This document shows positions 1-64,000 of a stretch of DNA of 64,000 nucleotides, piece after piece (the stretch's first letter is position 1; every line of letters starts with the position of its first letter). The DNA is from Zhongshania sp. (GTDB taxonomy: Bacteria > Pseudomonadota > Gammaproteobacteria > Pseudomonadales > Spongiibacteraceae), in NCBI RefSeq assembly GCF_029212375.1, contig NZ_JARGNU010000003.1, forward strand, positions 186,001 through 250,000. Direction: 5' to 3'. The notes under the pieces were generated by a model. The model did not search any database, was not told the origin of the DNA, and worked only from the letters and a program-made list of their open reading frames with translations. The position numbers and the translations under genes are program-made.

Positions 1-84
1 CTCGACTAAAGCGCCAAAGCTAATAGCAATAATGATGAAAATTATCATTAAACCAATATTTTTCTCTACGAGATCGTGATTCAT
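1..84 (-). CDS. ccoO: cbb3-type cytochrome c oxidase subunit II (CcoO), 5' fragment
   Basis: Only the first 28 codons are in the window. They read [20 protein letters not shown] and continue into a hydrophobic segment, which matches the N-terminal membrane anchor of CcoO, the membrane-bound c-type cytochrome subunit that passes electrons to CcoN. Its ATG overlaps the ccoN stop codon (ATGA), so the two subunits are translationally coupled. The cytochrome c domain lies beyond the left edge. The call rests on the short N-terminus plus position directly after ccoN. Confidence 0.85.
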
Positions 85-1514
85 GCCGCCACCTCCGCTG
101 GGCTATTAGCTACTGCAAGTGCTTCGCCATTACGAATGGTTTGCCACACATTCCATGCCATCACCAACATGCCGAACAGGAATATACTGCCGCCAATGAA
201 GCGAACAATGTAACCAGGGTGGCTGGCCACCACCGATTCTGCAAAGCTATAGGTCAAGCTGCCGTCGCTGTTATAAGCGCGCCACATTAAACCTTGCACA
301 ATACCGTTAACCCACATGGAGGCGATGTACAGCACCGTGCCGATGGTCGATAGCCAAAAGTGAAAATTAATCGCCGGAATACTGTGCATTTTTTCTTTTT
401 CGAACAATACCGGTATTAGGTGATAGATGGTGCCGATAGAGATCATTGCCACCCAGCCCAGCGCGCCTGAGTGCACGTGGCCAATAGTCCAGTCTGTGTA
501 GTGCGAAAGTGAATTGACGGTTTTAATCGCCATCATTGGGCCTTCAAATGTCGACATGCCGTAGAAAGAGAGCGACACAACAAGGAAGCGCAGAATGGGG
601 TCGGTACGCAATTTATGCCAAGCGCCAGATAAGGTCATCATGCCGTTGATCATGCCGCCCCAAGACGGCGCTAGCAGGATCAGTGACATCACCATGCCAA
701 GGCTTTGTGCCCAGTCGGGTAGGGCGGTGTAATGCAAATGGTGGGGGCCAGCCCAAATGTAAACTGACACCAGCGCCCAAAAATGCACGATGGATAAACG
801 GTAGGAATACACCGGCCGCCCAGCCTGCTTGGGTACAAAGTAGTACATCATGCCTAAGAAACCAGCGGTTAGGTAAAACCCAACAGCGTTGTGGCCATAC
901 CACCACTGCACCATGGCATCGACCGCGCCAGAGTAAATAGAATAAGACTTAGTTAAGCTAACCGGCACGGCCAAACTGTTAACAATATGCAGCACAGCCA
1001 CGGTGATGATAAAAGCGCCGAAAAACCAGTTGGCTACATAAATGTGCGACATGCGGCGTTTCATGATGGTGCCAAAAAAGACAATGGCGTAGGCGACCCA
1101 GACGAGGGTGATAAGAATATCAATTGGCCATTCTAATTCAGCGTATTCTTTTGTGCTGGTGTAGCCCATTGGCAGCGTAATGGCCGCCAGTACAATAACC
1201 AGTTGCCAGCCCCAAAACACAAAGGGGATAAGTGGACCGCCAACTAGGCGAGCTTGGCAGGTGCGCTGCACAACATAGAAAGACGAACCCATTAGTGCAC
1301 AGCCGCCAAAGGCAAATATTACGGCGTTAGTGTGCAGGGGGCGAAGTCGTCCAAAGCTGAGCCAAGGGGTGTCAAAATTTAGCACTGGCCATATCAGTTG
1401 GGCGGCAATAAGCACTCCCACGGACATGCCGACAATACCCCAGACGACTGCCATGACGGTGAACATTTTTACCGCGCGATAATCGTAGAGAGGTTGTGGG
1501 ATTTGAGAGTCCAT
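81..1514 (-). CDS. ccoN: cbb3-type cytochrome c oxidase subunit I (CcoN)
   Basis: Catalytic haem-copper subunit of the high-affinity terminal oxidase used at low oxygen; polytopic inner-membrane protein of 477 residues, normal for CcoN. Visible ligand motifs are [10 protein letters not shown] (low-spin haem His), [18 protein letters not shown] (CuB His pair) and [12 protein letters not shown] (haem His residues near the C-terminal third). The frame is open further upstream, but the ATG at 1514 is preceded by AAGGAA at good spacing and gives the usual MDSQ-type start. It lies 107 bp downstream of the Yip1 gene and overlaps ccoO by 4 bp. An FNR-type promoter lies upstream of the Yip1 gene and may drive all three genes. 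Confidence 0.96.
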
Positions 1515-1621
1515 TTGGATTCCTTTGGATTTAAGGTTAAAAACTATTTGCGGTCTGTATCGCCGCATCTGATAGGGATGCCGCTCTTGCCGTGTGGCTT
1601 AGTTGGCGTTAGATTGCGGCC

Positions 1622-2254
1622 TTAGCCGTCTACAAAAACCGGTGCAAGGCCCATCTCCCAAAGAATGACAACACCGCCCATTAGCGCCATAAATATCACC
1701 ATGCACACCCCGACAACGGCAGAGGCATAGAGAAAGCCGCGCTCGGCAGGAATATTCATCACAATGGGGATGCCCACATAAAGCAGGTAGACCGCCCAGC
1801 TTAGGCTGGCAATACCGACGAGCATGTCTAGCCAAAAAATTGGAAAGAAGCCTGAGAGTCCGGCAATAAAGAGCGGCGTGGCGGTATAGCTCGCCACAAC
1901 CATGCCTTTGGTCATGGTCGACTCGCTGCCATAGGTTTCGGCCATCCAGTGAATGAAATAGCCGATAATCGCCAGCGCGCCGAGCATGGCTATGTAAAAC
2001 GCAATAACAATCCGCAACGCACTGGCAGTGGTGAGTAATACCTGCTCGCCATCGCCGACGCTCCAGCCGATTACGGTGGTGCCGTAGTACCACGCTAGAC
2101 AGGGGCCGATCGCGAGTAGCATGGCGTACAGCAATTTGCTGGACAGCGCTGAATTTGGTAGGCAAGCAACTGCATGCCACTGTTTATGGGGGGATAATAA
2201 AAATCCGAGGGGATTGCTGACAAAATTAGCCACGGTTTGCTCGCTTGCGCTCAT
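1622..2254 (-). CDS. Yip1-domain multi-pass membrane protein
   Basis: 210-residue protein with about five hydrophobic segments and the layout of the Yip1/DUF1282 family: a short cytosolic N-terminus with an NPLGFLLSP motif, then membrane helices. The function of bacterial members is not established. It lies immediately upstream of ccoN on the same strand and begins 44 bp after an FNR-like box, so it is probably the first gene of the cbb3 oxidase transcript. That position suggests a role in, or co-regulation with, micro-oxic respiration (inference). A second long frame inside it (1599-2180) is a shadow. Confidence 0.8.
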   Translation of the reverse strand: MSASEQTVANFVSNPLGFLLSPHKQWHAVACLPNSALSSKLLYAMLLAIGPCLAWYYGTTVIGWSVGDGEQVLLTTASALRIVIAFYIAMLGALAIIGYFIHWMAETYGSESTMTKGMVVASYTATPLFIAGLSGFFPIFWLDMLVGIASLSWAVYLLYVGIPIVMNIPAERGFLYASAVVGVCMVIFMALMGGVVILWEMGLAPVFVDG

Positions 2255-2269
2255 CCAATGATAATTGGC

Positions 2270-2311
2270 AAGATAGCAAAACTATAATGACCGCCAGTTG
2301 ATCTACGTCAA
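2270..2311 (-). promoter_or_regulatory. FNR/Anr-dependent promoter of the Yip1-ccoNO operon
   Basis: On the minus strand TTGAC-GTAG-ATCAA (2298-2311) matches the FNR consensus TTGAT-N4-ATCAA at 9 of 10 positions. A -10 element TATCTT (2270-2275) preceded by TGC (extended -10) lies where a class II FNR promoter requires: box centre 2304.5 and predicted start near 2263 give -41.5. No good -35 is needed in this arrangement. The geometry was read directly; activation is inferred. Confidence 0.8.
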
Positions 2312-2349
2312 ATAGAACGAAGCTTTTGAATTAATTGGCTTTATTGGGC

Positions 2350-2376
2350 CGAAATTGCGGCGGGAGAACCGCCGCA
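2350..2376 (-). terminator. Probable terminator of fnr
   Basis: Perfect 8-bp stem TGCGGCGG/CCGCCGCA (2356-2363 and 2369-2376) with a 5-nt loop, 9 bp after the fnr stop codon. On the minus strand it is followed by only a short AATTT tract, so termination may be partial. Confidence 0.6.
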
Positions 2377-2384
2377 GAGTTGAA

Positions 2385-3137
2385 CTAATGGCCGAGGGCG
2401 GCAATGTGCTTAAGGGCTTCGATATCGAGTACGGTGAGTTCTTTTTTATTAATTTCAATCAGCCCCTGCTTTGCAAAACGGCCGAATACACGGCTTACCG
2501 TTTCGATGGTCAGACCGAGAAAATTGCCGATGTCGGTACGCGACATGGGTAGCCGAAATTTTAATGGCGATAAATTGCGGCGCGCATTACGTGCAGAAAT
2601 ACTCACGATTAACGAGGCGAGTCGCTCCTCGGCCGTGTGTTTGCTCACGAGGGTGATATGTCGTTGATCTTCAACAATTTCTTGGCTTAGTAGCTTAAAG
2701 AAATGTTTTTGCATATTGGGGAGCTTGCCGCTCAAATCTTCAATATTGGCGAAGGGAATCTCGCAAATAGCGGATACTTCCATGGCCAACGCCGAGCTAG
2801 CGTAGCGATTGTGGCCAATACCGTCCATGCCGAGAATTTCGCCAGGCAAGTAAAATCCAGTAACTTGTTCCTCGCCGCTATCCGATACGCTATACGCTTT
2901 TACGGCACCAGATCGCACCGCAAATATCGATGTAAAGGTGTCGTTTTCGCGGTATAGGTGCTGACCTTTCTGTAGTGGGCGGCCGCGTTGCACAATCTCA
3001 TCTAATTGCACTATTTCGTCTTGGGCTAAGGCCAGCGGCAAGCAAATGGCACTGAGTCGACAACTAGTGCAGTTGATGGCCGCATTGTGGGGACAGTTCT
3101 TGTTTGATGGCGCGTTCGGCTCGCTGACGGCTATCAT
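2385..3137 (-). CDS. fnr: FNR/Anr family oxygen-sensing transcription regulator
   Basis: Crp/Fnr-family activator of about 250 residues. Cys23, Cys26, Cys32 and Cys125 reproduce the four [4Fe-4S] ligands of E. coli FNR (20, 23, 29, 122) with a constant +3 offset, so oxygen sensing by cluster loss is expected. A cyclic-nucleotide-fold domain spans about residues 45-150. The C-terminal HTH contains GLTIETVSRVFGRF, whose E-xx-SR specificity residues read TTGAT half-sites. I chose the ATG at 3137 because AAGGGA lies 9 nt before it; the ATG at 3146 sits directly on that Shine-Dalgarno. Two FNR-box promoters flank the gene (2298 and 5357). Confidence 0.95.
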   Translation of the reverse strand: MIAVSEPNAPSNKNCPHNAAINCTSCRLSAICLPLALAQDEIVQLDEIVQRGRPLQKGQHLYRENDTFTSIFAVRSGAVKAYSVSDSGEEQVTGFYLPGEILGMDGIGHNRYASSALAMEVSAICEIPFANIEDLSGKLPNMQKHFFKLLSQEIVEDQRHITLVSKHTAEERLASLIVSISARNARRNLSPLKFRLPMSRTDIGNFLGLTIETVSRVFGRFAKQGLIEINKKELTVLDIEALKHIAALGH

Positions 3138-3282
3138 GGTAGGCATTCCCTTATTGGCTGTTTAGTAACACGGGATAATACCTACTCTTACTCACTTTGT
3201 GTTCATAATTCAAGTTTTTAGCTTAACTAAAAATTATTCTTGTAGATTTTGGAAACGGTATAAAACTAATGTCAGCAATACC

Positions 3283-4695
3283 TTAAAGCGTTTTTGAGTA
3301 ACTCTGCATTTTGCTGTTGAGATATTGATCAAACACCATACAGATATTCCGAAGCATCATGCGGCCCGCTTCGGTAACGGTAATACCCGCGGGTTCGATG
3401 ACGAGTAAGCCATCACCTTGCATCTCCTCTAACTTCGGCCGCAGTTCGGCGAACTTTTCCCAAAATAGTGCATTGAATTTGGTCGCGAAAACGTCTGCAC
3501 AAACGCCAAGGTTGCATGCTAACTCCATAATGACATAGGCGCGTATTTGATCTTCGGCAGATTTGATTAGCCCTTTGTCAACGGGAAGTTGGCCCGCGTC
3601 TAATCGCCAGTAATAATCAGCCAGATCCTTGCTGTTTTGAGCGTAACAATCGCCAATGGCGCTGATGGCAGATACGCCAATTCCAAGCACATCGGGCGCG
3701 AGAGCGGTCGAGTAGCCCTGAAAATTACGCTGTAAATGACCTTCTTTTTGGCTGCGGGCGAGCTCGTCCCCTGGCAGCACAAAATGATCCATGCCGATGT
3801 AGGTATAACCAGCGGCGAGCAAGCGCTCGGTGGCTAGGCTGAGCATGGCGAGCTTTTCGGCGCTGTTAGGTAAGCTGTGTCGCTCAATGGCTTTTTGCGC
3901 CGGAAACCGCGCAGGCATGTGGGCGTAGTGATATAACGCAATGCGGTCGGGTCGCAGCGAAATTACATCATCTAGGGTGCGATTTAAGGTTTCGCAGTTT
4001 TGTAGCGGCAAGCCGTAGATAAGATCGAAACTAATAGAGCTGAAGCGATAAGCTCTGGCGGCACCAACCAGCTCTATAACTTGTTCGGTGCGCTGCACCC
4101 TGTTTATGGCTTTTTGCACCTGCGGATTGGTGTCTTGTATGCCAAAGCTTAAGCGGTTAAAACCCAAGCCTCGCAGCAGTGCTAATCGATCTGGGTTCAC
4201 CGTGCGCGGATCAATTTCTATCGAGTATTCGCGGTGTTGGCTGTCGTCTAACTGAAAGTGGCTTGCCAGTAAATGAATTAGCTCGGTAAGTTCTGCATCA
4301 TCTAAATAGGTTGGTGTACCGCCGCCAAAGTGCAATTGTGTCACTTGTCGGTTAGCGCCAATACGCTTTGACAGCAGGCCAATCTCGATGGCGAGATGGT
4401 CGAGATATTCGCGGACGACTCCCGCCTTTTTGGTAACCACCTTATTGCAGCCGCAGTAGTAACACAGCCATCGACAGAATGGGATGTGCACGTACAGTGA
4501 CAATGGCGCCGGATCGGTATTGGCAATATCAAGATACTGTTCGTAATTGGCGCTTGTAAATTGCTCACTAAAGAGCAATGCGGTGGGGTAGGAAGTGTAT
4601 CGCGGCCCCTGGGTACTGTATTTGGTAATTATGCTGGGGTCTATTTCAAACCCTGTGCAAGGCGGCTGAACAGTGGCTTGCGTGAGACTCTCCAT
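3283..4695 (-). CDS. hemN: Oxygen-independent coproporphyrinogen III oxidase
   Basis: Radical SAM enzyme that decarboxylates coproporphyrinogen III to protoporphyrinogen IX without oxygen, allowing haem synthesis under anoxia. The protein has 470 residues. RYTSYPTA near the N-terminus and the cluster motif C74-x3-C78-x2-C81 in IPFCRWLCYYCGCNK are characteristic of true HemN rather than HemW. HFGGGTPTYL follows. The start codon lies one base after the stop of the hemerythrin gene, so the two genes form an operon driven by the FNR-box promoter at 5329-5370. Regulation by the neighbouring Fnr is expected. Confidence 0.96.
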   Translation of the reverse strand: MESLTQATVQPPCTGFEIDPSIITKYSTQGPRYTSYPTALLFSEQFTSANYEQYLDIANTDPAPLSLYVHIPFCRWLCYYCGCNKVVTKKAGVVREYLDHLAIEIGLLSKRIGANRQVTQLHFGGGTPTYLDDAELTELIHLLASHFQLDDSQHREYSIEIDPRTVNPDRLALLRGLGFNRLSFGIQDTNPQVQKAINRVQRTEQVIELVGAARAYRFSSISFDLIYGLPLQNCETLNRTLDDVISLRPDRIALYHYAHMPARFPAQKAIERHSLPNSAEKLAMLSLATERLLAAGYTYIGMDHFVLPGDELARSQKEGHLQRNFQGYSTALAPDVLGIGVSAISAIGDCYAQNSKDLADYYWRLDAGQLPVDKGLIKSAEDQIRAYVIMELACNLGVCADVFATKFNALFWEKFAELRPKLEEMQGDGLLVIEPAGITVTEAGRMMLRNICMVFDQYLNSKMQSYSKTL

Positions 4696-4696
4696 G

Positions 4697-5266
4697 TTAG
4701 TGTAATCCGCGACTTGTTAATATATGGTTTTGATTAAGTTGGTCTGAGCGGCAGATATAATCTATCTGTTTTAGATCGCCTTGGTTTACAGGATTTTCTC
4801 TGAGTATACCGTTAACAATCTGCCAGTCTTGTTCATTGAAACGTGCAGAAATCGCGTCAAAAATATTTCGCTCATCGTGAATATGGGCAATCTGTTTGCT
4901 GCAGTAGTGACGGCTAAGCTGCAATACTCTTAGCGATGGCCTAATATCTGCCTCCCGAAACTCGCTGTAAATCAGCGCTAACTGGGTACTGAGGGCTTCA
5001 AGACGAGGATGCTCATTTAGCAGCTTTTGTACCGCCGAACTATTTATATGGTCTTTCGTTAACAGTTGCTGAAACAATACATCTTCGGTTGGGTGGTGCC
5101 ATACCTCAGGGTAAACTTGAATATAATCGAGTATGTCCAAAATGCGATCACAGTTGGCCGTGCCTTTGTTTAAGCCCGTTAATTGATTTATTTCCTTACT
5201 TAGCAAATACATCATTCGCAAAATACGCTGATGATCTTGCTCTAATTGTTCCAGTAAATATTGCAT
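4697..5266 (-). CDS. Hemerythrin-like HHE-domain protein
   Basis: About 189 residues, mostly helical, with the His/Glu spacing of hemerythrin domains: LEQDHQRI near the start, WHHPTED about 55 residues on, then NEHPRLE and IAHIHDERN. Such proteins bind a di-iron site and take part in oxygen, NO or iron handling; the exact role here is unknown. The frame is open to an ATG at 5338, but the predicted transcription start is near 5322, so the internal ATG at 5266 (MQYLLEQL, preceded by a GAGAG element) is preferred. First gene of the FNR-controlled operon with hemN. Confidence 0.88.
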   Translation of the reverse strand: MQYLLEQLEQDHQRILRMMYLLSKEINQLTGLNKGTANCDRILDILDYIQVYPEVWHHPTEDVLFQQLLTKDHINSSAVQKLLNEHPRLEALSTQLALIYSEFREADIRPSLRVLQLSRHYCSKQIAHIHDERNIFDAISARFNEQDWQIVNGILRENPVNQGDLKQIDYICRSDQLNQNHILTSRGLH

Positions 5267-5328
5267 GGCCAGTGCTCTCTCTGTATTCGCAGATAAACGG
5301 TGGTGGTGTGTATCTAATATGAGTCGCG

Positions 5329-5370
5329 AATTTAGCAAGTTAGTGTTTGAATGGGTTTGATGTGAATCAA
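5329..5370 (-). promoter_or_regulatory. FNR/Anr-dependent promoter of the hemerythrin-hemN operon
   Basis: TTGAT-GTGA-ATCAA at 5357-5370 is a perfect FNR box. On the minus strand TAAATT (5329-5334) preceded by TGC forms an extended -10 placed so that the box is centred at -41.5 (start near 5322). The box also lies 88 bp before the divergent ppk2 gene, where I see no matching -10 for activation. Confidence 0.88.
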
Positions 5371-5451
5371 ATGGCCGGTCGTTAGTTGGTCGCGCCTTGA
5401 TAAGCTCGAAAAGTCAGTACTCTTCATTTTGCGCCGAGGATCGGACAAATC

Positions 5452-6204
5452 ATGGAACATTACAAAGCTACATTGCGTGCCTTGCAAATAGAGTTAGTTA
5501 AATTACAACGCCATTTTATTGCCTGTAACAACCGTATACTGGTGATCGTAGAAGGCCGCGACGCTGCAGGTAAGGATGGGGTGATTAAGCGCATTGTTCA
5601 GCATTTAAGCCCACGAGAAACCCGCGTTGTTGCCTTAGGTAAGCCAACCGTGCGGGATGAGGCTACTTGGTATTTTCAACGCTATGTACCGCATTTGCCT
5701 GCATCTGGAGAGTTCGTGATTTTTAACCGCAGCTGGTATAACCGCGCTGGGGTTGAACGCGTTATGGGCTTTTGCGACGAAGAAGATTATCAGCGATTTT
5801 TTAGAATGGTCGCGCCCTTTGAGCATATGTTGCTCGATTCAGGTATTCAGTTGCGAAAATATTTTTTGGATATTGATAAAACCGAGCAAGAAGAGCGATT
5901 TCTCGCCCGCGAACAAGATCCGCTTTCGAATTGGAAAATAAGTCCTATTGATCGCGAGGCCCAGAGCAACTGGGATAATTACAGCCAAGCGCGCAATGAA
6001 ATGTTGCGGCGCAGCCACAATGATATTGCGCCTTGGGTTGTTATTCGCGCGAATAACAAAAAGGCGGCGCGGATAAATTTACTTAAAGATCTGCTGTCCA
6101 GCCTAGATTACGACGATAAGGACGAGCAACTTTTGCAAGTAGATACGACTGTTATTCAACGTTACAAACCAGAAATGTTGGATACCGGATTTTTGGCCGA
6201 TTAG
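5452..6204 (+). CDS. ppk2: Polyphosphate kinase 2 family protein (PPK2)
   Basis: Single-domain PPK2 of 250 residues, which transfers phosphate between polyphosphate and nucleotides. The Walker A motif GRDAAGKDG is at residues 35-43 and the Walker B/lid region FNRSWYNRAGVERVMGF follows near residue 90; both are family hallmarks. The C-terminal WVVIRANNKKAARIN segment also fits. Whether it makes GTP/ATP from GDP/ADP or phosphorylates AMP cannot be told from the sequence. It is divergent from the hemerythrin-hemN operon and convergent with rlmG, with a shared terminator between them. Confidence 0.93.
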   Translation: MEHYKATLRALQIELVKLQRHFIACNNRILVIVEGRDAAGKDGVIKRIVQHLSPRETRVVALGKPTVRDEATWYFQRYVPHLPASGEFVIFNRSWYNRAGVERVMGFCDEEDYQRFFRMVAPFEHMLLDSGIQLRKYFLDIDKTEQEERFLAREQDPLSNWKISPIDREAQSNWDNYSQARNEMLRRSHNDIAPWVVIRANNKKAARINLLKDLLSSLDYDDKDEQLLQVDTTVIQRYKPEMLDTGFLAD

Positions 6205-6208
6205 TGTT

Positions 6209-6233
6209 GGGCCTAAGTTTTTAGGCCCTTTAT
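6209..6233. terminator. Bidirectional terminator between ppk2 and rlmG
   Basis: Perfect 8-bp stem GGGCCTAA/TTAGGCCC (6209-6216, 6221-6228) with a 4-nt loop, followed by TTTAT on the plus strand. It lies between two convergent stop codons. Confidence 0.8.
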
Positions 6234-6244
6234 GGCGTATTTAC

Positions 6245-7384
6245 TTAGCTATTCGACGGGCTGGTTTTGCGCGCCACTAACACCACAAATTTGCTGTCTG
6301 AGTTAATGGTTTCGCAGTTGCCAAATAGCTTTTTCAACAGCACATGGTAGCCGAGGTGACGATTACCCACCACACAGAACACGCCATTATTGGCCAAGTG
6401 GTGAAAGCTATCGCGGAACATTTGACGGGCAATTTGATCGCCAACATGGTGATCTTGATGAAACGGCGGATTGCATAGGATTAAATCAAATGGGTCGCCG
6501 GTATAGCCGTAGAGGCAGTCGCTGGCGCTAAATTTTGCATTGGTCTCGCCGAGGTTGCCGCTAACATTTTGTTTGGCGCTGTCGATGGCGAGAAAGGAAT
6601 CGTCAAAGAAATGGACTTGCGCCGTTGGCCATTGTCGCGCTGCGACTATGCCCAGTAAGCCATTGCCGCAGCCCAAGTCCGCCAAGTGTTGCGGCGGGTC
6701 AAGCGTATTTAAGCTGGCAATTACCATCCGGCTGCCTTGGTCGAGCTTGTCGCGTGAGAACACATTGGCGCGGTTTATGATTTGTAAATTAACTTCCGTT
6801 AAATCTAATGTTTTGCTGTCGGCCTTATTCGGCGCGGTGATAAAATCGCCTTCAAGGAATATTAGGCGGGCTTTTTTACGCGCGAGACTGGGCTTGGCTA
6901 TAGCAATAGTACTGGCAAAAGCAGCCACAATATTCTGGTCTATATGACGCGCCATGGCCGCGCCAATAAACTGTGCGCCGGTGCTACACAGTGGCGCGAG
7001 TATTTGCAGTTGATAATTTAATAGTGAACGGCTTTTGGGTAGCCGATATAAGATTAAATCGAATTTACCGGTGGGCGCAATGGTGGCGGGAATAAATGTG
7101 GGTGCCGCTTTGTTGTTGCGCGCCGCGTTTTCGGTGGCGCAGAGTTGGCTAATCGCAGAGTCGGCCCACAAATGACATTCGTAAGCTGCCAGCGCTGTGC
7201 TCAGGCTACCAAAGCTGTCATTGACGATTAGTATGCGTGTCTCACTTGGCAGGTCTAGCTCGGCGAGATGCGCTAGCAGGTAGTCATCGGCAGCGTCCCA
7301 GGCTTGTAGCGTTTCTCTTGGGCGGAAAGGGCGGCGAAACAAGGTGAGTTCGCCAAAGGCCGATTTGAAAGTGCGTGTTTCCAT
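6245..7384 (-). CDS. rlmG: 23S rRNA (guanine-N2)-methyltransferase RlmG
   Basis: Two-domain rRNA methyltransferase of 379 residues that makes m2G1835 in 23S rRNA. The N-terminal catalytically inactive half carries the family signature LQAWDAADDYLL (residues 26-37). The C-terminal half has the SAM motif DLGCGNGLLGI (236-246) and the catalytic NPPF (305-308), and ends in FVVLVARK as in E. coli RlmG (YgjO). RsmC shares the fold, but the N-terminal signature favours RlmG. It starts directly after the stop of the phosphatase gene with no gap, indicating a two-gene operon. Confidence 0.92.
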   Translation of the reverse strand: METRTFKSAFGELTLFRRPFRPRETLQAWDAADDYLLAHLAELDLPSETRILIVNDSFGSLSTALAAYECHLWADSAISQLCATENAARNNKAAPTFIPATIAPTGKFDLILYRLPKSRSLLNYQLQILAPLCSTGAQFIGAAMARHIDQNIVAAFASTIAIAKPSLARKKARLIFLEGDFITAPNKADSKTLDLTEVNLQIINRANVFSRDKLDQGSRMVIASLNTLDPPQHLADLGCGNGLLGIVAARQWPTAQVHFFDDSFLAIDSAKQNVSGNLGETNAKFSASDCLYGYTGDPFDLILCNPPFHQDHHVGDQIARQMFRDSFHHLANNGVFCVVGNRHLGYHVLLKKLFGNCETINSDSKFVVLVARKTSPSNS

Positions 7385-8278
7385 TTAATTAGCCTGCTGG
7401 GGTTCGAGTAAAAGCTCACGCAGGCGCGCGCACTGGGCTTCCCCAAAGCCTAGGCCGGTTTCGAGGTAGGTGGCAAAATCGCCGTATTCTTCATCAATAG
7501 TCAGAAAGGCTTCGTTTAAAAAGCGGGGCTGCACTTTAAATAAAGTGCGCACCGCGTCTTGATTGATTTGATGCAGGGTGGTTTCACTAACGTGGTGAAC
7601 AATACGTTCTATTCGCTTGGCGGTGTAGTGATTGGTGGCGAGGTAGTCTTGCATAATTAGCTCGCTGGGCACGCCCACAATCCGCATTAATAGCGCTGCC
7701 GCTAAGCCGGTGCGATCTTTACCCGCGGTGCAGTGAAATACTTGGGGAAAGCTACCGTCTTCTAGGAGTGAGTGCAGCCATTTTTTATACACTGGGGTAA
7801 AGCGCTCAATCATTTCCCGATTGGCTTCAATTAAAAATAGCGCCATGTCTTCGGCGTTAACGTCTTCTTCCACCAAGCGCGCGGTCACTTTTTCTATTTG
7901 CGCCGCTTCAACGGTAACGGGGTGCGGTGCGATGACAATTGCGCTGTTTGGCAGCAAACTATGAGGCGCGTCAAAGCGTTCTTCGTCAGAGCGGAAGTCA
8001 ATAATTTTACGGAGCCTTAAACGCTCTAAAAAATGTTGATCCTGCTCAGACAACCCTGCCAATTTATCGGCGCGATACACCATTCCCCATTTGATCTGCA
8101 TGCCATCTGCGGTGGTGTAGCCACCTAGCTCACGGAAATTATGCATATTGTCAAAAGTGAGTTTGCGCAGTGCTTCGCGCTCACCGAAGTGGCTCTCTAC
8201 GGGGATCGGGCGGAGCGCAGCATCGATCGATTTGATATTGAGCGCGGGCAGCGATTTTATAATGTCGATGGGGTTCAT
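7385..8278 (-). CDS. Tyrosine/dual-specificity phosphatase (Y_phosphatase3 type)
   Basis: Protein of 297 residues with the active-site P-loop HCTAGKDRTG (nucleophile Cys183, Arg189) and an upstream NFRELGGY motif, both typical of the bacterial tyrosine-protein phosphatase family that includes Mycobacterium PtpB-like enzymes. The substrate may be a phosphoprotein or phosphoinositide and is unknown. No signal peptide is visible, so it is probably cytosolic. Upstream partner of rlmG with a zero-base junction; no functional link between the two is obvious. Confidence 0.88.
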   Translation of the reverse strand: MNPIDIIKSLPALNIKSIDAALRPIPVESHFGEREALRKLTFDNMHNFRELGGYTTADGMQIKWGMVYRADKLAGLSEQDQHFLERLRLRKIIDFRSDEERFDAPHSLLPNSAIVIAPHPVTVEAAQIEKVTARLVEEDVNAEDMALFLIEANREMIERFTPVYKKWLHSLLEDGSFPQVFHCTAGKDRTGLAAALLMRIVGVPSELIMQDYLATNHYTAKRIERIVHHVSETTLHQINQDAVRTLFKVQPRFLNEAFLTIDEEYGDFATYLETGLGFGEAQCARLRELLLEPQQAN

Positions 8279-8432
8279 AATAGGAACTTGCGACCTTTAA
8301 GCATTTTTAGGGATAAGCAGGGCTTAACGCAGCGGCGTCGCCGAATTTTGGCGGTGAAGTTTACCGCGAATAAGGGGGGAAATGGACCAAAACTGCCCGC
8401 CAAGACTAATTAAACGTCAAATAGCATCAACA

Positions 8433-9485
8433 TTAAGCCGATTGCTTGGCGATAATTTCCGGCCAGAAGTGACAGGCCGTGAGGTGTTGGCTGGCGTCGC
8501 TCGCCTGTAATACTGGGGCTTCACGCTCGCAGCGTTCTTGCCGATGTGGGCAGCGGGTGTGAAAACGGCAACCAGGTGGTGGCGCAATCGGCGAGGGTAG
8601 GTCGCCGCTAATTTGCGCTTCAAGCGGCGATGCTTCGCCGAGGCGAGGTATCGACGCCAATAGGCCTTGGGTGTAAGGGTGTCTGGGGCTGCTGTAAATA
8701 GACTCGGCATCTGCAATCTCGACAATCTGCCCTAAGTACATTACGGCGATGCGGTCGCTCATATGGCGAACTACGGCTAAATCGTGGGAGATAAAAATAA
8801 TACTGAGTTTGAGCTTTTGCTGAATGGCTAACAGCAGGTTCAAAATCTGCGCCTGCACGGACACATCGAGTGCCGATACGGCTTCGTCGCAAATCAGAAT
8901 TTCTGGCTCTAGGGCGATGGCCCGCGCAATGCCGATACGCTGGCGCTGGCCGCCGGAAAATTCATGGGGGTATTTGCTGGCGGCAGACGGCGGCAGACCG
9001 ACCATGGCGAGCAAATCTGCCACCCGCTGACGACGGCTATCGCGATTGCCGATCTTGTGTATAACGAGGGGCTCTTCAAGAATAACCTCCACGGTGTGGC
9101 GGCTGTTGAGGGATTCGAAGGGATCTTGAAAAATCATTTGCAGGGCGCGGCGGTATTGGCGCATTTCGCGATCAGACAGGCCGGCAATATCGGTGTTGGC
9201 ATAAATAACCGAGCCTGCGGTGGGCTTGTGCAAATTAAGCAGCGCTTTGGCGAGGCTGCTTTTACCACAGCCAGATTCACCGACGAGGCCAAGGGTTTCA
9301 CCCTGGTATAAGTCAAAACTGACGCCGTCGACTGCACGCAATTTGGCGCGCTGACGCTGGAATACGCCGCCACCTTGACTGAAGTGGAGCTGGAGATTCT
9401 CTACGGTGAGAACAGCTTTGTCTCCAGCCATATTCGTCGCTAAATCACTTGCTGACGCCCTTGCTGAAATCGTATTTGACGTCAT
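8433..9485 (-). CDS. Peptide ABC transporter ATP-binding protein (OppF/DppF type)
   Basis: ATPase of 350 residues. Walker [10 protein letters not shown], the signature SGGQRQRIGIARA and Walker B ILICDEAVSALD are present, followed by the C-terminal oligopeptide-transporter extension with Cys motifs (CRFHTRCPHRQERC) typical of Opp/Dpp ATPases. The ATG at 9485 overlaps the upstream ATPase stop (ATGA) and follows a GGAG; the in-frame ATG at 9503 has no Shine-Dalgarno. In E. coli the matching importer uses one fused ATPase, YejF; here the two halves are separate genes. Last gene of the five-gene importer operon. Confidence 0.93.
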   Translation of the reverse strand: MTSNTISARASASDLATNMAGDKAVLTVENLQLHFSQGGGVFQRQRAKLRAVDGVSFDLYQGETLGLVGESGCGKSSLAKALLNLHKPTAGSVIYANTDIAGLSDREMRQYRRALQMIFQDPFESLNSRHTVEVILEEPLVIHKIGNRDSRRQRVADLLAMVGLPPSAASKYPHEFSGGQRQRIGIARAIALEPEILICDEAVSALDVSVQAQILNLLLAIQQKLKLSIIFISHDLAVVRHMSDRIAVMYLGQIVEIADAESIYSSPRHPYTQGLLASIPRLGEASPLEAQISGDLPSPIAPPPGCRFHTRCPHRQERCEREAPVLQASDASQHLTACHFWPEIIAKQSA

Positions 9486-10483
9486 GACGAAATCGATCTC
9501 CATAAATGGCAGGCAACACTGGCTTGCTCACTGCTTTCTAGTTGATCATTACTGGCTTCAGCAACAGGGTCGCTGCGTTTGCAAATGTCTTCTGCAAAGC
9601 GGCAGCGGTTGGCAAAGCGGCAACCCGCTGGCATATTTTCGATAGAGGGCACTTGGCCCTCTAAACTGAGCAGTGGCGATTTTGGCGGATGGCCCGCGCC
9701 AGGTAAGGCGGCAAGCAGGCTTTGGGTGTAGGGGTGGCGAGGCGTGCTAAATAGCGTAGCGGCGGGTCCGTATTCAACAATTTTTCCCGCGTACATCACC
9801 GCGATATGGTCGCTTAGCTGGGAGACCAGTGCGAGATCATGGGTGATAAACAGCATGGCCATGCCATTCTTTTCTTGCAGCTTTTTCAGTAGCCGTACAA
9901 TTTGCGCTTGAATCGTGACGTCGAGCGCGGTGGTCGGTTCGTCGGCAATCAATAATTCTGGCTCGCAGGCCAAGGCCATGGCAATCATAACCCGTTGGCG
10001 CATGCCCCCCGATAATTGGTGTGGGTAGGCGTTTAGGCGCTCTGCTGGGGCGGGAATGCCCACCTCAGTTAGCAGTTCTAATACCCTAGCGCGCTGTACT
10101 GTACGCGACTGCTGGGGGAAGTGCAGTTTAAGTACTTCCATAATTTGGCGGCCAATTTGCTGCACGGGATTGAGCGCGCTCATGGGGTCTTGAAAGATTA
10201 CCGCGATTTTATGGCCGCGAATTTGGCGCAATGCTTTTGGGTTTAGCTGGGCTAGATCGTCACCCTTAAACAGGATTTTACCGCCGCTGCGCAGCGCCTG
10301 GGGCTTGGGTAGCAAGTCGAGTATCGCCATGGCAGTAAGGCTTTTTCCGCAGCCCGATTCACCCACCAAGCCCATGGTTTGGCCGCTGGCGATGGCAAAG
10401 GAAATAGCGCTAACGAGTTCGCGCTGCACGCCATCGTCGCCGCGAATCGCGACCCGCAATTGCTCTACCGATAATAAGCTCAT
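9482..10483 (-). CDS. Peptide ABC transporter ATP-binding protein (OppD/DppD type)
   Basis: ATPase of 333 residues with Walker [10 protein letters not shown], the signature [16 protein letters not shown] and Walker [13 protein letters not shown]. The C-terminal region carries the [14 protein letters not shown] cysteine motif of the oligopeptide subfamily. It powers import by the YejB/YejE permeases together with the downstream ATPase. Its ATG overlaps the yejA stop and its stop overlaps the next gene, so translation is coupled on both sides. It corresponds to the N-terminal half of a YejF-type fused ATPase. Confidence 0.93.
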
Positions 10484-12282
10484 GGCGCGATTACCCAGGT
10501 TTTATCGATGATTAATTCTGGGGGCAACGCGTCGCCATGACTTTTGGCCTCAAGAATGTTGCGGCGTGCCTCTTGGTCTATCCAGAATAGGCCGCCGCTG
10601 CCACCGAGGGGGTCGAACAGGGAGTCGCTGGTGCGGGTGCCGTCGTGGGCGGGTAATTTTAGCCAGCGCCAATAGGCTTCGCGGGTATAGGGCACTTTAA
10701 AAGTGGGGATAAAAGAGCCTTGATCGTGAATCATTTGCTCTAGCTCGTGGGCAAGCTTAACGCGACCAGCTTTGTCGGTGCCCTTGCGGTAGGCCATGAT
10801 TTTAGCATCCATCACCGGATCGTCGGTGTTGGTGACATTATTGGTCTGGGATTTATGGGCATTTTCTGAATGATAAAACTCCCAGTAGGTCGGCGATAAA
10901 CCGCCGCCAGACCAGCCCATCCACGCCGCTTGATGTTTGTTTTCCATGATTTGTTTAAACGCGGAAGAGGGGTCGAGTAATTGCAGTTTGAACTCGATTC
11001 CGGCCTTGAGCGCTTCTTGGCTCAGAATGACTAAGCGGTCGTTGTGGCCGCTATTGTAATAGGTAATGCGAATGCTCAGGGGCTGGCCGTCTTTGGTGCG
11101 GATGCCGTCTTTATTGCGTTGCTGCCAGCCGGCTTTATCAAGGTATTCGCCAGCTTTTTTAAGGTCGAACTCACGGGCGCGAATTGTGGTATTGGTGTAG
11201 TCGCCGTAGCCGTCGTGGGCGCTTTGCAGGCGTTCGTAGTCGCCGTGTAATACGGTGTTGATTACCTTGTCCACGTTTAGCGCGTGGGCAATGGCGTAAC
11301 GCACATTTATGTCGTTAAGGGGCGTGGCATCTTCGTTGAGGAATAGGCCGCTGATGGGTTGGGGAACATCATTGTAAAATTTAATTTTGCCAACATAGCC
11401 GTTCTCGTAAATATCGCCCTGGGCTTTTTTATGCCAGAAACGAGGCATGAGTAGGGGGAAATTATCCAGCTCACCCTTGCGAAAGTACTGATAGGCAATG
11501 TTGATGTCGCGAATGAGCTTTACCCGCAAATGATCGGGGTTGTAGCGGTATTTAAAATAGCGCTTGTCGTTAGCCCACCAATCTTTTTTGCGGGTGAACT
11601 CAATGTATTTACCCTTGCGAATCTCGCTGATGATATAAGGCCCAGTATTGGGTTCGACGCGCCAGTTGTAATCCTTTACCCAATTTTCGTCCAATACATG
11701 GAAGTGCTTTGCGACCGGCGATAGTCCGTACTCAAATAGCATTTCATCTTGGGGTTTGGCAACTGCGCCCTCGATGCCAATGGTGTAGTCATCGTACTTG
11801 GCGATGCCAGTAATCACCTCGTTGAAATGATTGTTATACCACGGCGCCAGTATAAATTTAGAACGCATAAACTCTAGGGCAAACAGGTAGTCGTCGGCGG
11901 TTACGGGTTTGCCGTCTGACCAGCGCGCATCGGGGTCGAGGCGAAAATAGATGGTGTGGCCGTCGTCGCCAAAGGCCCAGTGTGTTGCCAGCTCAGGTAG
12001 GGGCTGCAGGGTATTGGGGTGAATGCCTACCAGCCCTAAGTTGTTTGCCCGCATATAACCGGCAAAGCTGCCATTGGAATCTGGCCCAACCAGCCTGAGG
12101 GTTAAGGGGAAGGTGGTGACAAAGGTGCGATAGCGTCCGCCGCGCTTGGCGGCAGGATCGGCAAAGATTGGGTCGCTAAGATTGGTTTGCCAATTAAGCT
12201 CAGCAGGCAGTTCTTTAGGCAGTGCTAGCGCGAGGTTCGCGCTAAAAACCGTGAGTAATAGAAAGCTTAAAAATTTATTCAT
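10480..12282 (-). CDS. yejA: Periplasmic peptide-binding protein YejA
   Basis: Extracellular solute-binding protein (SBP family 5), 600 residues. A Sec signal peptide is clear (MNKFLSFLLLTVFSANLALA). The frame is open further upstream, but the ATG at 12282 starts exactly at this signal. The body has SBP5 features such as ELATHWAFGDDGHTIYF and DARWSDGKPVTADDYLF. YejA-type proteins bind peptides, including microcin C in E. coli. Its start overlaps yejE by 8 bp and its stop overlaps the first ATPase gene, an unusual placement since E. coli has yejA first. Confidence 0.92.
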   Translation of the reverse strand: MNKFLSFLLLTVFSANLALALPKELPAELNWQTNLSDPIFADPAAKRGGRYRTFVTTFPLTLRLVGPDSNGSFAGYMRANNLGLVGIHPNTLQPLPELATHWAFGDDGHTIYFRLDPDARWSDGKPVTADDYLFALEFMRSKFILAPWYNNHFNEVITGIAKYDDYTIGIEGAVAKPQDEMLFEYGLSPVAKHFHVLDENWVKDYNWRVEPNTGPYIISEIRKGKYIEFTRKKDWWANDKRYFKYRYNPDHLRVKLIRDINIAYQYFRKGELDNFPLLMPRFWHKKAQGDIYENGYVGKIKFYNDVPQPISGLFLNEDATPLNDINVRYAIAHALNVDKVINTVLHGDYERLQSAHDGYGDYTNTTIRAREFDLKKAGEYLDKAGWQQRNKDGIRTKDGQPLSIRITYYNSGHNDRLVILSQEALKAGIEFKLQLLDPSSAFKQIMENKHQAAWMGWSGGGLSPTYWEFYHSENAHKSQTNNVTNTDDPVMDAKIMAYRKGTDKAGRVKLAHELEQMIHDQGSFIPTFKVPYTREAYWRWLKLPAHDGTRTSDSLFDPLGGSGGLFWIDQEARRNILEAKSHGDALPPELIIDKTWVIAP

Positions 12283-13327
12283 AATAGCTAAATTGCCTTG
12301 GATCATAGGCATCGCGAATGGCTTCGCCAATATAGGCGACTAACATCAAAATAAGGGTCATGGCGATAACCACTGAGCCAACCAGCCACAGCGATTCTAA
12401 GTTCTCGGTGCCCTGCTTGAGGAGTTCACCCCAGCTTGAAACCGGTGGCGGCAAGCCAAAGCCGAGGTAATCCAATGCAGTGAGGGAGGTAATGCCAGAG
12501 GCAACCGAGAAGGGTACAAAGGTCACCAAGGTCGACACGCTATTGGGTAAAATATGACGGAACACAATGCGGCTGCCCGAGGCGCCCATTGCTCTGGCGG
12601 CCATTACATAGTCTCTGGCGACTTCTTTGTAGGTCGCGGTACGCATATACCAGGTCATGCTGGTCCAACCGAAAAAGGCCATCATAAACAGCAGGCTCCA
12701 AAAGCCTGGGGTAATGATGGAGGCGACGATCATAATCACGTACAGGAAGGGGATGTTGGACCAAATCTCGATGATACGTTGAAAGATCAAATCGAAGGCG
12801 CCACCCCAAAAGCCCATCAAGCAGCCTATGGCCACGCCAATGGCGTAATTAAAAACCAATAGCAGCAGGGAGAACACAATGGCGGTGCGAAAGCCGTAGA
12901 GTAAGCGGGCGGCTACGTCGCGACCGCTGGTGTCAGTGCCAAGGTAATGGCCCTTAGTCAGTGACGGCGCGTGCGGGGGAAAATCTCCGGCAATCAGATC
13001 GGTTTCTAAGGGGCTAAAGGGAATGATCGGCATCAATACCCAGCCGTCGCCTTGTTCGGCAAGTTGGCTCTGCAGTTGCCGGTAATTTACCTCGTAGCTG
13101 TAATTCAAGCCAAAATCTTTACCGCTATTAACCGCACTGAAGGTAGGGAAAAACCACTGATTTTCATACACCACCACCAGTGCGCGATTGTTGGCAATGA
13201 GTTCGGCGCCAAAGCTGCACAGGGTTAAGGCTAGTAGTATCCACGTTGAGTAAAAACCGCGCCGCGATTGGCGAAAACGCTGCCAACGCTTTTTAGCAAC
13301 TGGGTTGCGCAGGGCAAAAATACTCAT
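12275..13327 (-). CDS. yejE: Peptide ABC transporter permease YejE
   Basis: Inner-membrane permease of 350 residues. It has an N-terminal helix, a large periplasmic insertion (about residues 45-130) typical of YejE, and a BPD_transp_1 core with the EAA-like loop ARAMGASGSRIVFRHILPNS that contacts the ATPases. The GTDTSGRDVAARLLYG motif before the core is characteristic of the OppC/DppC/YejE subfamily. Overlaps yejB by 4 bp (ATGA). Confidence 0.93.
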   Translation of the reverse strand: MSIFALRNPVAKKRWQRFRQSRRGFYSTWILLALTLCSFGAELIANNRALVVVYENQWFFPTFSAVNSGKDFGLNYSYEVNYRQLQSQLAEQGDGWVLMPIIPFSPLETDLIAGDFPPHAPSLTKGHYLGTDTSGRDVAARLLYGFRTAIVFSLLLLVFNYAIGVAIGCLMGFWGGAFDLIFQRIIEIWSNIPFLYVIMIVASIITPGFWSLLFMMAFFGWTSMTWYMRTATYKEVARDYVMAARAMGASGSRIVFRHILPNSVSTLVTFVPFSVASGITSLTALDYLGFGLPPPVSSWGELLKQGTENLESLWLVGSVVIAMTLILMLVAYIGEAIRDAYDPRQFSYYE

Positions 13328-14355
13328 GTGCTACTGCCTCCGCCAAAGCGAATACGGGGATCGACCAACGCTACGCAAATGTCAGAGAGAATATTGCCGA
13401 GTAGATACAAGAGCGACGAGATCACCAGAATACCCATTACAATGGGATAGTCCCGCTCAATAATGGCTTCGTAGCCTAACAAGCCAATACCGTCGATATT
13501 GAATATGGTTTCGATCAAAAAGGAGCCGCCCAACAGTAGTGAGATATTATTGCCAAAGGAGGTTGCTACCGGAATGAGGCTATTGCGCAGGGCGTGGCCG
13601 CTGACGCTGGCGCTGCGGCTCAGGCCTTTGGCGGCGGCGGTGCGCATATAATCGGCAGACAGATTATCCATCAAAGCGTTTTTCATCATCAGGGTAGTAA
13701 CGGCAAAGCTGCCCGCCAAATACGCGATGAGGGGCAGGGCGGCGTGATGAAAAATATCGCCGGCCTTACCTAAGGTAGAAAGATCATCGTAGTTGTCACT
13801 GGCAAAGCCGCCAAGGGGAAACCAGTCCCAGTAACCGGCAAATAAAGAGATTAAGGCAATACCAATCACGTAACTCGGTAGGGCGTAGCCCAAAAACACC
13901 ACGGCAGATGACCAGCTGTCTAAGGCGCTGCCGTGGTACATGCCCTTGGCGAGGCCCAGCGGTATACAAACCAGATAAGTGAGAATGAGGGTGGTTAGCC
14001 CGTAAAATATAGAGACGGGAAAGCGTTCTTTAATGATTTGCCATACTGGGTCTTGATAGCGGGTTGACGTGCCTAAATCAAATTGCACTACCTGTTTTAG
14101 CCAGCGCACATAGCTGCTGAGCATCGGCTGATCAAAACCGTAATAGTGTTTTAATTCTTCCAGTTGTTCATCAGACAGGGTGCCGCCGCCCTGACTGCGT
14201 TGCAATGAGCCGGTTTCACCGCCGAGCTGGGCTTGAATCATTAATTGTTCGATGGGGCCACCCGGTACTAAACGGGTGATGGCGAAAACCAATAGGGTGA
14301 TGCCGATAAACGTGGGGATTATCAGCAAAAAGCGGCGAATAAAGTAGCCTGTCAT
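13324..14355 (-). CDS. yejB: Peptide ABC transporter permease YejB
   Basis: Inner-membrane permease of 343 residues, OppB/DppB/YejB subfamily, and first gene of the operon. It begins with a membrane helix followed by the conserved RLVPGGPIE motif. A long periplasmic loop precedes the BPD_transp_1 core, which contains the EAA-like loop AAKGLSRSASVSGHALRNS. Pairs with YejE to form the channel. The 53 bp to mltD hold no clear terminator, so read-through from mltD is possible. Confidence 0.93.
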   Translation of the reverse strand: MTGYFIRRFLLIIPTFIGITLLVFAITRLVPGGPIEQLMIQAQLGGETGSLQRSQGGGTLSDEQLEELKHYYGFDQPMLSSYVRWLKQVVQFDLGTSTRYQDPVWQIIKERFPVSIFYGLTTLILTYLVCIPLGLAKGMYHGSALDSWSSAVVFLGYALPSYVIGIALISLFAGYWDWFPLGGFASDNYDDLSTLGKAGDIFHHAALPLIAYLAGSFAVTTLMMKNALMDNLSADYMRTAAAKGLSRSASVSGHALRNSLIPVATSFGNNISLLLGGSFLIETIFNIDGIGLLGYEAIIERDYPIVMGILVISSLLYLLGNILSDICVALVDPRIRFGGGSST

Positions 14356-14408
14356 AAATGCAGCAAAAACCTGAGTCGGGCAACGGGGCCTATACTATAT
14401 CAAACCCA

Positions 14409-16148
14409 TCAAAGGTCTGCGTGGGTAATGTCTACATACAAGGTCAGGGATTGGCCGGGACGTAAATACTGACTAGTTTTAATGGAATTCCACTCGGCAA
14501 TATCGCGAATTCGTAAATTAAAACGGCTGGCAATTAACGACAGTGAATCGCCATTGCGCACTTTATAGCCCACTTTGCGAATAATGCCTTGGCTGCTGGT
14601 GTTGCTCGCCTTGCCCCAGATTACCAATTTTTGGCCGGGACGAATCGTGGCGCTACTGGCCAATTTATTCCAGCTGTTGATCTGCGCGGTGTTTACGCCG
14701 TATTTATCGGCAATGCCACTGATGGTGTCGCCACGGCTAACGGTGTGCTGAAGACGACTTGCTTCGCTGCTAGCTTGGCCGCGGTTTAGATCTTTTAATG
14801 GCGACAGGCCATTACCTGCATCGGGGATGAGGAGTACTTGGCCAACTTGCAAAATATCTTTATCAAGTTGGTTGCTCGCCCGTAAGGTTGCTACGTCGAC
14901 ATGGTGTTCGCGAGAGATACCAATGAGGTTGTCGCCGCGCTGAACCTTATAACGCTGCCAGCGTACACGATCTCGCGGCGAAACCTTCGCTAAGCGCTGT
15001 CGGAAGGTTTTAGATTTTTTAGTGGGAATTAGTAGCCGGTGTGGGCCGTCTGGCGCGGTTACCCAGCGGTTAAAGCCTGGGTTGAGACGATACAATTCAT
15101 CAACACTAATCTCGGCCAGTTTTGCCGCTTGGGCTAGGTCAATTTGGCTGCCGGTATCCACCGCGACAAAGTGTTCGCTATTGGCTAATTTGGGTAGCGT
15201 TAAGTTATAACTGGCTGGATTACGGAAAATTTTAACCAGCGCCAGCATTTTAGGTACGTAGTTCTCGGTTTCCTTGGGCAGGTTTAAAGACCAAAAATCG
15301 GTCGGCAAGCCTTTCTTTTTGTTCTTGGTGATCGCTTTATTCACTGTGCCGGCGCCGGCATTATAGGCGGCTAGGGTTAGCAGCCAATCGCCGTCAAAGC
15401 GCTTATTTAAGTCGCTCAGGTAGTCGAGCGCAGCGTCGGTGGCGGTAATGACATCGCGGCGGCCGTCGTACCACCAATTTTGCTCAATGCCCAGGTGTTT
15501 TGCCGTGTTGGGTATAAACTGCCACAGGCCAGATGCTCGGCCGCGGGAGTATGCGAAGGGGTCATAGGCACTTTCTACAAAGGGCAGTAGCGCTAAATCT
15601 GCGGGCATATCCCGCGCTTCAAGGTTCTCGAGAATATAGTAAATATAGCGGGACGCGCGTTTACTGACATTGGCGAGGTAGTAGGCATGTTCTGCATACC
15701 ATTCTTCTCTTTCTTCTACCGCTTCTTTGTCAGTTAAATTATTAAATCTTAGTTGGCCTGCAAGGCGAGTCCAGAGCTCTTCTGGGTTTGCTGCGCTTGG
15801 CTGCTTTTGCAGGCTTGCTATTGAATTGCTTGTTAAGGATTTGGCTTGCGGTTTTTTCGGTGTTTCGGCAGCTTTAGGACGTATCGACGCGTTTTTAGCA
15901 CTTGTACTGCTGTAATATTTTGGCAATCCTTGCAGCGTGTAATTTGCGGTGTCACTTGTTTTTCTTCGGCGCTCTACGTCGCGCTGGTACTGGCACATAC
16001 TTGCTGTTCGATGCTCAGGCTTTTCGCAGTAGCGCGTATCACTCGCGGTGCGAACGCTGCGGCGTTGGGGCGTTTGGGCGCAGGCCGTCACTAGAGACAG
16101 CAAAATCGCACCAAGAACGAGCTTATGTAGGTAATTTGTTATTGTCAT
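14409..16148 (-). CDS. mltD: Membrane-bound lytic murein transglycosylase D
   Basis: Lipoprotein of 579 residues that cleaves peptidoglycan glycan strands to 1,6-anhydro ends. The signal ends in the lipobox LVTAC (Cys23). A low-complexity linker follows, then an SLT domain with LLPFVESAYDPFAYS (catalytic Glu), ASGLWQFIP and LAAYNAGAGTV. Three LysM repeats fill the C-terminus (YKVQRGDNLIGIS, HTVSRGDTISGIA, YKVRNGDSLSLIA). Follows gloB by 27 bp; the mltD-gloB pairing is conserved in Pseudomonas and E. coli. Confidence 0.96.
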   Translation of the reverse strand: MTITNYLHKLVLGAILLSLVTACAQTPQRRSVRTASDTRYCEKPEHRTASMCQYQRDVERRRKTSDTANYTLQGLPKYYSSTSAKNASIRPKAAETPKKPQAKSLTSNSIASLQKQPSAANPEELWTRLAGQLRFNNLTDKEAVEEREEWYAEHAYYLANVSKRASRYIYYILENLEARDMPADLALLPFVESAYDPFAYSRGRASGLWQFIPNTAKHLGIEQNWWYDGRRDVITATDAALDYLSDLNKRFDGDWLLTLAAYNAGAGTVNKAITKNKKKGLPTDFWSLNLPKETENYVPKMLALVKIFRNPASYNLTLPKLANSEHFVAVDTGSQIDLAQAAKLAEISVDELYRLNPGFNRWVTAPDGPHRLLIPTKKSKTFRQRLAKVSPRDRVRWQRYKVQRGDNLIGISREHHVDVATLRASNQLDKDILQVGQVLLIPDAGNGLSPLKDLNRGQASSEASRLQHTVSRGDTISGIADKYGVNTAQINSWNKLASSATIRPGQKLVIWGKASNTSSQGIIRKVGYKVRNGDSLSLIASRFNLRIRDIAEWNSIKTSQYLRPGQSLTLYVDITHADL

Positions 16149-16175
16149 AATGGTGCAATTATTCAGTAGTAGTAT

Positions 16176-16955
16176 TCAAAAGTCATCCTTCCATTTCCGT
16201 AAGCTGGCGAAAATATCCTTTTCTTTCCAACATTTAAGTTCGGAGTGGGCGATAACACTGGCCTGTACTGTATTTTTCCCGGTTCTTAGGAATGGATTAG
16301 TGAGCAACTCTAGTGCCAGTTCCGACGGTACTGTCGGTAATCCATCAGCGCGGCGCTGTTTTGCCTGCTGAATACGCTGCTGTAATTGTTCATTTTCTGG
16401 CTCCACCGAGTTCGCAAAATGCAAGTTGCTCAGGGTGTATTCATGGGCGCAATACACTGCCGTATTAGCCGGTAGGGCGGAGATTAGTCTCAGTGATGTC
16501 AGCATTTGTTCCGCAGTACCCTCAAACAATCGACCACAACCACCTGCAAATAATGTGTCGCCGCAGAATAACAGGGGATTTGGGGTGTTGTCTGAGACGT
16601 AATACGCAATGTGGTCTAAGGTGTGGCCGGGGACGGCGATCACGTCAATGTTACAATCGAACAGGCTAATGGTTTGCCCATGGCTTAAGCGCTGGGTAAT
16701 GTTAGGGCAGTGATTTTGGGGGCCGTATACCGGTGTTTGCGGGTAGCGCTCACAGAGTGACGCAATGCCGTCAACGTGGTCGTAATGGTGATGCGTGATT
16801 AGAATTGCGCTAAGCTTTAGCTGATGGTGCTCTAAATGCTTTAATACCGGCGCAGCATCGCCTGGATCGACAATAATTGCCTCTCCGTTGTGGGCGACAC
16901 ACCATATATAGTTGTCGCTAAAAGCGGGTATGGGTGATATTGATAGCATAATCAT
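16176..16955 (-). CDS. gloB: Hydroxyacylglutathione hydrolase (glyoxalase II)
   Basis: Metallo-beta-lactamase-fold hydrolase of 259 residues that converts S-lactoylglutathione to lactate and glutathione in methylglyoxal detoxification. The di-metal motif THHHYDHVDG is at residues 54-63; GHTLDHIAYY and FCGDTLFAGGCGRLFEG follow, and YCAHEYTLSNL provides later ligands. The exact start is uncertain: ATG at 16955 or 16949, neither with a strong Shine-Dalgarno. Divergent from the methyltransferase gene and upstream of mltD. Confidence 0.95.
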   Translation of the reverse strand: MIMLSISPIPAFSDNYIWCVAHNGEAIIVDPGDAAPVLKHLEHHQLKLSAILITHHHYDHVDGIASLCERYPQTPVYGPQNHCPNITQRLSHGQTISLFDCNIDVIAVPGHTLDHIAYYVSDNTPNPLLFCGDTLFAGGCGRLFEGTAEQMLTSLRLISALPANTAVYCAHEYTLSNLHFANSVEPENEQLQQRIQQAKQRRADGLPTVPSELALELLTNPFLRTGKNTVQASVIAHSELKCWKEKDIFASLRKWKDDF

Positions 16956-17037
16956 TATTGTTTGACGGACGCGCCAGCTTAAACATTCTGACCACGGCCT
17001 GCAAGCTTTGCTTGCGAATGTCTACAGGGGAAATCTT

Positions 17038-17817
17038 ATGGCTAAATGGCGGACTCAGCATTCTCCCGAGGTATTGCTGCCGGCGCTTAGGGGCTGGTTT
17101 CAAAGCGAGGTTGGGCGCACCGTGCTGGCCGAGGAGCGAACATTAATTGCATCGGCAATTAGTGATACCAGCACGGCTAAATATAATTTACTTAATTTAA
17201 GTGTTATTCCCGAGCGCTGCCCCATCGACACAAATGTCTATCAACGCCAATTTTGTCTTGGCGGTATTGGCCACTATGGCTTAAGCCAAGTACTTGATGT
17301 GGTTTGCGATTTTGAGGAATTGCCGGTTGCCAATGAATCGCAAGACGTGGTTTTGTTGCATCACTTATTGGAGTTTGTGGGTGATCCGCACCGCGTGTTG
17401 CGCGAAGTTGAACGTGTAATTGTACCCCACGGCAAGGTGGTGGTTTGCGGGATAAACCCCTATTCGCCACTGGCGCTGCGCGGCTACCTCGGTCGCCTAA
17501 AACACAGTGCAATGTGGCAAAATCACAGCTTAAGTTTGCACCGCATAAACGATTGGCTATCGCTACTGGGATTTGAGGTAAATTTGGTCGAATATGCCTT
17601 TCACCGTTTGCCAGTAAACAGCCCGAGTTTTTTCCTGTCTCATAAACCTGCACCAAAAACCCTGCCAATGGGTGGTGTTTTTGTGCTTAGCGCGACAAAA
17701 TACCGCGCGCCCATGACCCCGACTCTAGAAAAACCCGTGAGCCGCGCCAAAATTCTCCGTCATCCTGCGATGGTTGGAGCAACTCGAAACATTAAAGCAC
17801 GAGCAGATTATGAGTGA
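17038..17817 (+). CDS. SAM-dependent methyltransferase, YafS-like
   Basis: Methyltransferase of about 259 residues (Methyltransf_11 type). The central block [20 protein letters not shown] is the post-motif II region seen in small-molecule methyltransferases, and [12 protein letters not shown] follows. Motif I is weak. Its place between divergent gloB and downstream rnhA-dnaQ matches E. coli yafS. The ATG at 17038 is preceded by AGGGG; an in-frame GTG/ATG further upstream has no such signal. Substrate unknown. Overlaps rnhA by 8 bp. Confidence 0.8.
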
Positions 17818-18262
17818 AGCCCCAGAACACGTTGAAATTTTTACCGATGGCGCCTGCCGCGGCAATCCAGGTCCCGGCGGCTGGGGCGCGCTGCTGCGCT
17901 ACCAAGGTAAAGAGCACAACCTCTTTGGTGGCGAAGCGCAAACCACGAATAATCGAATGGAGTTAATGGCGGCAATCGAGGCCTTGCGGGCCTTAAAACG
18001 CCCTTGTGACGTGGTGTTAACCACCGATTCCCAATATGTGCGTCAAGGAATAACCGAGTGGATGGTGAACTGGAAAAAGCGCGGCTGGAAAACCGCGGCC
18101 AAGCAACCGGTTAAGAATGCGGATTTATGGCAGCAGCTCGACGCCGCAGCCCAAATACACAAAGTCGATTGGCGCTGGGTAAAGGGCCACAGCGGTCATC
18201 GCGAAAATGATCTTGCCGATGCCCTCGCCAATCGCGGCATTGATGAATTAAAGGCCTATTAA
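17810..18262 (+). CDS. rnhA: Ribonuclease HI
   Basis: RNase HI of 150 residues, removing RNA from RNA-DNA hybrids. All catalytic residues are visible: Asp13 ([14 protein letters not shown]), Glu51 (NNRMELMAA), Asp73 (TTDSQYV) and Asp137 (ENDLADALA), with His127 in VKGHSGH. The start at 17810 overlaps the preceding gene; an in-frame ATG at 17774 would add a non-conserved extension. One base separates it from dnaQ, the classic rnhA-dnaQ arrangement, but here both genes run in the same direction. Confidence 0.97.
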
Positions 18263-18263
18263 A

Positions 18264-18995
18264 ATGCGCCAAATTGTATTAGACACCGAAACAACGGGTC
18301 TGGACCCCAACCAAGGCCACCGGATTATTGAAATTGGCTGCGTGGAGCTAGTAGACCGCAAACTCACCGGCCGCCACTACCATCAGTACATTAATCCCGA
18401 CCGCGAAGTGGACGCAGGCGCAATAGAAGTCCACGGCATTACCAACGACATGCTCAAGGACAAGCCGTTTTTCGCCCAAATCGCCGATGACTTTTTAGAC
18501 TTTATTCGTGGCGCCGAGCTGGTTATTCACAACGCGCCCTTTGACGTTGGCTTTCTCGACGCCGAATTTAAGTTTTTGGCGCGCAAAGATCCCAAAATAA
18601 GTGAGATTTGTGGCGTTGTTGACACCTTGGTTATGGCGCGCCAAAAGCACCCAGGCCAACGCAATAGCTTAGATGCACTGTGCTCGCGCTACTACGTAGA
18701 TAACTCCCAGCGCGATTTGCACGGCGCATTACTCGACGCCGAAATCTTAGCCGACGTTTATTTGCTAATGACCGGCGGCCAAACTGCTTTGTCGTTAGCT
18801 GGTGATGACGGCTCTCAGCAGAGTGAAGGTGGGGCGAGCGGTGAGCACCGTCGCCTAGTTAATGCCCAGCGGCGTCTGCGAGTCATTGCTGCCAATAGCG
18901 ATGAACTTAGTTTGCATCAAAAGCAATTGGCCGAAATTGACAAAACGAGCGGTGGCAATTGTGTTTGGCAGCGACCTTTGAACACCGAAAATTGA
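18264..18995 (+). CDS. dnaQ: DNA polymerase III epsilon subunit (3'-5' proofreading exonuclease)
   Basis: Proofreading subunit of the replicative polymerase, 243 residues. DEDDh exonuclease motifs are present: Exo I VLDTETTGLD (Asp7, Glu9), Exo II HNAPFDVGFLDAEF, and Exo III RDLHGALLDAEILADVY with catalytic His and Asp. A flexible C-terminal tail with a VNAQRRLRVIAA segment would contact the alpha subunit. Follows rnhA directly and probably shares its promoter. Confidence 0.97.
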   Translation: MRQIVLDTETTGLDPNQGHRIIEIGCVELVDRKLTGRHYHQYINPDREVDAGAIEVHGITNDMLKDKPFFAQIADDFLDFIRGAELVIHNAPFDVGFLDAEFKFLARKDPKISEICGVVDTLVMARQKHPGQRNSLDALCSRYYVDNSQRDLHGALLDAEILADVYLLMTGGQTALSLAGDDGSQQSEGGASGEHRRLVNAQRRLRVIAANSDELSLHQKQLAEIDKTSGGNCVWQRPLNTEN

Positions 18996-19144
18996 TGAGT
19001 TTACCTTGCCACGCTGTATGAACTTCTTTAAAAGTGCTGTGCTTCTCAGTCGTTTAGTGCTAAATAGTCTATAAATAACCGCTAGTTAAAAGACTAAGTC
19101 AAAGCAGAACTTGATGACAGCCCAGCGGGCTACAGGAAATATCA

Positions 19145-20848
19145 GTGGCACTTAAAGTAGAAATTAATACCAGCTCATACGCCGTTGTTGCCGACGAGCT
19201 CGGTAAAACCCTGCAGCAGGCCACAAATGTTTTTGAAACATTTTTGTCTGAGCGCCATGATTTAAATTTGTTGGTGCAGTGCGAGGTGGATTTACGCCAA
19301 ATTGGCGGCACGTTGCGATTGCTGCAAATTCCCGGCGCAGCGCTGATCGCGGACGAAATGCGCTCACTGTGCTCAGCGATTTTAGCGAGTGTAACAGCAG
19401 TTCCGGAGGGCCAGCTCAACGCCCTTAGTACGGCCTTTTTTGTGCTGCCTCGATATTTAGAGTTTGTTCAATCTCGGCATTCCGATATTCCGCTCATGGC
19501 CTTGTCGCATGCCAATGAGTTGCGCGCTGCTCATGGCCAGCTTTTGCTGCCAGACAGTTATTTTGAGCCGTCAACACCACACTTGTTTAGCCGTGATGCC
19601 ACTATTAGATTGCGCAGTAAACCGCTTAGTGGCGCTGAGCTAGAGAGTGCCTTAAAGCGTATTCGCCACCTGTACCAGACTGGCTTGTTGGGCTTGCTGC
19701 GCGACGCCCAAATTCCCTTGCAGCTCACCGTGATGTCGCGAGCTGTACGCAGACTCTGCAATAGCATTGAAGCTGGCCCCCAACAGCGCTTTTGGCTGAT
19801 TGCCGACGCCGTTCTAGAGGCGTTTGTTAATAACGGCCTAGAGCTTAATGCCCACCGCAAAAAAGCACTTGCAGGCTTGGAAGGGCAGATGCGAGGCCGG
19901 ATAAAAAACCGCTTAGGTCTCAATGAAATATTAGAGCAAGAGCTGAGCTACTTGCTCACCCTGAGCACGTATCGCGAAGGTATGACTGGCAAGATCATGA
20001 AGGTGGCGCAGATCTATCCGGCTGAGATTAGCGATGAGCAAGTCTGCTCGCTGCGCAAACTTATGCTGGGTTTGAGCTACGACACCGTATCGTCGGTGAT
20101 TAATGAGTTGCGTGGTGAGTTGCGCCACGCCAAGGATGTGCTTGAATTAATCGCTCAGCATCAGCGCAGTGACGAAGATGAGATAAGGCCGCTTATTGCG
20201 GTATTAAAGCAAAGCGCCGACATTCTCCTTGTGCTAAATTTATCTGCCCTTGCTGGTAGTCTCAACGAGCATTGCGCCGTCCTCAACAACCTAATTGATC
20301 GCGATCTTAGTAAGGAGCGGGCGCAACTCGAAGATCTCGCCGAAACGCTGCTGTTTATTGATGGCAGCCTTGCACAAATCGACCGCAGAAAATTAAATTA
20401 TGAAGACCTCGGCGATCTGACTATCGAGCGCCGCGACGCAATTAGCGCCGACAACCAGCTAAGTGAAGCGCGCAGCATTGTCATTGACGAGTCTAAGGCT
20501 GCTATCGGTATGGTTAAGCGCGCTATTTCAGCCTATATAGACTCAGATTTTGATCGCACCCATATTTCAAATTTACCGCAACTTCTCAACTCAGTTCGCG
20601 GCGCATTCTATATGATTGGTGTTGAAAAGCTCCCTGAGGTCACCAGCGGCGCCACCGACTTTATTAGTGGCTTTGTGGAGCGCACGCAAGTTAACCCTGC
20701 TAGCGATATACAATCATTAGAAACGCTCGCAGACGCCATGATTAGCATTGAGTACTATCTTAATGAGCTAGGTAGGCATCACACTGCTGATGCGCGTATT
20801 CTGCAGGTTGCCGAAGACAGCGTAGCCTTGCTGCGCGCGGCAAGCTGA
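19145..20848 (+). CDS. fimL: FimL-like protein (ChpA N-terminal homologue)
   Basis: Helical protein of 567 residues resembling the N-terminal, Hpt-derived part of ChpA/PilL. Motifs such as DLRQIGGTLRLLQIPGAALIADEM are typical, but where active Hpt domains have a His it has GGTLRLL, as in FimL, which lacks phosphotransfer residues. In Pseudomonas FimL acts with the Chp/Vfr network to raise cAMP and support type IV pilus twitching, and its gene lies close to dnaQ as here. Starts with GTG preceded by AGGA at 7 nt. No chemosensory genes adjoin it in this window. Confidence 0.8.
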   Translation: MALKVEINTSSYAVVADELGKTLQQATNVFETFLSERHDLNLLVQCEVDLRQIGGTLRLLQIPGAALIADEMRSLCSAILASVTAVPEGQLNALSTAFFVLPRYLEFVQSRHSDIPLMALSHANELRAAHGQLLLPDSYFEPSTPHLFSRDATIRLRSKPLSGAELESALKRIRHLYQTGLLGLLRDAQIPLQLTVMSRAVRRLCNSIEAGPQQRFWLIADAVLEAFVNNGLELNAHRKKALAGLEGQMRGRIKNRLGLNEILEQELSYLLTLSTYREGMTGKIMKVAQIYPAEISDEQVCSLRKLMLGLSYDTVSSVINELRGELRHAKDVLELIAQHQRSDEDEIRPLIAVLKQSADILLVLNLSALAGSLNEHCAVLNNLIDRDLSKERAQLEDLAETLLFIDGSLAQIDRRKLNYEDLGDLTIERRDAISADNQLSEARSIVIDESKAAIGMVKRAISAYIDSDFDRTHISNLPQLLNSVRGAFYMIGVEKLPEVTSGATDFISGFVERTQVNPASDIQSLETLADAMISIEYYLNELGRHHTADARILQVAEDSVALLRAAS

Positions 20849-20876
20849 CAATAACCTTAATGAAGAAGTGTACTGG

Positions 20877-21524
20877 ATGAGTCTCGATTATCTGTTTTTA
20901 CTGATCTCCGCGCTGGGCCTGTTGCTGTGCTTACTGGCGGTATTGCGCCTGCGCAAACATCTGTTTAGCGGTTCGGTGGCAGTAGTTTTGGCCTTTGGCT
21001 TCACCACTGGCGCCATAGTGGTTAGTAAAGACGTGTTGAGCTATCGCCATCTTGCCGATGAACAAATGGTGGCGCGGGTGTTTGTGGGAGCCAGTAAAGA
21101 GGCTCAGGAGTATTTGGTAAGCGTCGACACCCTTGATGGCGAGGCGCTGCAGTCGTTCTTACTGAAGGGTGATCAATGGCAAATCGACAGCCGTATTATT
21201 CGTTGGCAAATGCCAGTTGCGCGCCTGGGATTAGACAATCTATACCGTTTAGAGCGCTTGCTTGGTCGATATTCAGATATTGAAAACGAGCGCAATGCCC
21301 CACGCACCGTGTATCTCATCAACCTTTCTAAGCCACTTGATGTGTGGCAGTGGTTGCGTAGCAACGACACGGTACAAAAGTGGGTTGACGCTAATTACGG
21401 CAACTCGGTGTTTGCACCGATGATTGATGGCGCGCAGTTTAGTGTGTATTTGAGCCATAACGGGCTCTTTATTCGCCCTGAAAATCCAATAGCCGTCAAA
21501 GCCTTACGCAACTGGCCCGCTTGA
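20877..21524 (+). CDS. Conserved hypothetical protein with N-terminal membrane helices
   Basis: 215 residues, function not recognised. Two hydrophobic helices occupy about residues 1-52 (MSLDYLFLLISALGLLLC and a second one ending near VVSKDVL), followed by a soluble domain of about 160 residues rich in charged and aromatic residues. A possible GTG start lies 9 nt upstream; the ATG at 20877 is preferred for its MSLDYLF start. It lies between fimL and sohB on the same strand with short gaps, so it is probably cotranscribed with them. Confidence 0.75.
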   Translation: MSLDYLFLLISALGLLLCLLAVLRLRKHLFSGSVAVVLAFGFTTGAIVVSKDVLSYRHLADEQMVARVFVGASKEAQEYLVSVDTLDGEALQSFLLKGDQWQIDSRIIRWQMPVARLGLDNLYRLERLLGRYSDIENERNAPRTVYLINLSKPLDVWQWLRSNDTVQKWVDANYGNSVFAPMIDGAQFSVYLSHNGLFIRPENPIAVKALRNWPA

Positions 21525-21584
21525 CTTAGACTGCCGTGCCGTATGAATATGTGGCACTTTTTGAACCTCTCTGGGAGTAATTTT

Positions 21585-22613
21585 TTGGAATTTCTATTGG
21601 AATACGGCCTATTTTTGGCCAAATCCATCACTGTGGTCGCCGCTTTTGTGGTGATTGTCAGCGCGATTGCGGTCGCTAGCCAGCGCACCAAAAAAGAAGG
21701 CAGCGAAGGTCATATTGAAGTAGAGACCCTGAATCATCGTTACGAAGACTGGGAAGACCTCTTAAAATTTGAAATTCTCGACGAAGACAGCTTTAAGAAA
21801 GAGCGCAAGCTCAAGAAAAAGCAGATCAAAGCCGAAATCAAGAAAAACGCCGACCAACATCGTAAGCGCATCTATGTGTTGGATTTTGACGGCGATGTTA
21901 GCGCCTCAGAGGTTGAGTTTTTGCGCCATGAAATTTCTGCAATTCTCACCGTGGCCAGACCCGAAGACGAAATTTTACTGCGCCTAGAAAGCCCTGGTGG
22001 CATGGTGCACAGCTATGGCTTGGCATCGTCACAATTACAACGCATTCGCGCTCATGGCATTCCACTAACCATTGCCATTGACCGTGTTGCTGCCAGTGGC
22101 GGCTATATGATGGCCTGTATTGGCAACCGCATTATGGCGGCGCCTTTTGCCGTTATTGGCTCAATTGGGGTAGTGGCGCAATTGCCCAACTTTAATCGCC
22201 TGCTTAAAAAGCATGACGTCGACATTGAGCTGCATACTGCGGGTGCCCATAAACGCACCCTAACTATGGTGGGTGAGAACACCGACGAAGGCCGCAAGAA
22301 GTTTATTGAAGAGCTTGAAGACACGCATATTCTGTTCAAAGAATTTGTCAGTGAAAATCGTCCTCAGCTAGATATCGACAACATAGCCACTGGCGAAGTG
22401 TGGTACGGCTCGCGGGCGATGGACGTGAAACTGGTAGATGAAATTCGCACCAGTGACGACTATCTGCTCAGTCAGCGCGCCGACAGTGATATATTTGCGG
22501 TTAGTTACCGTCAGAAGCGCAGCCTGCCCGAAAGGCTAGGTTTTGCCGCCGAAAGTGCGATTAATCGCACTTTGACTGGTTTGCTGGCAAAGCTAAGCCA
22601 GAATCGGTTTTAA
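21585..22613 (+). CDS. sohB: Inner-membrane peptidase SohB (S49 family)
   Basis: Signal-peptide-peptidase-like protease of 342 residues. A TM helix near the N-terminus is followed by a charged Lys-rich linker (KKERKLKKKQIKAEIKK) and the S49 core with ESPGGMVHSYG and the nucleophile region RVAASGGYMMACIGN. I place the start at the TTG at 21585: GGGAG lies 7 nt before it and the product then begins (M)EFLLEYGLFLAK, close to E. coli SohB MELLSEYGLFLAK. The ATG at 21543 would add 14 residues with no Shine-Dalgarno. Likely operon with the upstream membrane protein and the downstream pseudopilin. Confidence 0.92.
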   Translation: MEFLLEYGLFLAKSITVVAAFVVIVSAIAVASQRTKKEGSEGHIEVETLNHRYEDWEDLLKFEILDEDSFKKERKLKKKQIKAEIKKNADQHRKRIYVLDFDGDVSASEVEFLRHEISAILTVARPEDEILLRLESPGGMVHSYGLASSQLQRIRAHGIPLTIAIDRVAASGGYMMACIGNRIMAAPFAVIGSIGVVAQLPNFNRLLKKHDVDIELHTAGAHKRTLTMVGENTDEGRKKFIEELEDTHILFKEFVSENRPQLDIDNIATGEVWYGSRAMDVKLVDEIRTSDDYLLSQRADSDIFAVSYRQKRSLPERLGFAAESAINRTLTGLLAKLSQNRF

Positions 22614-22622
22614 GGAAGTCGC

Positions 22623-23126
22623 TTGAGATCGAGTTTACAGGTAGCCCAGCGTTTATCTCGACTAGGTCTCGGCTGCGCCCAGCTGAACGTAAAAAAACAA
22701 CGGGGCATCAAATTGTGGGAAATCGCGCTGGTGATCGCCATTGCCAGTGTGCTCGCCATTATTGTGATTGTCATTGTGACAAAGCGCATCGACACGGCCT
22801 TAAAAGAGCAGGTAGATAGCGATTTTAGACGTATTTCGATGGCTCTGCACCAGTACAAGCTCGACAATAATCGCTACCCAAGCAGTGCGCAGGGCTTAAT
22901 GGCACTGTATATCGCACCGGAAATAGACCCGCTGGCGCTTAAGTGGAATGGTCCCTACATTAATCGGGAAACGCTAATTCACGACCCTTGGAATAATGCC
23001 TATTTGTACACCAGCTCGGATGCACCACCTGGCTTTTCTGTTTCAAGTCTTGGCGCCGATTCTAAAGTGGGCGGCAAAGGTTTGAATACTGATATCTCCA
23101 TTCAGTATCAAAGTGATGAGCATTGA
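22623..23126 (+). CDS. Orphan GspG-like type II secretion pseudopilin
   Basis: 167 residues. A type III signal is visible: a basic leader ends at Gly28 in KKQRG/IKLWEIALVIAIA, with Glu at mature +5, then a hydrophobic helix. The C-terminal half has the GspG pattern NRYPSSAQGLMALY, GPYI, DPWNNAYLY and SSLGADSKVGG, the last resembling the calcium-binding loop. No other T2SS gene is nearby, so it may assist a remote secretion system or form a minor pseudopilin elsewhere. Starts with TTG behind AAGGAAG, 9 bp after sohB. Confidence 0.82.
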   Translation: MRSSLQVAQRLSRLGLGCAQLNVKKQRGIKLWEIALVIAIASVLAIIVIVIVTKRIDTALKEQVDSDFRRISMALHQYKLDNNRYPSSAQGLMALYIAPEIDPLALKWNGPYINRETLIHDPWNNAYLYTSSDAPPGFSVSSLGADSKVGGKGLNTDISIQYQSDEH

Positions 23127-23215
23127 GGCTTAGTTTTGTGACGCTAGGTATTGAGCGGGAATTTGGCAAATTTGCTGCTTATAGCGTTACAAGCTAAATG
23201 CGTATTTGCTTGCAA

Positions 23216-23701
23216 TCACGAGACAACCCCGCGCTGAGACGCCCAAAAAACACCCTCTAATTTGCTTACTCCAGCCTCACGGGTAGCTATCGCCATGCGT
23301 TTGGCTTTGCGCTCACCGTAAATGGCCACAGAAAATGTCGCCTTTTCACTGCTATTGGTACCCACCGGCCAATGCGCCTCCCAATACCAAATTTCTTTTA
23401 CACTGCCATTCTTTAATTTATAGCGTTTGGCATAGCGGTAAACGCCAGGGATTCCCGAATTATTGTGGCGGCGCAGGGTGGAGCAGAACTGCTTGCGGGT
23501 CGTTGGCGGATGTTCGGCCACAACTTTATCGCGATGCAGTTTGGCCTCAGCCAGTGCCTTACGCTTGCCGCCATAGGTTTTATCAGGAAAATTCTTAACT
23601 AAGAGTTTGCCTTGTCTGCGAATGCTGACTCGCCAAGCATGAGTTCGGTGTATGTCATCGTCAATTCGCGAGATGCCATACATAGTTTTACTTTTGGCCA
23701 T
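23216..23701 (-). CDS. AP2/ERF-type DNA-binding domain protein
   Basis: 161 residues, basic. Two AP2-like beta-sheet modules can be seen: residues about 8-58 (GISRID...AWRVSIRRQGKLLVKNF...KRKALAEAK) and about 80-150 (SGIPGVYRYAK...WYWEAHW...ATFSVAIYGERKAKRMA). AP2 domains in bacteria are found in homing endonucleases and in free-standing proteins. No nuclease domain is visible here, so a DNA-binding role is likely but unproven. Convergent with the pseudopilin gene. Confidence 0.75.
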   Translation of the reverse strand: MAKSKTMYGISRIDDDIHRTHAWRVSIRRQGKLLVKNFPDKTYGGKRKALAEAKLHRDKVVAEHPPTTRKQFCSTLRRHNNSGIPGVYRYAKRYKLKNGSVKEIWYWEAHWPVGTNSSEKATFSVAIYGERKAKRMAIATREAGVSKLEGVFWASQRGVVS

Positions 23702-24181
23702 ACTGCTACTCGTAAAATCCTTCTAAAGGCACCGCCTAGTCTTAGCTAAACATCAAAAAGGTGCCAAATTAATACGCATGCTGCACCATAATGGCTGATT
23801 TGAAGCTTGCGAAGCCCGATTGCTCGCCTGCAAATAGTGCGCATCTGCAACAATGCGGTCTAGCAAACCGGCAATGATACACTCGAAATGGTAGTGATCA
23901 CAAAACCCGAGCGGCTTAAATATTGATAAGCAGCATAATAGAGGTGTTTTTCTTCAGAAAGCAATCGCGATTGAGTAAATGTAGTTGGAATCGATCAATT
24001 AACGTTCAATTTACAGGCACTTACAATTTTAGTCCGCAGCTTGCTAGCGTGTAGTAAAAGCAATTTTGTTGCCAATGCGCTCGCTTTCAATGGAAGTTTG
24101 CGGTGTATTGCAATGCCGTATTTGTAAACGCGCGCCGTCTCGTTTATGCAGTGATTGTGATTGCCGCGCTAAATCTAAGTT
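23702..24181. other. 480-bp intergenic region, no established gene
   Basis: Between the start of the AP2 gene and the end of the patatin gene. It should hold the AP2 gene promoter near its left end. Apart from the small Cys-rich frame at 24075-24185 I see no RNA gene, repeat or terminator. Confidence 0.5.
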
Positions 24182-24185
24182 TTAG
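24075..24185 (+). CDS. Possible 36-residue cysteine-rich micro-protein
   Basis: ATG to TAG frame with six Cys in 36 residues, arranged CxxxxCxxC then CxxCxC in a basic context (VLQCRICKRAPSRLCSDCDC), which resembles a small zinc knuckle. No convincing Shine-Dalgarno precedes either possible ATG, and the end overlaps the convergent patatin gene by 4 bp. The cysteine density is the only argument that it is real. Confidence 0.25.
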   Translation: MRSLSMEVCGVLQCRICKRAPSRLCSDCDCRAKSKF

Positions 24186-25393
24186 CCAGCTTGGGGTTTG
24201 CTGGGCTGGGGACGGTAGAGAAACTCGATAAGTTCAGATTTTTGCGCCATGCCATCGCGATAACCTAGGTCAATTAGCTTGCCGCAGTATTCTGGAGTAA
24301 ATAGCAAATAACTTGAGATACTCACGCCACCACCGCCATTGCTACCCGAACCGCGCAAAAACATCCGCAGACTGCGGGGCAGCTCGTTAACGTGCTCGTC
24401 GGCAATGCGGTCGATGTCTTCGCTGGGACTAATAACAAGACAATCTATTGGCAGCAGTTCCTTGCCCATCATCGACAGATTTTCTTCTGGTATTAAGCGG
24501 ATTAATTCATTAATGCGCTCTAGGCGTTCAATATCGGTTTCGATGCTGTCGATAAAAGCGCTGTTCAATAAATGACCAATAATTTGGCCAAAGCCAGGCG
24601 ATTGGATTCGCTTAGGCAATTTCGGGTATTGCCGTTTATGGCCGTTAGCGGGAATAACCAAAACGCGATTAGCGCCTAAATGAATAACGGGGCTGATTGG
24701 GGTTAATTGCCGCAATGCACCGTCGCCATAGTAAAAACGACCTACTTTGGCTGGCGGGAAAATAGTCGGAATAGCGGTCGAGGCCATTAAGTGTTGCAGT
24801 TGAATAGGGGTGGCCACACCTTGGCGGCGCCAACGCTGCCAACCGGCATATTGCGGGCCGCCTTGAAAAAAGGTTTCAGAGACGCCTTCGGTATAATTCA
24901 TGGCGGTAAGACAAAATGCGTCTAAATCGCGATTGAGAATATTGCGGCTGATGTTTTCGAATTTAACGTATTCACCGAGCAGTTTGCGCAAGGGGCTATT
25001 GTCGAGCAGGGCCACCGGCTTAACGATGGTTCCGCCGGAATTAAACAGCGAGTAGGCCAAGCGTATGGCATTGCGCAACACCCCAAAAAAGTCAGCGCGG
25101 TAAATTTTATCGGTAGATAGCTCACGCCACAGCAATTCCAGTTGTTTAATGGTACCGGTGTAATGATGGGCGCCCGCCGCGAGTGATGCCGCATTGATAC
25201 CGCCGGCGGAGGTGCCCGCCAGAATTGGAAAGGGGTTGCCATGACGTTTGCCATGAATTTCTGCCAGTGCTTTTAGCACCCCCACTTGGTAGGCGGCCCG
25301 CGCACCGCCACCAGGTAACACCAGCGCGGTATTAGCTCGGTAATCGGCTTCTCGTTCGTCGCCTAATTGCTCGTTTGTTTGCGATGTAGACAC
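24182..25393 (-). CDS. Patatin-like phospholipase
   Basis: Ser-Asp dyad hydrolase of 403 residues. The oxyanion loop PGGGARAAYQ (residues 27-36), nucleophile elbow GTSAGG (Ser62) and dyad motif YYGDGALRQ are all present. No signal peptide is visible; it probably acts on phospholipids or acyl-lipids at the inner face of the membrane. It starts with GTG, sharing one base with the ppsR stop codon (TAGTG), so it is translationally coupled to ppsR. The functional link between the two is unclear. Confidence 0.9.
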   Translation of the reverse strand: MSTSQTNEQLGDEREADYRANTALVLPGGGARAAYQVGVLKALAEIHGKRHGNPFPILAGTSAGGINAASLAAGAHHYTGTIKQLELLWRELSTDKIYRADFFGVLRNAIRLAYSLFNSGGTIVKPVALLDNSPLRKLLGEYVKFENISRNILNRDLDAFCLTAMNYTEGVSETFFQGGPQYAGWQRWRRQGVATPIQLQHLMASTAIPTIFPPAKVGRFYYGDGALRQLTPISPVIHLGANRVLVIPANGHKRQYPKLPKRIQSPGFGQIIGHLLNSAFIDSIETDIERLERINELIRLIPEENLSMMGKELLPIDCLVISPSEDIDRIADEHVNELPRSLRMFLRGSGSNGGGGVSISSYLLFTPEYCGKLIDLGYRDGMAQKSELIEFLYRPQPSKPQAG

Positions 25394-26211
25394 TAGCGCT
25401 TATGCCCCCGTAAGCCGGTATCGAGCAATACTCGCGTGGCGATTTCTTCCACCGAGGCATGAGTTATATTTAAATACGGGATGCCAAACCGCTGAAACAT
25501 GGCCTCGGTTTGGCGCAACTCGTCTTCGCACTGGCGCAGCGAGGCGTAGCGGCTATTAGGCCGGCGTTCGCTGCGAATTGCCGACAGGCGCTCGGCTTCA
25601 ATAGTTAAACCAAAAAGCCGGCTGCGGTGTTCAAGCAGCGGCTTGGGTAGGCGGTCGCCTTCCATGTCTTCTTCGGTGATTGGGTAGTTGGCCACAAACA
25701 CCCCAGATTGCATTGCCAAATACAAGCAGGTTGGGGTTTTGCCGCTGCGCGACACGCCAATGAGAATTACTTCGGCTTGGTCGTAGCGGTTTAGGCGGGC
25801 ACCGTCATCGTTGTCTAGGGCGTAATTCACTGCATCAATACGCAGTTTGTACTCGGCGTCGCGGTCGGCACTTTGCGCGCGGCCCACAGTGCGCGAGGGC
25901 TTTTCGTCCAGGGCAATTTCCAGCTGTTTAACAAAGGTGCCTAGCACGTCAATAATAAAACCTTGGCTGGTGGCAATAATGGCGCAGAGCTCTTCGTTAA
26001 CGAGTGTGTCGAATACGATTGGCTGGTTGCCGGTTTCTGCCGCAGCACGGTTGATTTTTTCTACCGCCGAGCGCGCTTTTTCTACGGTATCTACATAGGG
26101 AATAACAATGTGATTAAACTTTTGATTTTCAAATTGGGACAGAATACTGCTACCCAAGGTCTCGGCTGTAATGCCGGTACTGTCTGATATAAAGATGGCC
26201 GCACGAATCAT
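25393..26211 (-). CDS. ppsR: PEP synthetase regulatory kinase/pyrophosphorylase
   Basis: DUF299-family bifunctional enzyme of 272 residues that inactivates PEP synthase by ADP-dependent phosphorylation and reactivates it by Pi-dependent dephosphorylation. The N-terminal FISDSTGITAETLG and P-loop GVSRSGKTP (152-160), followed by NYPI, are family hallmarks. It is divergent from ppsA across 129 bp, the usual arrangement of this enzyme and its target. Confidence 0.94.
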   Translation of the reverse strand: MIRAAIFISDSTGITAETLGSSILSQFENQKFNHIVIPYVDTVEKARSAVEKINRAAAETGNQPIVFDTLVNEELCAIIATSQGFIIDVLGTFVKQLEIALDEKPSRTVGRAQSADRDAEYKLRIDAVNYALDNDDGARLNRYDQAEVILIGVSRSGKTPTCLYLAMQSGVFVANYPITEEDMEGDRLPKPLLEHRSRLFGLTIEAERLSAIRSERRPNSRYASLRQCEDELRQTEAMFQRFGIPYLNITHASVEEIATRVLLDTGLRGHKR

Positions 26212-26340
26212 GTAGTTTTTTTACCTAAGGCTCGGTGTTTTTCGACGGGAATTTCCAAGTTACATCACTTAGTATAGCCCCAGCTTTGTTTATGTACTTA
26301 TTATCCGCTTAGCGGTTGTATTAAAAACGGGAGAAACAAC

Positions 26341-28713
26341 GTGTCAGAATACGTAATCTGGTTCAACGATCTAGGAATGAACGATGTCGACCGTGTTGGC
26401 GGCAAAAATGCATCCCTAGGCGAAATGATCAGCCAGCTGTCACAGGCCGGTGTTTCGGTTCCCGGTGGCTTTGCTACCACTGCTGACGCGTTTCGCGACT
26501 TTCTCCAGCAGAGCGGCTTAAACGACCGCATTATTGCAGAACTCAAAGATCTCGACATCGAAGATGTAAAAAATCTCGCAGTGGTCGGTAAAACCATTCG
26601 CCAGTGGATAGTTGAAACACCTTTTCCAGAGGCGCTTAATACTGCCGTGGTTCAAGCCTATGAGCAACTGGTAGATGGCAACAATGCCATGTCTTTTGCG
26701 GTTCGCTCTTCAGCAACCGCCGAAGATTTACCGGATGCCTCCTTTGCCGGCCAGCAAGAAACCTTTCTTAACATCCGCGGCCTCGACAATATTATGATCG
26801 CGATCAAAGAGGTGTTTGCTTCTTTGTACAACGACCGCGCTATTGCTTACCGCGTGCACCAAGGCTTTGAACACGCCGACGTGGCGCTGTCTGCCGGTAT
26901 ACAGCGCATGGTGCGTTCCGAAACTGGCGCCGCGGGTGTTATGTTCTCGATGGACACCGAATCCGGCTTCGACGGCGTGGTATTTATCACCGCCTCTTAC
27001 GGTTTGGGCGAAACGGTTGTGCAGGGCGCCGTAAACCCCGACGAGTTTTATGTGCACAAAGCGACCTTAGCCAAAGATCGCCCCGCCGTGTTGCGCCGCA
27101 ACCTTGGCAGCAAAATGATCAAGATGGTTTACGGCAGCGACGCCAGCGCCGGTAAATCGGTTGATACCGTTGACGTGTCCAGCGCCGACCGTCAGCAGTT
27201 CTGTCTTACTGACGACGAAGTACTGGGCTTGGCCAAGCAGGCCATGATTATTGAGCAGCACTACCAGCGGCCAATGGATATTGAATGGGCCAAAGATGGC
27301 GACGACGGCAAGCTTTACATTGTGCAGGCTCGTCCTGAAACCGTAAAAAGCCGTGAATCCACCACTTTAATGGAGCGCTACCTGCTTAAAGAAAAGGGCG
27401 CCGTACTGTGCGAAGGTCGCTCAATTGGTCAGCGCATTGGTGCCGGTCCGGTTCGCATCATCAACGATATTAGCGAAATGGATCAGGTTCAGCAGGGTGA
27501 CGTGCTGGTAACTGACATGACGGACCCCGATTGGGAGCCGGTGATGAAGCGCGCGTCGGCAATAGTTACCAACCGTGGCGGCCGTACTTGCCACGCGGCG
27601 ATCATTGCGCGCGAAATGGGTATTCCTGCGGTAGTCGGCTGTGGCGATGCCACCGAATTACTGCCCGACGGCAAATTGGTAACCGTATCGTGCGCTGAAG
27701 GCGACACTGGTATGGTTTATGAGGGCATCCTCGACTTTGACATAAACCGCAATAAGCTCGACGCCATGCCGGATCTGCCGTTTAAAGTCATGATGAATGT
27801 CGGCAACCCCGACCGCGCTTTCGACTTCCAAGGCTACCCTAATGCCGGTGTTGGTTTGGCGCGCTTAGAATTCATTATTAACCGTATGATCGGTGTCCAC
27901 CCCAAGGCGCTGATTAATTTCGACGACATTCCCCAAGATGTGCAAACCGCCGTAAAGCGCCGCATTGCGGGCTACGCCAGCCCAGTCGAGTTTTACGTAG
28001 AAAAGCTGGTTGAAGGTATTTCGACCATCGCCAGCGCCTTCTATCCCAAACGCGTTATTGTGCGGATGTCCGACTTTAAATCCAATGAATACGCGCATTT
28101 GATCGGTGGCAGTTTGTACGAGCCATCAGAAGAAAACCCCATGCTGGGTTTCCGTGGTGCCTCGCGCTACATCTCGGATTCCTTCCGTGAGTGTTTTGAA
28201 TTGGAGTGCCGCGCACTGAAGAAGGTGCGCAACGACATGGATTTAACCAATGTCGAAATTATGGTGCCTTTCGTGCGTACCGTCGGCGAAGCCAAGCAGG
28301 TAATTGAACTGCTCGAAGCCAATGGCCTGAAGCGCGGCGAAAACGGCCTGCGCGTGGTAATGATGTGCGAACTGCCCGCCAACGCGTTGCTGGCGGAGCA
28401 ATTCTTGGAGTACTTCGACGGCTTCTCAATTGGCTCCAACGACCTTACCCAGCTAACCCTAGGTTTGGATCGCGACTCCGGCCTTATCGCCCATCTGTTC
28501 GATGAGCGCAACGACGCGGTAAAAGCCTTGCTGAAAATGGCGATTGATGCCTGTAAAAAACATGGCAAATACATCGGCATTTGCGGCCAAGGCCCATCGG
28601 ATCACCCCGACTTTGCTCAGTGGTTAATGGAGCAGGGCATCGATAGCGTGTCGCTGAACCCCGACTCGGTATTGGATACATGGTTGTTCTTAGCCGAGAA
28701 GCTGCGCACGTAA
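26341..28713 (+). CDS. ppsA: Phosphoenolpyruvate synthase
   Basis: Makes PEP from pyruvate and ATP for gluconeogenesis; 790 residues, standard length. The N-terminal ATP-binding domain begins [20 protein letters not shown]. The swivelling phosphohistidine domain contains [18 protein letters not shown] with catalytic His418, and the adjacent Thr-Cys-His is the PpsR target context. The C-terminal PEP-binding barrel has [11 protein letters not shown] and [13 protein letters not shown]. Starts with GTG behind GGGAG. A palindrome CCGCTTAGCGG (26305-26315) lies 25 bp upstream and could be an operator. A terminator follows the gene. Confidence 0.97.
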
Positions 28714-28739
28714 ATAGCGACGCTTCCAGCTACTGTGTT

Positions 28740-28755
28740 CCCCGCAAAAGCGGGG
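28740..28755. repeat. Short palindromic element
   Basis: CCCCGC-AAAA-GCGGGG, a perfect 6-bp stem directly after ppsA, in a context resembling the short REP-like palindromes common between proteobacterial genes. Only one copy is seen in this window. Confidence 0.4.
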
Positions 28756-28763
28756 ATCTAAAA

Positions 28764-28796
28764 TAAAAAAAGGCCGCAATCGCGGCCTTTTTTTTG
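28764..28796. terminator. Bidirectional Rho-independent terminator between ppsA and lpxD
   Basis: Stem AGGCCGC/GCGGCCT (28771-28777, 28782-28788) with loop AATC, preceded by a run of A and followed by a run of T. It works for both convergent genes. Confidence 0.95.
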
Positions 28797-28812
28797 CACT
28801 AAATTCAGCTAA

Positions 28813-29862
28813 TTAATCTGCGGAATCCGCGGGTAATAAAGACTTTAGCTGCTTTTCTAACTGTCTGATCCGGCTCGACATTTCATCTAGCTGGGTGTAG
28901 CGCACGGAGTTGCGGCGCCATTTTTTAACATCTTGTTGCGGTGGCGCCGAGGCAAACACGCCGGCTTCGGTATTGCCCTTAGTGACAATGGTGCCGCCGT
29001 GGAAGTGGCTGTTATCGGCAATGCTGATGTGGCCATTAATAGCCACTGCGCCAGCAACTGTGCAGTTCTCTCCGAGGATCGCACTGCCCGCAATGCCCAC
29101 ACAGCCAGCAATGGCCGAGCGCTTGCCAATTTTGACGTTGTGGGCAATATGCACAAGGTTGTCGATAATCACGCCATCGCTAATAACAGTGTTGCCCAGC
29201 GCGCCGCGATCTATCGAGCAGTTAGAGCCAATTTCAACATTGTCGCCAACGATCACCGCGCCCAGCTGATGAATTTTTTGCCAGCCATCGCGGCTAGGCG
29301 CAAAGCCAAAACCGTCGGAGCCAATTACTGTACCGCTGTGAATAAGGCAGTTTTTGCCAAGGCTCACGCTGTGATAAATCACCACATTGGGGTGAATCAA
29401 GGTGTTGTCGCCAATGCTGGCGCGGTCGCCAACAGACACGCCGGAATACAGCTTGGCGCCACTGCCAATAGTGGCGTTTTCACCCACTACGCAATTGGGG
29501 CCAATTGCGGCGCTAGGGTCTACCTTGGCGCTCGCGGCAATAACCGCAGAGGGGTGAATACCTGTGGCGAGCTGCGACAAAGATTCAAAAAGTGCCGATA
29601 CCTTGGCGTAGGCCAAATAAGTGTTGGCAACAATAAGTTTGTTGCCCGCGTATTTGTCGGCGAAATCGGCATTAAGAATAACCGCGCCAGTGGCTGAGTC
29701 GGCAAGATACTGCAAATACGACTCTTGATTGATAAACGATAAATCAGACGAGCCAGCAGCTTGTAAATCCGCTATGCCTGCGATCATGTGATTGGCATCG
29801 CCAACCAGCTGGGCATCAAGGTATTCGGCAAGCTCAGACAAGCTTCGTAGGGTGTTCGCCAT
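28813..29862 (-). CDS. lpxD: UDP-3-O-(3-hydroxyacyl)glucosamine N-acyltransferase
   Basis: Third step of lipid A synthesis: adds the amide-linked hydroxyacyl chain. 349 residues with an N-terminal uridine-binding domain, about ten hexapeptide repeats of the left-handed beta-helix (for example VDPSAAIGPNCVVGENATIG), the catalytic His in NLVHIAHNV (His238) and a C-terminal helix. The gene is normally in the bamA-skp-lpxD-fabZ-lpxA cluster; here it stands alone between ppsA and a SpoIIAA-like gene, so it may be a second copy. A long antisense frame over it is a by-product of the repeats. Confidence 0.93.
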   Translation of the reverse strand: MANTLRSLSELAEYLDAQLVGDANHMIAGIADLQAAGSSDLSFINQESYLQYLADSATGAVILNADFADKYAGNKLIVANTYLAYAKVSALFESLSQLATGIHPSAVIAASAKVDPSAAIGPNCVVGENATIGSGAKLYSGVSVGDRASIGDNTLIHPNVVIYHSVSLGKNCLIHSGTVIGSDGFGFAPSRDGWQKIHQLGAVIVGDNVEIGSNCSIDRGALGNTVISDGVIIDNLVHIAHNVKIGKRSAIAGCVGIAGSAILGENCTVAGAVAINGHISIADNSHFHGGTIVTKGNTEAGVFASAPPQQDVKKWRRNSVRYTQLDEMSSRIRQLEKQLKSLLPADSAD

Positions 29863-30291
29863 GTGGTGATCTCCGTTGATACCCAGTTATATTGAGTTAG
29901 TCTAGGGGGTGTTAGAGCTGACGGCCGAAACCGTGGCTTAAATTACGTGTAATGTGGGTATCAAATGCTATGGGCAAACGCGTTTACCGACGTTTCGACA
30001 ACCGTGCCGGTATTTTACGCATCACAGCGTGTTTGCACTAAGATATTTTGGTGAAAATTTGGCTCGGCGGCGGCAGCTGTGCGGGATTAATAGGCGGTTT
30101 GGCAAGGGAAGTAAGTAGGTGAGAGTAACAGCCTAGGGAATCTGCGAATCAACTAGGTTTAGGTAATTCGGTAGTTATCGGCAGCGAAGCTGGCTATATA
30201 GACTAAACTTCACAGTAATAACAGGAATTTACGCGGGATATAACGTGGGCATTTTGACCTAAGCTAACGACCACAATCAGGCGGCCTCGTA
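29863..30291. other. 429-bp intergenic region
   Basis: Between the divergent lpxD and SpoIIAA-like genes, so it must contain both promoters. I see no convincing RNA gene, repeat or terminator and cannot place the promoters with confidence. Confidence 0.5.
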
Positions 30292-30672
30292 ATGAATATA
30301 GAAAAACACGGCGTATCTATTGGCATAAATCGGGTTGGCAGTGATTTTTTCCTGTCGCTTAAAGCCCAAGGCAAACTCACTCACGATGACTATAAAACTA
30401 TTACGCCGCTAATCGATTCGGCCTTGGCATCCGTTAGTAAACCCAAAGTGCGAATGCTGTTTGACGGTAGCGAGCTGCAGGGGTGGGAGCTTCGCGCGGC
30501 GTGGGACGATTTTAAGCTCGGCTTAAGGCACGGCAGTGAGTTCGAAAAAATCGCAATCTACGGCAATAAACGCTGGGAAGCGATGGCAGCAAAAATTGGC
30601 AATTGGTTTGTTGCGGGTGAGATAAAGTACTTTGATAACCACAATGAAGCGATTACGTGGTTGCAAGCGTAA
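30292..30672 (+). CDS. SpoIIAA-like (STAS-related) protein
   Basis: 126 residues, the size of the SpoIIAA-like family (PF11964), with the expected alternation of strands and helices: KAQGKLTHDDYKTITPLID, KVRMLFDGSELQGWELRAAWDD, EKIAIYGNKRWEAMAAKIGNW and a final WLQA. The phosphorylatable Ser of true anti-anti-sigma factors is not evident. Members are soluble and occur singly; a role in membrane association or lipid binding has been suggested for relatives. Monocistronic here. Confidence 0.82.
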   Translation: MNIEKHGVSIGINRVGSDFFLSLKAQGKLTHDDYKTITPLIDSALASVSKPKVRMLFDGSELQGWELRAAWDDFKLGLRHGSEFEKIAIYGNKRWEAMAAKIGNWFVAGEIKYFDNHNEAITWLQA

Positions 30673-30796
30673 ATTTAGCGAGTTCGCCAATCGACGCGTC
30701 AAAGCGCAATATATTGATCTAGATCGTCTAAATTTAAAAATAAAGGCGTAGAGTGGACTCTACCGAACCGGTCAGCTAACGGCGGCGCAGTAAATT

Positions 30797-30855
30797 GTTG
30801 CCAAATGCTAAATAGGTATTGAGTGAGCGCGCTGCATTTGGCAACTCACTATTTA
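30797..30855 (+). promoter_or_regulatory. Structured leader upstream of cbpA (inverted repeat with pseudoknot potential)
   Basis: A perfect 12-bp inverted repeat GTTGCCAAATGC/GCATTTGGCAAC (30797-30808, 30834-30845) encloses 25 nt. Loop segments TAAATA (30809-30814) and GTGAG (30823-30827) are complementary to CTCACTATTTA (30845-30855) just 3' of the stem, which would make an H-type pseudoknot or a competing fold. It could be an RNA control element or a large operator. No T-run follows. Confidence 0.5.
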
Positions 30856-30912
30856 AGCCCCTTCTTTTGTTCCTCGCTGCATGGGCGGCACTTAGTGTGG
30901 AATTGACAAACA

Positions 30913-31866
30913 ATGGAATTTAAAGACTATTACAAAGCCCTAGGTGTAGAGCCAAGTGCCGATAAAAAGGCAATTAAAACGGCCTACCGCAAGCTCGCAC
31001 GTAAATACCATCCCGATGTAAGTGACCACAAAGACGCCGAGGAAAAGTTTAAAGAAGTCACCGAAGCCTACGAGGTTTTATACGACGATAAAAAGCGGGC
31101 GGAGTACGATGAGGTTCGTCAGTACGGCAGCAACGATGGCGGTTTTCGGCCACCGCCAGGCTGGCGTCCAGGGGCGGATCGGCAAGAGGGGTTCGCTGGC
31201 GGTAGCGATTTTTCAGATTTTTTCTCGTCTATGTTTGGCAATGCGGGGCAGGGTGATTTTGGAAGTCGCCGCCAGCAAACCCGCAAAGGCCGAGATATTG
31301 AAACCGATCTGCCGATCTTTCTCGAAGACACCCTCTCAGATGAATCAAAGGCTATCTCGTTTACTATTCCCCAGTATTCTGCCGATGGCCACGTGAGCGA
31401 AATTACCAAAACCCTCAATGTAAAAATTCCCGCTGGGGTAGAGGCGGGGGAGCGCATTCGCCTTAAAGGTCAAGGCGAAGCCGCTGGCCCAAATGGCATT
31501 GCCGGCGATTTGTATCTGCGTATCAGGCTAGTACCGCATCCGCTATTCGACGTTGAGGGGCATAATCTCATTATTACCGTGCCAGTGGCGCCTTGGGAGG
31601 CGGCACTGGGCTGTAAACTGGTGATGCCGACCTTAGAAGGCAAAATCACCATGTCGATACCGGCCAACAGCCAAACAGGTCAGCGTCTGCGAGTACGCGG
31701 CAAAGGGCTGGTTAAAAAGCTTGCTGCTGATAGTGCCCGCGGCGATTTATACGCAGTGTTAAAAGTGGTAATGCCAAAAACCACCAACGACGAAATCAAT
31801 AAAATATGGCTAGAACTGGCGAATAAAGCTGCATTTAATGCCCGTGCAGAGTGGAGTGATAAATAA
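30913..31866 (+). CDS. cbpA: DnaJ-family co-chaperone CbpA
   Basis: Type II J-protein of 317 residues that stimulates DnaK. J-domain at residues 1-70 with HPD at 33-35 ([10 protein letters not shown]), then a Gly/Phe-rich linker (about 75-120), then two DnaJ C-terminal beta-domains ([38 protein letters not shown]). The zinc-finger domain of DnaJ is absent, as expected for CbpA. Its stop codon shares a base with the cbpM start. An unusual structured region lies about 60 bp upstream. Confidence 0.94.
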
Positions 31867-32171
31867 TGAATGACACTAAACAGCATCAAATGCGATTTGA
31901 CGAGCTATGCCGTGTTGCCGAACTCCCCGAACAGTATGTGGTAGAAATTGTTGAGCACGGAATAGTTGAGCCCTATGGCCAAACCCCAGAGCAATGGGTG
32001 TTCACCACGCATATGATTGTGCAAGCCAAAAAAGCCGTGCGGCTGCACCAAGACTTGAATATAGACTGGGCCGGTATTGCTTTGGCCATTCGTCTATTAG
32101 ACGAGATCGAACAACTGCGCGATGAAAATAGTCTGCTAAAACAACGTTTAAATCGCTTTACCCACTGTTAA
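31866..32171 (+). CDS. cbpM: CbpA modulator CbpM
   Basis: 101-residue MerR-like helical protein that binds the CbpA J-domain and limits its action on DnaK. The pattern FDELCRVAELPEQYVVEIVEHGIVEP followed by WVFTTHMIVQAKKAVRLHQDLNIDWAGIALAIRLLDEIEQL is typical. TAATG overlap with cbpA ensures coupled translation. Confidence 0.9.
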   Translation: MNDTKQHQMRFDELCRVAELPEQYVVEIVEHGIVEPYGQTPEQWVFTTHMIVQAKKAVRLHQDLNIDWAGIALAIRLLDEIEQLRDENSLLKQRLNRFTHC

Positions 32172-32210
32172 TGTGGGCTTTCTTAACCGCGCAGGGAAGG
32201 CTCTAAAATT

Positions 32211-33119
32211 TTAATGACTTTGTTTGCGATGAAACAGCGTTGCCACCGCCACCACCAGCGCACCCGCAACCACGCCAATAAGGCCATTAAACAGGTTTTG
32301 GGCAATGCTATTTGCTAAGCCATTGCTGAAAATATGCAAGTGGCCAAGGGCGACTTCAAGTTGCGCGTAGTGATCAAAGCCGTGGATTAAAATACCGCCA
32401 CCCACCAAAAACATTGCCAAAGTGCCAACCACGGTTAACGTTTTCATCAAGGCTGGCGCCAACCACAACAAAAAATTGCCGACCACAGTGGCTGCATTAC
32501 TCTTGGCCTTAAGTAACAGTAGGCCAAGGTCATCAATTTTTACAATCAGCGCCACCAAACCATAAACGGCAAGGGTAATACCAACCGCAACAATCGCCAG
32601 CACCATCACCTGCTTGCTAAAAGCCTCTTCCTGAACCGTGCTAAGGGCGATCACAATAATCTCTAAACTCAAGATAAAATCAGTGCGAATGGCACCCTTA
32701 ACCCGCTCTTTCTCTAAACTGACTAGATCTGCGTCATTATTTTTAATGAGCGCTTCGCTTTGAGAATGATCCTTAACCCCGCGATGCGCTATGCCATGCC
32801 AAACTTTTTCGGCACCCTCAAAGCACAAATACACACCGCCAAGCATCAATACCGGTGTAATCAGCCACGGCATAAACAAACTGGCCAGCAACACCACAGG
32901 CACAATAATCAGCTTATTGAGCAGCGAGCCTTTCGCCACCGCCCACACCACCGGCAGCTCTCGGTCTGCCCGAACATTGCCAACCTGTTCCGCGTTTACC
33001 GCTAAATCGTCTCCCAACACCCCAGCCGTCTTTTTAACCGCTACCTTAGACATTAAGGAAATATCGTCTAATAAAGTCGCAATATCGTCAAAAAGCGCTA
33101 ACAGAGAACCTGCCGCCAT
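32211..33119 (-). CDS. DUF808 family inner-membrane protein (YedI-like)
   Basis: 302 residues with many hydrophobic segments. The N-terminus MAAGSLLALFDDIATLLDDI and the following DDLAVNAEQV region are typical of DUF808/YedI, a widespread membrane family without known function. A GTG start 9 nt upstream is possible, but AAAGG lies at proper distance from the ATG at 33119. Convergent with cbpM; 279 bp separate its start from the AAA15/TOPRIM module behind it, and no gene is seen there. Confidence 0.88.
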   Translation of the reverse strand: MAAGSLLALFDDIATLLDDISLMSKVAVKKTAGVLGDDLAVNAEQVGNVRADRELPVVWAVAKGSLLNKLIIVPVVLLASLFMPWLITPVLMLGGVYLCFEGAEKVWHGIAHRGVKDHSQSEALIKNNDADLVSLEKERVKGAIRTDFILSLEIIVIALSTVQEEAFSKQVMVLAIVAVGITLAVYGLVALIVKIDDLGLLLLKAKSNAATVVGNFLLWLAPALMKTLTVVGTLAMFLVGGGILIHGFDHYAQLEVALGHLHIFSNGLANSIAQNLFNGLIGVVAGALVVAVATLFHRKQSH

Positions 33120-33398
33120 CAAAAACACCTTTCGTTAAAGTAGAGTAGTTTGCAAAACCCTGCTGAGCATACTACAGAAACAGAGCTAAAAATGGCTCAA
33201 ATCCTCGCGTAAGGGAAGGGCAATGAAAAACTTTGTATGGACGTCATAAATAAAATGCGTAGGAGTGCAACGCGATATGTGTCGTTTAGGTAGTTGTCGA
33301 TGACTCGTAAAGTGTGTGAAGTAGCAATGAGTTGTTAAGGGGCGAGAATGACTTGGCTGGACGATTGTTGTATGACTTATTTGGATGAGGCGAAGGGG

Positions 33399-34118
33399 TT
33401 ACTCCAAAACACTTAATCCAAAGTAGTCTGCTAAAAAAAGAGGAAAAGCACTGAGTACCGCAACTTGGTCAATAGGTAAATAGTGATCAAGTTGAGCTTG
33501 GGCTATTAGTCGCTGGTTATCAATCGGCTGTAGATTGCCCTCTCCACTGATTAGCACGTTGGCCTTCTTTAAATTGGCTTCAATAAGTAGTTGCCAGATC
33601 GGTTTATTAATATGCTTTGCGTCCTGAAAAATTTGGCGACCTCGGTTGGCAGAAAGGCGCTTGTATATTCGTCCTTTGCATTCCGCAAGGCTGACTGTAA
33701 GGGCAAGGTATTCGACTGGGTCGTTAATATCCCGTATTGCTTCAATCATTGGGTAGCTTATGAATAGTTTACCGCTATCGGTCTCGTTATCAAAGCGGGC
33801 TAGCATCTCCAACAGCTTGGCGCCGTTAAATTTCTCGTCCTGAGGTTCGAAGTCAAAGAAAAGATAAATTTGACCGATTTGGTCACGTCTAAGAACTGCC
33901 AGTCTTTCATCTTGGTTTGCACTTGGATTTAATTCTTTAACAAGTTCAAAAAGATCTAAATCTTCATCGGCGTTAATTTGCGCGTACAAGTCGTAGATAT
34001 CATTCTGAAAACTGGCCAGCAGGCGACTTTCCTCGCCCTTAAAAAAAGCTTTTTCCAAACTTTTAAAATAAAGTTTTTCGGCTTTTTCGCCTTCGAAAAT
34101 AAATAGCGTCCGCTCCAT
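33399..34118 (-). CDS. RloB/AbiLii-like TOPRIM-type nuclease subunit of a putative defence module
   Basis: 239 residues. The N-terminus FIFEGEKAEKLYF (Glu9, Glu11) resembles the conserved Glu strand of TOPRIM and RloB-like proteins; YLFFDFEPQD (Asp89, Glu91, Asp94) can supply the acidic metal site, and SYPMIEAIRD resembles the conserved family block after it. Such proteins pair with AAA15 ATPases in abortive-infection systems (AbiL, RloAB, PARIS AriB). The start shares a base with the ATPase stop (TAATG). Family assignment is by motif pattern only; the toxic substrate is unknown. Confidence 0.65.
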   Translation of the reverse strand: MERTLFIFEGEKAEKLYFKSLEKAFFKGEESRLLASFQNDIYDLYAQINADEDLDLFELVKELNPSANQDERLAVLRRDQIGQIYLFFDFEPQDEKFNGAKLLEMLARFDNETDSGKLFISYPMIEAIRDINDPVEYLALTVSLAECKGRIYKRLSANRGRQIFQDAKHINKPIWQLLIEANLKKANVLISGEGNLQPIDNQRLIAQAQLDHYLPIDQVAVLSAFPLFLADYFGLSVLE

Positions 34119-35230
34119 TAACTGGATAATCCTTTATAAATTTTTTCTAGATTGTGAGCTTTGCGCAGCTCCTTTCCTGTTAATGCAGTAATTGGCGAAA
34201 TTACTTTGTCTAGTACAAAGTAACAGTCAGGTCGCAGTAAATCGTTGCTCATAATGCCTGTGTTATGGGTTGTCATAATGGTTTGACAGCGTGTATTGGT
34301 AACCCGTTCGACAATTTTTGCGGCTAGTGCATGATGGTAAAAGGCATCAAACTCGTCAATATAGGCGAAGGTTATTTCCTTTTTTGCAAGGCGTAGCCAC
34401 CAGAAGTAAAAAATTCCGAGTGACAGAGTCCCCGTGGATGCCGCCAAGCCAAACTCAAGTGATGTTTTTCCGTAATCGAAATAAATGCCTTCTTCTCCGT
34501 TACTGTTGGTCTTAACTTTAAGGGAACACTTGACTCCAGCGTCATTAAGAAACTGTTCAAAGTCATTAACGGAATTATTGTCAATAATACTTTGTGAGAG
34601 TCGTTTTACACCAATATTCTTGCCGATATAATCGCCCGTTTTGGTAGAGTCTAGCGAGCGAAAAAACACCATGCCCTCAATAAAACTAAGCAACTTGGAA
34701 AATAGTTGGTTAGTAGGGGTTTCATCTAAAATGGTGTTGCTACGGACGTACTTGAGTAATGATATTTCAGAGGTACCAACATCGCTTTTCAGATGTTCTG
34801 CACCTTGCAAGTGAATGCTAGCCTGGTTAGATTGGCGGCGGTCTACATGGAGTATCCGTTCCTCGTTGATGAACAGACTTTCGTATACCATGCCTTCACG
34901 TGATTTTTTTCCGTAGTTATATCGAATTTCCGAACCATCAATACGATACTCAAAAGCGAACTCCGCAATCGTCACATTCATCCCGCCATTTAGGTAGTTG
35001 ATGTCGAGTGAACTGAGGTAGTTGGGTGAATCTGTCAAGTGGAGTACAGGGTCCACCATCGCCAGTCCTAAATTAGACTTACCACCACCATTAGGACCAT
35101 AAATCATGGCGTGCTGTATGATTCCGTTATTGACAGCATTCGTGTTGAATTCGTATTGCTGGCTTGATAGGTCAAAGACTAGCCAGTCCGTGAAGTTCCG
35201 AAAATTTTTAACGGAAAATTTGTGTAGCAT
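34118..35230 (-). CDS. AAA15-family ATPase of a putative anti-phage defence module
   Basis: 370 residues. N-terminal FSVKNFRNF strand, Walker A GPNGGGKS (45-52), a long helical insert, a signature-like block ASTGTLSLG (264-272), Walker B FAYIDEFDAF (about 288-297) and an H-loop TTHN (320-323). This is the SMC/OLD-like AAA15/AAA_21 architecture of RloA, AbiLi and AriA. The ATG at 35230 follows GGGGA at 8 nt; the upstream ATG at 35263 would precede the predicted transcription start. It lies within 200 bp of the prophage end and is oriented away from it. Confidence 0.85.
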   Translation of the reverse strand: MLHKFSVKNFRNFTDWLVFDLSSQQYEFNTNAVNNGIIQHAMIYGPNGGGKSNLGLAMVDPVLHLTDSPNYLSSLDINYLNGGMNVTIAEFAFEYRIDGSEIRYNYGKKSREGMVYESLFINEERILHVDRRQSNQASIHLQGAEHLKSDVGTSEISLLKYVRSNTILDETPTNQLFSKLLSFIEGMVFFRSLDSTKTGDYIGKNIGVKRLSQSIIDNNSVNDFEQFLNDAGVKCSLKVKTNSNGEEGIYFDYGKTSLEFGLAASTGTLSLGIFYFWWLRLAKKEITFAYIDEFDAFYHHALAAKIVERVTNTRCQTIMTTHNTGIMSNDLLRPDCYFVLDKVISPITALTGKELRKAHNLEKIYKGLSS

Positions 35231-35258
35231 CTGGTGTTCCCCAGCAGTTGACAGACTT

Positions 35259-35287
35259 AGCATAGCAGCTTTGATTGTTACCGTAAA
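35259..35287 (-). promoter_or_regulatory. Sigma70-type promoter of the AAA15/TOPRIM operon
   Basis: -35 TTTACG (35282-35287), 17-bp spacer, -10 TATGCT (35259-35264) preceded by TGC (extended -10), giving a start near 35252, about 20 nt before the ATG at 35230. Confidence 0.65.
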
Positions 35288-35354
35288 AAAACTACGGCAA
35301 ACTCTTGGTCTTTTTAGTGTTTAATCGAAAGTAGAATAATGGAATAGGTACGTT

Positions 35355-35405
35355 TGATAGGGGCCTAAAAGTAACCCTCTGTATGGGGCCATTAAGAACG
35401 CGACA
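35355..35405 (+). repeat. Direct repeats at the presumed left end of the prophage
   Basis: TGATAGGGGCC (35355) and TGTATGGGGCC (35380) are spaced 25 bp apart and followed by similar TAAAAGTAAC / TTAAGAAC sequences. Mu-type ends begin with TG and carry transposase-binding repeats, so one of these may be the terminus. CGCGACAA also recurs near 35399 and 35504. Confidence 0.35.
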
Positions 35406-35573
35406 AGACGGGATTATGTGGGAATGAGCGGGGACTGATGGGAAAGCCACGGTGCATAAGGGGTGCAGAGCAATCGCGTGGCGCTGAGCAGAAAATTCTT
35501 ATGGCGCGACAAAATTCGATAAACAGCGAAATTCTGAATTTCACGCCACATGGTTCACGACATCGATATTATA

Positions 35574-35594
35574 CCGTTAATGTATGTTTAACGG
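35574..35594 (-). terminator. Possible terminator or site downstream of the repressor gene
   Basis: Perfect 7-bp inverted repeat CCGTTAA/TTAACGG with a 7-nt spacer, 5 bp after the repressor stop. On the minus strand it is followed by TATAATATC rather than a T-run, so termination is uncertain. Confidence 0.35.
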
Positions 35595-35598
35595 CGGT

Positions 35599-36285
35599 TT
35601 ACATAGTGTGGCCGAGCCAGACAACCTTACCGATGATTTGAAGGTCTTTCTGCCCAGGAAGCACTGGAATCGGGCTATACATGGTGTTGTCGCTGATGAC
35701 GAGTATAGCGCCACCTTGCCCGCGTTGTAGACGCTTGGCGAACAAATGGCCATCTAAGCGAATCACATAAATACCCTCGCGTACAAAGTTATTCTGGCTG
35801 ATATCGACCAAAAGCGTTGAATCCTCGGGGATTGTTGGTGCCATTGAGTCGCCCCGACACGCCACCACGCGCAAGTTCTTAGCCGATAAGCCCTCCATAG
35901 CAAGCCATTTGCGTTTAAACGCGAGTTCTTCAATGCCGTCGCCATCTGTTGCTGTGGCGCCGTCGCCAGCCGATACGTGGACATCTACGAGCTTTTGCAC
36001 ATAGGCATAATCGTCGCTTGTGGCTACATATGGTCCGGTAGTCTCAGATGCGCCATGATCAGGCTTTACGAGCATTTCACCTGCGCCATTTAAAAGCCAG
36101 TTTGCGTTCACTCCAATGTTAACTAAGCCAGCTATAACTTGGCTCCCAGGGCTGCGGCCTCCTTTTTCGTACTCTTGCCATGAGCGCAGTTTGCTGCCGC
36201 ATAAGGTGGATATGTCGGATTGCGTGTATCCGAGAGCCTCGCGAGCAGCCTTCATTCTGCTGCCTATTGCAATTTGGTCGTGCAT
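35599..36285 (-). CDS. Prophage repressor, XRE HTH plus S24 LexA-like domain
   Basis: 228 residues. The N-terminal HTH covers about residues 5-60 (RMKAAREALGYTQSDISTLCG). The C-terminal S24 domain has Ser147 (CRGDSMAP) and Lys184 (LFAKRL), the catalytic dyad of LexA/CI-type repressors. An Ala106-Gly107 pair in VSAGDG could be the self-cleavage site, which would make induction SOS-responsive (inference). This differs from phage Mu, whose Rep has no S24 domain. It is divergent from ner across an operator-rich region. Confidence 0.93.
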   Translation of the reverse strand: MHDQIAIGSRMKAAREALGYTQSDISTLCGSKLRSWQEYEKGGRSPGSQVIAGLVNIGVNANWLLNGAGEMLVKPDHGASETTGPYVATSDDYAYVQKLVDVHVSAGDGATATDGDGIEELAFKRKWLAMEGLSAKNLRVVACRGDSMAPTIPEDSTLLVDISQNNFVREGIYVIRLDGHLFAKRLQRGQGGAILVISDNTMYSPIPVLPGQKDLQIIGKVVWLGHTM

Positions 36286-36304
36286 AACTTTCGTCCCGCT
36301 AAGG

Positions 36305-36417
36305 TATGCGTGAGCGCATAACCCATTCTATAAAGAATAAAAATCGTAACCTGTTGTTTTAAATAAGTTTTTATTCTGCGCGCAGCTTTGTGCGCAAAAA
36401 GCCAAGGTATGCGCGCA
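36305..36417. promoter_or_regulatory. Operator cluster between repressor and ner
   Basis: Four related palindromes: TATGCG-TGAG-CGCATA (36305-36320), CTGCGCGCAG (36376-36385), a TGCGCA site within TTTGTGCGCAAA (36387-36398) and TGCGCGCA (36410-36417). They fall between the divergent repressor and ner genes, the place for repressor and Ner binding. A weak leftward promoter may lie at TTAAAA (36357-36362) and TATTCT (36334-36339). Confidence 0.65.
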
Positions 36418-36425
36418 ATTCGGCG

Positions 36426-36454
36426 TTGACATGGCGCACTATCCGGCGTAATGT
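36426..36454 (+). promoter_or_regulatory. Early lytic promoter
   Basis: Consensus -35 TTGACA (36426-36431), 17-bp spacer and -10 TAATGT (36449-36454). The predicted start near 36461 is only 2 nt before the ATG of ner at 36463, so the transcript would be leaderless. Confidence 0.75.
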
Positions 36455-36462
36455 CTATTCCC

Positions 36463-36813
36463 ATGAAGAACCTAGACAGCAAAACAAAAGCCTTACTTCG
36501 CGACCCCGTCAAACGCCGGATCTGGGTGAAATACCAGTGCCAGTTGCGCCACGTAACGATGTCTGAAATAGCCACAGAAGCCGGGGTGACCAGAGCATGT
36601 TTTTACTCGGTCTTTAACAAGACTTATCCACGAATGGAGAAAGTACTTGCGGACTTTCTGGGGCTAGAGCCGGCCCAGCTCTTCCCTGAACGGTATGACG
36701 AAGACGGCCTCCCGATCTATCGGATGGGTCGCCCTAAAAAGTCTATTGCCAATGGTGTACATGATAACACCCGCAGCGGGTACAGCAATGTCCATAACGG
36801 TCAGGTGGTTTAG
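36463..36813 (+). CDS. Ner-like early regulator
   Basis: 116 residues. The segment MSEIATEAGVTRACFYSVFN, then YPRMEKVLADFLGLEPAQLFPERY, is the HTH layout of Ner/Nlp proteins, including the characteristic end in (W/F)P-x-RY. Ner represses early and repressor transcription during lytic growth in Mu. The frame is open to an ATG at 36451, but that codon is part of the -10 element, so the ATG at 36463 is preferred. A basic C-terminal tail (GRPKKS and beyond) extends past usual Ner length. Confidence 0.82.
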   Translation: MKNLDSKTKALLRDPVKRRIWVKYQCQLRHVTMSEIATEAGVTRACFYSVFNKTYPRMEKVLADFLGLEPAQLFPERYDEDGLPIYRMGRPKKSIANGVHDNTRSGYSNVHNGQVV

Positions 36814-36815
36814 AC

Positions 36816-37256
36816 ATGAGTCGCCGCGTTAAAGACACCCAAACCCTCGACTTGTTTGAAGTACCTCGGCCCGCTGCGCAATTCCCTGCCAGCATGGATT
36901 ACGGCGTACTTGTGGCTCACATGGTGAGTGACGTACTACGGAATGCTGACTGTGATCGTCATGAGATAGCAGCACGAATGAGTCGCCTGACAGGCAAAGA
37001 CGTTAGCAAGTACATGCTAGATGCATGGTCATCTGAAAGCAGAGATGCTTACAACATTCCCTTTTATCTAGTCCCAGTATTTGAAACTGCTTGTAGTTCG
37101 CATCAGTTAACGAATTGGCTGGCGGGGATTCGTGGCGGACGGTTATTGATTGGGCGTGAGGCTCTCAATGCGGAGCTTGGGAGGCTTGAACACGCCAAAG
37201 CGCAGGCCGTTCAGAAAATTCGCGACCTGAAAAAGATGATGGGGGAGTCTGAATGA
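36816..37256 (+). CDS. Transposable-phage early protein upstream of transposase
   Basis: 146 residues, function unknown. The middle (RHEIAARMSRLTGKDVSKYMLDAWSSE) looks like a small DNA-binding fold and the C-terminus is a charged helix (ALNAELGRLEHAKAQAVQKIRDLKKM as two overlapping heptad-rich pieces), probably a coiled coil. It starts 2 bp after ner and overlaps the transposase start by 4 bp, a position conserved in many Mu-like phages. Likely a transposition or regulatory accessory protein. Confidence 0.7.
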   Translation: MSRRVKDTQTLDLFEVPRPAAQFPASMDYGVLVAHMVSDVLRNADCDRHEIAARMSRLTGKDVSKYMLDAWSSESRDAYNIPFYLVPVFETACSSHQLTNWLAGIRGGRLLIGREALNAELGRLEHAKAQAVQKIRDLKKMMGESE

Positions 37257-39382
37257 CTGATCGGAGGTTCTCTGTTAGAGAAATTGTTGATGCAACAGGG
37301 CTTAATCAATCGACAATTAGCCGCCGCGTTAACAAAGAGCTGTGGCCCTATACAACAGAGACAGTGGTAGGTGGAACTCGTCGTCTGTATTCATTATCAG
37401 ACCTCCCCAAAGACATCCAGCAACCGCTGATCCTAGCGGAGGCCCGCCAGTCTGCTGAGCAGGAACAAGAGCTTGCTGACACTGCATGGAAGGTTTATGA
37501 GCGCGCTGGCGCGAATGCCAAAGCCGAGGCGAAGCGTCGTTTAGAGGCTTTGTTATTCCGCGAGAAGCTCACCTTTAGCGGGCTTGGCAAATCTGCCGCT
37601 ACCGATAAGGCGGCTGATGAATTTGGTGCTAACCGCGCCACCATCTACAAGTGGGTGGAGCTAGTAAAAGGTATAGAGCGCAGCAACTGGCTTGCGCATT
37701 TGCTTCCCCAGTATGAAGGCAAGCCCAAGCGCAGCGCAGAATGCACGCCTGAAGCGTGGGACTTTTTTAAAGCCGATTATCTTCGTAATGAACAGCCATC
37801 AATCGCCAGTTGTTACGAGCGTCTTAAGCGTGCAGCAAGAGCAAACGGTTGGGCTATACCCGCAATTCGGACATTTAATCGCTGGTGTACCGAGCGCATA
37901 CCGCTCTCGGTGCGCATCTTGCGCAGGGAAGGCGAGCATGCCTTGTCGGCACGCTTCCCCTCAGTTGAACGCACCGTACGCAATATGCATGCGCTGGAAT
38001 GGATAAACGGCGACGGCTACCAGCATAATGTCTTTGTTAAATGGCCTGACGGCACAATAGACCGTCCTAAAACGTGGTTTTGGCAGGACGTACATGCCCG
38101 TAAAATTCTGTCTTATCGGGTCGACCTCACTGAAAACACCGACTCGATACGCTTAAGCTTTGGCGACCTCGTAGAGCAGTTCGGAATTCCCTCGCACGCC
38201 ACCATCGATAACACCCGCGCCGCCGCCAACAAATGGATGACAGGCGGTGTTGCTAACCGCTATCGCTTTAAAGTTAAAGAAGACGATCCGTTGGGGATCT
38301 TCCCGCTGCTGGGTGTTCAGGTGCACTGGACTAGCGTAGACAAAGCCGGTACCCAAGCGAAAGGTCGCGGTCAGGCTAAGCCTATAGAGCGCGCATTTGG
38401 TGTGGGTGGGCTAGGTGACTACGTTGATCAACACCCTGACTTTGCTGGTGCCTATACAGGGAAGAATGTTAACGCCAAGCCAGAAAATTACGCGTCTAAA
38501 GCGATTCCGCTCGAAGATTTTGTGCGGGTTCTAAACGAAGAAATTCTTCACTGGAATGCTCGCGAAGGCCGTCGGACTGAAATGGCTGGCGGCACATTAA
38601 GCTTTGATCAGGTGTTTAACGAATCGTATGCCGTAGCACCAATCCGCAAGGCAACTGAAGCCCAGCGCCGGTTGTGGCTACTTACCGCAGAGTCGATCCG
38701 CGTAGACAAAACCGGCTGCTTTACCTTAGAAGCCGGTGCACGAACGGGCCAAGGTCGTGACGGCCGCAACCGCTACTTTGCACAAGAACTGCTGGAATAC
38801 GGCGATCGCGGCATCAAGATTGTGGTGCGCTTTGACCCAGATCACCTACACGAGAGCGTGTATGTCTACACGTTGGATGGTCGCTTTATTACCACCGCAG
38901 ACTGCCTAGAAGCCAAGGGCTTTGGCGACAGCGACGGCAGCCGCATTTACAGCCGCGAACGCAAAAAATTCATTAAAGCCACCAAGGCCGCAGCGGATGC
39001 AGAAATGCGAATGGATTTGGCTGGTGTGTCTCAACGCCTCCCTCGCCCAGAATTGCCCGCGCCTGTTGCAAGCAAAGTAGTACGTCCGGCGCGTGCCTCC
39101 ATTGAAATGCCCGACACCAAATCGCCTGACGAATATTGGACGAAGCAAGCCGAGTCCTCTATGGCCGACGTTGAAGCCCTATTTGAACCCCAAGCACCGC
39201 AGCCAGAAAGCACCGCATATCAGCGCTGGTTAAGAGTGAGCGAAGCAATGGAGCAAGGCGAAACACTTTCGCAGATCGACGCCAAATGGTGGACGAAAAA
39301 CGAAGCAAACCCTGAATTTACAAACCGAAAACTAATGGAGGACTGGGACAAAGAACTAGAACGGACAGCCAGCAGCAACTGA
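37253..39382 (+). CDS. Mu-type transposase A
   Basis: DDE transposase of 709 residues that cuts and joins phage ends in integration and replicative transposition. An N-terminal winged-helix domain (FSVREIVDATGLNQSTISRRV) and two further HTH domains bind end sites. The RNase H-like core has Asp254 (WINGDGYQHNVFV), Asp319 (ATIDNTRAA) and Glu379 (KPIERAFG). A C-terminal beta-barrel and tail for MuB interaction follow. Overlaps the preceding gene by 4 bp. Confidence 0.97.
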   Translation: MTDRRFSVREIVDATGLNQSTISRRVNKELWPYTTETVVGGTRRLYSLSDLPKDIQQPLILAEARQSAEQEQELADTAWKVYERAGANAKAEAKRRLEALLFREKLTFSGLGKSAATDKAADEFGANRATIYKWVELVKGIERSNWLAHLLPQYEGKPKRSAECTPEAWDFFKADYLRNEQPSIASCYERLKRAARANGWAIPAIRTFNRWCTERIPLSVRILRREGEHALSARFPSVERTVRNMHALEWINGDGYQHNVFVKWPDGTIDRPKTWFWQDVHARKILSYRVDLTENTDSIRLSFGDLVEQFGIPSHATIDNTRAAANKWMTGGVANRYRFKVKEDDPLGIFPLLGVQVHWTSVDKAGTQAKGRGQAKPIERAFGVGGLGDYVDQHPDFAGAYTGKNVNAKPENYASKAIPLEDFVRVLNEEILHWNAREGRRTEMAGGTLSFDQVFNESYAVAPIRKATEAQRRLWLLTAESIRVDKTGCFTLEAGARTGQGRDGRNRYFAQELLEYGDRGIKIVVRFDPDHLHESVYVYTLDGRFITTADCLEAKGFGDSDGSRIYSRERKKFIKATKAAADAEMRMDLAGVSQRLPRPELPAPVASKVVRPARASIEMPDTKSPDEYWTKQAESSMADVEALFEPQAPQPESTAYQRWLRVSEAMEQGETLSQIDAKWWTKNEANPEFTNRKLMEDWDKELERTASSN

Positions 39383-39434
39383 CTGTCCGGTAGATCGTCG
39401 ACTACATGACTAATCAACAACAAGGAAATAATAC

Positions 39435-40175
39435 ATGACAATCACCGAAATCGACAACATTAGCGGCATGGCACCGCTGACCAACATGGCACTGACCAAG
39501 GCCGCAGTGGAGCGCGCACAAAACCGCGCCGAGTCACTGCCTGGCATGGTAGTGATGTTCGGCCCCAGCGGATTTGGCAAAAGCTACAGCGCCACGTTTG
39601 TTGCCAATACCTTGCGTGCTCACTACGTAGAGTGCCGCAGCTCTTGGACTAAGAAAGCACTGCTCGAAGCCATACTGCTCGACATGGGCATAACGGCTGC
39701 GTCGACGATTTACAAAATGACGGATCAAATATCCGAAGAGTTAGCGCAAAGCCAGCGGCCGCTGATTATTGATGAAGTGGATCATATCGTTGATAAGAAA
39801 GCGGTTGAAATTATTCGCGATATTTATGAAGGCAGCAAAGCGCCCATGCTGCTCATTGGCGAAGAAAAGCTTCCCGCTAAGCTTAAGCGTTGGGAGCGTT
39901 TTGACGGACGGATATTAGATTGGGTACCGGCGCAGCCAGCCGGCGACAAAGACACCGCCAGCCTTTGCCGTGTGTACGCTCGCGGCATAGAAATTAAACC
40001 AGACCTGCAAAGGGAAATTACCAAACTGGCTCGCGGCAGTGTGCGCCGGATCTGCGTGAACCTCGACAAAGTACGCGTTGCCGCCGAGCAAGAAGGCTGG
40101 GACAGCGTAGACAAAAAACGCTGGGGTAGTCGCGGTTTTTACACAGGCCAAGCACCTGCGAGGAAGCTGGTATGA
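39435..40175 (+). CDS. Mu B-type AAA+ transposition ATPase
   Basis: 246 residues. Walker A FGPSGFGKS (42-50) and Walker B PLIIDEVDHI are clear, with a sensor region MLLIGEEKLPAKL. MuB-type proteins coat target DNA, deliver it to the transposase and give target immunity. Unlike phage Mu B, it lacks a long N-terminal HTH domain, as in B3-like phages. The stop overlaps the next gene by 4 bp. Confidence 0.92.
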   Translation: MTITEIDNISGMAPLTNMALTKAAVERAQNRAESLPGMVVMFGPSGFGKSYSATFVANTLRAHYVECRSSWTKKALLEAILLDMGITAASTIYKMTDQISEELAQSQRPLIIDEVDHIVDKKAVEIIRDIYEGSKAPMLLIGEEKLPAKLKRWERFDGRILDWVPAQPAGDKDTASLCRVYARGIEIKPDLQREITKLARGSVRRICVNLDKVRVAAEQEGWDSVDKKRWGSRGFYTGQAPARKLV

Positions 40176-40819
40176 CAGTAGCTACTAAGCAGCCCGCAAA
40201 GGGCATGGGCCGTAAGCCAGTCAACATTGGTCAATACGGCACTCAAGACGCAATCTGGCGAGCCATACGTGAATTGCTCACCTTCACTCAGGCTCAGCTG
40301 GTTTCCTATGTAAACAACAAGGTCGAGGTTAATGACCATACCGTTAACAGCTATTTAGAACGCCTTTTAAACGCTGGTTATTTAAGTGTTGAAAAGCTTC
40401 CAAAGCATCGCGGGGTTTGCGTTGAGTCGACCTATACCTTAATTAAAAACACTGGCAATGAAACCCCGCGCCTGCGCAAAGATGGTAGCAAAGTCACCCA
40501 AGGTTTAGGCCGAGAGTGTATGTGGCGCAGCATGAAAACCCTTGGTGAATTCGACTGGCTCGAACTCGTCTCGGTGATTAATGCCGACGGTTACTTAGTG
40601 TCTGAAGCCAGCGCCAAAGAGTACTGCAAAATCTTGGCTCAAGCGAAGTACTTGGTGGTTGTACGCCAAGGCCGTGGATCAATTCGCTCACGCTATCGCT
40701 TGTTGCCATCCAAATGGACTGGGCCTAAGCCTCCACAAATCCAGCGCACTAAAAGCCTTTTTGATGCCAACTTAAACAAAGTTGTTTGGCAGCGCGGCCC
40801 GCAAGGCGGTGACGCATGA
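40172..40819 (+). CDS. Early phage protein with two winged-helix-like repeats
   Basis: 215 residues, not assigned to a named family. Two similar blocks can be seen: AIWRAIRELLTFTQAQLVSY and, about 90 residues later, CMWRSMKTLGEFDWLELVSV, each followed by a strand-turn-strand ending near YTLIKN or YRLLPS. This suggests duplicated winged helices and DNA binding. Overlaps MuB and the next gene by 4 bp each. Confidence 0.7.
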   Translation: MTVATKQPAKGMGRKPVNIGQYGTQDAIWRAIRELLTFTQAQLVSYVNNKVEVNDHTVNSYLERLLNAGYLSVEKLPKHRGVCVESTYTLIKNTGNETPRLRKDGSKVTQGLGRECMWRSMKTLGEFDWLELVSVINADGYLVSEASAKEYCKILAQAKYLVVVRQGRGSIRSRYRLLPSKWTGPKPPQIQRTKSLFDANLNKVVWQRGPQGGDA

Positions 40820-41163
40820 ACGCCCACCTGATTAGTGACCCAGCATGGATCTTGGCCCTGCGCGAACAAGTGGCAGCAAAAGGCCAGCGCGCCGTTGCCA
40901 AAGAAATTGGCTACAGCCCTGCGGTGGTTAGCCAAGTGCTTAACGATAAATACGGCGGCGATGTCGCCCAAGTTGAAAAGCGCGTTCGCGGCGCCTACAT
41001 GGGCGAGACCGTGTTTTGCCCCGTACTGGGCGAGATCCCCTCTAACCAGTGCCTAGACCACCAGCGCAAACCCTTTGCGCCGATCAACCCGATGCGAGTG
41101 CGGCTGTTTAGAGCCTGCCGCGCCGGATGCGAAAACAGCAAATTGGAAGGGAGACGGTCATGA
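40816..41163 (+). CDS. Small HTH protein
   Basis: 115 residues. QRAVAKEIGYSPAVVSQVLNDKYGGD is a compact lambda-repressor-like HTH. The C-terminal part has four Cys (FCPVLGEIPSNQCLDHQ and CRAGCENS) that might bind zinc. Similar proteins occur in the early regions of Mu-like phages; their role is unknown. Overlaps both neighbours by 4 bp. Confidence 0.72.
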   Translation: MNAHLISDPAWILALREQVAAKGQRAVAKEIGYSPAVVSQVLNDKYGGDVAQVEKRVRGAYMGETVFCPVLGEIPSNQCLDHQRKPFAPINPMRVRLFRACRAGCENSKLEGRRS

Positions 41164-41489
41164 GCATGTATCACCCCAATTACCTTAGTCATTACGGCGA
41201 GCGCTTTATCCGCTTAGGTTTGTCTGCGCACGGTGTGACGTTTGAGCAATACCTCGCCGCGCCTAGTCGGTATGAAATCAAGTACGAGAATGAGTTTCGC
41301 CCATTACTACCAGCGCAGCGCGCAGTGCAGGCACGGCTCGATGCGATCGGCTTTGCGGTTGAGCGAGTTGAAGCTGAAGTGGATGAGCTGCCGCATCGTA
41401 ACGGTGTGGCGATTGAGCCGCTGCGGCATCACTGCCGCCCTAAGCGCTCACGCAAAAGCGATTTCACTCGGAGGGTGCGGGCATGTTAG
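41160..41489 (+). CDS. Small early phage protein
   Basis: 109 residues, unknown function. Rich in aromatic and basic residues, with a strongly basic C-terminus (HHCRPKRSRKSDFTRRV). The start at 41160 is chosen because it overlaps the previous stop as ATGA; an upstream in-frame ATG at 41127 lies inside the previous gene. Confidence 0.6.
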   Translation: MSMYHPNYLSHYGERFIRLGLSAHGVTFEQYLAAPSRYEIKYENEFRPLLPAQRAVQARLDAIGFAVERVEAEVDELPHRNGVAIEPLRHHCRPKRSRKSDFTRRVRAC

Positions 41490-41707
41490 CCGATAAATAC
41501 AGCCACTGGCTGCGCTGCGTAAAAGCAAACCAAGTGCCGCTACTTGATTACACCTGCCCTGACTGCAAACAAGAATTACAAGCACTGCGTCCGCCCGAAG
41601 GCGAAGAGCCGTGGGACTCGGTAATTGAGTGCCCACATTGCCAAGGCTTGCATTTTCGGGTCGCGCACAGCCAGGGAGCTGTTGAATCTTGGAGCCTACA
41701 AGCATGA
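41483..41707 (+). CDS. Small zinc-ribbon phage protein
   Basis: 74 residues with two CxxC pairs, YTCPDCKQ and ECPHCQG, 24 residues apart, the pattern of a zinc ribbon. Overlaps neighbours by 7 and 4 bp. Function unknown; probably nucleic-acid or protein binding. Confidence 0.7.
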   Translation: MLADKYSHWLRCVKANQVPLLDYTCPDCKQELQALRPPEGEEPWDSVIECPHCQGLHFRVAHSQGAVESWSLQA

Positions 41708-41943
41708 GCAATACTGCAAATGACTATCTCGAAGGCGTCTGTTTTGAAGTGATTCGCGTCATGGCAGATAAAGACAGCCCAATGGGCAGCGCGGCGCTCT
41801 CTGTCGCGCTGGGCATACGACACGACGCAGTGCAGGCGGCTGTTTGTAAGCTCATTATCCGCGACAAACTGATCATGGTTGGCCGTTGCGACAACGATCG
41901 GCCAGTGTACCTCCTGCGCGTTCCAGAGACGGAGATCGTTTGA
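41704..41943 (+). CDS. Small winged-helix-like phage protein
   Basis: 79 residues: SNTANDYLEGVCFEVIRVMA, then MGSAALSVALGIRHDAVQAAVCKLI and a short wing (RDKLIMVGRCDNDRPVYLL). It has the layout of a minimal winged helix. The ATG at 41704 overlaps the previous stop; the frame opens at 41689 but inside the neighbour. Confidence 0.62.
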   Translation: MSNTANDYLEGVCFEVIRVMADKDSPMGSAALSVALGIRHDAVQAAVCKLIIRDKLIMVGRCDNDRPVYLLRVPETEIV

Positions 41944-41944
41944 C

Positions 41945-42289
41945 ATGAATAACATCAGCCCCGATCGCGTGTTGCAAGTGTTGAGTCGCCATATTGGCGC
42001 CGAAAACGGTGTGACGGTAACCAAGCTAGCGCAAGAAGTTACCGACTCACTGCTGGTGTCTGCCGGTGATGAGCGCGCTGTCAGGGCTGCTGTTGTAGAG
42101 CTACGTAAAGCGGGCCTGCACGTTTGTGCTCACCCAGGTTCTGGGTACTACATGGCCCGCGACGAGGCCGAGCTGGTGCGCTGCTGCAGTTATTTATTTG
42201 ACCGAGCCATGTGCTCACTAGAACAAGTTGCCGCCATGCGGCGTGAATCGCTGCCGGATCTGCGTGGGCAGCTGAGGTTGCCGACATGA
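41945..42289 (+). CDS. Small winged-helix-like phage protein
   Basis: 114 residues. NNISPDRVLQVLSRHIGAEN, then TVTKLAQEVTD and VRAAVVELRKAGLHVCAHPG with a wing ending GSGYYMARD, a winged-helix pattern seen in other small early genes of this phage. Starts one base after the preceding stop. Function unknown. Confidence 0.62.
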   Translation: MNNISPDRVLQVLSRHIGAENGVTVTKLAQEVTDSLLVSAGDERAVRAAVVELRKAGLHVCAHPGSGYYMARDEAELVRCCSYLFDRAMCSLEQVAAMRRESLPDLRGQLRLPT

Positions 42290-42567
42290 AAGTTACTTAT
42301 GACAAATATGGCCGAATGAATTACCACCCTGAGTATCACCACAAGCATGGCCAACCTTGGACTACTACAGATCAGAAATATTTGATCGAGTACTACGAAA
42401 AGCTCGGACCGGAACAAGTGAGTTTTGCTTTAGGTAGAACCATACACACCGTAATGCAAAGAGCCGCAGAGTTGCGAAAAGCGGGTTTGATGCCAATGCC
42501 TAAAACTCAAAGTTACCACCGCCGAATGCGGCCTACATTTAACGCTGGAGAAAACCATGAACACTGA
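42286..42567 (+). CDS. Small Myb/SANT-like HTH phage protein
   Basis: 93 residues. WTTTDQKYLIEYYEKLGPEQ followed by SFALGRTIHTVMQRAAELRK resembles a SANT/Myb-type three-helix DNA-binding unit, common in Mu-like early regions. Overlaps both neighbours (4 and 11 bp). Confidence 0.65.
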   Translation: MKVTYDKYGRMNYHPEYHHKHGQPWTTTDQKYLIEYYEKLGPEQVSFALGRTIHTVMQRAAELRKAGLMPMPKTQSYHRRMRPTFNAGENHEH

Positions 42568-43174
42568 CACCATACCCGAAGGCTATGCCCGTAACTCAGC
42601 TGGCCACTTAGTACCGACTGAGCAGATCCGCGAGCATGACAAATTGCGCGACGATGTGGCCCGCAGTTTGGCAATGGAAGCCGAAGAGCTACACGACCGA
42701 ATCAAGGCGTTTAAAGAAAAGGCCTTAGCAGACATTGCCGATATGGTCGCCATTGCTGCCGACAAATACCAAGTTAAGATTGGCGGCAAAAAAGGCAACG
42801 TTAGCCTGTGTACCTACGACGGTCAGTACAAAGTGACCCGTACTTATGCTGAACGCATTGCCTTTACCGAGGAACTGGAAGCGGCCCGCGAGTTAATCAA
42901 TGACTGCATAGTGCGCTGGAGCGAAGGCGCCAATGCCAACATCAAAGTGCTAGTAGATCGCGCCTTTCGCACTAACGGCCAAGGGCAGATTAAAACCGCA
43001 GCGGTGCTTGAGTTGTTGCGCCTAGATATTCAAGACGACGGCTGGAAGCGCGGCATGGAGGCGCTAAAGGATTCTATTCAGTCGGTTGGTGCCACTGCTT
43101 ATGTACGGATTTACAAGCGCGTTGGCACTAGCGATCAGTACCGGCCGTTAGCATTGGATATTGCAGCGCTATGA
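42557..43174 (+). CDS. DUF3164 family phage protein
   Basis: 205 residues. EGYARNSAGHLVPTEQIREHD at the N-terminus, a central coiled helix (LHDRIKAFKEKALADIADMV) and the block RAFRTNGQGQIKTAAVLELLRLDI are typical of DUF3164, a family found in Mu-like early regions and in single-strand annealing contexts. Biochemical role not established. Starts inside the previous gene, with its own ATG. Confidence 0.85.
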   Translation: MNTDTIPEGYARNSAGHLVPTEQIREHDKLRDDVARSLAMEAEELHDRIKAFKEKALADIADMVAIAADKYQVKIGGKKGNVSLCTYDGQYKVTRTYAERIAFTEELEAARELINDCIVRWSEGANANIKVLVDRAFRTNGQGQIKTAAVLELLRLDIQDDGWKRGMEALKDSIQSVGATAYVRIYKRVGTSDQYRPLALDIAAL

Positions 43175-43440
43175 GTGCGGGCGAACACAATATCGCCATA
43201 TCGATGCGACTGTATCAAATCATTCAGTCGCTATATGTGCGGATTAATAAAGCGGGTATCAAGGTTGAAAAGCTAACCGCCACTGAGCATTTAGTAACCG
43301 TTCAGCTGCGTTATAGCGACCAGTTGCAGCGGGTGTTCCCAGATGCCGCCCTGCGAACGCGCAACGATAAATATTTTAACGAGTACTACTACGACACCGA
43401 CTGTCGATTAGTGTGGGAGGCAAGCAGCAATGAGCATTAG
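43171..43440 (+). CDS. Small early phage protein, unknown
   Basis: 89 residues without a recognised domain: a helix (MRLYQIIQSLYVRINKAGIK) then predicted strands ending in YYYDTDCRLVW. Overlaps neighbours by 4 and 11 bp, which supports it being translated. Confidence 0.6.
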   Translation: MSAGEHNIAISMRLYQIIQSLYVRINKAGIKVEKLTATEHLVTVQLRYSDQLQRVFPDAALRTRNDKYFNEYYYDTDCRLVWEASSNEH

Positions 43441-43864
43441 CAAAGCGCAATGGGCCGAGCTTGAAGAGCGATTAAAGGGATATTACGTGCACGTTAAATT
43501 CACGTTAAGCGGCCATGAAATAGCAGTTCATAAAGAACGCTTAAAAGAGAATAAGTTTGTCTTGGTCGTGTACATTGACGGCTCGTGGAAAGGCTTGTGG
43601 ATGACCGGCAACAAAGATCCTGTGTACGATCCTATCGTTAAGCAGGTCTGGCGAAAACGTAGCAGAGCATTGTATTCACCTGCAAAAAAGGCTCGAATAA
43701 AAAAGAGCCTCGGTGTGCGACGGACAAAAGAGATGTTCCCCGATCTCGATAAAGCCATTGTGATGTGGATGCCTGATTTCTCAACCGCTGCCAGCCTAGT
43801 TCGCCAATTCAAAAAGATCGACGGCCTAGCATTAGTGGCCGATCCGGTGAAAGCCAATGGTTAA
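43430..43864 (+). CDS. Early phage protein, unknown
   Basis: 144 residues. The sequence alternates strands (HVKFTLSGHEIAVHK, KFVLVVYIDGSWKGLWM) and a basic helical part (ARIKKSLGVRRTKEMFP). No family recognised. Overlaps its neighbours by 11 and 8 bp. Confidence 0.62.
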   Translation: MSISKAQWAELEERLKGYYVHVKFTLSGHEIAVHKERLKENKFVLVVYIDGSWKGLWMTGNKDPVYDPIVKQVWRKRSRALYSPAKKARIKKSLGVRRTKEMFPDLDKAIVMWMPDFSTAASLVRQFKKIDGLALVADPVKANG

Positions 43865-44297
43865 CAAACCCACGCGCGACCGTCGCGGCATTGAGCTGGC
43901 CAAAATCCACATGGGCGCGAATAGGCTCGGTCTGGATACCAAAGACAAAGACCCAGACAGCCCTTACCGATCTATGCTGTGGGCCGTTGGTCGTGTGCGT
44001 AGCGCTGCACAACTGGATGCCAGCGGCCGCGCTGCGGTGTTGGATCACATGCAGCGTCTTGGTTTTGAATCGCCAACGTACCGCCCTAAACCGTCTAAAG
44101 CTAGCGCTGCGCAAATAGCCAAAGTGCGCGCCCAACTACATGAAGCTGGATGTGACGAGGCCTACGGTGACGCACTCGCTAAACGCATGTGCAAAGTAGA
44201 GAAGTTGGTGTGGTGCAAGCCAGATCAGCTCAGAAGCATCGTTGCCGCGCTGTACTACCATAAGAAGCGCAACAATCGGAGGCCGAGTGAAGCTTGA
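43857..44297 (+). CDS. GemA-like regulatory protein (Mu gp16 family)
   Basis: 146 residues with the DUF1018 pattern ELAKIHMGANRLGLDTKDKD, YRSMLWAVGRV, SAAQLDASGRAAVLDHMQRLGF. GemA of Mu modulates host gene expression and DNA supercoiling. Located directly before mor, as in Mu and B3. The final codons overlap the mor GTG by 11 bp. Confidence 0.87.
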   Translation: MVNKPTRDRRGIELAKIHMGANRLGLDTKDKDPDSPYRSMLWAVGRVRSAAQLDASGRAAVLDHMQRLGFESPTYRPKPSKASAAQIAKVRAQLHEAGCDEAYGDALAKRMCKVEKLVWCKPDQLRSIVAALYYHKKRNNRRPSEA

Positions 44298-44673
44298 TCC
44301 CGAGCAGCTGCCCAGCAGCTTACATGACGTGATTGATGCAATTGGCATCGATGCGGCTTTACGCTTGGTAGAACACCTCGGCGGCACGCGCTTATACGTG
44401 CCGGAACGCATGACACCAGACCACCCGATTGTTGCCTTACTAGGGCACAAACACGCCTACGCTCTCGCTGAACATTTTGGTGGTGACCAGATAATTTTAC
44501 CGCGCTGTGTGGCGGCGATCAGGGCTATGCGAGACGCGGCTATTCGGCAGCAACGTCACGGCGGCGCAAGCACTAAAGCGCTAGCAATAAAACATGGTTT
44601 AACAGAACGGCAGATATACGCCATACTTGCGGCAGGTGAACCAGAAGTGTCGCTGCAGCAGAGTTTGATATAA
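44287..44673 (+). CDS. Mor-like middle transcription activator
   Basis: 128 residues. The N-terminal dimerisation part (LPSSLHDVIDAIGIDAALRLVEHLGGTRLYVP, given here in pieces LHDVIDAIGIDAAL and LVEHLGGTRLYVP) and the C-terminal HTH (STKALAIKHGLTERQIYAIL) match the Mor/C family that activates middle or late promoters. The GTG at 44287 is preceded by GGAGG; the longer frame has no such signal. Its target promoter should lie downstream, before the lysis genes. Confidence 0.88.
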   Translation: MKLDPEQLPSSLHDVIDAIGIDAALRLVEHLGGTRLYVPERMTPDHPIVALLGHKHAYALAEHFGGDQIILPRCVAAIRAMRDAAIRQQRHGGASTKALAIKHGLTERQIYAILAAGEPEVSLQQSLI

Positions 44674-44745
44674 GACATGGGGCATTCGTTGTTAAGCAAT
44701 GCTACGGAATGTTGTTGCAAGCGTCAGATAGTTTCAGGAGGAAAA

Positions 44746-45273
44746 ATGACCAAAGTCTGCCCTAAGTGTGATTACAAACGCACAGAGTATGAAACCGCAC
44801 CTGAGTGGCAGTGCCCAAACTGTCAGGGTGTGTATGAGAAACTCGAAAAGGCCATTAAGGCCGGTGTCGATGTAAAGCAGCGGTTCGTCAATTCGCCAGC
44901 TAGTGCTGAGCAGCTGCAGATGCGTAAGCAGCATCTGGTTGTAACCACCACGCCAACCGTGCCAGGGCGCGAAATTGAGCAGGTCATTGATATTGTCGCC
45001 ACCCACAGCACCTATGCCTTCAGCTCCCTAAATGAAATGTTCGGCAGTATCGGCAGAGCCTTTGTCGGGTCTGGCAAAAGCTATGGCACTGAGGGGCACC
45101 TGGCTAAGTGCCGCGCAGAAGCCCTTGAATCATTGCGGCACAGCGCTGCCACAATTGGTGCCGATGCGGTGGTGGGTACCGAGATTCAAATTGCAGAATT
45201 CAGTGGCGCCACAGACAACGGTGTGATTGTTGTTTCGGCAATAGGTACAGCTGTCACGTTATTGCCTCGTTAA
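44746..45273 (+). CDS. Zinc-ribbon plus YbjQ-like (heavy-metal-binding) domain protein
   Basis: 175 residues. A zinc ribbon (Cys5, Cys8, Cys23, Cys26) is followed by a YbjQ/DUF74-type domain: VVTTTPTVPGREIEQVIDIVA, then KCRAEALESLRHSAATIGADAVVG and a final hydrophobic strand. YbjQ proteins are bacterial pentamers of unknown function; their presence in a transposable phage suggests accessory cargo. A strong Shine-Dalgarno (AGGAGG) precedes the ATG, and a separate 72-bp leader sets it off from mor. Confidence 0.8.
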   Translation: MTKVCPKCDYKRTEYETAPEWQCPNCQGVYEKLEKAIKAGVDVKQRFVNSPASAEQLQMRKQHLVVTTTPTVPGREIEQVIDIVATHSTYAFSSLNEMFGSIGRAFVGSGKSYGTEGHLAKCRAEALESLRHSAATIGADAVVGTEIQIAEFSGATDNGVIVVSAIGTAVTLLPR

Positions 45274-45324
45274 CCCGTGGTTGTAATAGCTCCCTGCGTC
45301 CCAACGGAATTGGAAACTGAGAAA

Positions 45325-45597
45325 ATGGCAACCGAAGCTAACAATGTCGAGAGAAATAGCAACCTCCAGATTCGTAATGAAGCTGTTGTTTTGCCAAAGA
45401 TGTCAGAAGGAGAGAGTAGCGCTAGGGAAAAATTGACGCTTGCAATACGACTATTTGGCGAAGATGCAATGCAACTAATGATGGCGTGGAGGGGTTTGGG
45501 AGAGCCACCCAGGCTATCAAAGCAGGAGTGTCGAAACATTGCCTGCAATTACCCGTTTTCTGCAGATGAAATTGAGTGCGTTTTTCCTCCGGCATAA
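45325..45597 (+). CDS. Small hypothetical protein between mor and lysis genes
   Basis: 90 residues, no recognised domain. Charged N-terminus, then a helical block (AREKLTLAIRLFGEDAMQLMM) and a Cys pair in ECRNIACNYPF. The frame opens at a GTG at 45277, but the ATG at 45325 is preceded by a purine-rich GAGA. Probably accessory cargo with the preceding YbjQ-like gene. Confidence 0.55.
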   Translation: MATEANNVERNSNLQIRNEAVVLPKMSEGESSAREKLTLAIRLFGEDAMQLMMAWRGLGEPPRLSKQECRNIACNYPFSADEIECVFPPA

Positions 45598-45738
45598 CAC
45601 CCCTGAAAGGCACGTTGCCTAGCGAGAGATAGGGCGCTTTACGGCTCACTCAATCCCCGCTACTATGCAAATCATTCCAAGAAAAACCCCTCTCCGCTGA
45701 AGCCCTTCACCTGATCCACTCCCACCTAACACCTTAAT

Positions 45739-45778
45739 CTCAAGTCTACATCGTATATTCAACGACTGGAGACTTGAG
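45739..45778 (+). promoter_or_regulatory. Dyad in the leader of the lysis/late operon
   Basis: Perfect 9-bp inverted repeat CTCAAGTCT/AGACTTGAG (45739-45747, 45770-45778) spanning a TATATT sequence (45754-45759) and the Shine-Dalgarno of the putative holin. No -35 is visible, as expected for an activator-dependent promoter. It may be a Mor-type site or an RNA hairpin that hides the ribosome site. Confidence 0.4.
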
Positions 45779-46081
45779 GTGTTTAATCATGTAACCGACA
45801 AACTGCGCATCTGGCCGTGGCTGCTTTTGGCTTTGGTTTTTACGGGCATTGTTGCCTTTGTGGCGCCATATCAGTTGGGCGTATTGGCGTGGTCATTGAG
45901 TAAGCTGTCGCTAGGTGCGTATTTGGGCTATTGGATAGACCGCAGTATTTTTCATTACTGTCGGCCCCATGCGTTCCTTGAACACCGCTCTGCTGTGCAG
46001 CCTGATGCCTTTGCCGCGAGTATGATTCGTCGCGCACTAATTATTGCTGCCTCCATTCTCGCCTTAGGGCTGGGCGTATGA
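45779..46081 (+). CDS. Putative holin
   Basis: 100 residues with three hydrophobic stretches (WPWLLLALVFTGIVAFVAP, LGVLAWSLSKLSLGAYLGYW and the C-terminal ALIIAASILALGLGV). The size, membrane nature and place before the endolysin support a holin, as in B3-like phages. Starts with GTG behind GGAG at 7 nt; the stop overlaps the endolysin ATG by 4 bp. Confidence 0.75.
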   Translation: MFNHVTDKLRIWPWLLLALVFTGIVAFVAPYQLGVLAWSLSKLSLGAYLGYWIDRSIFHYCRPHAFLEHRSAVQPDAFAASMIRRALIIAASILALGLGV

Positions 46082-46716
46082 GCTGGGCGCGGATCTTTAA
46101 TGCCGCACTGGTGGTGCTTGTTTTAGCGGGCTTGCTTGCGTGTTTGTCAGCGTATGCTGAGGTGCCTGCCCGCGCAGATCATTACCGGCGCGACCTTACC
46201 CGCATTGCTCAGCAAGAGATGGGGCTTACTGCCCCTGTCGCATTATTTGCGGCGCAAATCCATCAAGAAAGTTCTTGGCGTTCTGATGCTAAAAGTCCGT
46301 ATGCCGAAGGCCTTACCCAGTTTACCCCCGCCACCGCCAAATGGATTTCTGAAATTTATCCCGATCTCGGCAATGCCACCCCGTACTCTCCCGGCTGGGC
46401 AATGCGGGCGATGGTGCGTTATGACCTGCATATATTGGCCCGTGTGAAACCCTGGCACGCGCGTGATATTCCTGACTGTGACAAGTGGGCCTTTACCTTG
46501 AGCGGCTACAACGGTGGCCCAGGGTGGATAACGCGCGACCGGCGGCACGCTGAGAACGCCGGTCATTGTCCCGACGCTTGGTTTGGTTCGGTGGAGAAGT
46601 ACTCCGCTCGTTCAGCGCCCGCCTTTAAAGAAAACCGTCACTACGTTAATCGTATTTTGAATGAACTGACTGAGCGCTATCTCTCCGCTGGCTGGCAGGG
46701 AGCGCCCTTGTGTTAA
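46078..46716 (+). CDS. Endolysin, lytic transglycosylase (SLT) type
   Basis: 212 residues. An N-terminal hydrophobic segment ending in SAYAEV looks like a signal peptide or signal-arrest helix. The SLT domain follows: AAQIHQESSW with catalytic Glu64, AEGLTQFTPATAKW, and LSGYNGGPGW. Degrades peptidoglycan for host lysis. It sits between holin and spanin genes. Confidence 0.9.
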   Translation: MSWARIFNAALVVLVLAGLLACLSAYAEVPARADHYRRDLTRIAQQEMGLTAPVALFAAQIHQESSWRSDAKSPYAEGLTQFTPATAKWISEIYPDLGNATPYSPGWAMRAMVRYDLHILARVKPWHARDIPDCDKWAFTLSGYNGGPGWITRDRRHAENAGHCPDAWFGSVEKYSARSAPAFKENRHYVNRILNELTERYLSAGWQGAPLC

Positions 46717-47096
46717 GAGTGTTTGGTGGTTGGCTGTTTAAGCTATTGGGTAATGGCACGGCATTGGCCGTGTTGCTGGCTTTGGGTGGTGTGATCTATC
46801 ACGGATGGCGTACTGGCAACCTGCAAAGCTTAGTGGCAGATCGAGACGAGCGCTTGAATGAGGCAACCGCAGAGTTGGAGCGATGGCGAAGCTTGGCGCT
46901 GGCCTACCGTGTGCGCGGCGATAAGTTAGCTGCACTGCAGCGGTCTGCTAATGACGCAGTACGCCAGCTGCAGCTTGATCTTGATGAGCGCAATAAAACC
47001 TTTCAGGCCACCGCCCTGCAAATACGTCAAGCACCACCAGAAGATGACGGCCCTGTTGCCGCGGTGCTGCGCCAAACGCTAGAGAGCTTGCCGTAA
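46710..47096 (+). CDS. Rz-like inner-membrane spanin subunit
   Basis: 128 residues: a single N-terminal TM helix (GTALAVLLALGGVIYHGW) and a long charged coiled coil (residues about 40-105). This is the i-spanin architecture, and the position before a small lipoprotein gene supports it. GTG start overlapping the endolysin end by 7 bp. Confidence 0.8.
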   Translation: MLRVFGGWLFKLLGNGTALAVLLALGGVIYHGWRTGNLQSLVADRDERLNEATAELERWRSLALAYRVRGDKLAALQRSANDAVRQLQLDLDERNKTFQATALQIRQAPPEDDGPVAAVLRQTLESLP

Positions 47097-47359
47097 TGCT
47101 CAAGCTAACACTGCTCTGCATTTTGATCTTATTGATCTTAGCCGGTTGCGCCGCGCAACAACCCGATGTGTTGCCGGTGCCGATTTATTGCCAAGTACCC
47201 GCTGGATTATTGGTGCAATCGGTCATGCCGGCAACGCCAACCGGTAACTATACCCAGCGCGACGTGGCTGATTACATAAACCAACTTTATTACTACGCGG
47301 TAAGTGGCTGGGATCGCGTACAGGCAGTTGATACATGGGTAGCGCAGCACTGTGAATGA
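47096..47359 (+). CDS. Rz1-like outer-membrane spanin lipoprotein
   Basis: 87 residues with a lipoprotein signal and lipobox LAGC (Cys18). Mature part short with Pro residues. Pairs with the upstream Rz-like protein to bridge the membranes at lysis. Shares one base with the Rz-like gene instead of being embedded in it as in lambda. Confidence 0.78.
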   Translation: MLKLTLLCILILLILAGCAAQQPDVLPVPIYCQVPAGLLVQSVMPATPTGNYTQRDVADYINQLYYYAVSGWDRVQAVDTWVAQHCE

Positions 47360-47561
47360 AAGCGACTTTGAGAGAGCTGCACAGTTCGCCGATCGCGAAC
47401 GCGAGAATGCCTTGGCTAAGCATAGACAAAAAATGGCCAGCCAAATTGAAGGTGGCGACACCTGCGAGGACTGCGGTGGGCCGATACCGCCAGAGCGCCA
47501 AGCTGCGGTGAAAACCGTGTTTTGTGTTGAGTGCCAACAAATTAACGAAAGGCTGCGATAG
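47352..47561 (+). CDS. TraR/DksA-type zinc-finger protein
   Basis: 69 residues: an N-terminal helix and a C4 finger with Cys38, Cys41, Cys58 and Cys61 (CEDCGGPIPPERQAA, FCVECQ), as in plasmid TraR, which binds the RNA polymerase secondary channel and mimics DksA with ppGpp. It would let the phage reprogram host transcription. Overlaps Rz1 by 8 bp. Confidence 0.88.
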   Translation: MNESDFERAAQFADRERENALAKHRQKMASQIEGGDTCEDCGGPIPPERQAAVKTVFCVECQQINERLR

Positions 47562-47563
47562 CA

Positions 47564-47941
47564 ATGAATTTAAGTGATGTGAATTGGGATGCAACGCGCT
47601 TTGGATTTGATCTGGCGCAAACGATCTTTATGGCCGGCGTGGCCATTTATGTTTGGTGGACGAATCGATCAAGAGCCACCAAAAAATCGATTGAAGAAGT
47701 GGATGCACATATCGAGAAAGTAGCCAGTGCGTTTGATAAGCGGGTCAATGTTATAGAGCGTCGAGTTCACAGCGTTGAAAAAGACCTATCGCACCTGCCC
47801 AGCCACGACGAACTTGCTGCACTGCATGAAAAGGTCAACGGTGTTGCCAACACAATGAACCAAGTGCAGGGCGAGTTAAGCGGTATAAACCGCACCCTAA
47901 ATTTGATTAATGAATTCCTGATTAACAAAAAGGAGCGGTAA
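47564..47941 (+). CDS. DUF2730 family phage protein
   Basis: 125 residues: one N-terminal TM helix (TIFMAGVAIYVWW) and a long coiled coil with DAHIEKVASAFDKRVNVIER and HLPSHDELAALHEKVN motifs typical of DUF2730. Found in Mu-like phages just before the packaging genes; function unknown. Confidence 0.85.
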   Translation: MNLSDVNWDATRFGFDLAQTIFMAGVAIYVWWTNRSRATKKSIEEVDAHIEKVASAFDKRVNVIERRVHSVEKDLSHLPSHDELAALHEKVNGVANTMNQVQGELSGINRTLNLINEFLINKKER

Positions 47942-48235
47942 ATGAGTTACGCCGAATTAGTAGCGACAGACGTTCGCTTACGAGTGCTCCAAGCGCTGGA
48001 GTGTGACCCAGATTACTCGCATAACGAAGACGTTGTGAGAATGGCACTGGGTGCGGCCGGCCACAACATAAGTCGTGATTTACTGCGCACGGAACTCTAC
48101 TGGCTACAAGAACAAGGCGCAGTGAAACTAGAAGATCACGACGGCTTGATTGTGGTCACGCTTACATCGCGGGGCGAAGATATTGCCCTTGGTCGTGCCC
48201 GAGTGCCTGGCATTAAACGTCCAGGGCCACGCTAA
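47942..48235 (+). CDS. VpaChn25_0724-type winged-helix phage protein
   Basis: 97 residues. LRVLQALECDPDYSHNEDVV, ALGAAGHNISRDLLRTEL and YWLQEQGAVKL form an ArsR-like winged helix. The protein is typical of Mu-like phages at this location; role unknown, possibly DNA binding during packaging. Starts one base after DUF2730 and shares a base with the next gene. Confidence 0.82.
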   Translation: MSYAELVATDVRLRVLQALECDPDYSHNEDVVRMALGAAGHNISRDLLRTELYWLQEQGAVKLEDHDGLIVVTLTSRGEDIALGRARVPGIKRPGPR

Positions 48236-48810
48236 TGTCGCGCAATCGTTCTAGCTCAATAGAGCAGCTGCCCGCAGACATTCTTGAAAAGCTGCAAGCG
48301 TTGCTACGTGATCCGCGAGTAAACCAGCTAGATGCCACTCGCCGTATCAATGTCATATTGGCAGAGCAAGGGCACGCCGAGCGCGTAAGTAAATCGTCGG
48401 TTAACCGCTATGCCGTGCGGATGAACGAAGTGGGCGAACGTATGCGGCAGTCTCGGCAAGTGTCCGAGATGTGGATAGCGCGCTTAGGCACCGAGCCAGA
48501 AGGCAAGATGGGTCGCTTGCTGAATGAGATGTTGCGCACCCTTGCGTTTGAATTGACCGAAAAGGTGATGTCCAGCGATCTTAACGAAGACACCTTGCCG
48601 GGCGTAATTGACCAGATCAAGAATCTATCGCTTACCTCTATGCGGCTTGAGAAAAGCCTAAGCGAAAACATTAAAACCGAGAAGGAAATTCGCAAGGCCT
48701 TTGCCGAAGAAGTGGCGGCTGAAACCGAATCTGTTGCCAAAGAAGCTGGCTTAAGTGCTGAGGCAGTGCAGACCATCAAGAATAAGATTCTGGGGATTGC
48801 CGATAAATGA
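48235..48810 (+). CDS. DUF3486 protein (Mu gp27-like, putative small terminase)
   Basis: 191 residues. The N-terminal HTH region (SSIEQLPADILEKLQALLRD, then VSKSSVNRYAVRM) plus a long helical body is the DUF3486 layout. The position immediately before the large terminase supports a small-terminase role. Overlaps terminase by 4 bp. Confidence 0.87.
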   Translation: MSRNRSSSIEQLPADILEKLQALLRDPRVNQLDATRRINVILAEQGHAERVSKSSVNRYAVRMNEVGERMRQSRQVSEMWIARLGTEPEGKMGRLLNEMLRTLAFELTEKVMSSDLNEDTLPGVIDQIKNLSLTSMRLEKSLSENIKTEKEIRKAFAEEVAAETESVAKEAGLSAEAVQTIKNKILGIADK

Positions 48811-50396
48811 ACGACGTAGGCATTGGCAAAGTCCTTGGCGGCGGCACCGTCAACGACCCAAACTGGTATAAGGACTTCGACCCAAACGAAGTCCTTTTGC
48901 AATATCAGCGCGACTGGGTTGCCGATGACTCACAGCTCAAGCTTGCTGAGAAGTCACGCCGTACTGGATTGACATGGGCCGAAGCGGCCGACGGAACATT
49001 GTGCGCTGGCGCATCGCGTGCTGCCGGTGGTTGCAATCATTTCTATGTTGGTTCGAATAAAGAGATGGCCCGCGAGTTTATCGACGCCGTGGCGATGTGG
49101 GCCAAGCTGTTTGATCAAGCGGCTGGTGAGATTGAAGAAGAGATCCTGATCGACGAAGACAAAGACATTCTTACCTTTGTCGTTAACTTTGCCAGTGGCT
49201 TTAAGGTGCAAGCACTTAGCTCGCGGCCGTCAAACCTGCGTGGTATGCAAGGTAATGTCACTATCGATGAGGCTGCGTTTCACGAGCAGCTCGCTGAAGT
49301 ACTCAAGGCCGCGCTGGCACTCACAATGTGGGGTAGTAAAGTCCGTTTAATCAGTACTCATAATGGTGTTGAAAACCTCTTTAACGAAATCATCAACGAT
49401 AGCCGCGCTGGTAAAAAAGACTACAGCGTTCACCGTATAACCTTAGATGATGCTTGTCAGCAGGGTTTGTATAAACGAATTTGTCAGATCACTAAAAAAG
49501 AATGGTCGGCAGAAAACGAAGCGGCGTGGGTTGCCGGTCTGATTAAAAACACGGCCACGAGCGAAGACGCCCAAGAAGAATATTACTGCGTGCCCAAGTC
49601 TGGCGGCGGTGCGTATCTATCACGGGCATTGATTGAGTCGCGGATGGCACCTGCGCCCATCTTCCGCTATGAAGGCACTGCCGAGTTTAATGCTCGACCT
49701 GAAAAAATTCGCTATGCCGAGATTCAGGATTGGTGTGTAAGCAAGCTGCTCCCCATTCTCAATACGCTCCACCCGAACACCCCGCATTGCTTTGGTGAAG
49801 ACTTTGCACGTACTGGCGACTTTACTGTGTTTGCGCCAATGGCAATTACTCAAGAGCTAAAGCGTGTAGTGCCATTCTTAGTTGAATTGCGCAATGTACC
49901 GTTTAAGCAGCAAGAGCAAATCATGAAGTACATCATCGATCGCCTGCCAAAGTTTCAGGCGGGTGCTTTTGATGCGCGTGGTAATGGCCAGTATCTCGCA
50001 GAAACGGCTGTAGACGAATACGGTGCCGGCATCATTGACGCCGTTATGCTCAGCCAGTCTTGGTACCTCGACAATATGCCTAAGCTCAAGGCTGCATTTG
50101 AAGATGACGAGATACTTATTCCCAAAGATCGCGACGTGCTCGATGACCTTCGGGCCCTGCAAGTCATTAAGGGCATACCCAAACTACCTGATGCCAAAAC
50201 CGGCGATGACAAGAAGCGTCACGGCGATGCCGCAATCGCGATAGCAATGGCGTACTTCGCCAGCTTAATGGATGTGGTGGCGATTGATTTTACATCTGTA
50301 CCCAGAGCCGCAAACAACTGGCATGGCTCAGCCAAACAAGACGATGACGACGACATCGACTTCGATCCTGGTCTGAACATTACGGGTGCGTGGTAA
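48807..50396 (+). CDS. Terminase large subunit (Mu gp28-like)
   Basis: 529 residues. The Walker A region is of the unusual terminase form (EKSRRTGLTW), Walker B is VTIDEAAF and the coupling motif is ISTHNG. The nuclease domain acidic residues lie in FGEDFARTGDF, AFDARGNGQYLAE and HGDAAIAIAMA. It packages the phage genome by headful from inserted copies. Confidence 0.95.
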   Translation: MNDVGIGKVLGGGTVNDPNWYKDFDPNEVLLQYQRDWVADDSQLKLAEKSRRTGLTWAEAADGTLCAGASRAAGGCNHFYVGSNKEMAREFIDAVAMWAKLFDQAAGEIEEEILIDEDKDILTFVVNFASGFKVQALSSRPSNLRGMQGNVTIDEAAFHEQLAEVLKAALALTMWGSKVRLISTHNGVENLFNEIINDSRAGKKDYSVHRITLDDACQQGLYKRICQITKKEWSAENEAAWVAGLIKNTATSEDAQEEYYCVPKSGGGAYLSRALIESRMAPAPIFRYEGTAEFNARPEKIRYAEIQDWCVSKLLPILNTLHPNTPHCFGEDFARTGDFTVFAPMAITQELKRVVPFLVELRNVPFKQQEQIMKYIIDRLPKFQAGAFDARGNGQYLAETAVDEYGAGIIDAVMLSQSWYLDNMPKLKAAFEDDEILIPKDRDVLDDLRALQVIKGIPKLPDAKTGDDKKRHGDAAIAIAMAYFASLMDVVAIDFTSVPRAANNWHGSAKQDDDDDIDFDPGLNITGAW

Positions 50397-50409
50397 CAAG
50401 GAATCTCAC

Positions 50410-51996
50410 ATGGCCAAAAAGAAAAAGCAAAAAATTGATACAAAATCGCCAGCGCTTACCGAGGAGCAAACTGCCGGTACCGCACTCAGTGCACAGTTGC
50501 ATCGCGAATTTGCCGAACACCCAACCAAGGGGTTAACACCAGCGCGCCTGTACCAGATCCTTGAGGGTGCGGAAAAAGGCGATCTTAAAGCGCAGTCTGA
50601 ACTCTTTGAAGATATGGAAGAGAAAGACCCACAGATCGGCAGTGACCTCGCCAAGCGTCGGCAACTGGCCGCAGAGTTAGAGTGGCAGATTGTGCCGCCA
50701 GACAATGCAAGTCGCGCCGAAAAGAAAGCAGCTGAGCAAGCCGCCGAAGTCTTTGATGGGCTGGAGGTTGAAGACCTAATCATTGATATGGGCGCAGCCC
50801 TTGGACATGGCTGGGCAAACCTGGAGCAAACGTGGGCGCGTGATGGCGCTATGCGATTTATCGAACAGCCTGAGCTTCGGCCCCACGGTTGGTTTCGTTT
50901 GCACTCAGAAAATCAGAACAGCATTACCCTGCGGGACAACAGTCAGAACGGTGCCGAGCTGTGGCCACTAGGCTGGGTGCAACACCGCCATAAAGCCAAG
51001 CCTGGTTACATTGCGCGATCGGGCCTGTGTCGTATGTTGGCGTGGCCATACCTGTTCCAAAACTACGCACTGGGTGACCTAGCCCAACTACTTGAGATTT
51101 ACGGCATACCCGCTCGTGTGGGCACATACCCTCGCAACGCATCAGACAAAGAGAAGCTGACCTTACTCCGAGCTGTGACAAGCCTTGGCAGCAATGCTGC
51201 TGGCATCATTCCCCAAGGCATGGAAATCGATTTTAAAGAAGCCGCCGACGGCAAGTCGGATATGTTCAAGGTGATGATGGATTGGTGTCAGCAGGCTAAG
51301 GCGAAAGTGGTGCTGGGCGGTACACTCACCTCCGGTACAGGCGAAGGCACGAATACCAACGCGCTGGGTAATGTGCATGAACGTGCTCTAGACAGTTTAA
51401 TCCGTTCCGATATTCGTCAATACGCCAGCACAATCAAGCGTGACATGCTGTGGCCAATGGCCGCAATGAACTTTGGCATAGCAGACTTGCGCCGTGCTCC
51501 GCAGTTCAAACTGGATATGGGTGAGACCGAAGACTTTGCCGTGCTGTCGGAATCCTTGCCTAAGTTTGTTGAGATGGGTGCGCGTATACCTATGTGGTGG
51601 TTTCACGAGAAGTCCGGGATTCCAGAAGCCGGTGAGAATGATGAAGTGCTTACCCTTGCCCCGACAGTGCCGACACCAACAACACCAACAACACCGTCGG
51701 AACTACCGCCACAAGACGCCGCCTTACGCATTGCCCTTGCTGCACTTAAAGGGCCTTCAAACAGCCCTCAATCGGCGTTAGATGATGTGTTAAACGCGAT
51801 TAATCCGGCGACTCAACAAGGCCAAGCAGAATCCCTACTCAAGCCGATTATGGATCGCATACAAGCGGGTGATAATTACGATGCTATCCAAGATGACCTG
51901 AGCGACCTTTATCCTGATTTAGATGTAAGCGGCATAGAAGACATGCTGACGCGGCTATTTTTTGTGGTGGAAACCTGGGGGCGATTGAACGCATGA
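50410..51996 (+). CDS. Portal protein, DUF935 (Mu gp29-like)
   Basis: 528 residues. The segments LTPARLYQILEGAEKGDLKAQ, FEDMEEKDPQIGSDLAKRR and GTLTSGTGEGTNTNALGNVH are typical of DUF935 portals. The ATG at 50410 follows AAGGAATC; the frame is open from 50386 inside the terminase gene. A Thr-Pro-rich linker (PTVPTPTTPTTP) separates a C-terminal extension of about 90 residues. Confidence 0.94.
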   Translation: MAKKKKQKIDTKSPALTEEQTAGTALSAQLHREFAEHPTKGLTPARLYQILEGAEKGDLKAQSELFEDMEEKDPQIGSDLAKRRQLAAELEWQIVPPDNASRAEKKAAEQAAEVFDGLEVEDLIIDMGAALGHGWANLEQTWARDGAMRFIEQPELRPHGWFRLHSENQNSITLRDNSQNGAELWPLGWVQHRHKAKPGYIARSGLCRMLAWPYLFQNYALGDLAQLLEIYGIPARVGTYPRNASDKEKLTLLRAVTSLGSNAAGIIPQGMEIDFKEAADGKSDMFKVMMDWCQQAKAKVVLGGTLTSGTGEGTNTNALGNVHERALDSLIRSDIRQYASTIKRDMLWPMAAMNFGIADLRRAPQFKLDMGETEDFAVLSESLPKFVEMGARIPMWWFHEKSGIPEAGENDEVLTLAPTVPTPTTPTTPSELPPQDAALRIALAALKGPSNSPQSALDDVLNAINPATQQGQAESLLKPIMDRIQAGDNYDAIQDDLSDLYPDLDVSGIEDMLTRLFFVVETWGRLNA

Positions 51997-52175
51997 AGAA
52001 TCAAATTAACGAAAAATTCAAACGGTGCAGAACGGTTGGGCAGCTAGTCACTGAGCTTCAAAAGTTACCTAAAAGCGCCAAGCTCGGCGAGCCGATGATA
52101 CCTGTTTTATATAACTCAAGTGAGGCGGCGAAGAACGCCGGATTAAAGCCTTGCGTGGGTATAGAAGAGTATTAG
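51993..52175 (+). CDS. Small accessory phage protein
   Basis: 60 residues, unknown. Overlaps portal by 4 bp (ATGA), which argues that it is translated. Starts the accessory island between portal and MuF. Confidence 0.55.
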   Translation: MKNQINEKFKRCRTVGQLVTELQKLPKSAKLGEPMIPVLYNSSEAAKNAGLKPCVGIEEY

Positions 52176-52226
52176 CCGTTAAATTTATGGGCATATGCCA
52201 CCCTTGACGGCATGGAGAGAATTGTA

Positions 52227-52403
52227 ATGACTACAACTGTAACGGTAAGCGCCCATTGTGACAGCAGCACAACAAAGGTACGCGTAATTGAGGGCGATCG
52301 TGACTCTGATGAAAAGACAGAATCATATTTGGAAGACGGGCAAGAACAGAGCTTCTATGTTTACGACACTAAGTTTTTAAGTGTTGATGAAATACCAAAG
52401 TAA
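52227..52403 (+). CDS. Small accessory phage protein
   Basis: 58 residues (TTTVTVSAHCDSSTTKVRVI and an acidic C-terminal part), predicted mostly beta. The ATG at 52227 is preceded by GGAGAG; an ATG at 52212 lies on that Shine-Dalgarno. Function unknown. Confidence 0.55.
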   Translation: MTTTVTVSAHCDSSTTKVRVIEGDRDSDEKTESYLEDGQEQSFYVYDTKFLSVDEIPK

Positions 52404-52422
52404 TGCGGAAACGGGTGCTGCA

Positions 52423-52659
52423 ATGGATATGAGTGTCTGGATTTTAATTGCCGTTGTATTTGTTGCCGGTTTTGGTTGGGGGCGCTGGTATGAAGAATGG
52501 AGCGCTAAACGGGAAATCTCAAAGCGTGACGAACATAAGCTTACAGTGTCGATGCCCATGAAAGGTGATGACGCCCAGGCGGTGATGTCATTGCTTAAAA
52601 ACCTTATTGATCAGGTTGCGGCAGAACGTTTGATTAAGAGCAATGAGGCTGCGGAGTAA
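52423..52659 (+). CDS. Small single-pass membrane protein
   Basis: 78 residues: N-terminal TM helix (MSVWILIAVVFVAGFGWGRW) and a charged cytosolic tail. The start is uncertain (GTG at 52381 or ATG at 52423). Resembles the small membrane proteins often seen as phage accessory genes, such as superinfection-exclusion factors, but nothing specific supports that. Confidence 0.5.
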   Translation: MDMSVWILIAVVFVAGFGWGRWYEEWSAKREISKRDEHKLTVSMPMKGDDAQAVMSLLKNLIDQVAAERLIKSNEAAE

Positions 52660-52665
52660 TATAGC

Positions 52666-52749
52666 GTGGAAATTAAAGTTGATCGGTTAAGTAAAGATCA
52701 GCTGCGTGTGATGTGGATAGCAGTTAATGCTAAAGCGCAGCAAATATAG
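52666..52749 (+). CDS. Possible 27-residue micro-ORF
   Basis: GTG start preceded by GGAG, product VEIKVDRLSKDQLRVMWIAV followed by seven more residues. It follows the membrane protein by 6 bp. Too short to assign; listed because spacing and Shine-Dalgarno fit the phage operon style. Confidence 0.3.
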   Translation: MEIKVDRLSKDQLRVMWIAVNAKAQQI

Positions 52750-52800
52750 CCCCTAGCTTAACCTTTGGCTTAGCAGCGCACGTAGTGCGTCTGAGCGACC

Positions 52801-52824
52801 AACGGGAGCAACTATAGCCCGTTG
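52801..52824 (+). other. Hairpin before the PPC-motif gene
   Basis: AACGGG/CCCGTT, extendable by one C:G pair to 52800, with an 11-nt loop, 24 bp before the ATG at 52848; another small stem GCGCAC/GTGCGT lies near 52776. They may end upstream transcription or shape the leader. No T-run. Confidence 0.35.
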
Positions 52825-52847
52825 TTACACGTAACTTTGGATGATTT

Positions 52848-53411
52848 ATGGTAGCTGTATTATTTGCACACGAGCAGAGTAATTATAAAAACTTTGATGA
52901 GTGTGATGTATGGGACATTAAGCGCAACGCGCTGAACTATTGCGGCAACGATAGCGTGATTGCTCACCCGCCCTGCCGTGCGTGGAGCCAGCTTAGACAT
53001 TTTGCGAAGCCTAGGCCAGGCGAAAAAGATTTGGCTATATGGGCTATAAAAACAGTTAGGCGTTGTGGTGGTGTGTTGGAACACCCGAATAAATCCAGCC
53101 TGTGGCCGGTCGCAAAATTGCCAGAGCCGGGGCAAGTTGACGAATTTGGCGGATGGACGTTAGTTGTTAGCCAGCACTGGTGGGGGCATTTAGCTGAAAA
53201 AATGACGCGACTTTATATAGTGGGCTGCAAGCAAAATGATGTGCCAGCAATACCAATTCGCCTTGGCGAAGCAACGCACGTACAGACGTACAGTCACAAG
53301 TGCCGGCGGCGGCCACAAATGCCACACAAACTTAGGGAGCATACGCCACCGGCTTTTGCTAAATGGCTTGTTGATCTAGCCGCGAAGTGCAGTAGTGATG
53401 GTGACGTGTAA
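52848..53411 (+). CDS. Phage protein with C5-methyltransferase-like PPC motif
   Basis: 187 residues. AHPPCRAWSQLRHF (Pro41-Pro42-Cys43) resembles motif IV of cytosine-C5 methyltransferases and GGVLEHPNKSSLW resembles the region of motif VI, but the SAM-binding FxGxG motif is absent. HWWGHLAEKMTRLYIVG and a C-terminal REHTPPAFAKWLVDLA are strongly patterned, suggesting a conserved family. A degenerate methyltransferase or other DNA-modifying enzyme is possible; the function is unknown. The surrounding DNA looks more AT-rich than the head genes. Confidence 0.7.
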   Translation: MVAVLFAHEQSNYKNFDECDVWDIKRNALNYCGNDSVIAHPPCRAWSQLRHFAKPRPGEKDLAIWAIKTVRRCGGVLEHPNKSSLWPVAKLPEPGQVDEFGGWTLVVSQHWWGHLAEKMTRLYIVGCKQNDVPAIPIRLGEATHVQTYSHKCRRRPQMPHKLREHTPPAFAKWLVDLAAKCSSDGDV

Positions 53412-53487
53412 CGCCGCCATTCGCGAGCCTTAGGTCTCGCGCAATGCAAGTGTTATCGCAAGCAAGAAAAGAATTCCCGGATAGTAA

Positions 53488-53586
53488 ATGATCAAAATAT
53501 ACGGCATCTCTATTAATCTGCACAAATATGTCTCAGGAGAGCAAGTGCGCGGAACGACAGAACTCGAAGAGGATTGTATGAAATGA
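53488..53586 (+). CDS. Possible 32-residue micro-ORF
   Basis: ATG to TGA, product begins MIKIYGISINLHKYVSGEQV. Its stop overlaps the next ATG (ATGA), the coupling style used across this phage, but its own Shine-Dalgarno is weak. Confidence 0.3.
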   Translation: MIKIYGISINLHKYVSGEQVRGTTELEEDCMK

Positions 53587-53753
53587 GTGTAATTATTTTA
53601 GGATGCTGCGGCATTGGTAAAACTGCATTTATTGTTAAAGACGATAACGACGACAATAGGGTTTTTGATAGCGTTGGCGAAGCAGATGCTTGGAGCTGGG
53701 ATAATGCCGACGAGCTTGGCGACTGTTTTAGAATTGTAGATTTAGACGATTGA
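53583..53753 (+). CDS. 56-residue protein with a P-loop-like motif
   Basis: The product starts SVIILGCCGIGKTAFIVKDD; GCCGIGKT satisfies the Walker A pattern GxxxxGKT and follows a beta-strand as in real P-loops, but no Walker B exists and the protein is too short for an NTPase. The C-terminus is acidic (IVDLDD). AGAGG precedes the ATG at about 10 nt. Lies just before the MuF gene. Confidence 0.45.
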   Translation: MSVIILGCCGIGKTAFIVKDDNDDNRVFDSVGEADAWSWDNADELGDCFRIVDLDD

Positions 53754-53781
53754 AGCAGTTTGACACTATGACTAACACCAA

Positions 53782-55071
53782 ATGCCTGAATCAGTAGACC
53801 TAGGCTACGCCTTCACCCTCGCCCCCGCCAAAGCCGTGGAGTACTTCCGCAGCAAGGGCCATCGCATCTCGTGGAACTGGTATGACACCTATCAAGAGGC
53901 AAACGCCAAAGCATTCACCGTGGCCAAGGTGGCGCGGCTAGATGTGCTGAAGGATATTCGCGGTGCGGTCGACGGCGCCATTGCCAACGGCACTACCTTT
54001 GCCGATTTCAAAAAAGACCTTGAACCCACCCTGCGCAATAAGGGCTGGTGGGGTAAGCAGATCGTGGTCGATTCAAAAGGTGTGGCCGAGCAGGTGCAGC
54101 TAGGCAGTGTGCGTCGGCTAAAAACCATTTACGGCACTAACCTGCAAACCGCTTACATGGGCGGCCGCTGGAAAGGCATGGTAGAAAATGCCAGCGAGCG
54201 GCCGTACTGGCAGTACATTGCTATTGATGATGGGGCTACCCGCGCCAAGCACCGCGCAATGCATAAGCGGGTTTTTCGTTGGGACGATCCAATCTGGCAA
54301 AGTATGTATCCGCCCAATGATTGGGGTTGCCGTTGCCGAGTGCGGGCGCTTACCGCCAAGCAGGTTGAAGCAATGGGCCTCACTGTAGAAATATCCGACG
54401 GTAAGCTGCGCGAATCAATGGAGCTGGTTAGCAAACGCACCGGCGAAGTGCAGCCGGTCACTGGCTTTGATCTGGGCGGTGGCGATACATTTAAGCCAGG
54501 CGCGGGCTGGAGCTATAACCCAGGCGCAGCCCATTGGCAGCCAGATTTAGATAACTACCCCTACGCCACCGCCAAGCAATACGCTGAAGGTGTACTTACC
54601 GGCCCGCCGTTTAAACAATTTTATGGCAGGTTGGATGGCTTAGTAGCAGAGGCGCGCAGGGCATCGCCAGAAGCGACCGACGCGGCATTGCGTGTACAGC
54701 TGCGTCCTAAGTTGGGTGGCGCTGAGTTTCCGGTCGCGGTGCTTAAAGACGATTACACCGCTGCGATTGGAGCCACTCGGCAAACCGTGTGGCTGAGTGA
54801 CGACACCCTGAGCAAGCAGCTCATTAATCGCAAAGACGCCTTGGGCCTTACAGCTTACTTGCAGGTGCAGCCGACCTTGCAGAATGCGATTTTGGTGGTT
54901 GAGGACAAGGCCAAACATTTGATGTTTTATCGCAAAGGCGATCGCTACTACGCGGCTGTGGTTAAGGCCACGGGCGGCGGCAAGTTGTATTTGCAAAGCT
55001 TTAGGAATAGTAGCGCCAAAGAAGTGGCTGCAGCCGGTGGTCGTGGCAAAGTGGTACTGGATAAACGGTAA
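53782..55071 (+). CDS. MuF-type head morphogenesis protein (Mu gp30-like) with C-terminal nuclease-like domain
   Basis: 429 residues. The N-terminal SPP1 gp7/MuF domain has AYMGGRWKGM, DDGATRAKHRAMHKRVF and the closing YPPNDWGCRCRVRAL. After about residue 290 comes a separate domain (PVAVLKDDYTAAIG, VWLSDDTLSKQ, ILVVEDKAKHLMFYRKGDRY, KVVLDKR) resembling the phage Barnase/EndoU/colicin/RelE-like nuclease (PBECR) domains often fused to MuF. It would be packed in the head and possibly injected. A 218-residue antisense frame is a shadow. Confidence 0.88.
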   Translation: MPESVDLGYAFTLAPAKAVEYFRSKGHRISWNWYDTYQEANAKAFTVAKVARLDVLKDIRGAVDGAIANGTTFADFKKDLEPTLRNKGWWGKQIVVDSKGVAEQVQLGSVRRLKTIYGTNLQTAYMGGRWKGMVENASERPYWQYIAIDDGATRAKHRAMHKRVFRWDDPIWQSMYPPNDWGCRCRVRALTAKQVEAMGLTVEISDGKLRESMELVSKRTGEVQPVTGFDLGGGDTFKPGAGWSYNPGAAHWQPDLDNYPYATAKQYAEGVLTGPPFKQFYGRLDGLVAEARRASPEATDAALRVQLRPKLGGAEFPVAVLKDDYTAAIGATRQTVWLSDDTLSKQLINRKDALGLTAYLQVQPTLQNAILVVEDKAKHLMFYRKGDRYYAAVVKATGGGKLYLQSFRNSSAKEVAAAGGRGKVVLDKR

Positions 55072-55123
55072 AGTCTGGGGTGCTAAGTGGTAAATCTGGT
55101 GTGGTAAGTGGTAAAAGTTGGGG
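55067..55123 (+). repeat. Degenerate tandem repeat after the MuF gene
   Basis: Three head-to-tail units of about 21-22 bp beginning GGTAAA (55067, 55089, 55110), with common parts TCTGG-GTG-TAAGT in the first two. The first unit contains the MuF stop codon. Confidence 0.55.
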
Positions 55124-55276
55124 CTGCGCCTGGTAGCCCCTGTGTTCTGCGCCCGGACTCGCCACCCCGGAACGGAACCTGATCCAGCCAGGCACTGGAT
55201 ACGCGTTGAGCGTATTGCTCTAAGCGCAGCTTTCGCAGCGAGATTTTGCCGCAGAACCTTAAGGTGAGTATAGATT

Positions 55277-55738
55277 ATGAGTACCGATTTTTCCATTACC
55301 GTCGCTGGAGACGATATTCAATCTGCGTTGAATGAATTGCTCAAGCAGATTGGTGACACACGGCCAGCGATGCGGGCCATATCTGAAGTGCTGTTAGACA
55401 GCATTGAAGACGCCTTCGATAAAGAAGCCGACCCAGAAACCGGCAGCGTGTGGGAGGCGCTATCTCAGGTCACTATTGATCAGCGCAAGCGTGACGGAAA
55501 ATGGCCTGGTAAAATGCTGCAGTATTCTGCCGGCGGTTTAGCGTCTAGCTTTAGTGCAAACTACGGCGACGAGTTTGCGGCCGCATCCAGTAATAAGCCC
55601 TATGCGGCTATCCACCATTTTGGTGGTATGGCGGGTAAAAATCGCAAGGTGAAAATTCCCGCCCGACCCTACGCAAGTCTGTCGCCGTCACACCGCGAGG
55701 AAGTGCTCGATATACTGCAGCGCCATTTGGGCCTCTGA
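55277..55738 (+). CDS. Phage virion morphogenesis protein (Mu G, gp31-like)
   Basis: 153 residues. The pattern SVWEALSQVTIDQRKRDGK, MLQYSAGGLASSF and KPYAAIHHFGG, then PARPYASLS, is the virion morphogenesis/tail completion family (PF05069). Protein G of Mu acts in head-tail joining. The preceding 205-bp gap holds the tandem repeat. Confidence 0.9.
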   Translation: MSTDFSITVAGDDIQSALNELLKQIGDTRPAMRAISEVLLDSIEDAFDKEADPETGSVWEALSQVTIDQRKRDGKWPGKMLQYSAGGLASSFSANYGDEFAAASSNKPYAAIHHFGGMAGKNRKVKIPARPYASLSPSHREEVLDILQRHLGL

Positions 55739-56056
55739 GAGCGGCCTCAGTGAATTGTCACTGGCCAAAGTGGGGTTTTGGGCCTGAAATCCTTCATAAC
55801 ACCCCAACCCTAAACTCTAACCCTGTTTAAAAGGTGTTTAAATTTGCTTGTACGCGCTTTTGAAGGGTGGCTGGCGGCAACGGTAGCGATGCGGGGGCTA
55901 ATTTGGCACACAACGCGATTGTGGCCGCAACTTGAAATTGCCAGTTTGGCAGCTTTGGGCTACTCTGAGCGCGCTTTTGTAAATTCCCCCGCGCCCCTCC
56001 TTACTGCTGAAGTGCTTCACCTTATTTGCTGCCCCTTGTCCTGAGACGATGGCGGC
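55739..56056 (+). other. 318-bp gap between gene G and the protease gene
   Basis: Begins with a hairpin CAGTGA-ATTG-TCACTG (55748-55763), which may act as a terminator after gene G (followed by AAAG and GTTTT). The rest should contain a promoter for the head operon. A frame at 55844-56044 lacks a proper start and was not accepted. Confidence 0.5.
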
Positions 56057-57151
56057 ATGAAACGAATTGCTGCTCTTAAATCCAACGCTGTTTGTGTTGC
56101 CGTTTGTGCCCTGCGGGTTCAAGCCGGTATTCCAATGCAGCGTCTTATCCCAGCCGGTACATTTGATGCACCTCGCGGCGATATGTCTGGCAAGGGGCCT
56201 TGGCTGCTTACCGAAGACAGTGCGCGCAAAGTCATTGCCCTTGCAGCTACCCGTAGCACCGACATCGTTATTGACTACGAACACCAAACCCTGCTTGCCG
56301 AAGAAAATGGTAAGCCTGCACCAGCATCAGGCTGGGTAGATGCCAAATCATTAGAGTGGCGCGAAGACGGTTTATACGGCCGCGTAGATTGGAATGCCGC
56401 TGCCGCTAAAGCGATTGGCGATGACGAGTACCGCTATCTCTCCCCTGTATTTCCCTATAACGCCAAGACGGGTGAAGTTCTCGACCTGTTGCACTTGGCG
56501 CTAACCAATGCCCCGGCCATAGATGATGCCATTGCTGTACTGGCAGCTGCTCGCATGGCCGGCGATTCTGACGAAACCGAAGAGGAAGACGCAGTGAAAC
56601 GCGATCAATTAATTAAAAACCTAGGCTTGGCCGCAGATGCTACCGACGCCGATATTGAAACTGCACTGGCTGCGCTGAAATCGGGTGCTACCGAGTTGGC
56701 TGCTTTAAAGGAAGGCTTGGACTTAGGCGAAAACAGCAATGCAGTAGAAGCCGTTGCCGCACTTAAAGGCAAGGCTGCTACCGCCACCCAGCCAGACATG
56801 GGCCAGTTTGTGCCCAAGGCCGTTTTTGATGAAACCCAGACTCAATTGGCCGCATTAAAAGCCGGTGGCGACACCGCTGAAATGGATAGTCTTATTAAGG
56901 AGGGCTTGGACGACGGCCGCATTGCTGGCAAGGCCACTGCCGAGTGGTTGCGCGGCCAAGGCCTTGCCGTGTTGAAAGCCCATTTAAAAGACAGCCCTTC
57001 TATTGCCGCGCTTAAGTCTAGCCAGACCCAAGGCAAAAAACCTGAAGGCGATGAGCAGCAAGGCGAACTAAGCAAAGAAGAGCTGGCGGTTTGCAAAAAC
57101 ATGGGGATTAGCCCCGACGATTTCAAAAAATCCAAAGCTGCTAGCGCTTAA
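56057..57151 (+). CDS. Head maturation protease with C-terminal scaffold (Mu I/Z-like, gp32)
   Basis: 364 residues. The N-terminal serine protease part (RLIPAGTFDAPRGDMSG, IVIDYEHQTLLAEENGKPAPASGW, YRYLSPVFPY, LALTNAPAID) matches Mu gpI. After about residue 175 an acidic, Ala/Lys-rich helical region forms the scaffold. Start uncertain: the ATG at 56057 has a poor Shine-Dalgarno. Followed by the decoration-type protein and the major head gene. Confidence 0.9.
   Translation: MKRIAALKSNAVCVAVCALRVQAGIPMQRLIPAGTFDAPRGDMSGKGPWLLTEDSARKVIALAATRSTDIVIDYEHQTLLAEENGKPAPASGWVDAKSLEWREDGLYGRVDWNAAAAKAIGDDEYRYLSPVFPYNAKTGEVLDLLHLALTNAPAIDDAIAVLAAARMAGDSDETEEEDAVKRDQLIKNLGLAADATDADIETALAALKSGATELAALKEGLDLGENSNAVEAVAALKGKAATATQPDMGQFVPKAVFDETQTQLAALKAGGDTAEMDSLIKEGLDDGRIAGKATAEWLRGQGLAVLKAHLKDSPSIAALKSSQTQGKKPEGDEQQGELSKEELAVCKNMGISPDDFKKSKAASA
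56594..57151 (+). CDS. Possible internal scaffold product (Mu Z-like)
   Basis: An in-frame GTG at 56594 is preceded by GAGGAAG at proper distance inside the protease gene. It would give a 185-residue scaffold beginning VKRDQLIKNLGLAAD, just where the protease domain ends, as in Mu where Z is the separately made C-terminal part of I. Confidence 0.5.
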   Translation: MKRDQLIKNLGLAADATDADIETALAALKSGATELAALKEGLDLGENSNAVEAVAALKGKAATATQPDMGQFVPKAVFDETQTQLAALKAGGDTAEMDSLIKEGLDDGRIAGKATAEWLRGQGLAVLKAHLKDSPSIAALKSSQTQGKKPEGDEQQGELSKEELAVCKNMGISPDDFKKSKAASA

Positions 57152-57191
57152 GCGTTAGTAAAAATCTGATTAACACAGGAGGCACGTCACC

Positions 57192-57623
57192 GTGACTGCA
57201 GCTACTAAAAATCGCAACACCCCGTCGCGCGCGGGCCTTGCTCGCGGCTACCTCATTGCCGCATCTGTACATGCGTTTGCTGGTGCCATCGCGGTATTAA
57301 ACGCCAGCGGCTTTGCCGAACCGGCTACCACCGCCACCGGCAAAATTGCCCTAGGCCGTTTTGCCAGTGAACTGGACAACACCAACGGCGCAAACGGCGC
57401 AGCGACTATTGAAGTTGAGCGCGGCTGCTTTCGGTTTGCGAACAGCGCCGCCGCAGACGAGATTGCCCTCACGGACGTGGGCCAGCTTTGCTATTTGGTG
57501 GACGACCAAACGGTGGCGCTCACGGATGGCACGAGCACACGGAGCGTGGCCGGGATCATTGACCATGTAGATGACAACGGGGTGTGGGTGATGATTGATC
57601 CTACCTCTGGCGCGGCGTTGTAA
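57192..57623 (+). CDS. Small head (decoration-type) protein
   Basis: 143 residues: GYLIAASVHAFAGAIAVLNASG, then KIALGRFASELDN and CYLVDDQTVALTDGTS with VAGIIDHVDDNGVWVMID. The beta-rich, DUF2190-like layout and position between scaffold and major head genes suggest a capsid decoration protein. GTG start behind CAGGAGG. Confidence 0.75.
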   Translation: MTAATKNRNTPSRAGLARGYLIAASVHAFAGAIAVLNASGFAEPATTATGKIALGRFASELDNTNGANGAATIEVERGCFRFANSAAADEIALTDVGQLCYLVDDQTVALTDGTSTRSVAGIIDHVDDNGVWVMIDPTSGAAL

Positions 57624-57661
57624 GGGCCGCTTAATTTTTTCCCCGAGAGGATTTTTTAATC

Positions 57662-58564
57662 ATGGATTTAACTCCTAGCAACCTTCAAATTTTGTTTACT
57701 GGCTACAACACAGCGTTTCAAACGGGCTTTAGCAGCTTAGAAAATGACGCGATGATCTACGAGCACTACTGCATGGTGGTGCCGTCCAATACCAGCAAAG
57801 AGGTCTACCCCTTCTTGAAGGAGTTGCCCAGCATGCGTGAATGGATTGGTGATCGTGTGATTCATGGATTGGAATCTGGCGACTTCTCAATTAAAAACCG
57901 CAAGTTTGAAATGACCATTGCCGTGCCAAGGGACAGTATCGAAGACGATTCGTATGGCCTTTACGAACCTTTTTACCGCGACATGGGCATGAGCACACGC
58001 AAGCACCCTGTGCAGCTTTCGGTAGAAGTGTTGGAAAGTAACCCGATTTGCTACGACGGTCAGCCTTTATTTGATACAGACCATTTAGTACTGGATGCCG
58101 ATGGCGAAGAAACGTCCGCTTCTAACGACATGGGCGGAGCTGGCCCTGCGTGGTATGTGATGGACTTGAGCCGCGCAATTAAGCCGTTGATCTTCCAACG
58201 CCGGCGCGACTATGACTTCCGTGCGATCAACAATCTTAACGACGCCGACGTATTCAAGACGGACAAGTTTATGTTTGGCGTGGATGCGCGTGCGAATGTA
58301 GGCGCAGGCCTGTGGCAGCTGATTGTACGCAGCAAGCAAACCTTCAACGCGGCCAACTACGAAGCCGCCCGTAACCGCCTGCAAGGCTTGCGCGGCGATT
58401 ACGATCGCCCGATGGGCTTAACGCATACTCACACCATGATTCCGAACAGCCTTGAAGGTTCTGCACGCAAAGTGATTGTGAACACGCTTGCGACCGGTGG
58501 TGAAACCAACGAATGGGCTGGCAGCTCAACGTTGATTAAAAACCCTTGGTTGTCGGCGGCTTAA
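57662..58564 (+). CDS. Major head subunit (Mu T, gp34-like)
   Basis: 300 residues. TPSNLQILFTGYNTAFQTGF, MREWIGDRVIHGLESGDFSI and VPRDSIEDDSYGLY are typical of the Mu T family with HK97-like fold. Good Shine-Dalgarno (GAGAGGA). A strong hairpin lies directly downstream, as often after highly expressed capsid genes. Confidence 0.95.
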   Translation: MDLTPSNLQILFTGYNTAFQTGFSSLENDAMIYEHYCMVVPSNTSKEVYPFLKELPSMREWIGDRVIHGLESGDFSIKNRKFEMTIAVPRDSIEDDSYGLYEPFYRDMGMSTRKHPVQLSVEVLESNPICYDGQPLFDTDHLVLDADGEETSASNDMGGAGPAWYVMDLSRAIKPLIFQRRRDYDFRAINNLNDADVFKTDKFMFGVDARANVGAGLWQLIVRSKQTFNAANYEAARNRLQGLRGDYDRPMGLTHTHTMIPNSLEGSARKVIVNTLATGGETNEWAGSSTLIKNPWLSAA

Positions 58565-58598
58565 TACCAATAAGACCGCACCTACCCAGGTGAGCTTG

Positions 58599-58634
58599 GC
58601 CCCCATCCGCCCCTGCACGGGTGGGGGCATTTTT
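58599..58634 (+). terminator. Terminator/attenuator after the major head gene
   Basis: GCCCCCATCC pairs with GGGTGGGGGC (58599-58608, 58619-58628; one G-U or mismatch position) around a 10-nt loop, followed by ATTTTT. Confidence 0.85.
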
Positions 58635-58650
58635 AACAAAGGAGTATCAC

Positions 58651-59232
58651 GTGGCACGAGCAAAAGCGACACCACAGAAAGCACCCGCTAAGGCAACCGT
58701 TGCAAGCACAGATGACAAAGTTAGTACTGCGACCTTTGTTGACGCGAATAACTCTGCAGATCCTAGGCAAGATGCTACGGATCAGCCTGGACAGGTTGAA
58801 ACGATTTCCGCCACTGAAAATTCAGCGACCGCAAATCCAGAGGATGGTAAAGCAGAGGGAGTTGCTTCGGCGGAGATTGTTAGCGCCGATGATAAAGCTA
58901 GTACTGCGACCTCTGGTGATGCGATTAACTCTGCAGATCCTAAGCAAGATGTTATGGATCAGTCTAGTCAGAGTGAAGCCAACTCAGTCATCGAAAACTC
59001 GACTGCCATTAAACCCGATGACGGCAAACCGGAAGACGAGGCTTTAGTTGAGATTGTGATGATTCGCACTAAGCGCGGCGTTCAACAATTTCGCCGAGCT
59101 GGTTTTACGTTTACTCGCGAGGCTAGACCAATCGATATATCAGCATTGAGTCTTGATCAGGTCAAGGCCTTGGCTGAGGAGCCTCGCTTAGAGGTAGTGG
59201 AAGCGTCCTTCGATATAGAGCCTGCTCAATGA
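58651..59232 (+). CDS. gp35/HI1506-like phage protein with internal duplication
   Basis: 193 residues. The N-terminal and central part is disordered, Asp/Ser/Ala-rich, and contains a 59-residue unit twice in tandem (DDKVSTATFVDANNSADPRQ versus DDKASTATSGDAINSADPKQ and onwards). The C-terminal 50 residues (MIRTKRGVQQFRRAGFTFTR, then DQVKALAEEPRLEVV) match the FluMu gp35/HI1506 domain. GTG start behind AAGGAG; the frame opens at 58621 within the terminator. Usual homologues are shorter, lacking the repeats. Confidence 0.82.
   Translation: MARAKATPQKAPAKATVASTDDKVSTATFVDANNSADPRQDATDQPGQVETISATENSATANPEDGKAEGVASAEIVSADDKASTATSGDAINSADPKQDVMDQSSQSEANSVIENSTAIKPDDGKPEDEALVEIVMIRTKRGVQQFRRAGFTFTREARPIDISALSLDQVKALAEEPRLEVVEASFDIEPAQ
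58711..59064 (+). repeat. 177-bp in-frame tandem duplication inside the gp35-like gene
   Basis: Copies at 58711-58887 and 58888-59064. The first 75 bp of each differ at only 9 positions; the later parts have diverged more. The period is an exact multiple of three. Confidence 0.85.
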
Positions 59233-59651
59233 GCTACTGCACCCGCCAAGATTTGATTGATCGCTTTTCGGAACGAGAAATACTCGAACTGGAAAGCAAT
59301 GATGACGGCGGGACAGATGCAGAGAAAGTCGCGCTTGCCATTGTTGACGCTAGCGGTGAAATCGATGGCTATCTGGCGGGCGCTGGATACGCGACACCGC
59401 TAAGCACTGTGCCTCCAATCATAACTGGGTATGCATGTGACATTGCTCGGTACCGGCTTTATGACAATGACGCCACTGAGCAGGTAACTAAACGCTATGA
59501 ACTCGGCATTAAGTTTATGCGGGCGGTAGCAAAAGGCGAAGTGCGATTGACCGCTAATGGCCTGCCGTTGCAAGAATCTAACAATGCAGATTTGGTAGGC
59601 GAGGCAAGCTTTGAAGGTGGCCGCCAAGTATTTAATGGAGGCGGTTTTTAA
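59229..59651 (+). CDS. DUF1320 protein (Mu gp36-like)
   Basis: 140 residues. YCTRQDLIDRFSEREILELE, a DASGEIDGYLAGAGYATPL block and CDIARYRLYDNDATEQVTKR are the DUF1320 pattern, a head-tail connector-like family. Overlaps the previous gene by 4 bp. Confidence 0.92.
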   Translation: MSYCTRQDLIDRFSEREILELESNDDGGTDAEKVALAIVDASGEIDGYLAGAGYATPLSTVPPIITGYACDIARYRLYDNDATEQVTKRYELGIKFMRAVAKGEVRLTANGLPLQESNNADLVGEASFEGGRQVFNGGGF

Positions 59652-59652
59652 G

Positions 59653-60072
59653 ATGGCTGACTTCTTTGTCGTTCGCGACAGCTTAAAAGCCAAAATTGAA
59701 GCCGATGTGCCAGAGATTAGGCGCGTCTATTTTGCTGAAGACCTGGATGGCGTGAAAGAGTCCAGTCAGAACACACCCGCTGTTCATGTGCTGTATCAAG
59801 GCTATTCGCCGGCGCAGGCTGAACGGCTACGGGTAGACATCACTATCGATCAAGTCTGGGCAGTTGTACTTGTGCTACGCCATGCACGCGGCAAATACGA
59901 AGGCGGCGAAATACTAGACAAGTTAATTCAGGCGCTACACGGGTATCAACCCAGTGGTGCCGTTATGAAGTTAGAGCTGGCAAGCAGCACGTTTGCACCC
60001 AGTTACCGTCCAGGGGTGGCTTATTACCCACTGGCATTTTCAACCAGAGTTATTAACCGAAAAGGAGCCTAG
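59653..60072 (+). CDS. DUF1834 protein (Mu gp37-like)
   Basis: 139 residues. IEADVPEIRRVYFAEDLDGV, HVLYQGYSP and VWAVVLVLRHAR fit the gp37/DUF1834 family, probably a tail-completion protein. The ATG at 59653 starts one base after the previous stop; the longer frame from 59611 lies inside it. Confidence 0.87.
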   Translation: MADFFVVRDSLKAKIEADVPEIRRVYFAEDLDGVKESSQNTPAVHVLYQGYSPAQAERLRVDITIDQVWAVVLVLRHARGKYEGGEILDKLIQALHGYQPSGAVMKLELASSTFAPSYRPGVAYYPLAFSTRVINRKGA

Positions 60073-60074
60073 CA

Positions 60075-60842
60075 ATGGCGACGAAAAACTACTCATATTT
60101 GGGCAAAGGCCCAATCTATGCCGGCGTTGTTGGTGGAGCGCTTTTGCCCGTTGGTAACTGTTCCGCGCTGCAGTTTGCAGTGAGTGAGAGCAAGATCAAT
60201 CAGCCTGACTATACCAACCCAGGCGGCGGCTCGGCTAACTCGGTATCGCGTGTAGACGACGTAACCGGATCGATGACGCTGCTAGATCTTAGCCCTAAAA
60301 ACCTCTCGCTAGCGTATCGCGGCACCACTCGCGAGGTGACCGGCGGCGTTAACGTCACGGGTGAAGAGCATACCGCTTACCCGAGTGCGTTGCTTGCGTT
60401 TACGGACACGCCAGACATCAGTGACACCGGCGATATTGTTGTGACGCTAGACCCTTCTGGTTCTCCAACAGTACTGGTCGAGAATACAGATTACGAAGTA
60501 ACCCGCGCGGGCGTCGTGTTCTTGGAAGGATCCACGAATATCACTGATGCAGTAGACGGCCACGACGTAGAGGTCGATTACCCGAAGGCTGACAGCGTTG
60601 TGATGGAAGCCCTTGTCTCGTCTGGCTTGGAATACCGTCTTGTGTTTGACGGTCTCAACGAAGCGCAGTCAGGTAAAGCGGTAACTATCTCAGCTCACCG
60701 TATCAAGTTTTCACCGACCGCTGGCAGCAGCTTTATCGGTGATGAGTTTGCGGAGCTTCCTCTCGAATTTACGGTGTTGTCCGACAGCGGTATTGCTGGT
60801 GCGGATATTTCTAAATTCTTCAAGGTGGCAATGGAGCAGTAA
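60075..60842 (+). CDS. Tail tube (major tail) protein, siphovirus type
   Basis: 255 residues, beta-rich, with GKGPIYAGVVGGALLPVGNC, a central DPSGSPTVLVENTDYEVTRA repeat-like strand block and VEMDY-type strands. Its size and its place before a short gene and the tape measure match the tail tube protein of B3-like transposable siphophages. Contractile Mu would have a sheath gene of about 500 residues here instead. Start ATG behind AGGAG. Confidence 0.8.
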   Translation: MATKNYSYLGKGPIYAGVVGGALLPVGNCSALQFAVSESKINQPDYTNPGGGSANSVSRVDDVTGSMTLLDLSPKNLSLAYRGTTREVTGGVNVTGEEHTAYPSALLAFTDTPDISDTGDIVVTLDPSGSPTVLVENTDYEVTRAGVVFLEGSTNITDAVDGHDVEVDYPKADSVVMEALVSSGLEYRLVFDGLNEAQSGKAVTISAHRIKFSPTAGSSFIGDEFAELPLEFTVLSDSGIAGADISKFFKVAMEQ

Positions 60843-60846
60843 TCGC

Positions 60847-60874
60847 ACGGCGGCTTATGCCCGCCGTAGTTTTC
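60847..60874 (+). terminator. Hairpin after the tail tube gene
   Basis: ACGGCGG/CCGCCGT (60847-60853, 60861-60867), 7-nt loop, followed by AGTTTT. Likely an attenuator that lowers tape measure expression relative to tube protein. Confidence 0.65.
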
Positions 60875-60902
60875 CCCTAATAGATTTTGAGGACTTAAGA
60901 CC

Positions 60903-61055
60903 ATGACCGGACAAGACAAAGCAAAAACCGTGAAAGTGAAGCTTAACCAGGCACACACTCATCGCGGCAAAGATTACAAAAAAGACGAGGTTATCGACGT
61001 GCTCCCGCACTCTGCTAGTTACATTGAAAAGCACAAGATAGGTAGTCGCGTTTAA
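60903..61055 (+). CDS. Short DUF7210-like phage protein
   Basis: 50 residues, TGQDKAKTVKVKLNQAHTHR, then GKDYKKDEVIDVLPHSASYI. The pattern of a short beta-hairpin protein with AHTHxGKDYxxxD is common between tail tube and tape measure genes, where chaperone-like roles are usual. Flanked by two hairpins. Confidence 0.7.
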   Translation: MTGQDKAKTVKVKLNQAHTHRGKDYKKDEVIDVLPHSASYIEKHKIGSRV

Positions 61056-61071
61056 TCTTTAGCACTTTTTT

Positions 61072-61095
61072 AAGGGGCGGCCCGACCGCCCTTTA
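61072..61095 (+). terminator. Hairpin before the tape measure gene
   Basis: GGGCGG/CCGCCC (61075-61080, 61086-61091) with a 5-nt loop, extended by A-T pairs and followed by TTTATT. Confidence 0.65.
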
Positions 61096-61139
61096 TTCAT
61101 TCCGCATTAATCAATTCTATCCAGTCAGGAGTCTGCGCC

Positions 61140-64000
61140 GTGGAGCGTAACCTTGAGTTATCAGTCAAGTTAAAAACTGCCGTTGCCGGCCTTGCCGAAA
61201 TTCAAAAATTGATTGGCGAGATTGATGGCGTAGGTGGCGCTACCGAAGAGGCTGCTGATCGCAGTCGAGCTTTGTCTGATGAAATTAAAAAGCTGGAAGA
61301 CTCTCAGAAGCTAGTTGATAGCTTTAGAAATATTCGCTTAGAAGTGAATAAGACTGGCGACGAGTTAAGTGATGCTCAAGCCGAAGCGCAACGTCTCGGT
61401 AAAGAATTTGGCAGCGCATCAGCGCCGACAAAGAAACTAAAAACTGATTTTGAGAATGCCCGAAAAACTGTCCAACGACTAAAAGAAACTCAGATCGAGC
61501 AAACTCTTGCTCTGCAGAAAAGCCGCAAGGAGCTTGAGGGCGCAGGTCTATCGAGTCAAAAACTTAACGCCGCGCAGGCGGAAGTTCGCGAGTCAATGCA
61601 GCGCACAACAGATGAGATTGGAGACCTCACCCAGGAGCTTAAGCAAGCTCGCGACGCTTCGGCCAAGGATTTTAAAGATCCCACTGATAAGCTGGAGCGA
61701 GGGGCTAGGTCGGCTGGGAACTCACTTGAGACACTGACTTCTAGGATAAAACGCACTGCCACGGTAGCGATCGGCAGCGTTGCTGCGTTCTTCGGTATTC
61801 GTGAAGCTGTGCGCGGCATTACTGGAATCGTCGAGGTTGGCGGCGACTTCGAGATACTGCAGGCCCGTCTAGAGGCGCTTACTGGATCTGCCGAAGCAGG
61901 AGAAGAAGCCTTCGCATGGATTAAAGACTTTACTAAAAACACGCCTTTCCAGCTAAACGAAGTGACTGACGCATTTATCCGAGCCAAGGCGTTCGGATTG
62001 GATCCTATGAATGGCACATTGCAGGCCGTTGCTGACCAAGCCGCCAAGACCGGTGGTGGTATTGAAACCCTCAATGGGATTGTCAGCGCACTTGGTCAGG
62101 CTTATAGCAAGGGCAAACTTCAAACCGAAGAGATGCTCCAGCTCATTGAGCGCGGTGTTCCCGCCTGGGATCTATTAGCTAAAGCAACTGGGCGTAGTGC
62201 TGCTGAGCTGCAAAAAATGGCGACTGCTGGCGAGCTGGGCCGGAAAGAGATCCAGTTGCTAATTGATGCCCTCGGGGAGTCCGGCGCTGGTGCAGCCGAA
62301 AAGCAAATGGGCAAGCTACAGGGGCTGGTTTCAAATCTTAAAGACACCTTTGTCGGCTTTTTAAACGACATTAACGATAAAGGGCTGCTTGAATATATTA
62401 AAGATGAAATTAAAGGTATTGCAGCTGCCTTTAATGAGATGAAAGAAAGCGGTGAGCTGGACGCATTGGCAAAACGGATTTCCGATTCGATTATCAAACT
62501 GATCGAAACCGTAAAGGGCGTTGGGTCGTTTCTATATGAGTACCGGAATGCAATCGTAGCGGTAACAAAAGCGTGGGTGGCTTATAAAGCGATTAAGATT
62601 GGTTCCGACCTTATCTCTTTAGGCCAAAAGGTACGCTTGGCAACTCTTGATCTGGTGTCTTTTGAGAAGCAAACCGGCAAAAGTGCTGGGCGGCTCGGTA
62701 AGTTTGGCACGCTATTAAGGGCTGTTCCTGGGCCGGTTAAAATAGTGGCTTTAGGGGCTGCGTTTCTTGGCCTAGATGATATTTTGGTCGGTAGTGGTAA
62801 GGCGATTGGCGAGTGGGCGGCGAAGATGGCAGGGGCAGACGATATCGTTGCCGAGGCTCAGCGCCGCGTTAGGGCGAATGCCTCTGCTCGGCTGTATGCC
62901 CTAGAGGACGAAATTGCGGCTTTAGACCGCTATCGTGACGTTAGGCAGATTACTGCTGAGCAAGGGGCTAAGCTGTCTGAAGAGGAACGCTCAGCGTATG
63001 CCAAGCAGCTGCAGGGCCAAAAGGATTTACTTGCTGCAGAGTATAGCCGCGCACTTAATCAAGAGCTGCTAGGCGAGAACACCAAAAAGGCCCAAGCAGA
63101 AATATCTGCAGCACTTAAAGCTACCCGCGCGAGCATGACGGCGCTGACCGAGTCGGCGGATATTGCTGATCGGGCGATTAGTTCGGGTGTATCTGCATCT
63201 GCTCAAGTGCTCATTGATAAGTTCAGAGAATTGACTGCTGGCGGAGCGGAAGTCGCCGAAGCCCTTGATACTGTTTTTGAGAATTTTAAAACGGATTCTG
63301 TAGGGAATGTCCGCGCATTTGTTGAAGCGGTCGGAGAAATTGCGACAGAGTCATTAGAGGTTGCGGCGGCGCTAGACAAAAATATTGCCAAAAAGCTCGA
63401 CGACATGACCGGTCAGGAGCTGCAGCGTTTTGCTATTACGCTAGAGTCCGCTTTCGACGGCGGTGCAGAAGGTGCAAAGAGATTTGCTGACCTTGCGGAT
63501 CGCGTAGCTGATTCAGCACTTAAAAATATAGGCACGTCACTCCAAGAAATACGTACTGGTATTTCTGAAATGGAAGCTGACGCGCTCGTGAGTTTTGCGA
63601 CGTTTACCGGGTCTGGTGTTCGATCGGCTGAAGAAGTTAAAGCCGCGATAGAGTCCCTGCAAGGCGAACTTAAAAACCCGGAGGCTGTGGACGAGTTCCG
63701 CCGGCTACTGTCAGCCTGGGCGGAATCAAGCGGCGAGAATATCGACGAGGTAAGTGCTGCACTTAAAGCATTGGCCGAAGACGTTAAAGGCACTGCTGAA
63801 CAAATCGCCGCAGACCTTTCTAAGGCTATTCAGTCCGCCGGCAACGAAGAAGCAATAAACGAAATTCGCGCTCGTATAGGCACGTTATATAGCGAAGGGA
63901 AAATCGGCGTTGAGGAATACACCCGCGCTCTTGCCGAGGCTAGCGATCGTCAGCGTGAGTTAAGCGAGGCCGGAAGTGAAGCTGGCAAGAACGTCGCCGA
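61140..64000 (+). CDS. Tail tape measure protein, 5' part
   Basis: Open to the right edge: at least 953 residues. GTG start preceded by AGGAG at 8 nt. The first 200 residues form long coiled coils (LSDEIKKLEDSQKLVDSFRN and similar). A TMP core follows: GGDFEILQARLEALTGSAE, FTKNTPFQLNEVTDAFIRAK, GKLQTEEMLQLIERGVPAWD. The rest is helical, Ala/Glu-rich and repetitive. Tape measure proteins set tail length and are ejected with DNA. Several antisense frames over it are shadows. Confidence 0.93.
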   Translation, partial: MERNLELSVKLKTAVAGLAEIQKLIGEIDGVGGATEEAADRSRALSDEIKKLEDSQKLVDSFRNIRLEVNKTGDELSDAQAEAQRLGKEFGSASAPTKKLKTDFENARKTVQRLKETQIEQTLALQKSRKELEGAGLSSQKLNAAQAEVRESMQRTTDEIGDLTQELKQARDASAKDFKDPTDKLERGARSAGNSLETLTSRIKRTATVAIGSVAAFFGIREAVRGITGIVEVGGDFEILQARLEALTGSAEAGEEAFAWIKDFTKNTPFQLNEVTDAFIRAKAFGLDPMNGTLQAVADQAAKTGGGIETLNGIVSALGQAYSKGKLQTEEMLQLIERGVPAWDLLAKATGRSAAELQKMATAGELGRKEIQLLIDALGESGAGAAEKQMGKLQGLVSNLKDTFVGFLNDINDKGLLEYIKDEIKGIAAAFNEMKESGELDALAKRISDSIIKLIETVKGVGSFLYEYRNAIVAVTKAWVAYKAIKIGSDLISLGQKVRLATLDLVSFEKQTGKSAGRLGKFGTLLRAVPGPVKIVALGAAFLGLDDILVGSGKAIGEWAAKMAGADDIVAEAQRRVRANASARLYALEDEIAALDRYRDVRQITAEQGAKLSEEERSAYAKQLQGQKDLLAAEYSRALNQELLGENTKKAQAEISAALKATRASMTALTESADIADRAISSGVSASAQVLIDKFRELTAGGAEVAEALDTVFENFKTDSVGNVRAFVEAVGEIATESLEVAAALDKNIAKKLDDMTGQELQRFAITLESAFDGGAEGAKRFADLADRVADSALKNIGTSLQEIRTGISEMEADALVSFATFTGSGVRSAEEVKAAIESLQGELKNPEAVDEFRRLLSAWAESSGENIDEVSAALKALAEDVKGTAEQIAADLSKAIQSAGNEEAINEIRARIGTLYSEGKIGVEEYTRALAEASDRQRELSEAGSEAGKNVA

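Follow-up and report, generated by a model that had tools for sequence, protein, structure and literature searches.

Locus and gene features

The window, here meaning the whole 64,000-nucleotide stretch of DNA that was analysed, carries two coupled minus-strand genes, A and B, next to a Mu-like prophage. The features of the locus are given below in window coordinates.

34118..35230, minus strand: gene A, AAA_21/ABC-type ATPase (PDC-M12A, RloA/AbiLi-like), 370 aa; the open reading frame opens at 35263
33399..34118, minus strand: gene B, putative TOPRIM-like nuclease (PDC-M12B, distant RloB/AbiLii relative), 239 aa
34116..34120, minus strand: TAATG stop/start overlap coupling A and B, read in the sequence; spacing in relatives measured
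35259..35267, minus strand: possible extended -10 of the A-B operon, TGCTATGCT; kept in the same-genus copy, absent from the consensus-scan list
35375..35379, no strand: CCCTC, probable 5-bp target duplication on the left side of the Mu-like prophage, from the end analysis; phage probably from 35380
33392..35297, minus strand: stretch common to genome G379 of the same genus, at the same chromosomal site, with 87% DNA identity (L140 7092-8997)

The coupling of the two genes, first proposed in a sequence-only reading of this DNA, was confirmed: both minus-strand open reading frames are present and share one base, within TAATG. Among 77 genome loci, A and B overlap by 1 to 11 bases in 70 and are separated by 1 to 7 bases in seven, figures biased towards closeness by the choice of the in-frame B start codon nearest the A stop. 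As opened in the window, the reading frame of A spans 34118-35263 on the minus strand (381 aa). The start codon in use is very probably an internal ATG (35230), giving 370 aa, since six aligned relatives begin at the equivalent of Met12, GGGGAA stands 5' of this ATG, and the upstream ATG at 35263 falls within the proposed extended -10 (35267-35259).

This extended -10 had been put forward as the operon's own promoter. The sequence is there and is preserved in the G379 copy, but it was missing from the output of a consensus promoter scan, whose 4 promoters match the 3.9 expected from shuffles, so that the promoter is plausible only. A small palindrome, ccgtaaaaaaactacgg (35281-35297), lies 5' of A at the point where homology with the same-genus copy stops; it is possibly an operator or a cassette boundary.

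Protein families and predicted structures

Gene A encodes an SMC/Rad50-like ABC ATPase. It matched the PADLOC models PDC-M12A (E 1.8e-147) and AbiLi (E 7.8e-37) and Pfam AAA_21 (58.7 bits, cut-off 27), and the only NCBIfam match was a weak one to SufC. With hhalign, A was aligned to the RloA profile over 336 columns (E 1.1e-25). Alignments to seven AriA-type proteins (E 1.2e-10), OLD (E 7.2e-11) and fused DUF4435 proteins (E 5.8e-5) spanned 69 to 77 columns only, the first being confined to 77 columns near Walker B; three control families gave E 0.29 to 0.39. Walker A, signature, Walker B and switch histidine are all intact, and residues K51, S265, G267, D292, E293 and H322 were unchanged in 71/71 rows. 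The predicted structure (pLDDT 87.1) matched SMC, Rad50, PtuA and retron ATPases in Foldseek, with a best E of 1.2e-10.

Gene B is a putative TOPRIM-like nuclease, distantly related to RloB/AbiLii. It matched PADLOC PDC-M12B strongly (E 1.2e-78) and AbiLii weakly (E 5.3e-4), and scored 16.4 bits against Pfam RloB (PF13707), under the curated cut-off of 31.5. DUF4435 and HNH matches were absent at E 1 in Pfam, and NCBIfam gave no match. When a profile of 62 B rows was compared with 11 RloB proteins by hhalign, the alignment (E 3.1e-7) covered B residues 2 to 133 only and paired E9-G10-E14, D89-x-E91 and S121-x-P123-x-x-E126 with their RloB counterparts; because RloB aligns with this part alone, the C-terminal helical part appears to be B's own. 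The same comparison gave E 0.32 for two-gene DUF4435 proteins, 0.073 for fused DUF4435 proteins and 0.34 for eight OLD proteins, and 0.053 to 0.69 for 15 control families. Given the 336-column alignment of A and the RloB match of B, both proteins are nearest in sequence to RloA/RloB (AbiL group) among the families compared.

These results uphold the earlier assignment of an RloA/AbiLi-type ATPase followed by an RloB/AbiLii-like partner, through both PADLOC and hhalign; a likeness of B to AriB, suggested at the same time, is less well supported (two-gene DUF4435, E 0.32). HMM searches, which had been named as the means of checking, returned PDC-M12A/B, AbiLi and, weakly, AbiLii, with no DUF4435 match and RloB sub-threshold. 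The view that B is not clearly DUF4435 or RloB and may be a distinct subtype holds, since it falls outside DUF4435 and below the Pfam RloB cut-off. Its length of 239 residues, described as short, is not unusual beside the 11 RloB proteins of 170 to 229 residues.

The EGEK (E9-G10, with E14) and DFE (D89-F-E91) motifs pointed out in that reading occur in B and are conserved, and relatives retain the acidic motifs EG...E, DxD/E and SYPMxE. Y42, D89, S121, P123, E126 and K153 were unchanged in 62/62 rows, E9, G10 and E14 were found in 61/62 (one gap), and position 91 was D in 50 and E in 12; the invariance of D89, D/E91 and SYPM is inflated, as these residues belonged to the search patterns with which B loci were fetched. 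In eight B sequences taken from tblastn, the PADLOC model or the window, E9, G10, E14, D89, S121, P123, E126 and K153 were invariant.

In TOPRIM domains, strand 1 is followed by a glutamate and a later strand by DxD. In the predicted B structure, which is confident (pLDDT 92.3), E9 lies just past strand 3-8 (strand 1), D89 closes the later strand 81-89, and D or E stands at position 91. The motifs and the strand-helix order fit a predicted TOPRIM domain, but the TOPRIM-like fold proposed earlier is less well supported: none of 645 PDB matches in Foldseek reached E 0.001 or better (best E 0.072), and AriB was not among the best 50 of the 645. Among viral models the best match was an RloB-like protein (E 0.025), none being significant. 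Solved structures compared with the B profile gave FosB (E 0.01) and Cas10 (E 0.11) only, both weak and taken as chance.

Chromosomal site and the Mu-like prophage

Profile matches identified a Mu transposase, a transposition protein and a repressor among the prophage genes. The best-supported ends are 35380 and C13:260526, the latter outside the window, giving a prophage of 39,147 bp. This end pair has TG...CA ends, the exact 5-bp duplication CCCTC and 12/20 inverted-end matches, and no other candidate in the compared stretches has TG at each end; another candidate, at 35591, also has 12/20 inverted-end matches, without TG ends. The left end is probably 35380, 150 bp upstream of the A start and 93 bp from the 35287 given before, in agreement with the earlier placement of the module at the prophage edge. 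A 14-bp direct repeat between the two flanks was not taken as a phage end.

In G379 the pair stands between a DUF808 gene and a phosphatase-like gene (by reading), and phage genes were absent from the 18 kb read round it. In the genome G370 (L139) the DUF808 and phosphatase-like genes adjoin and the pair is absent, B being found nowhere in that genome. When L010-L017, the eight closest loci (5.6 to 16.7 kb each), were compared with five Mu-region proteins, nothing matched. Since G379 has the pair at this site without the prophage, G370 has the site without the pair, and the phage probably begins at 35380, the pair is a chromosomal cassette outside the prophage, and the phage landed beside it. 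Insertion next to an existing module had been one of two possibilities raised previously and is the one supported here; the other, that the module protects this lysogen, is less well supported. The immediate flanks of the pair in the window are not defence genes according to Pfam.

On the far side, the last gene of the prophage (L118 13517-14476) looks like a DNA methyltransferase by reading (DPPYY motif). Host DNA past the right end carries a tRNA-Ser, then metallo-beta-lactamase-fold, MoaC-like and MoaE-like genes (by reading); nothing like it was present in the eight loci read from genomes of the genus, so this region differs between them. The tRNA-Ser(GGA) lies on the minus strand (L118 14676-15030; C13:260676-261030) and, as judged by eye, two additional tandem repeats of its 5' end plus about 110 bp of adjoining DNA lie upstream of it.

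Distribution, mobility and selection

B relatives were confirmed 219 times in genome contigs, and 80 were kept for analysis; their hosts belong to Pseudomonadota, Bacteroidota, Campylobacterota and other phyla, as assigned from record titles. A stands directly upstream of B in 79/80 kept loci, and in the one locus left, L078, the contig breaks off within B. On viral contigs A accompanied B in 14/14 loci found by B, and B accompanied A in 16/17 found by A, the two sets having contigs in common. One IMG/VR contig (L106 3402-5676), which also has an apparent terminase gene, bears an A homologue with no B detected downstream, possibly an orphan A or a partner swap. On another (L103 and L116) the A homologue was matched as two pieces overlapping by a few bases, probably a frameshift.

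Within the genus of the window, B was found in 3/18 genomes, with the pair present or absent at one site; in the class sample it was found in 2/369 genomes, one of them the window's own. The third genus member with B is G380 (C1:2247326-2248039, L214), at 71% identity. Of 72,556 plasmid records, 14 hold B, all 14 with A as well; ten are 4.0-4.4 kb long and one is a 2.1-Mb Fusobacterium record. Two of the 4-kb plasmids were read and carry little besides the pair. Copies like that of a Raoultella plasmid occur in 9/5426 E. coli genomes, on plasmids only. Among phage records, 3/50,697 contain B, all of Vibrio Tubulavirales, in which A is noted as 'Paris_II__AAA_21' and B has no note; among the rows listed, B is hypothetical or unannotated.

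The neighbour scan took in 119 proteins, drawn from 32 of the 80 kept loci. Defence models were matched by some of them (type I and II methyltransferase, RT, Cas1, mad2), and others were housekeeping proteins. The 32 loci were hand-picked, the tally covers 25 among 113 families, and the control set, 108 proteins surrounding DUF808 in eight genomes of the genus (two families), was selected as housekeeping and is redundant; for these reasons no rate of defence neighbours was drawn.

Compared with the G379 copy, dN/dS was 0.05 for A and 0.117 for B, and dS was 0.60 and 0.65 for the pair against 2.42 (near saturation) and 1.00 for two nearby genes. The low dN/dS points to purifying selection for function, and the dS below that of the nearby genes fits horizontal exchange. 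Divergence of A tracks that of B (56 pairs, r 0.78, 0/2000 permutations as high), which shared ancestry alone can yield.

Proposed function

We read the pair as a phage defence module of two genes, abortive-infection in type and belonging to the RloAB/AbiL branch (PDC-M12), held on a small mobile chromosomal cassette beside but outside the Mu-like prophage, with a probability of roughly 0.68. The PDC-M12 match, the co-occurrence of A and B, the patchy presence, the carriage by plasmids and phages and the published relatives support defence, and the mobile, defence-like distribution agrees with the abortive-infection role suggested from the sequence. Weighing against it are the B model without a significant PDB or viral match, the mixed neighbours, the non-defence flanks and the rarity in the class. 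A different AAA-neutralised pair, reported to give no phage protection in an E. coli screen (PMC10440598), also counts against defence.

Most likely the ATPase restrains and senses while the nuclease arrests the infected cell. A would assemble and keep B inactive, as suggested by PARIS and by an AAA-neutralised RloB-type pair (PMC10440598); a phage signal would alter A; and B, freed or switched on, would cut a nucleic acid needed for growth through a predicted metal-binding acidic site (E9, E14, D89, E91, E126). RNA such as tRNA is the likeliest guess for the target, and infected cells would halt before phage release. The restraint-and-release step is borrowed from other systems. In PARIS, an AriA hexamer sequesters AriB, a phage protein frees AriB, and AriB cuts tRNA (PMC11455837; PMC12409363). 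The second model is the C. algidicarnis pair of an RloB-related node D44 and an AAA node D29, for which a figure legend cites neutralised toxicity in E. coli as the validation (PMC10440598).

An addiction module, with B as toxin, A as antitoxin and the pair kept because its loss kills the cell, would have no anti-phage role; we consider it unlikely. The pair is almost the sole cargo of the two 4-kb plasmids read, and the restrainer-first gene order, which is that of PARIS, suits addiction as well as PARIS. The C. algidicarnis RloB-type pair is likewise given as a toxin-antitoxin in E. coli (PMC10440598), but in PARIS either gene is reported as deletable without toxicity (PMC9122126), and variable loci of filamentous Vibrio prophages are reported as defence-enriched (PMC11630473), and the pair may sit in such a locus. 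Less probable again is a housekeeping pair for DNA or RNA repair or processing, combining an SMC/Rad50-like ATPase with a nuclease outside immunity: SMC and Rad50 are among the fold neighbours of A and ordinary genes are among the flanks, but the presence is patchy (3/18 in the genus, 2/369 in the class sample), varies at one site and extends to plasmids and phages. Carriage by the Mu-like prophage, as lysogenic-conversion cargo near its left end, is very improbable and largely refuted. A does start 150 bp from that probable end, but G379 has the pair at this site and no prophage in the 18 kb read, on which the reading was rejected; the five tested Mu-region proteins had no match in the 5.6 to 16.7 kb of each of the eight closest loci, and the probable terminal duplication stands between phage and pair.

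Comparison with known systems

By sequence, the defence module proposed here is the candidate defence pair already catalogued in PADLOC as PDC-M12A/B, which the sequence-only reading had missed: both proteins match the two models nearly full length, the genes are adjacent, and no difference was found. The PDC-M12 entry is itself a candidate only. The literature searched held no mention of the name and, with related names included, no phage or toxicity data for the family; publications naming RloA and RloB together were not defence work, judged by title and abstract.

RloA/RloB and AbiLi/AbiLii (AbiL of Lactococcus) likewise consist of an ATPase followed by a small acidic-motif protein. The pair differs from them in that B is under the Pfam RloB cut-off and has a C-terminal helical part of its own, and in that no restriction-modification operon immediately adjoins it here. 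PARIS (AriA/AriB) is likewise split into an ABC ATPase and a separate effector. Its published rule asks the ATPase to reach 32 bits for AAA_15 or 27 bits for AAA_21, and the partner 27 bits for DUF4435 (PMC9122126). A passes on AAA_21 (58.7 bits), and its alignment with AriA is confined to the 77 columns near Walker B. PARIS membership as defined was rejected on DUF4435, to which B showed no match at E 1 and a profile comparison of E 0.32. Retron and Septu PtuA ATPases have a fold in common with A, but PtuB is an HNH nuclease (PMC10440598), whereas in B an HNH match was absent at E 1. In single-chain OLD proteins ATPase and TOPRIM are fused, whereas here they are two open reading frames, and B compares with OLD at E 0.34; HHpred is reported to link RloB with OLD TOPRIM domains (PMC10440598).

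An uncharacterised candidate family is hereby placed in the AbiL/RloAB group with its key residues named, and its natural E. coli versions on 4-kb plasmids make it easy to test. Annotation is shown here to catch one of the two members of such a pair, with a PARIS-type note on the ATPase and the partner unnamed. Tentatively, and with rather less confidence than in the defence reading, we suggest that split ATPase-plus-TOPRIM immunity may have a third separate branch, PDC-M12, in addition to PARIS and AbiL/RloAB. Its effector would retain the acidic core but, having an invariant K153 and a helical C-terminal half of its own, would have a target and a trigger of its own. Small enough to travel as the near-sole load of 4-kb plasmids and by way of filamentous phages, it would be annotated as an orphan PARIS ATPase or as nothing.
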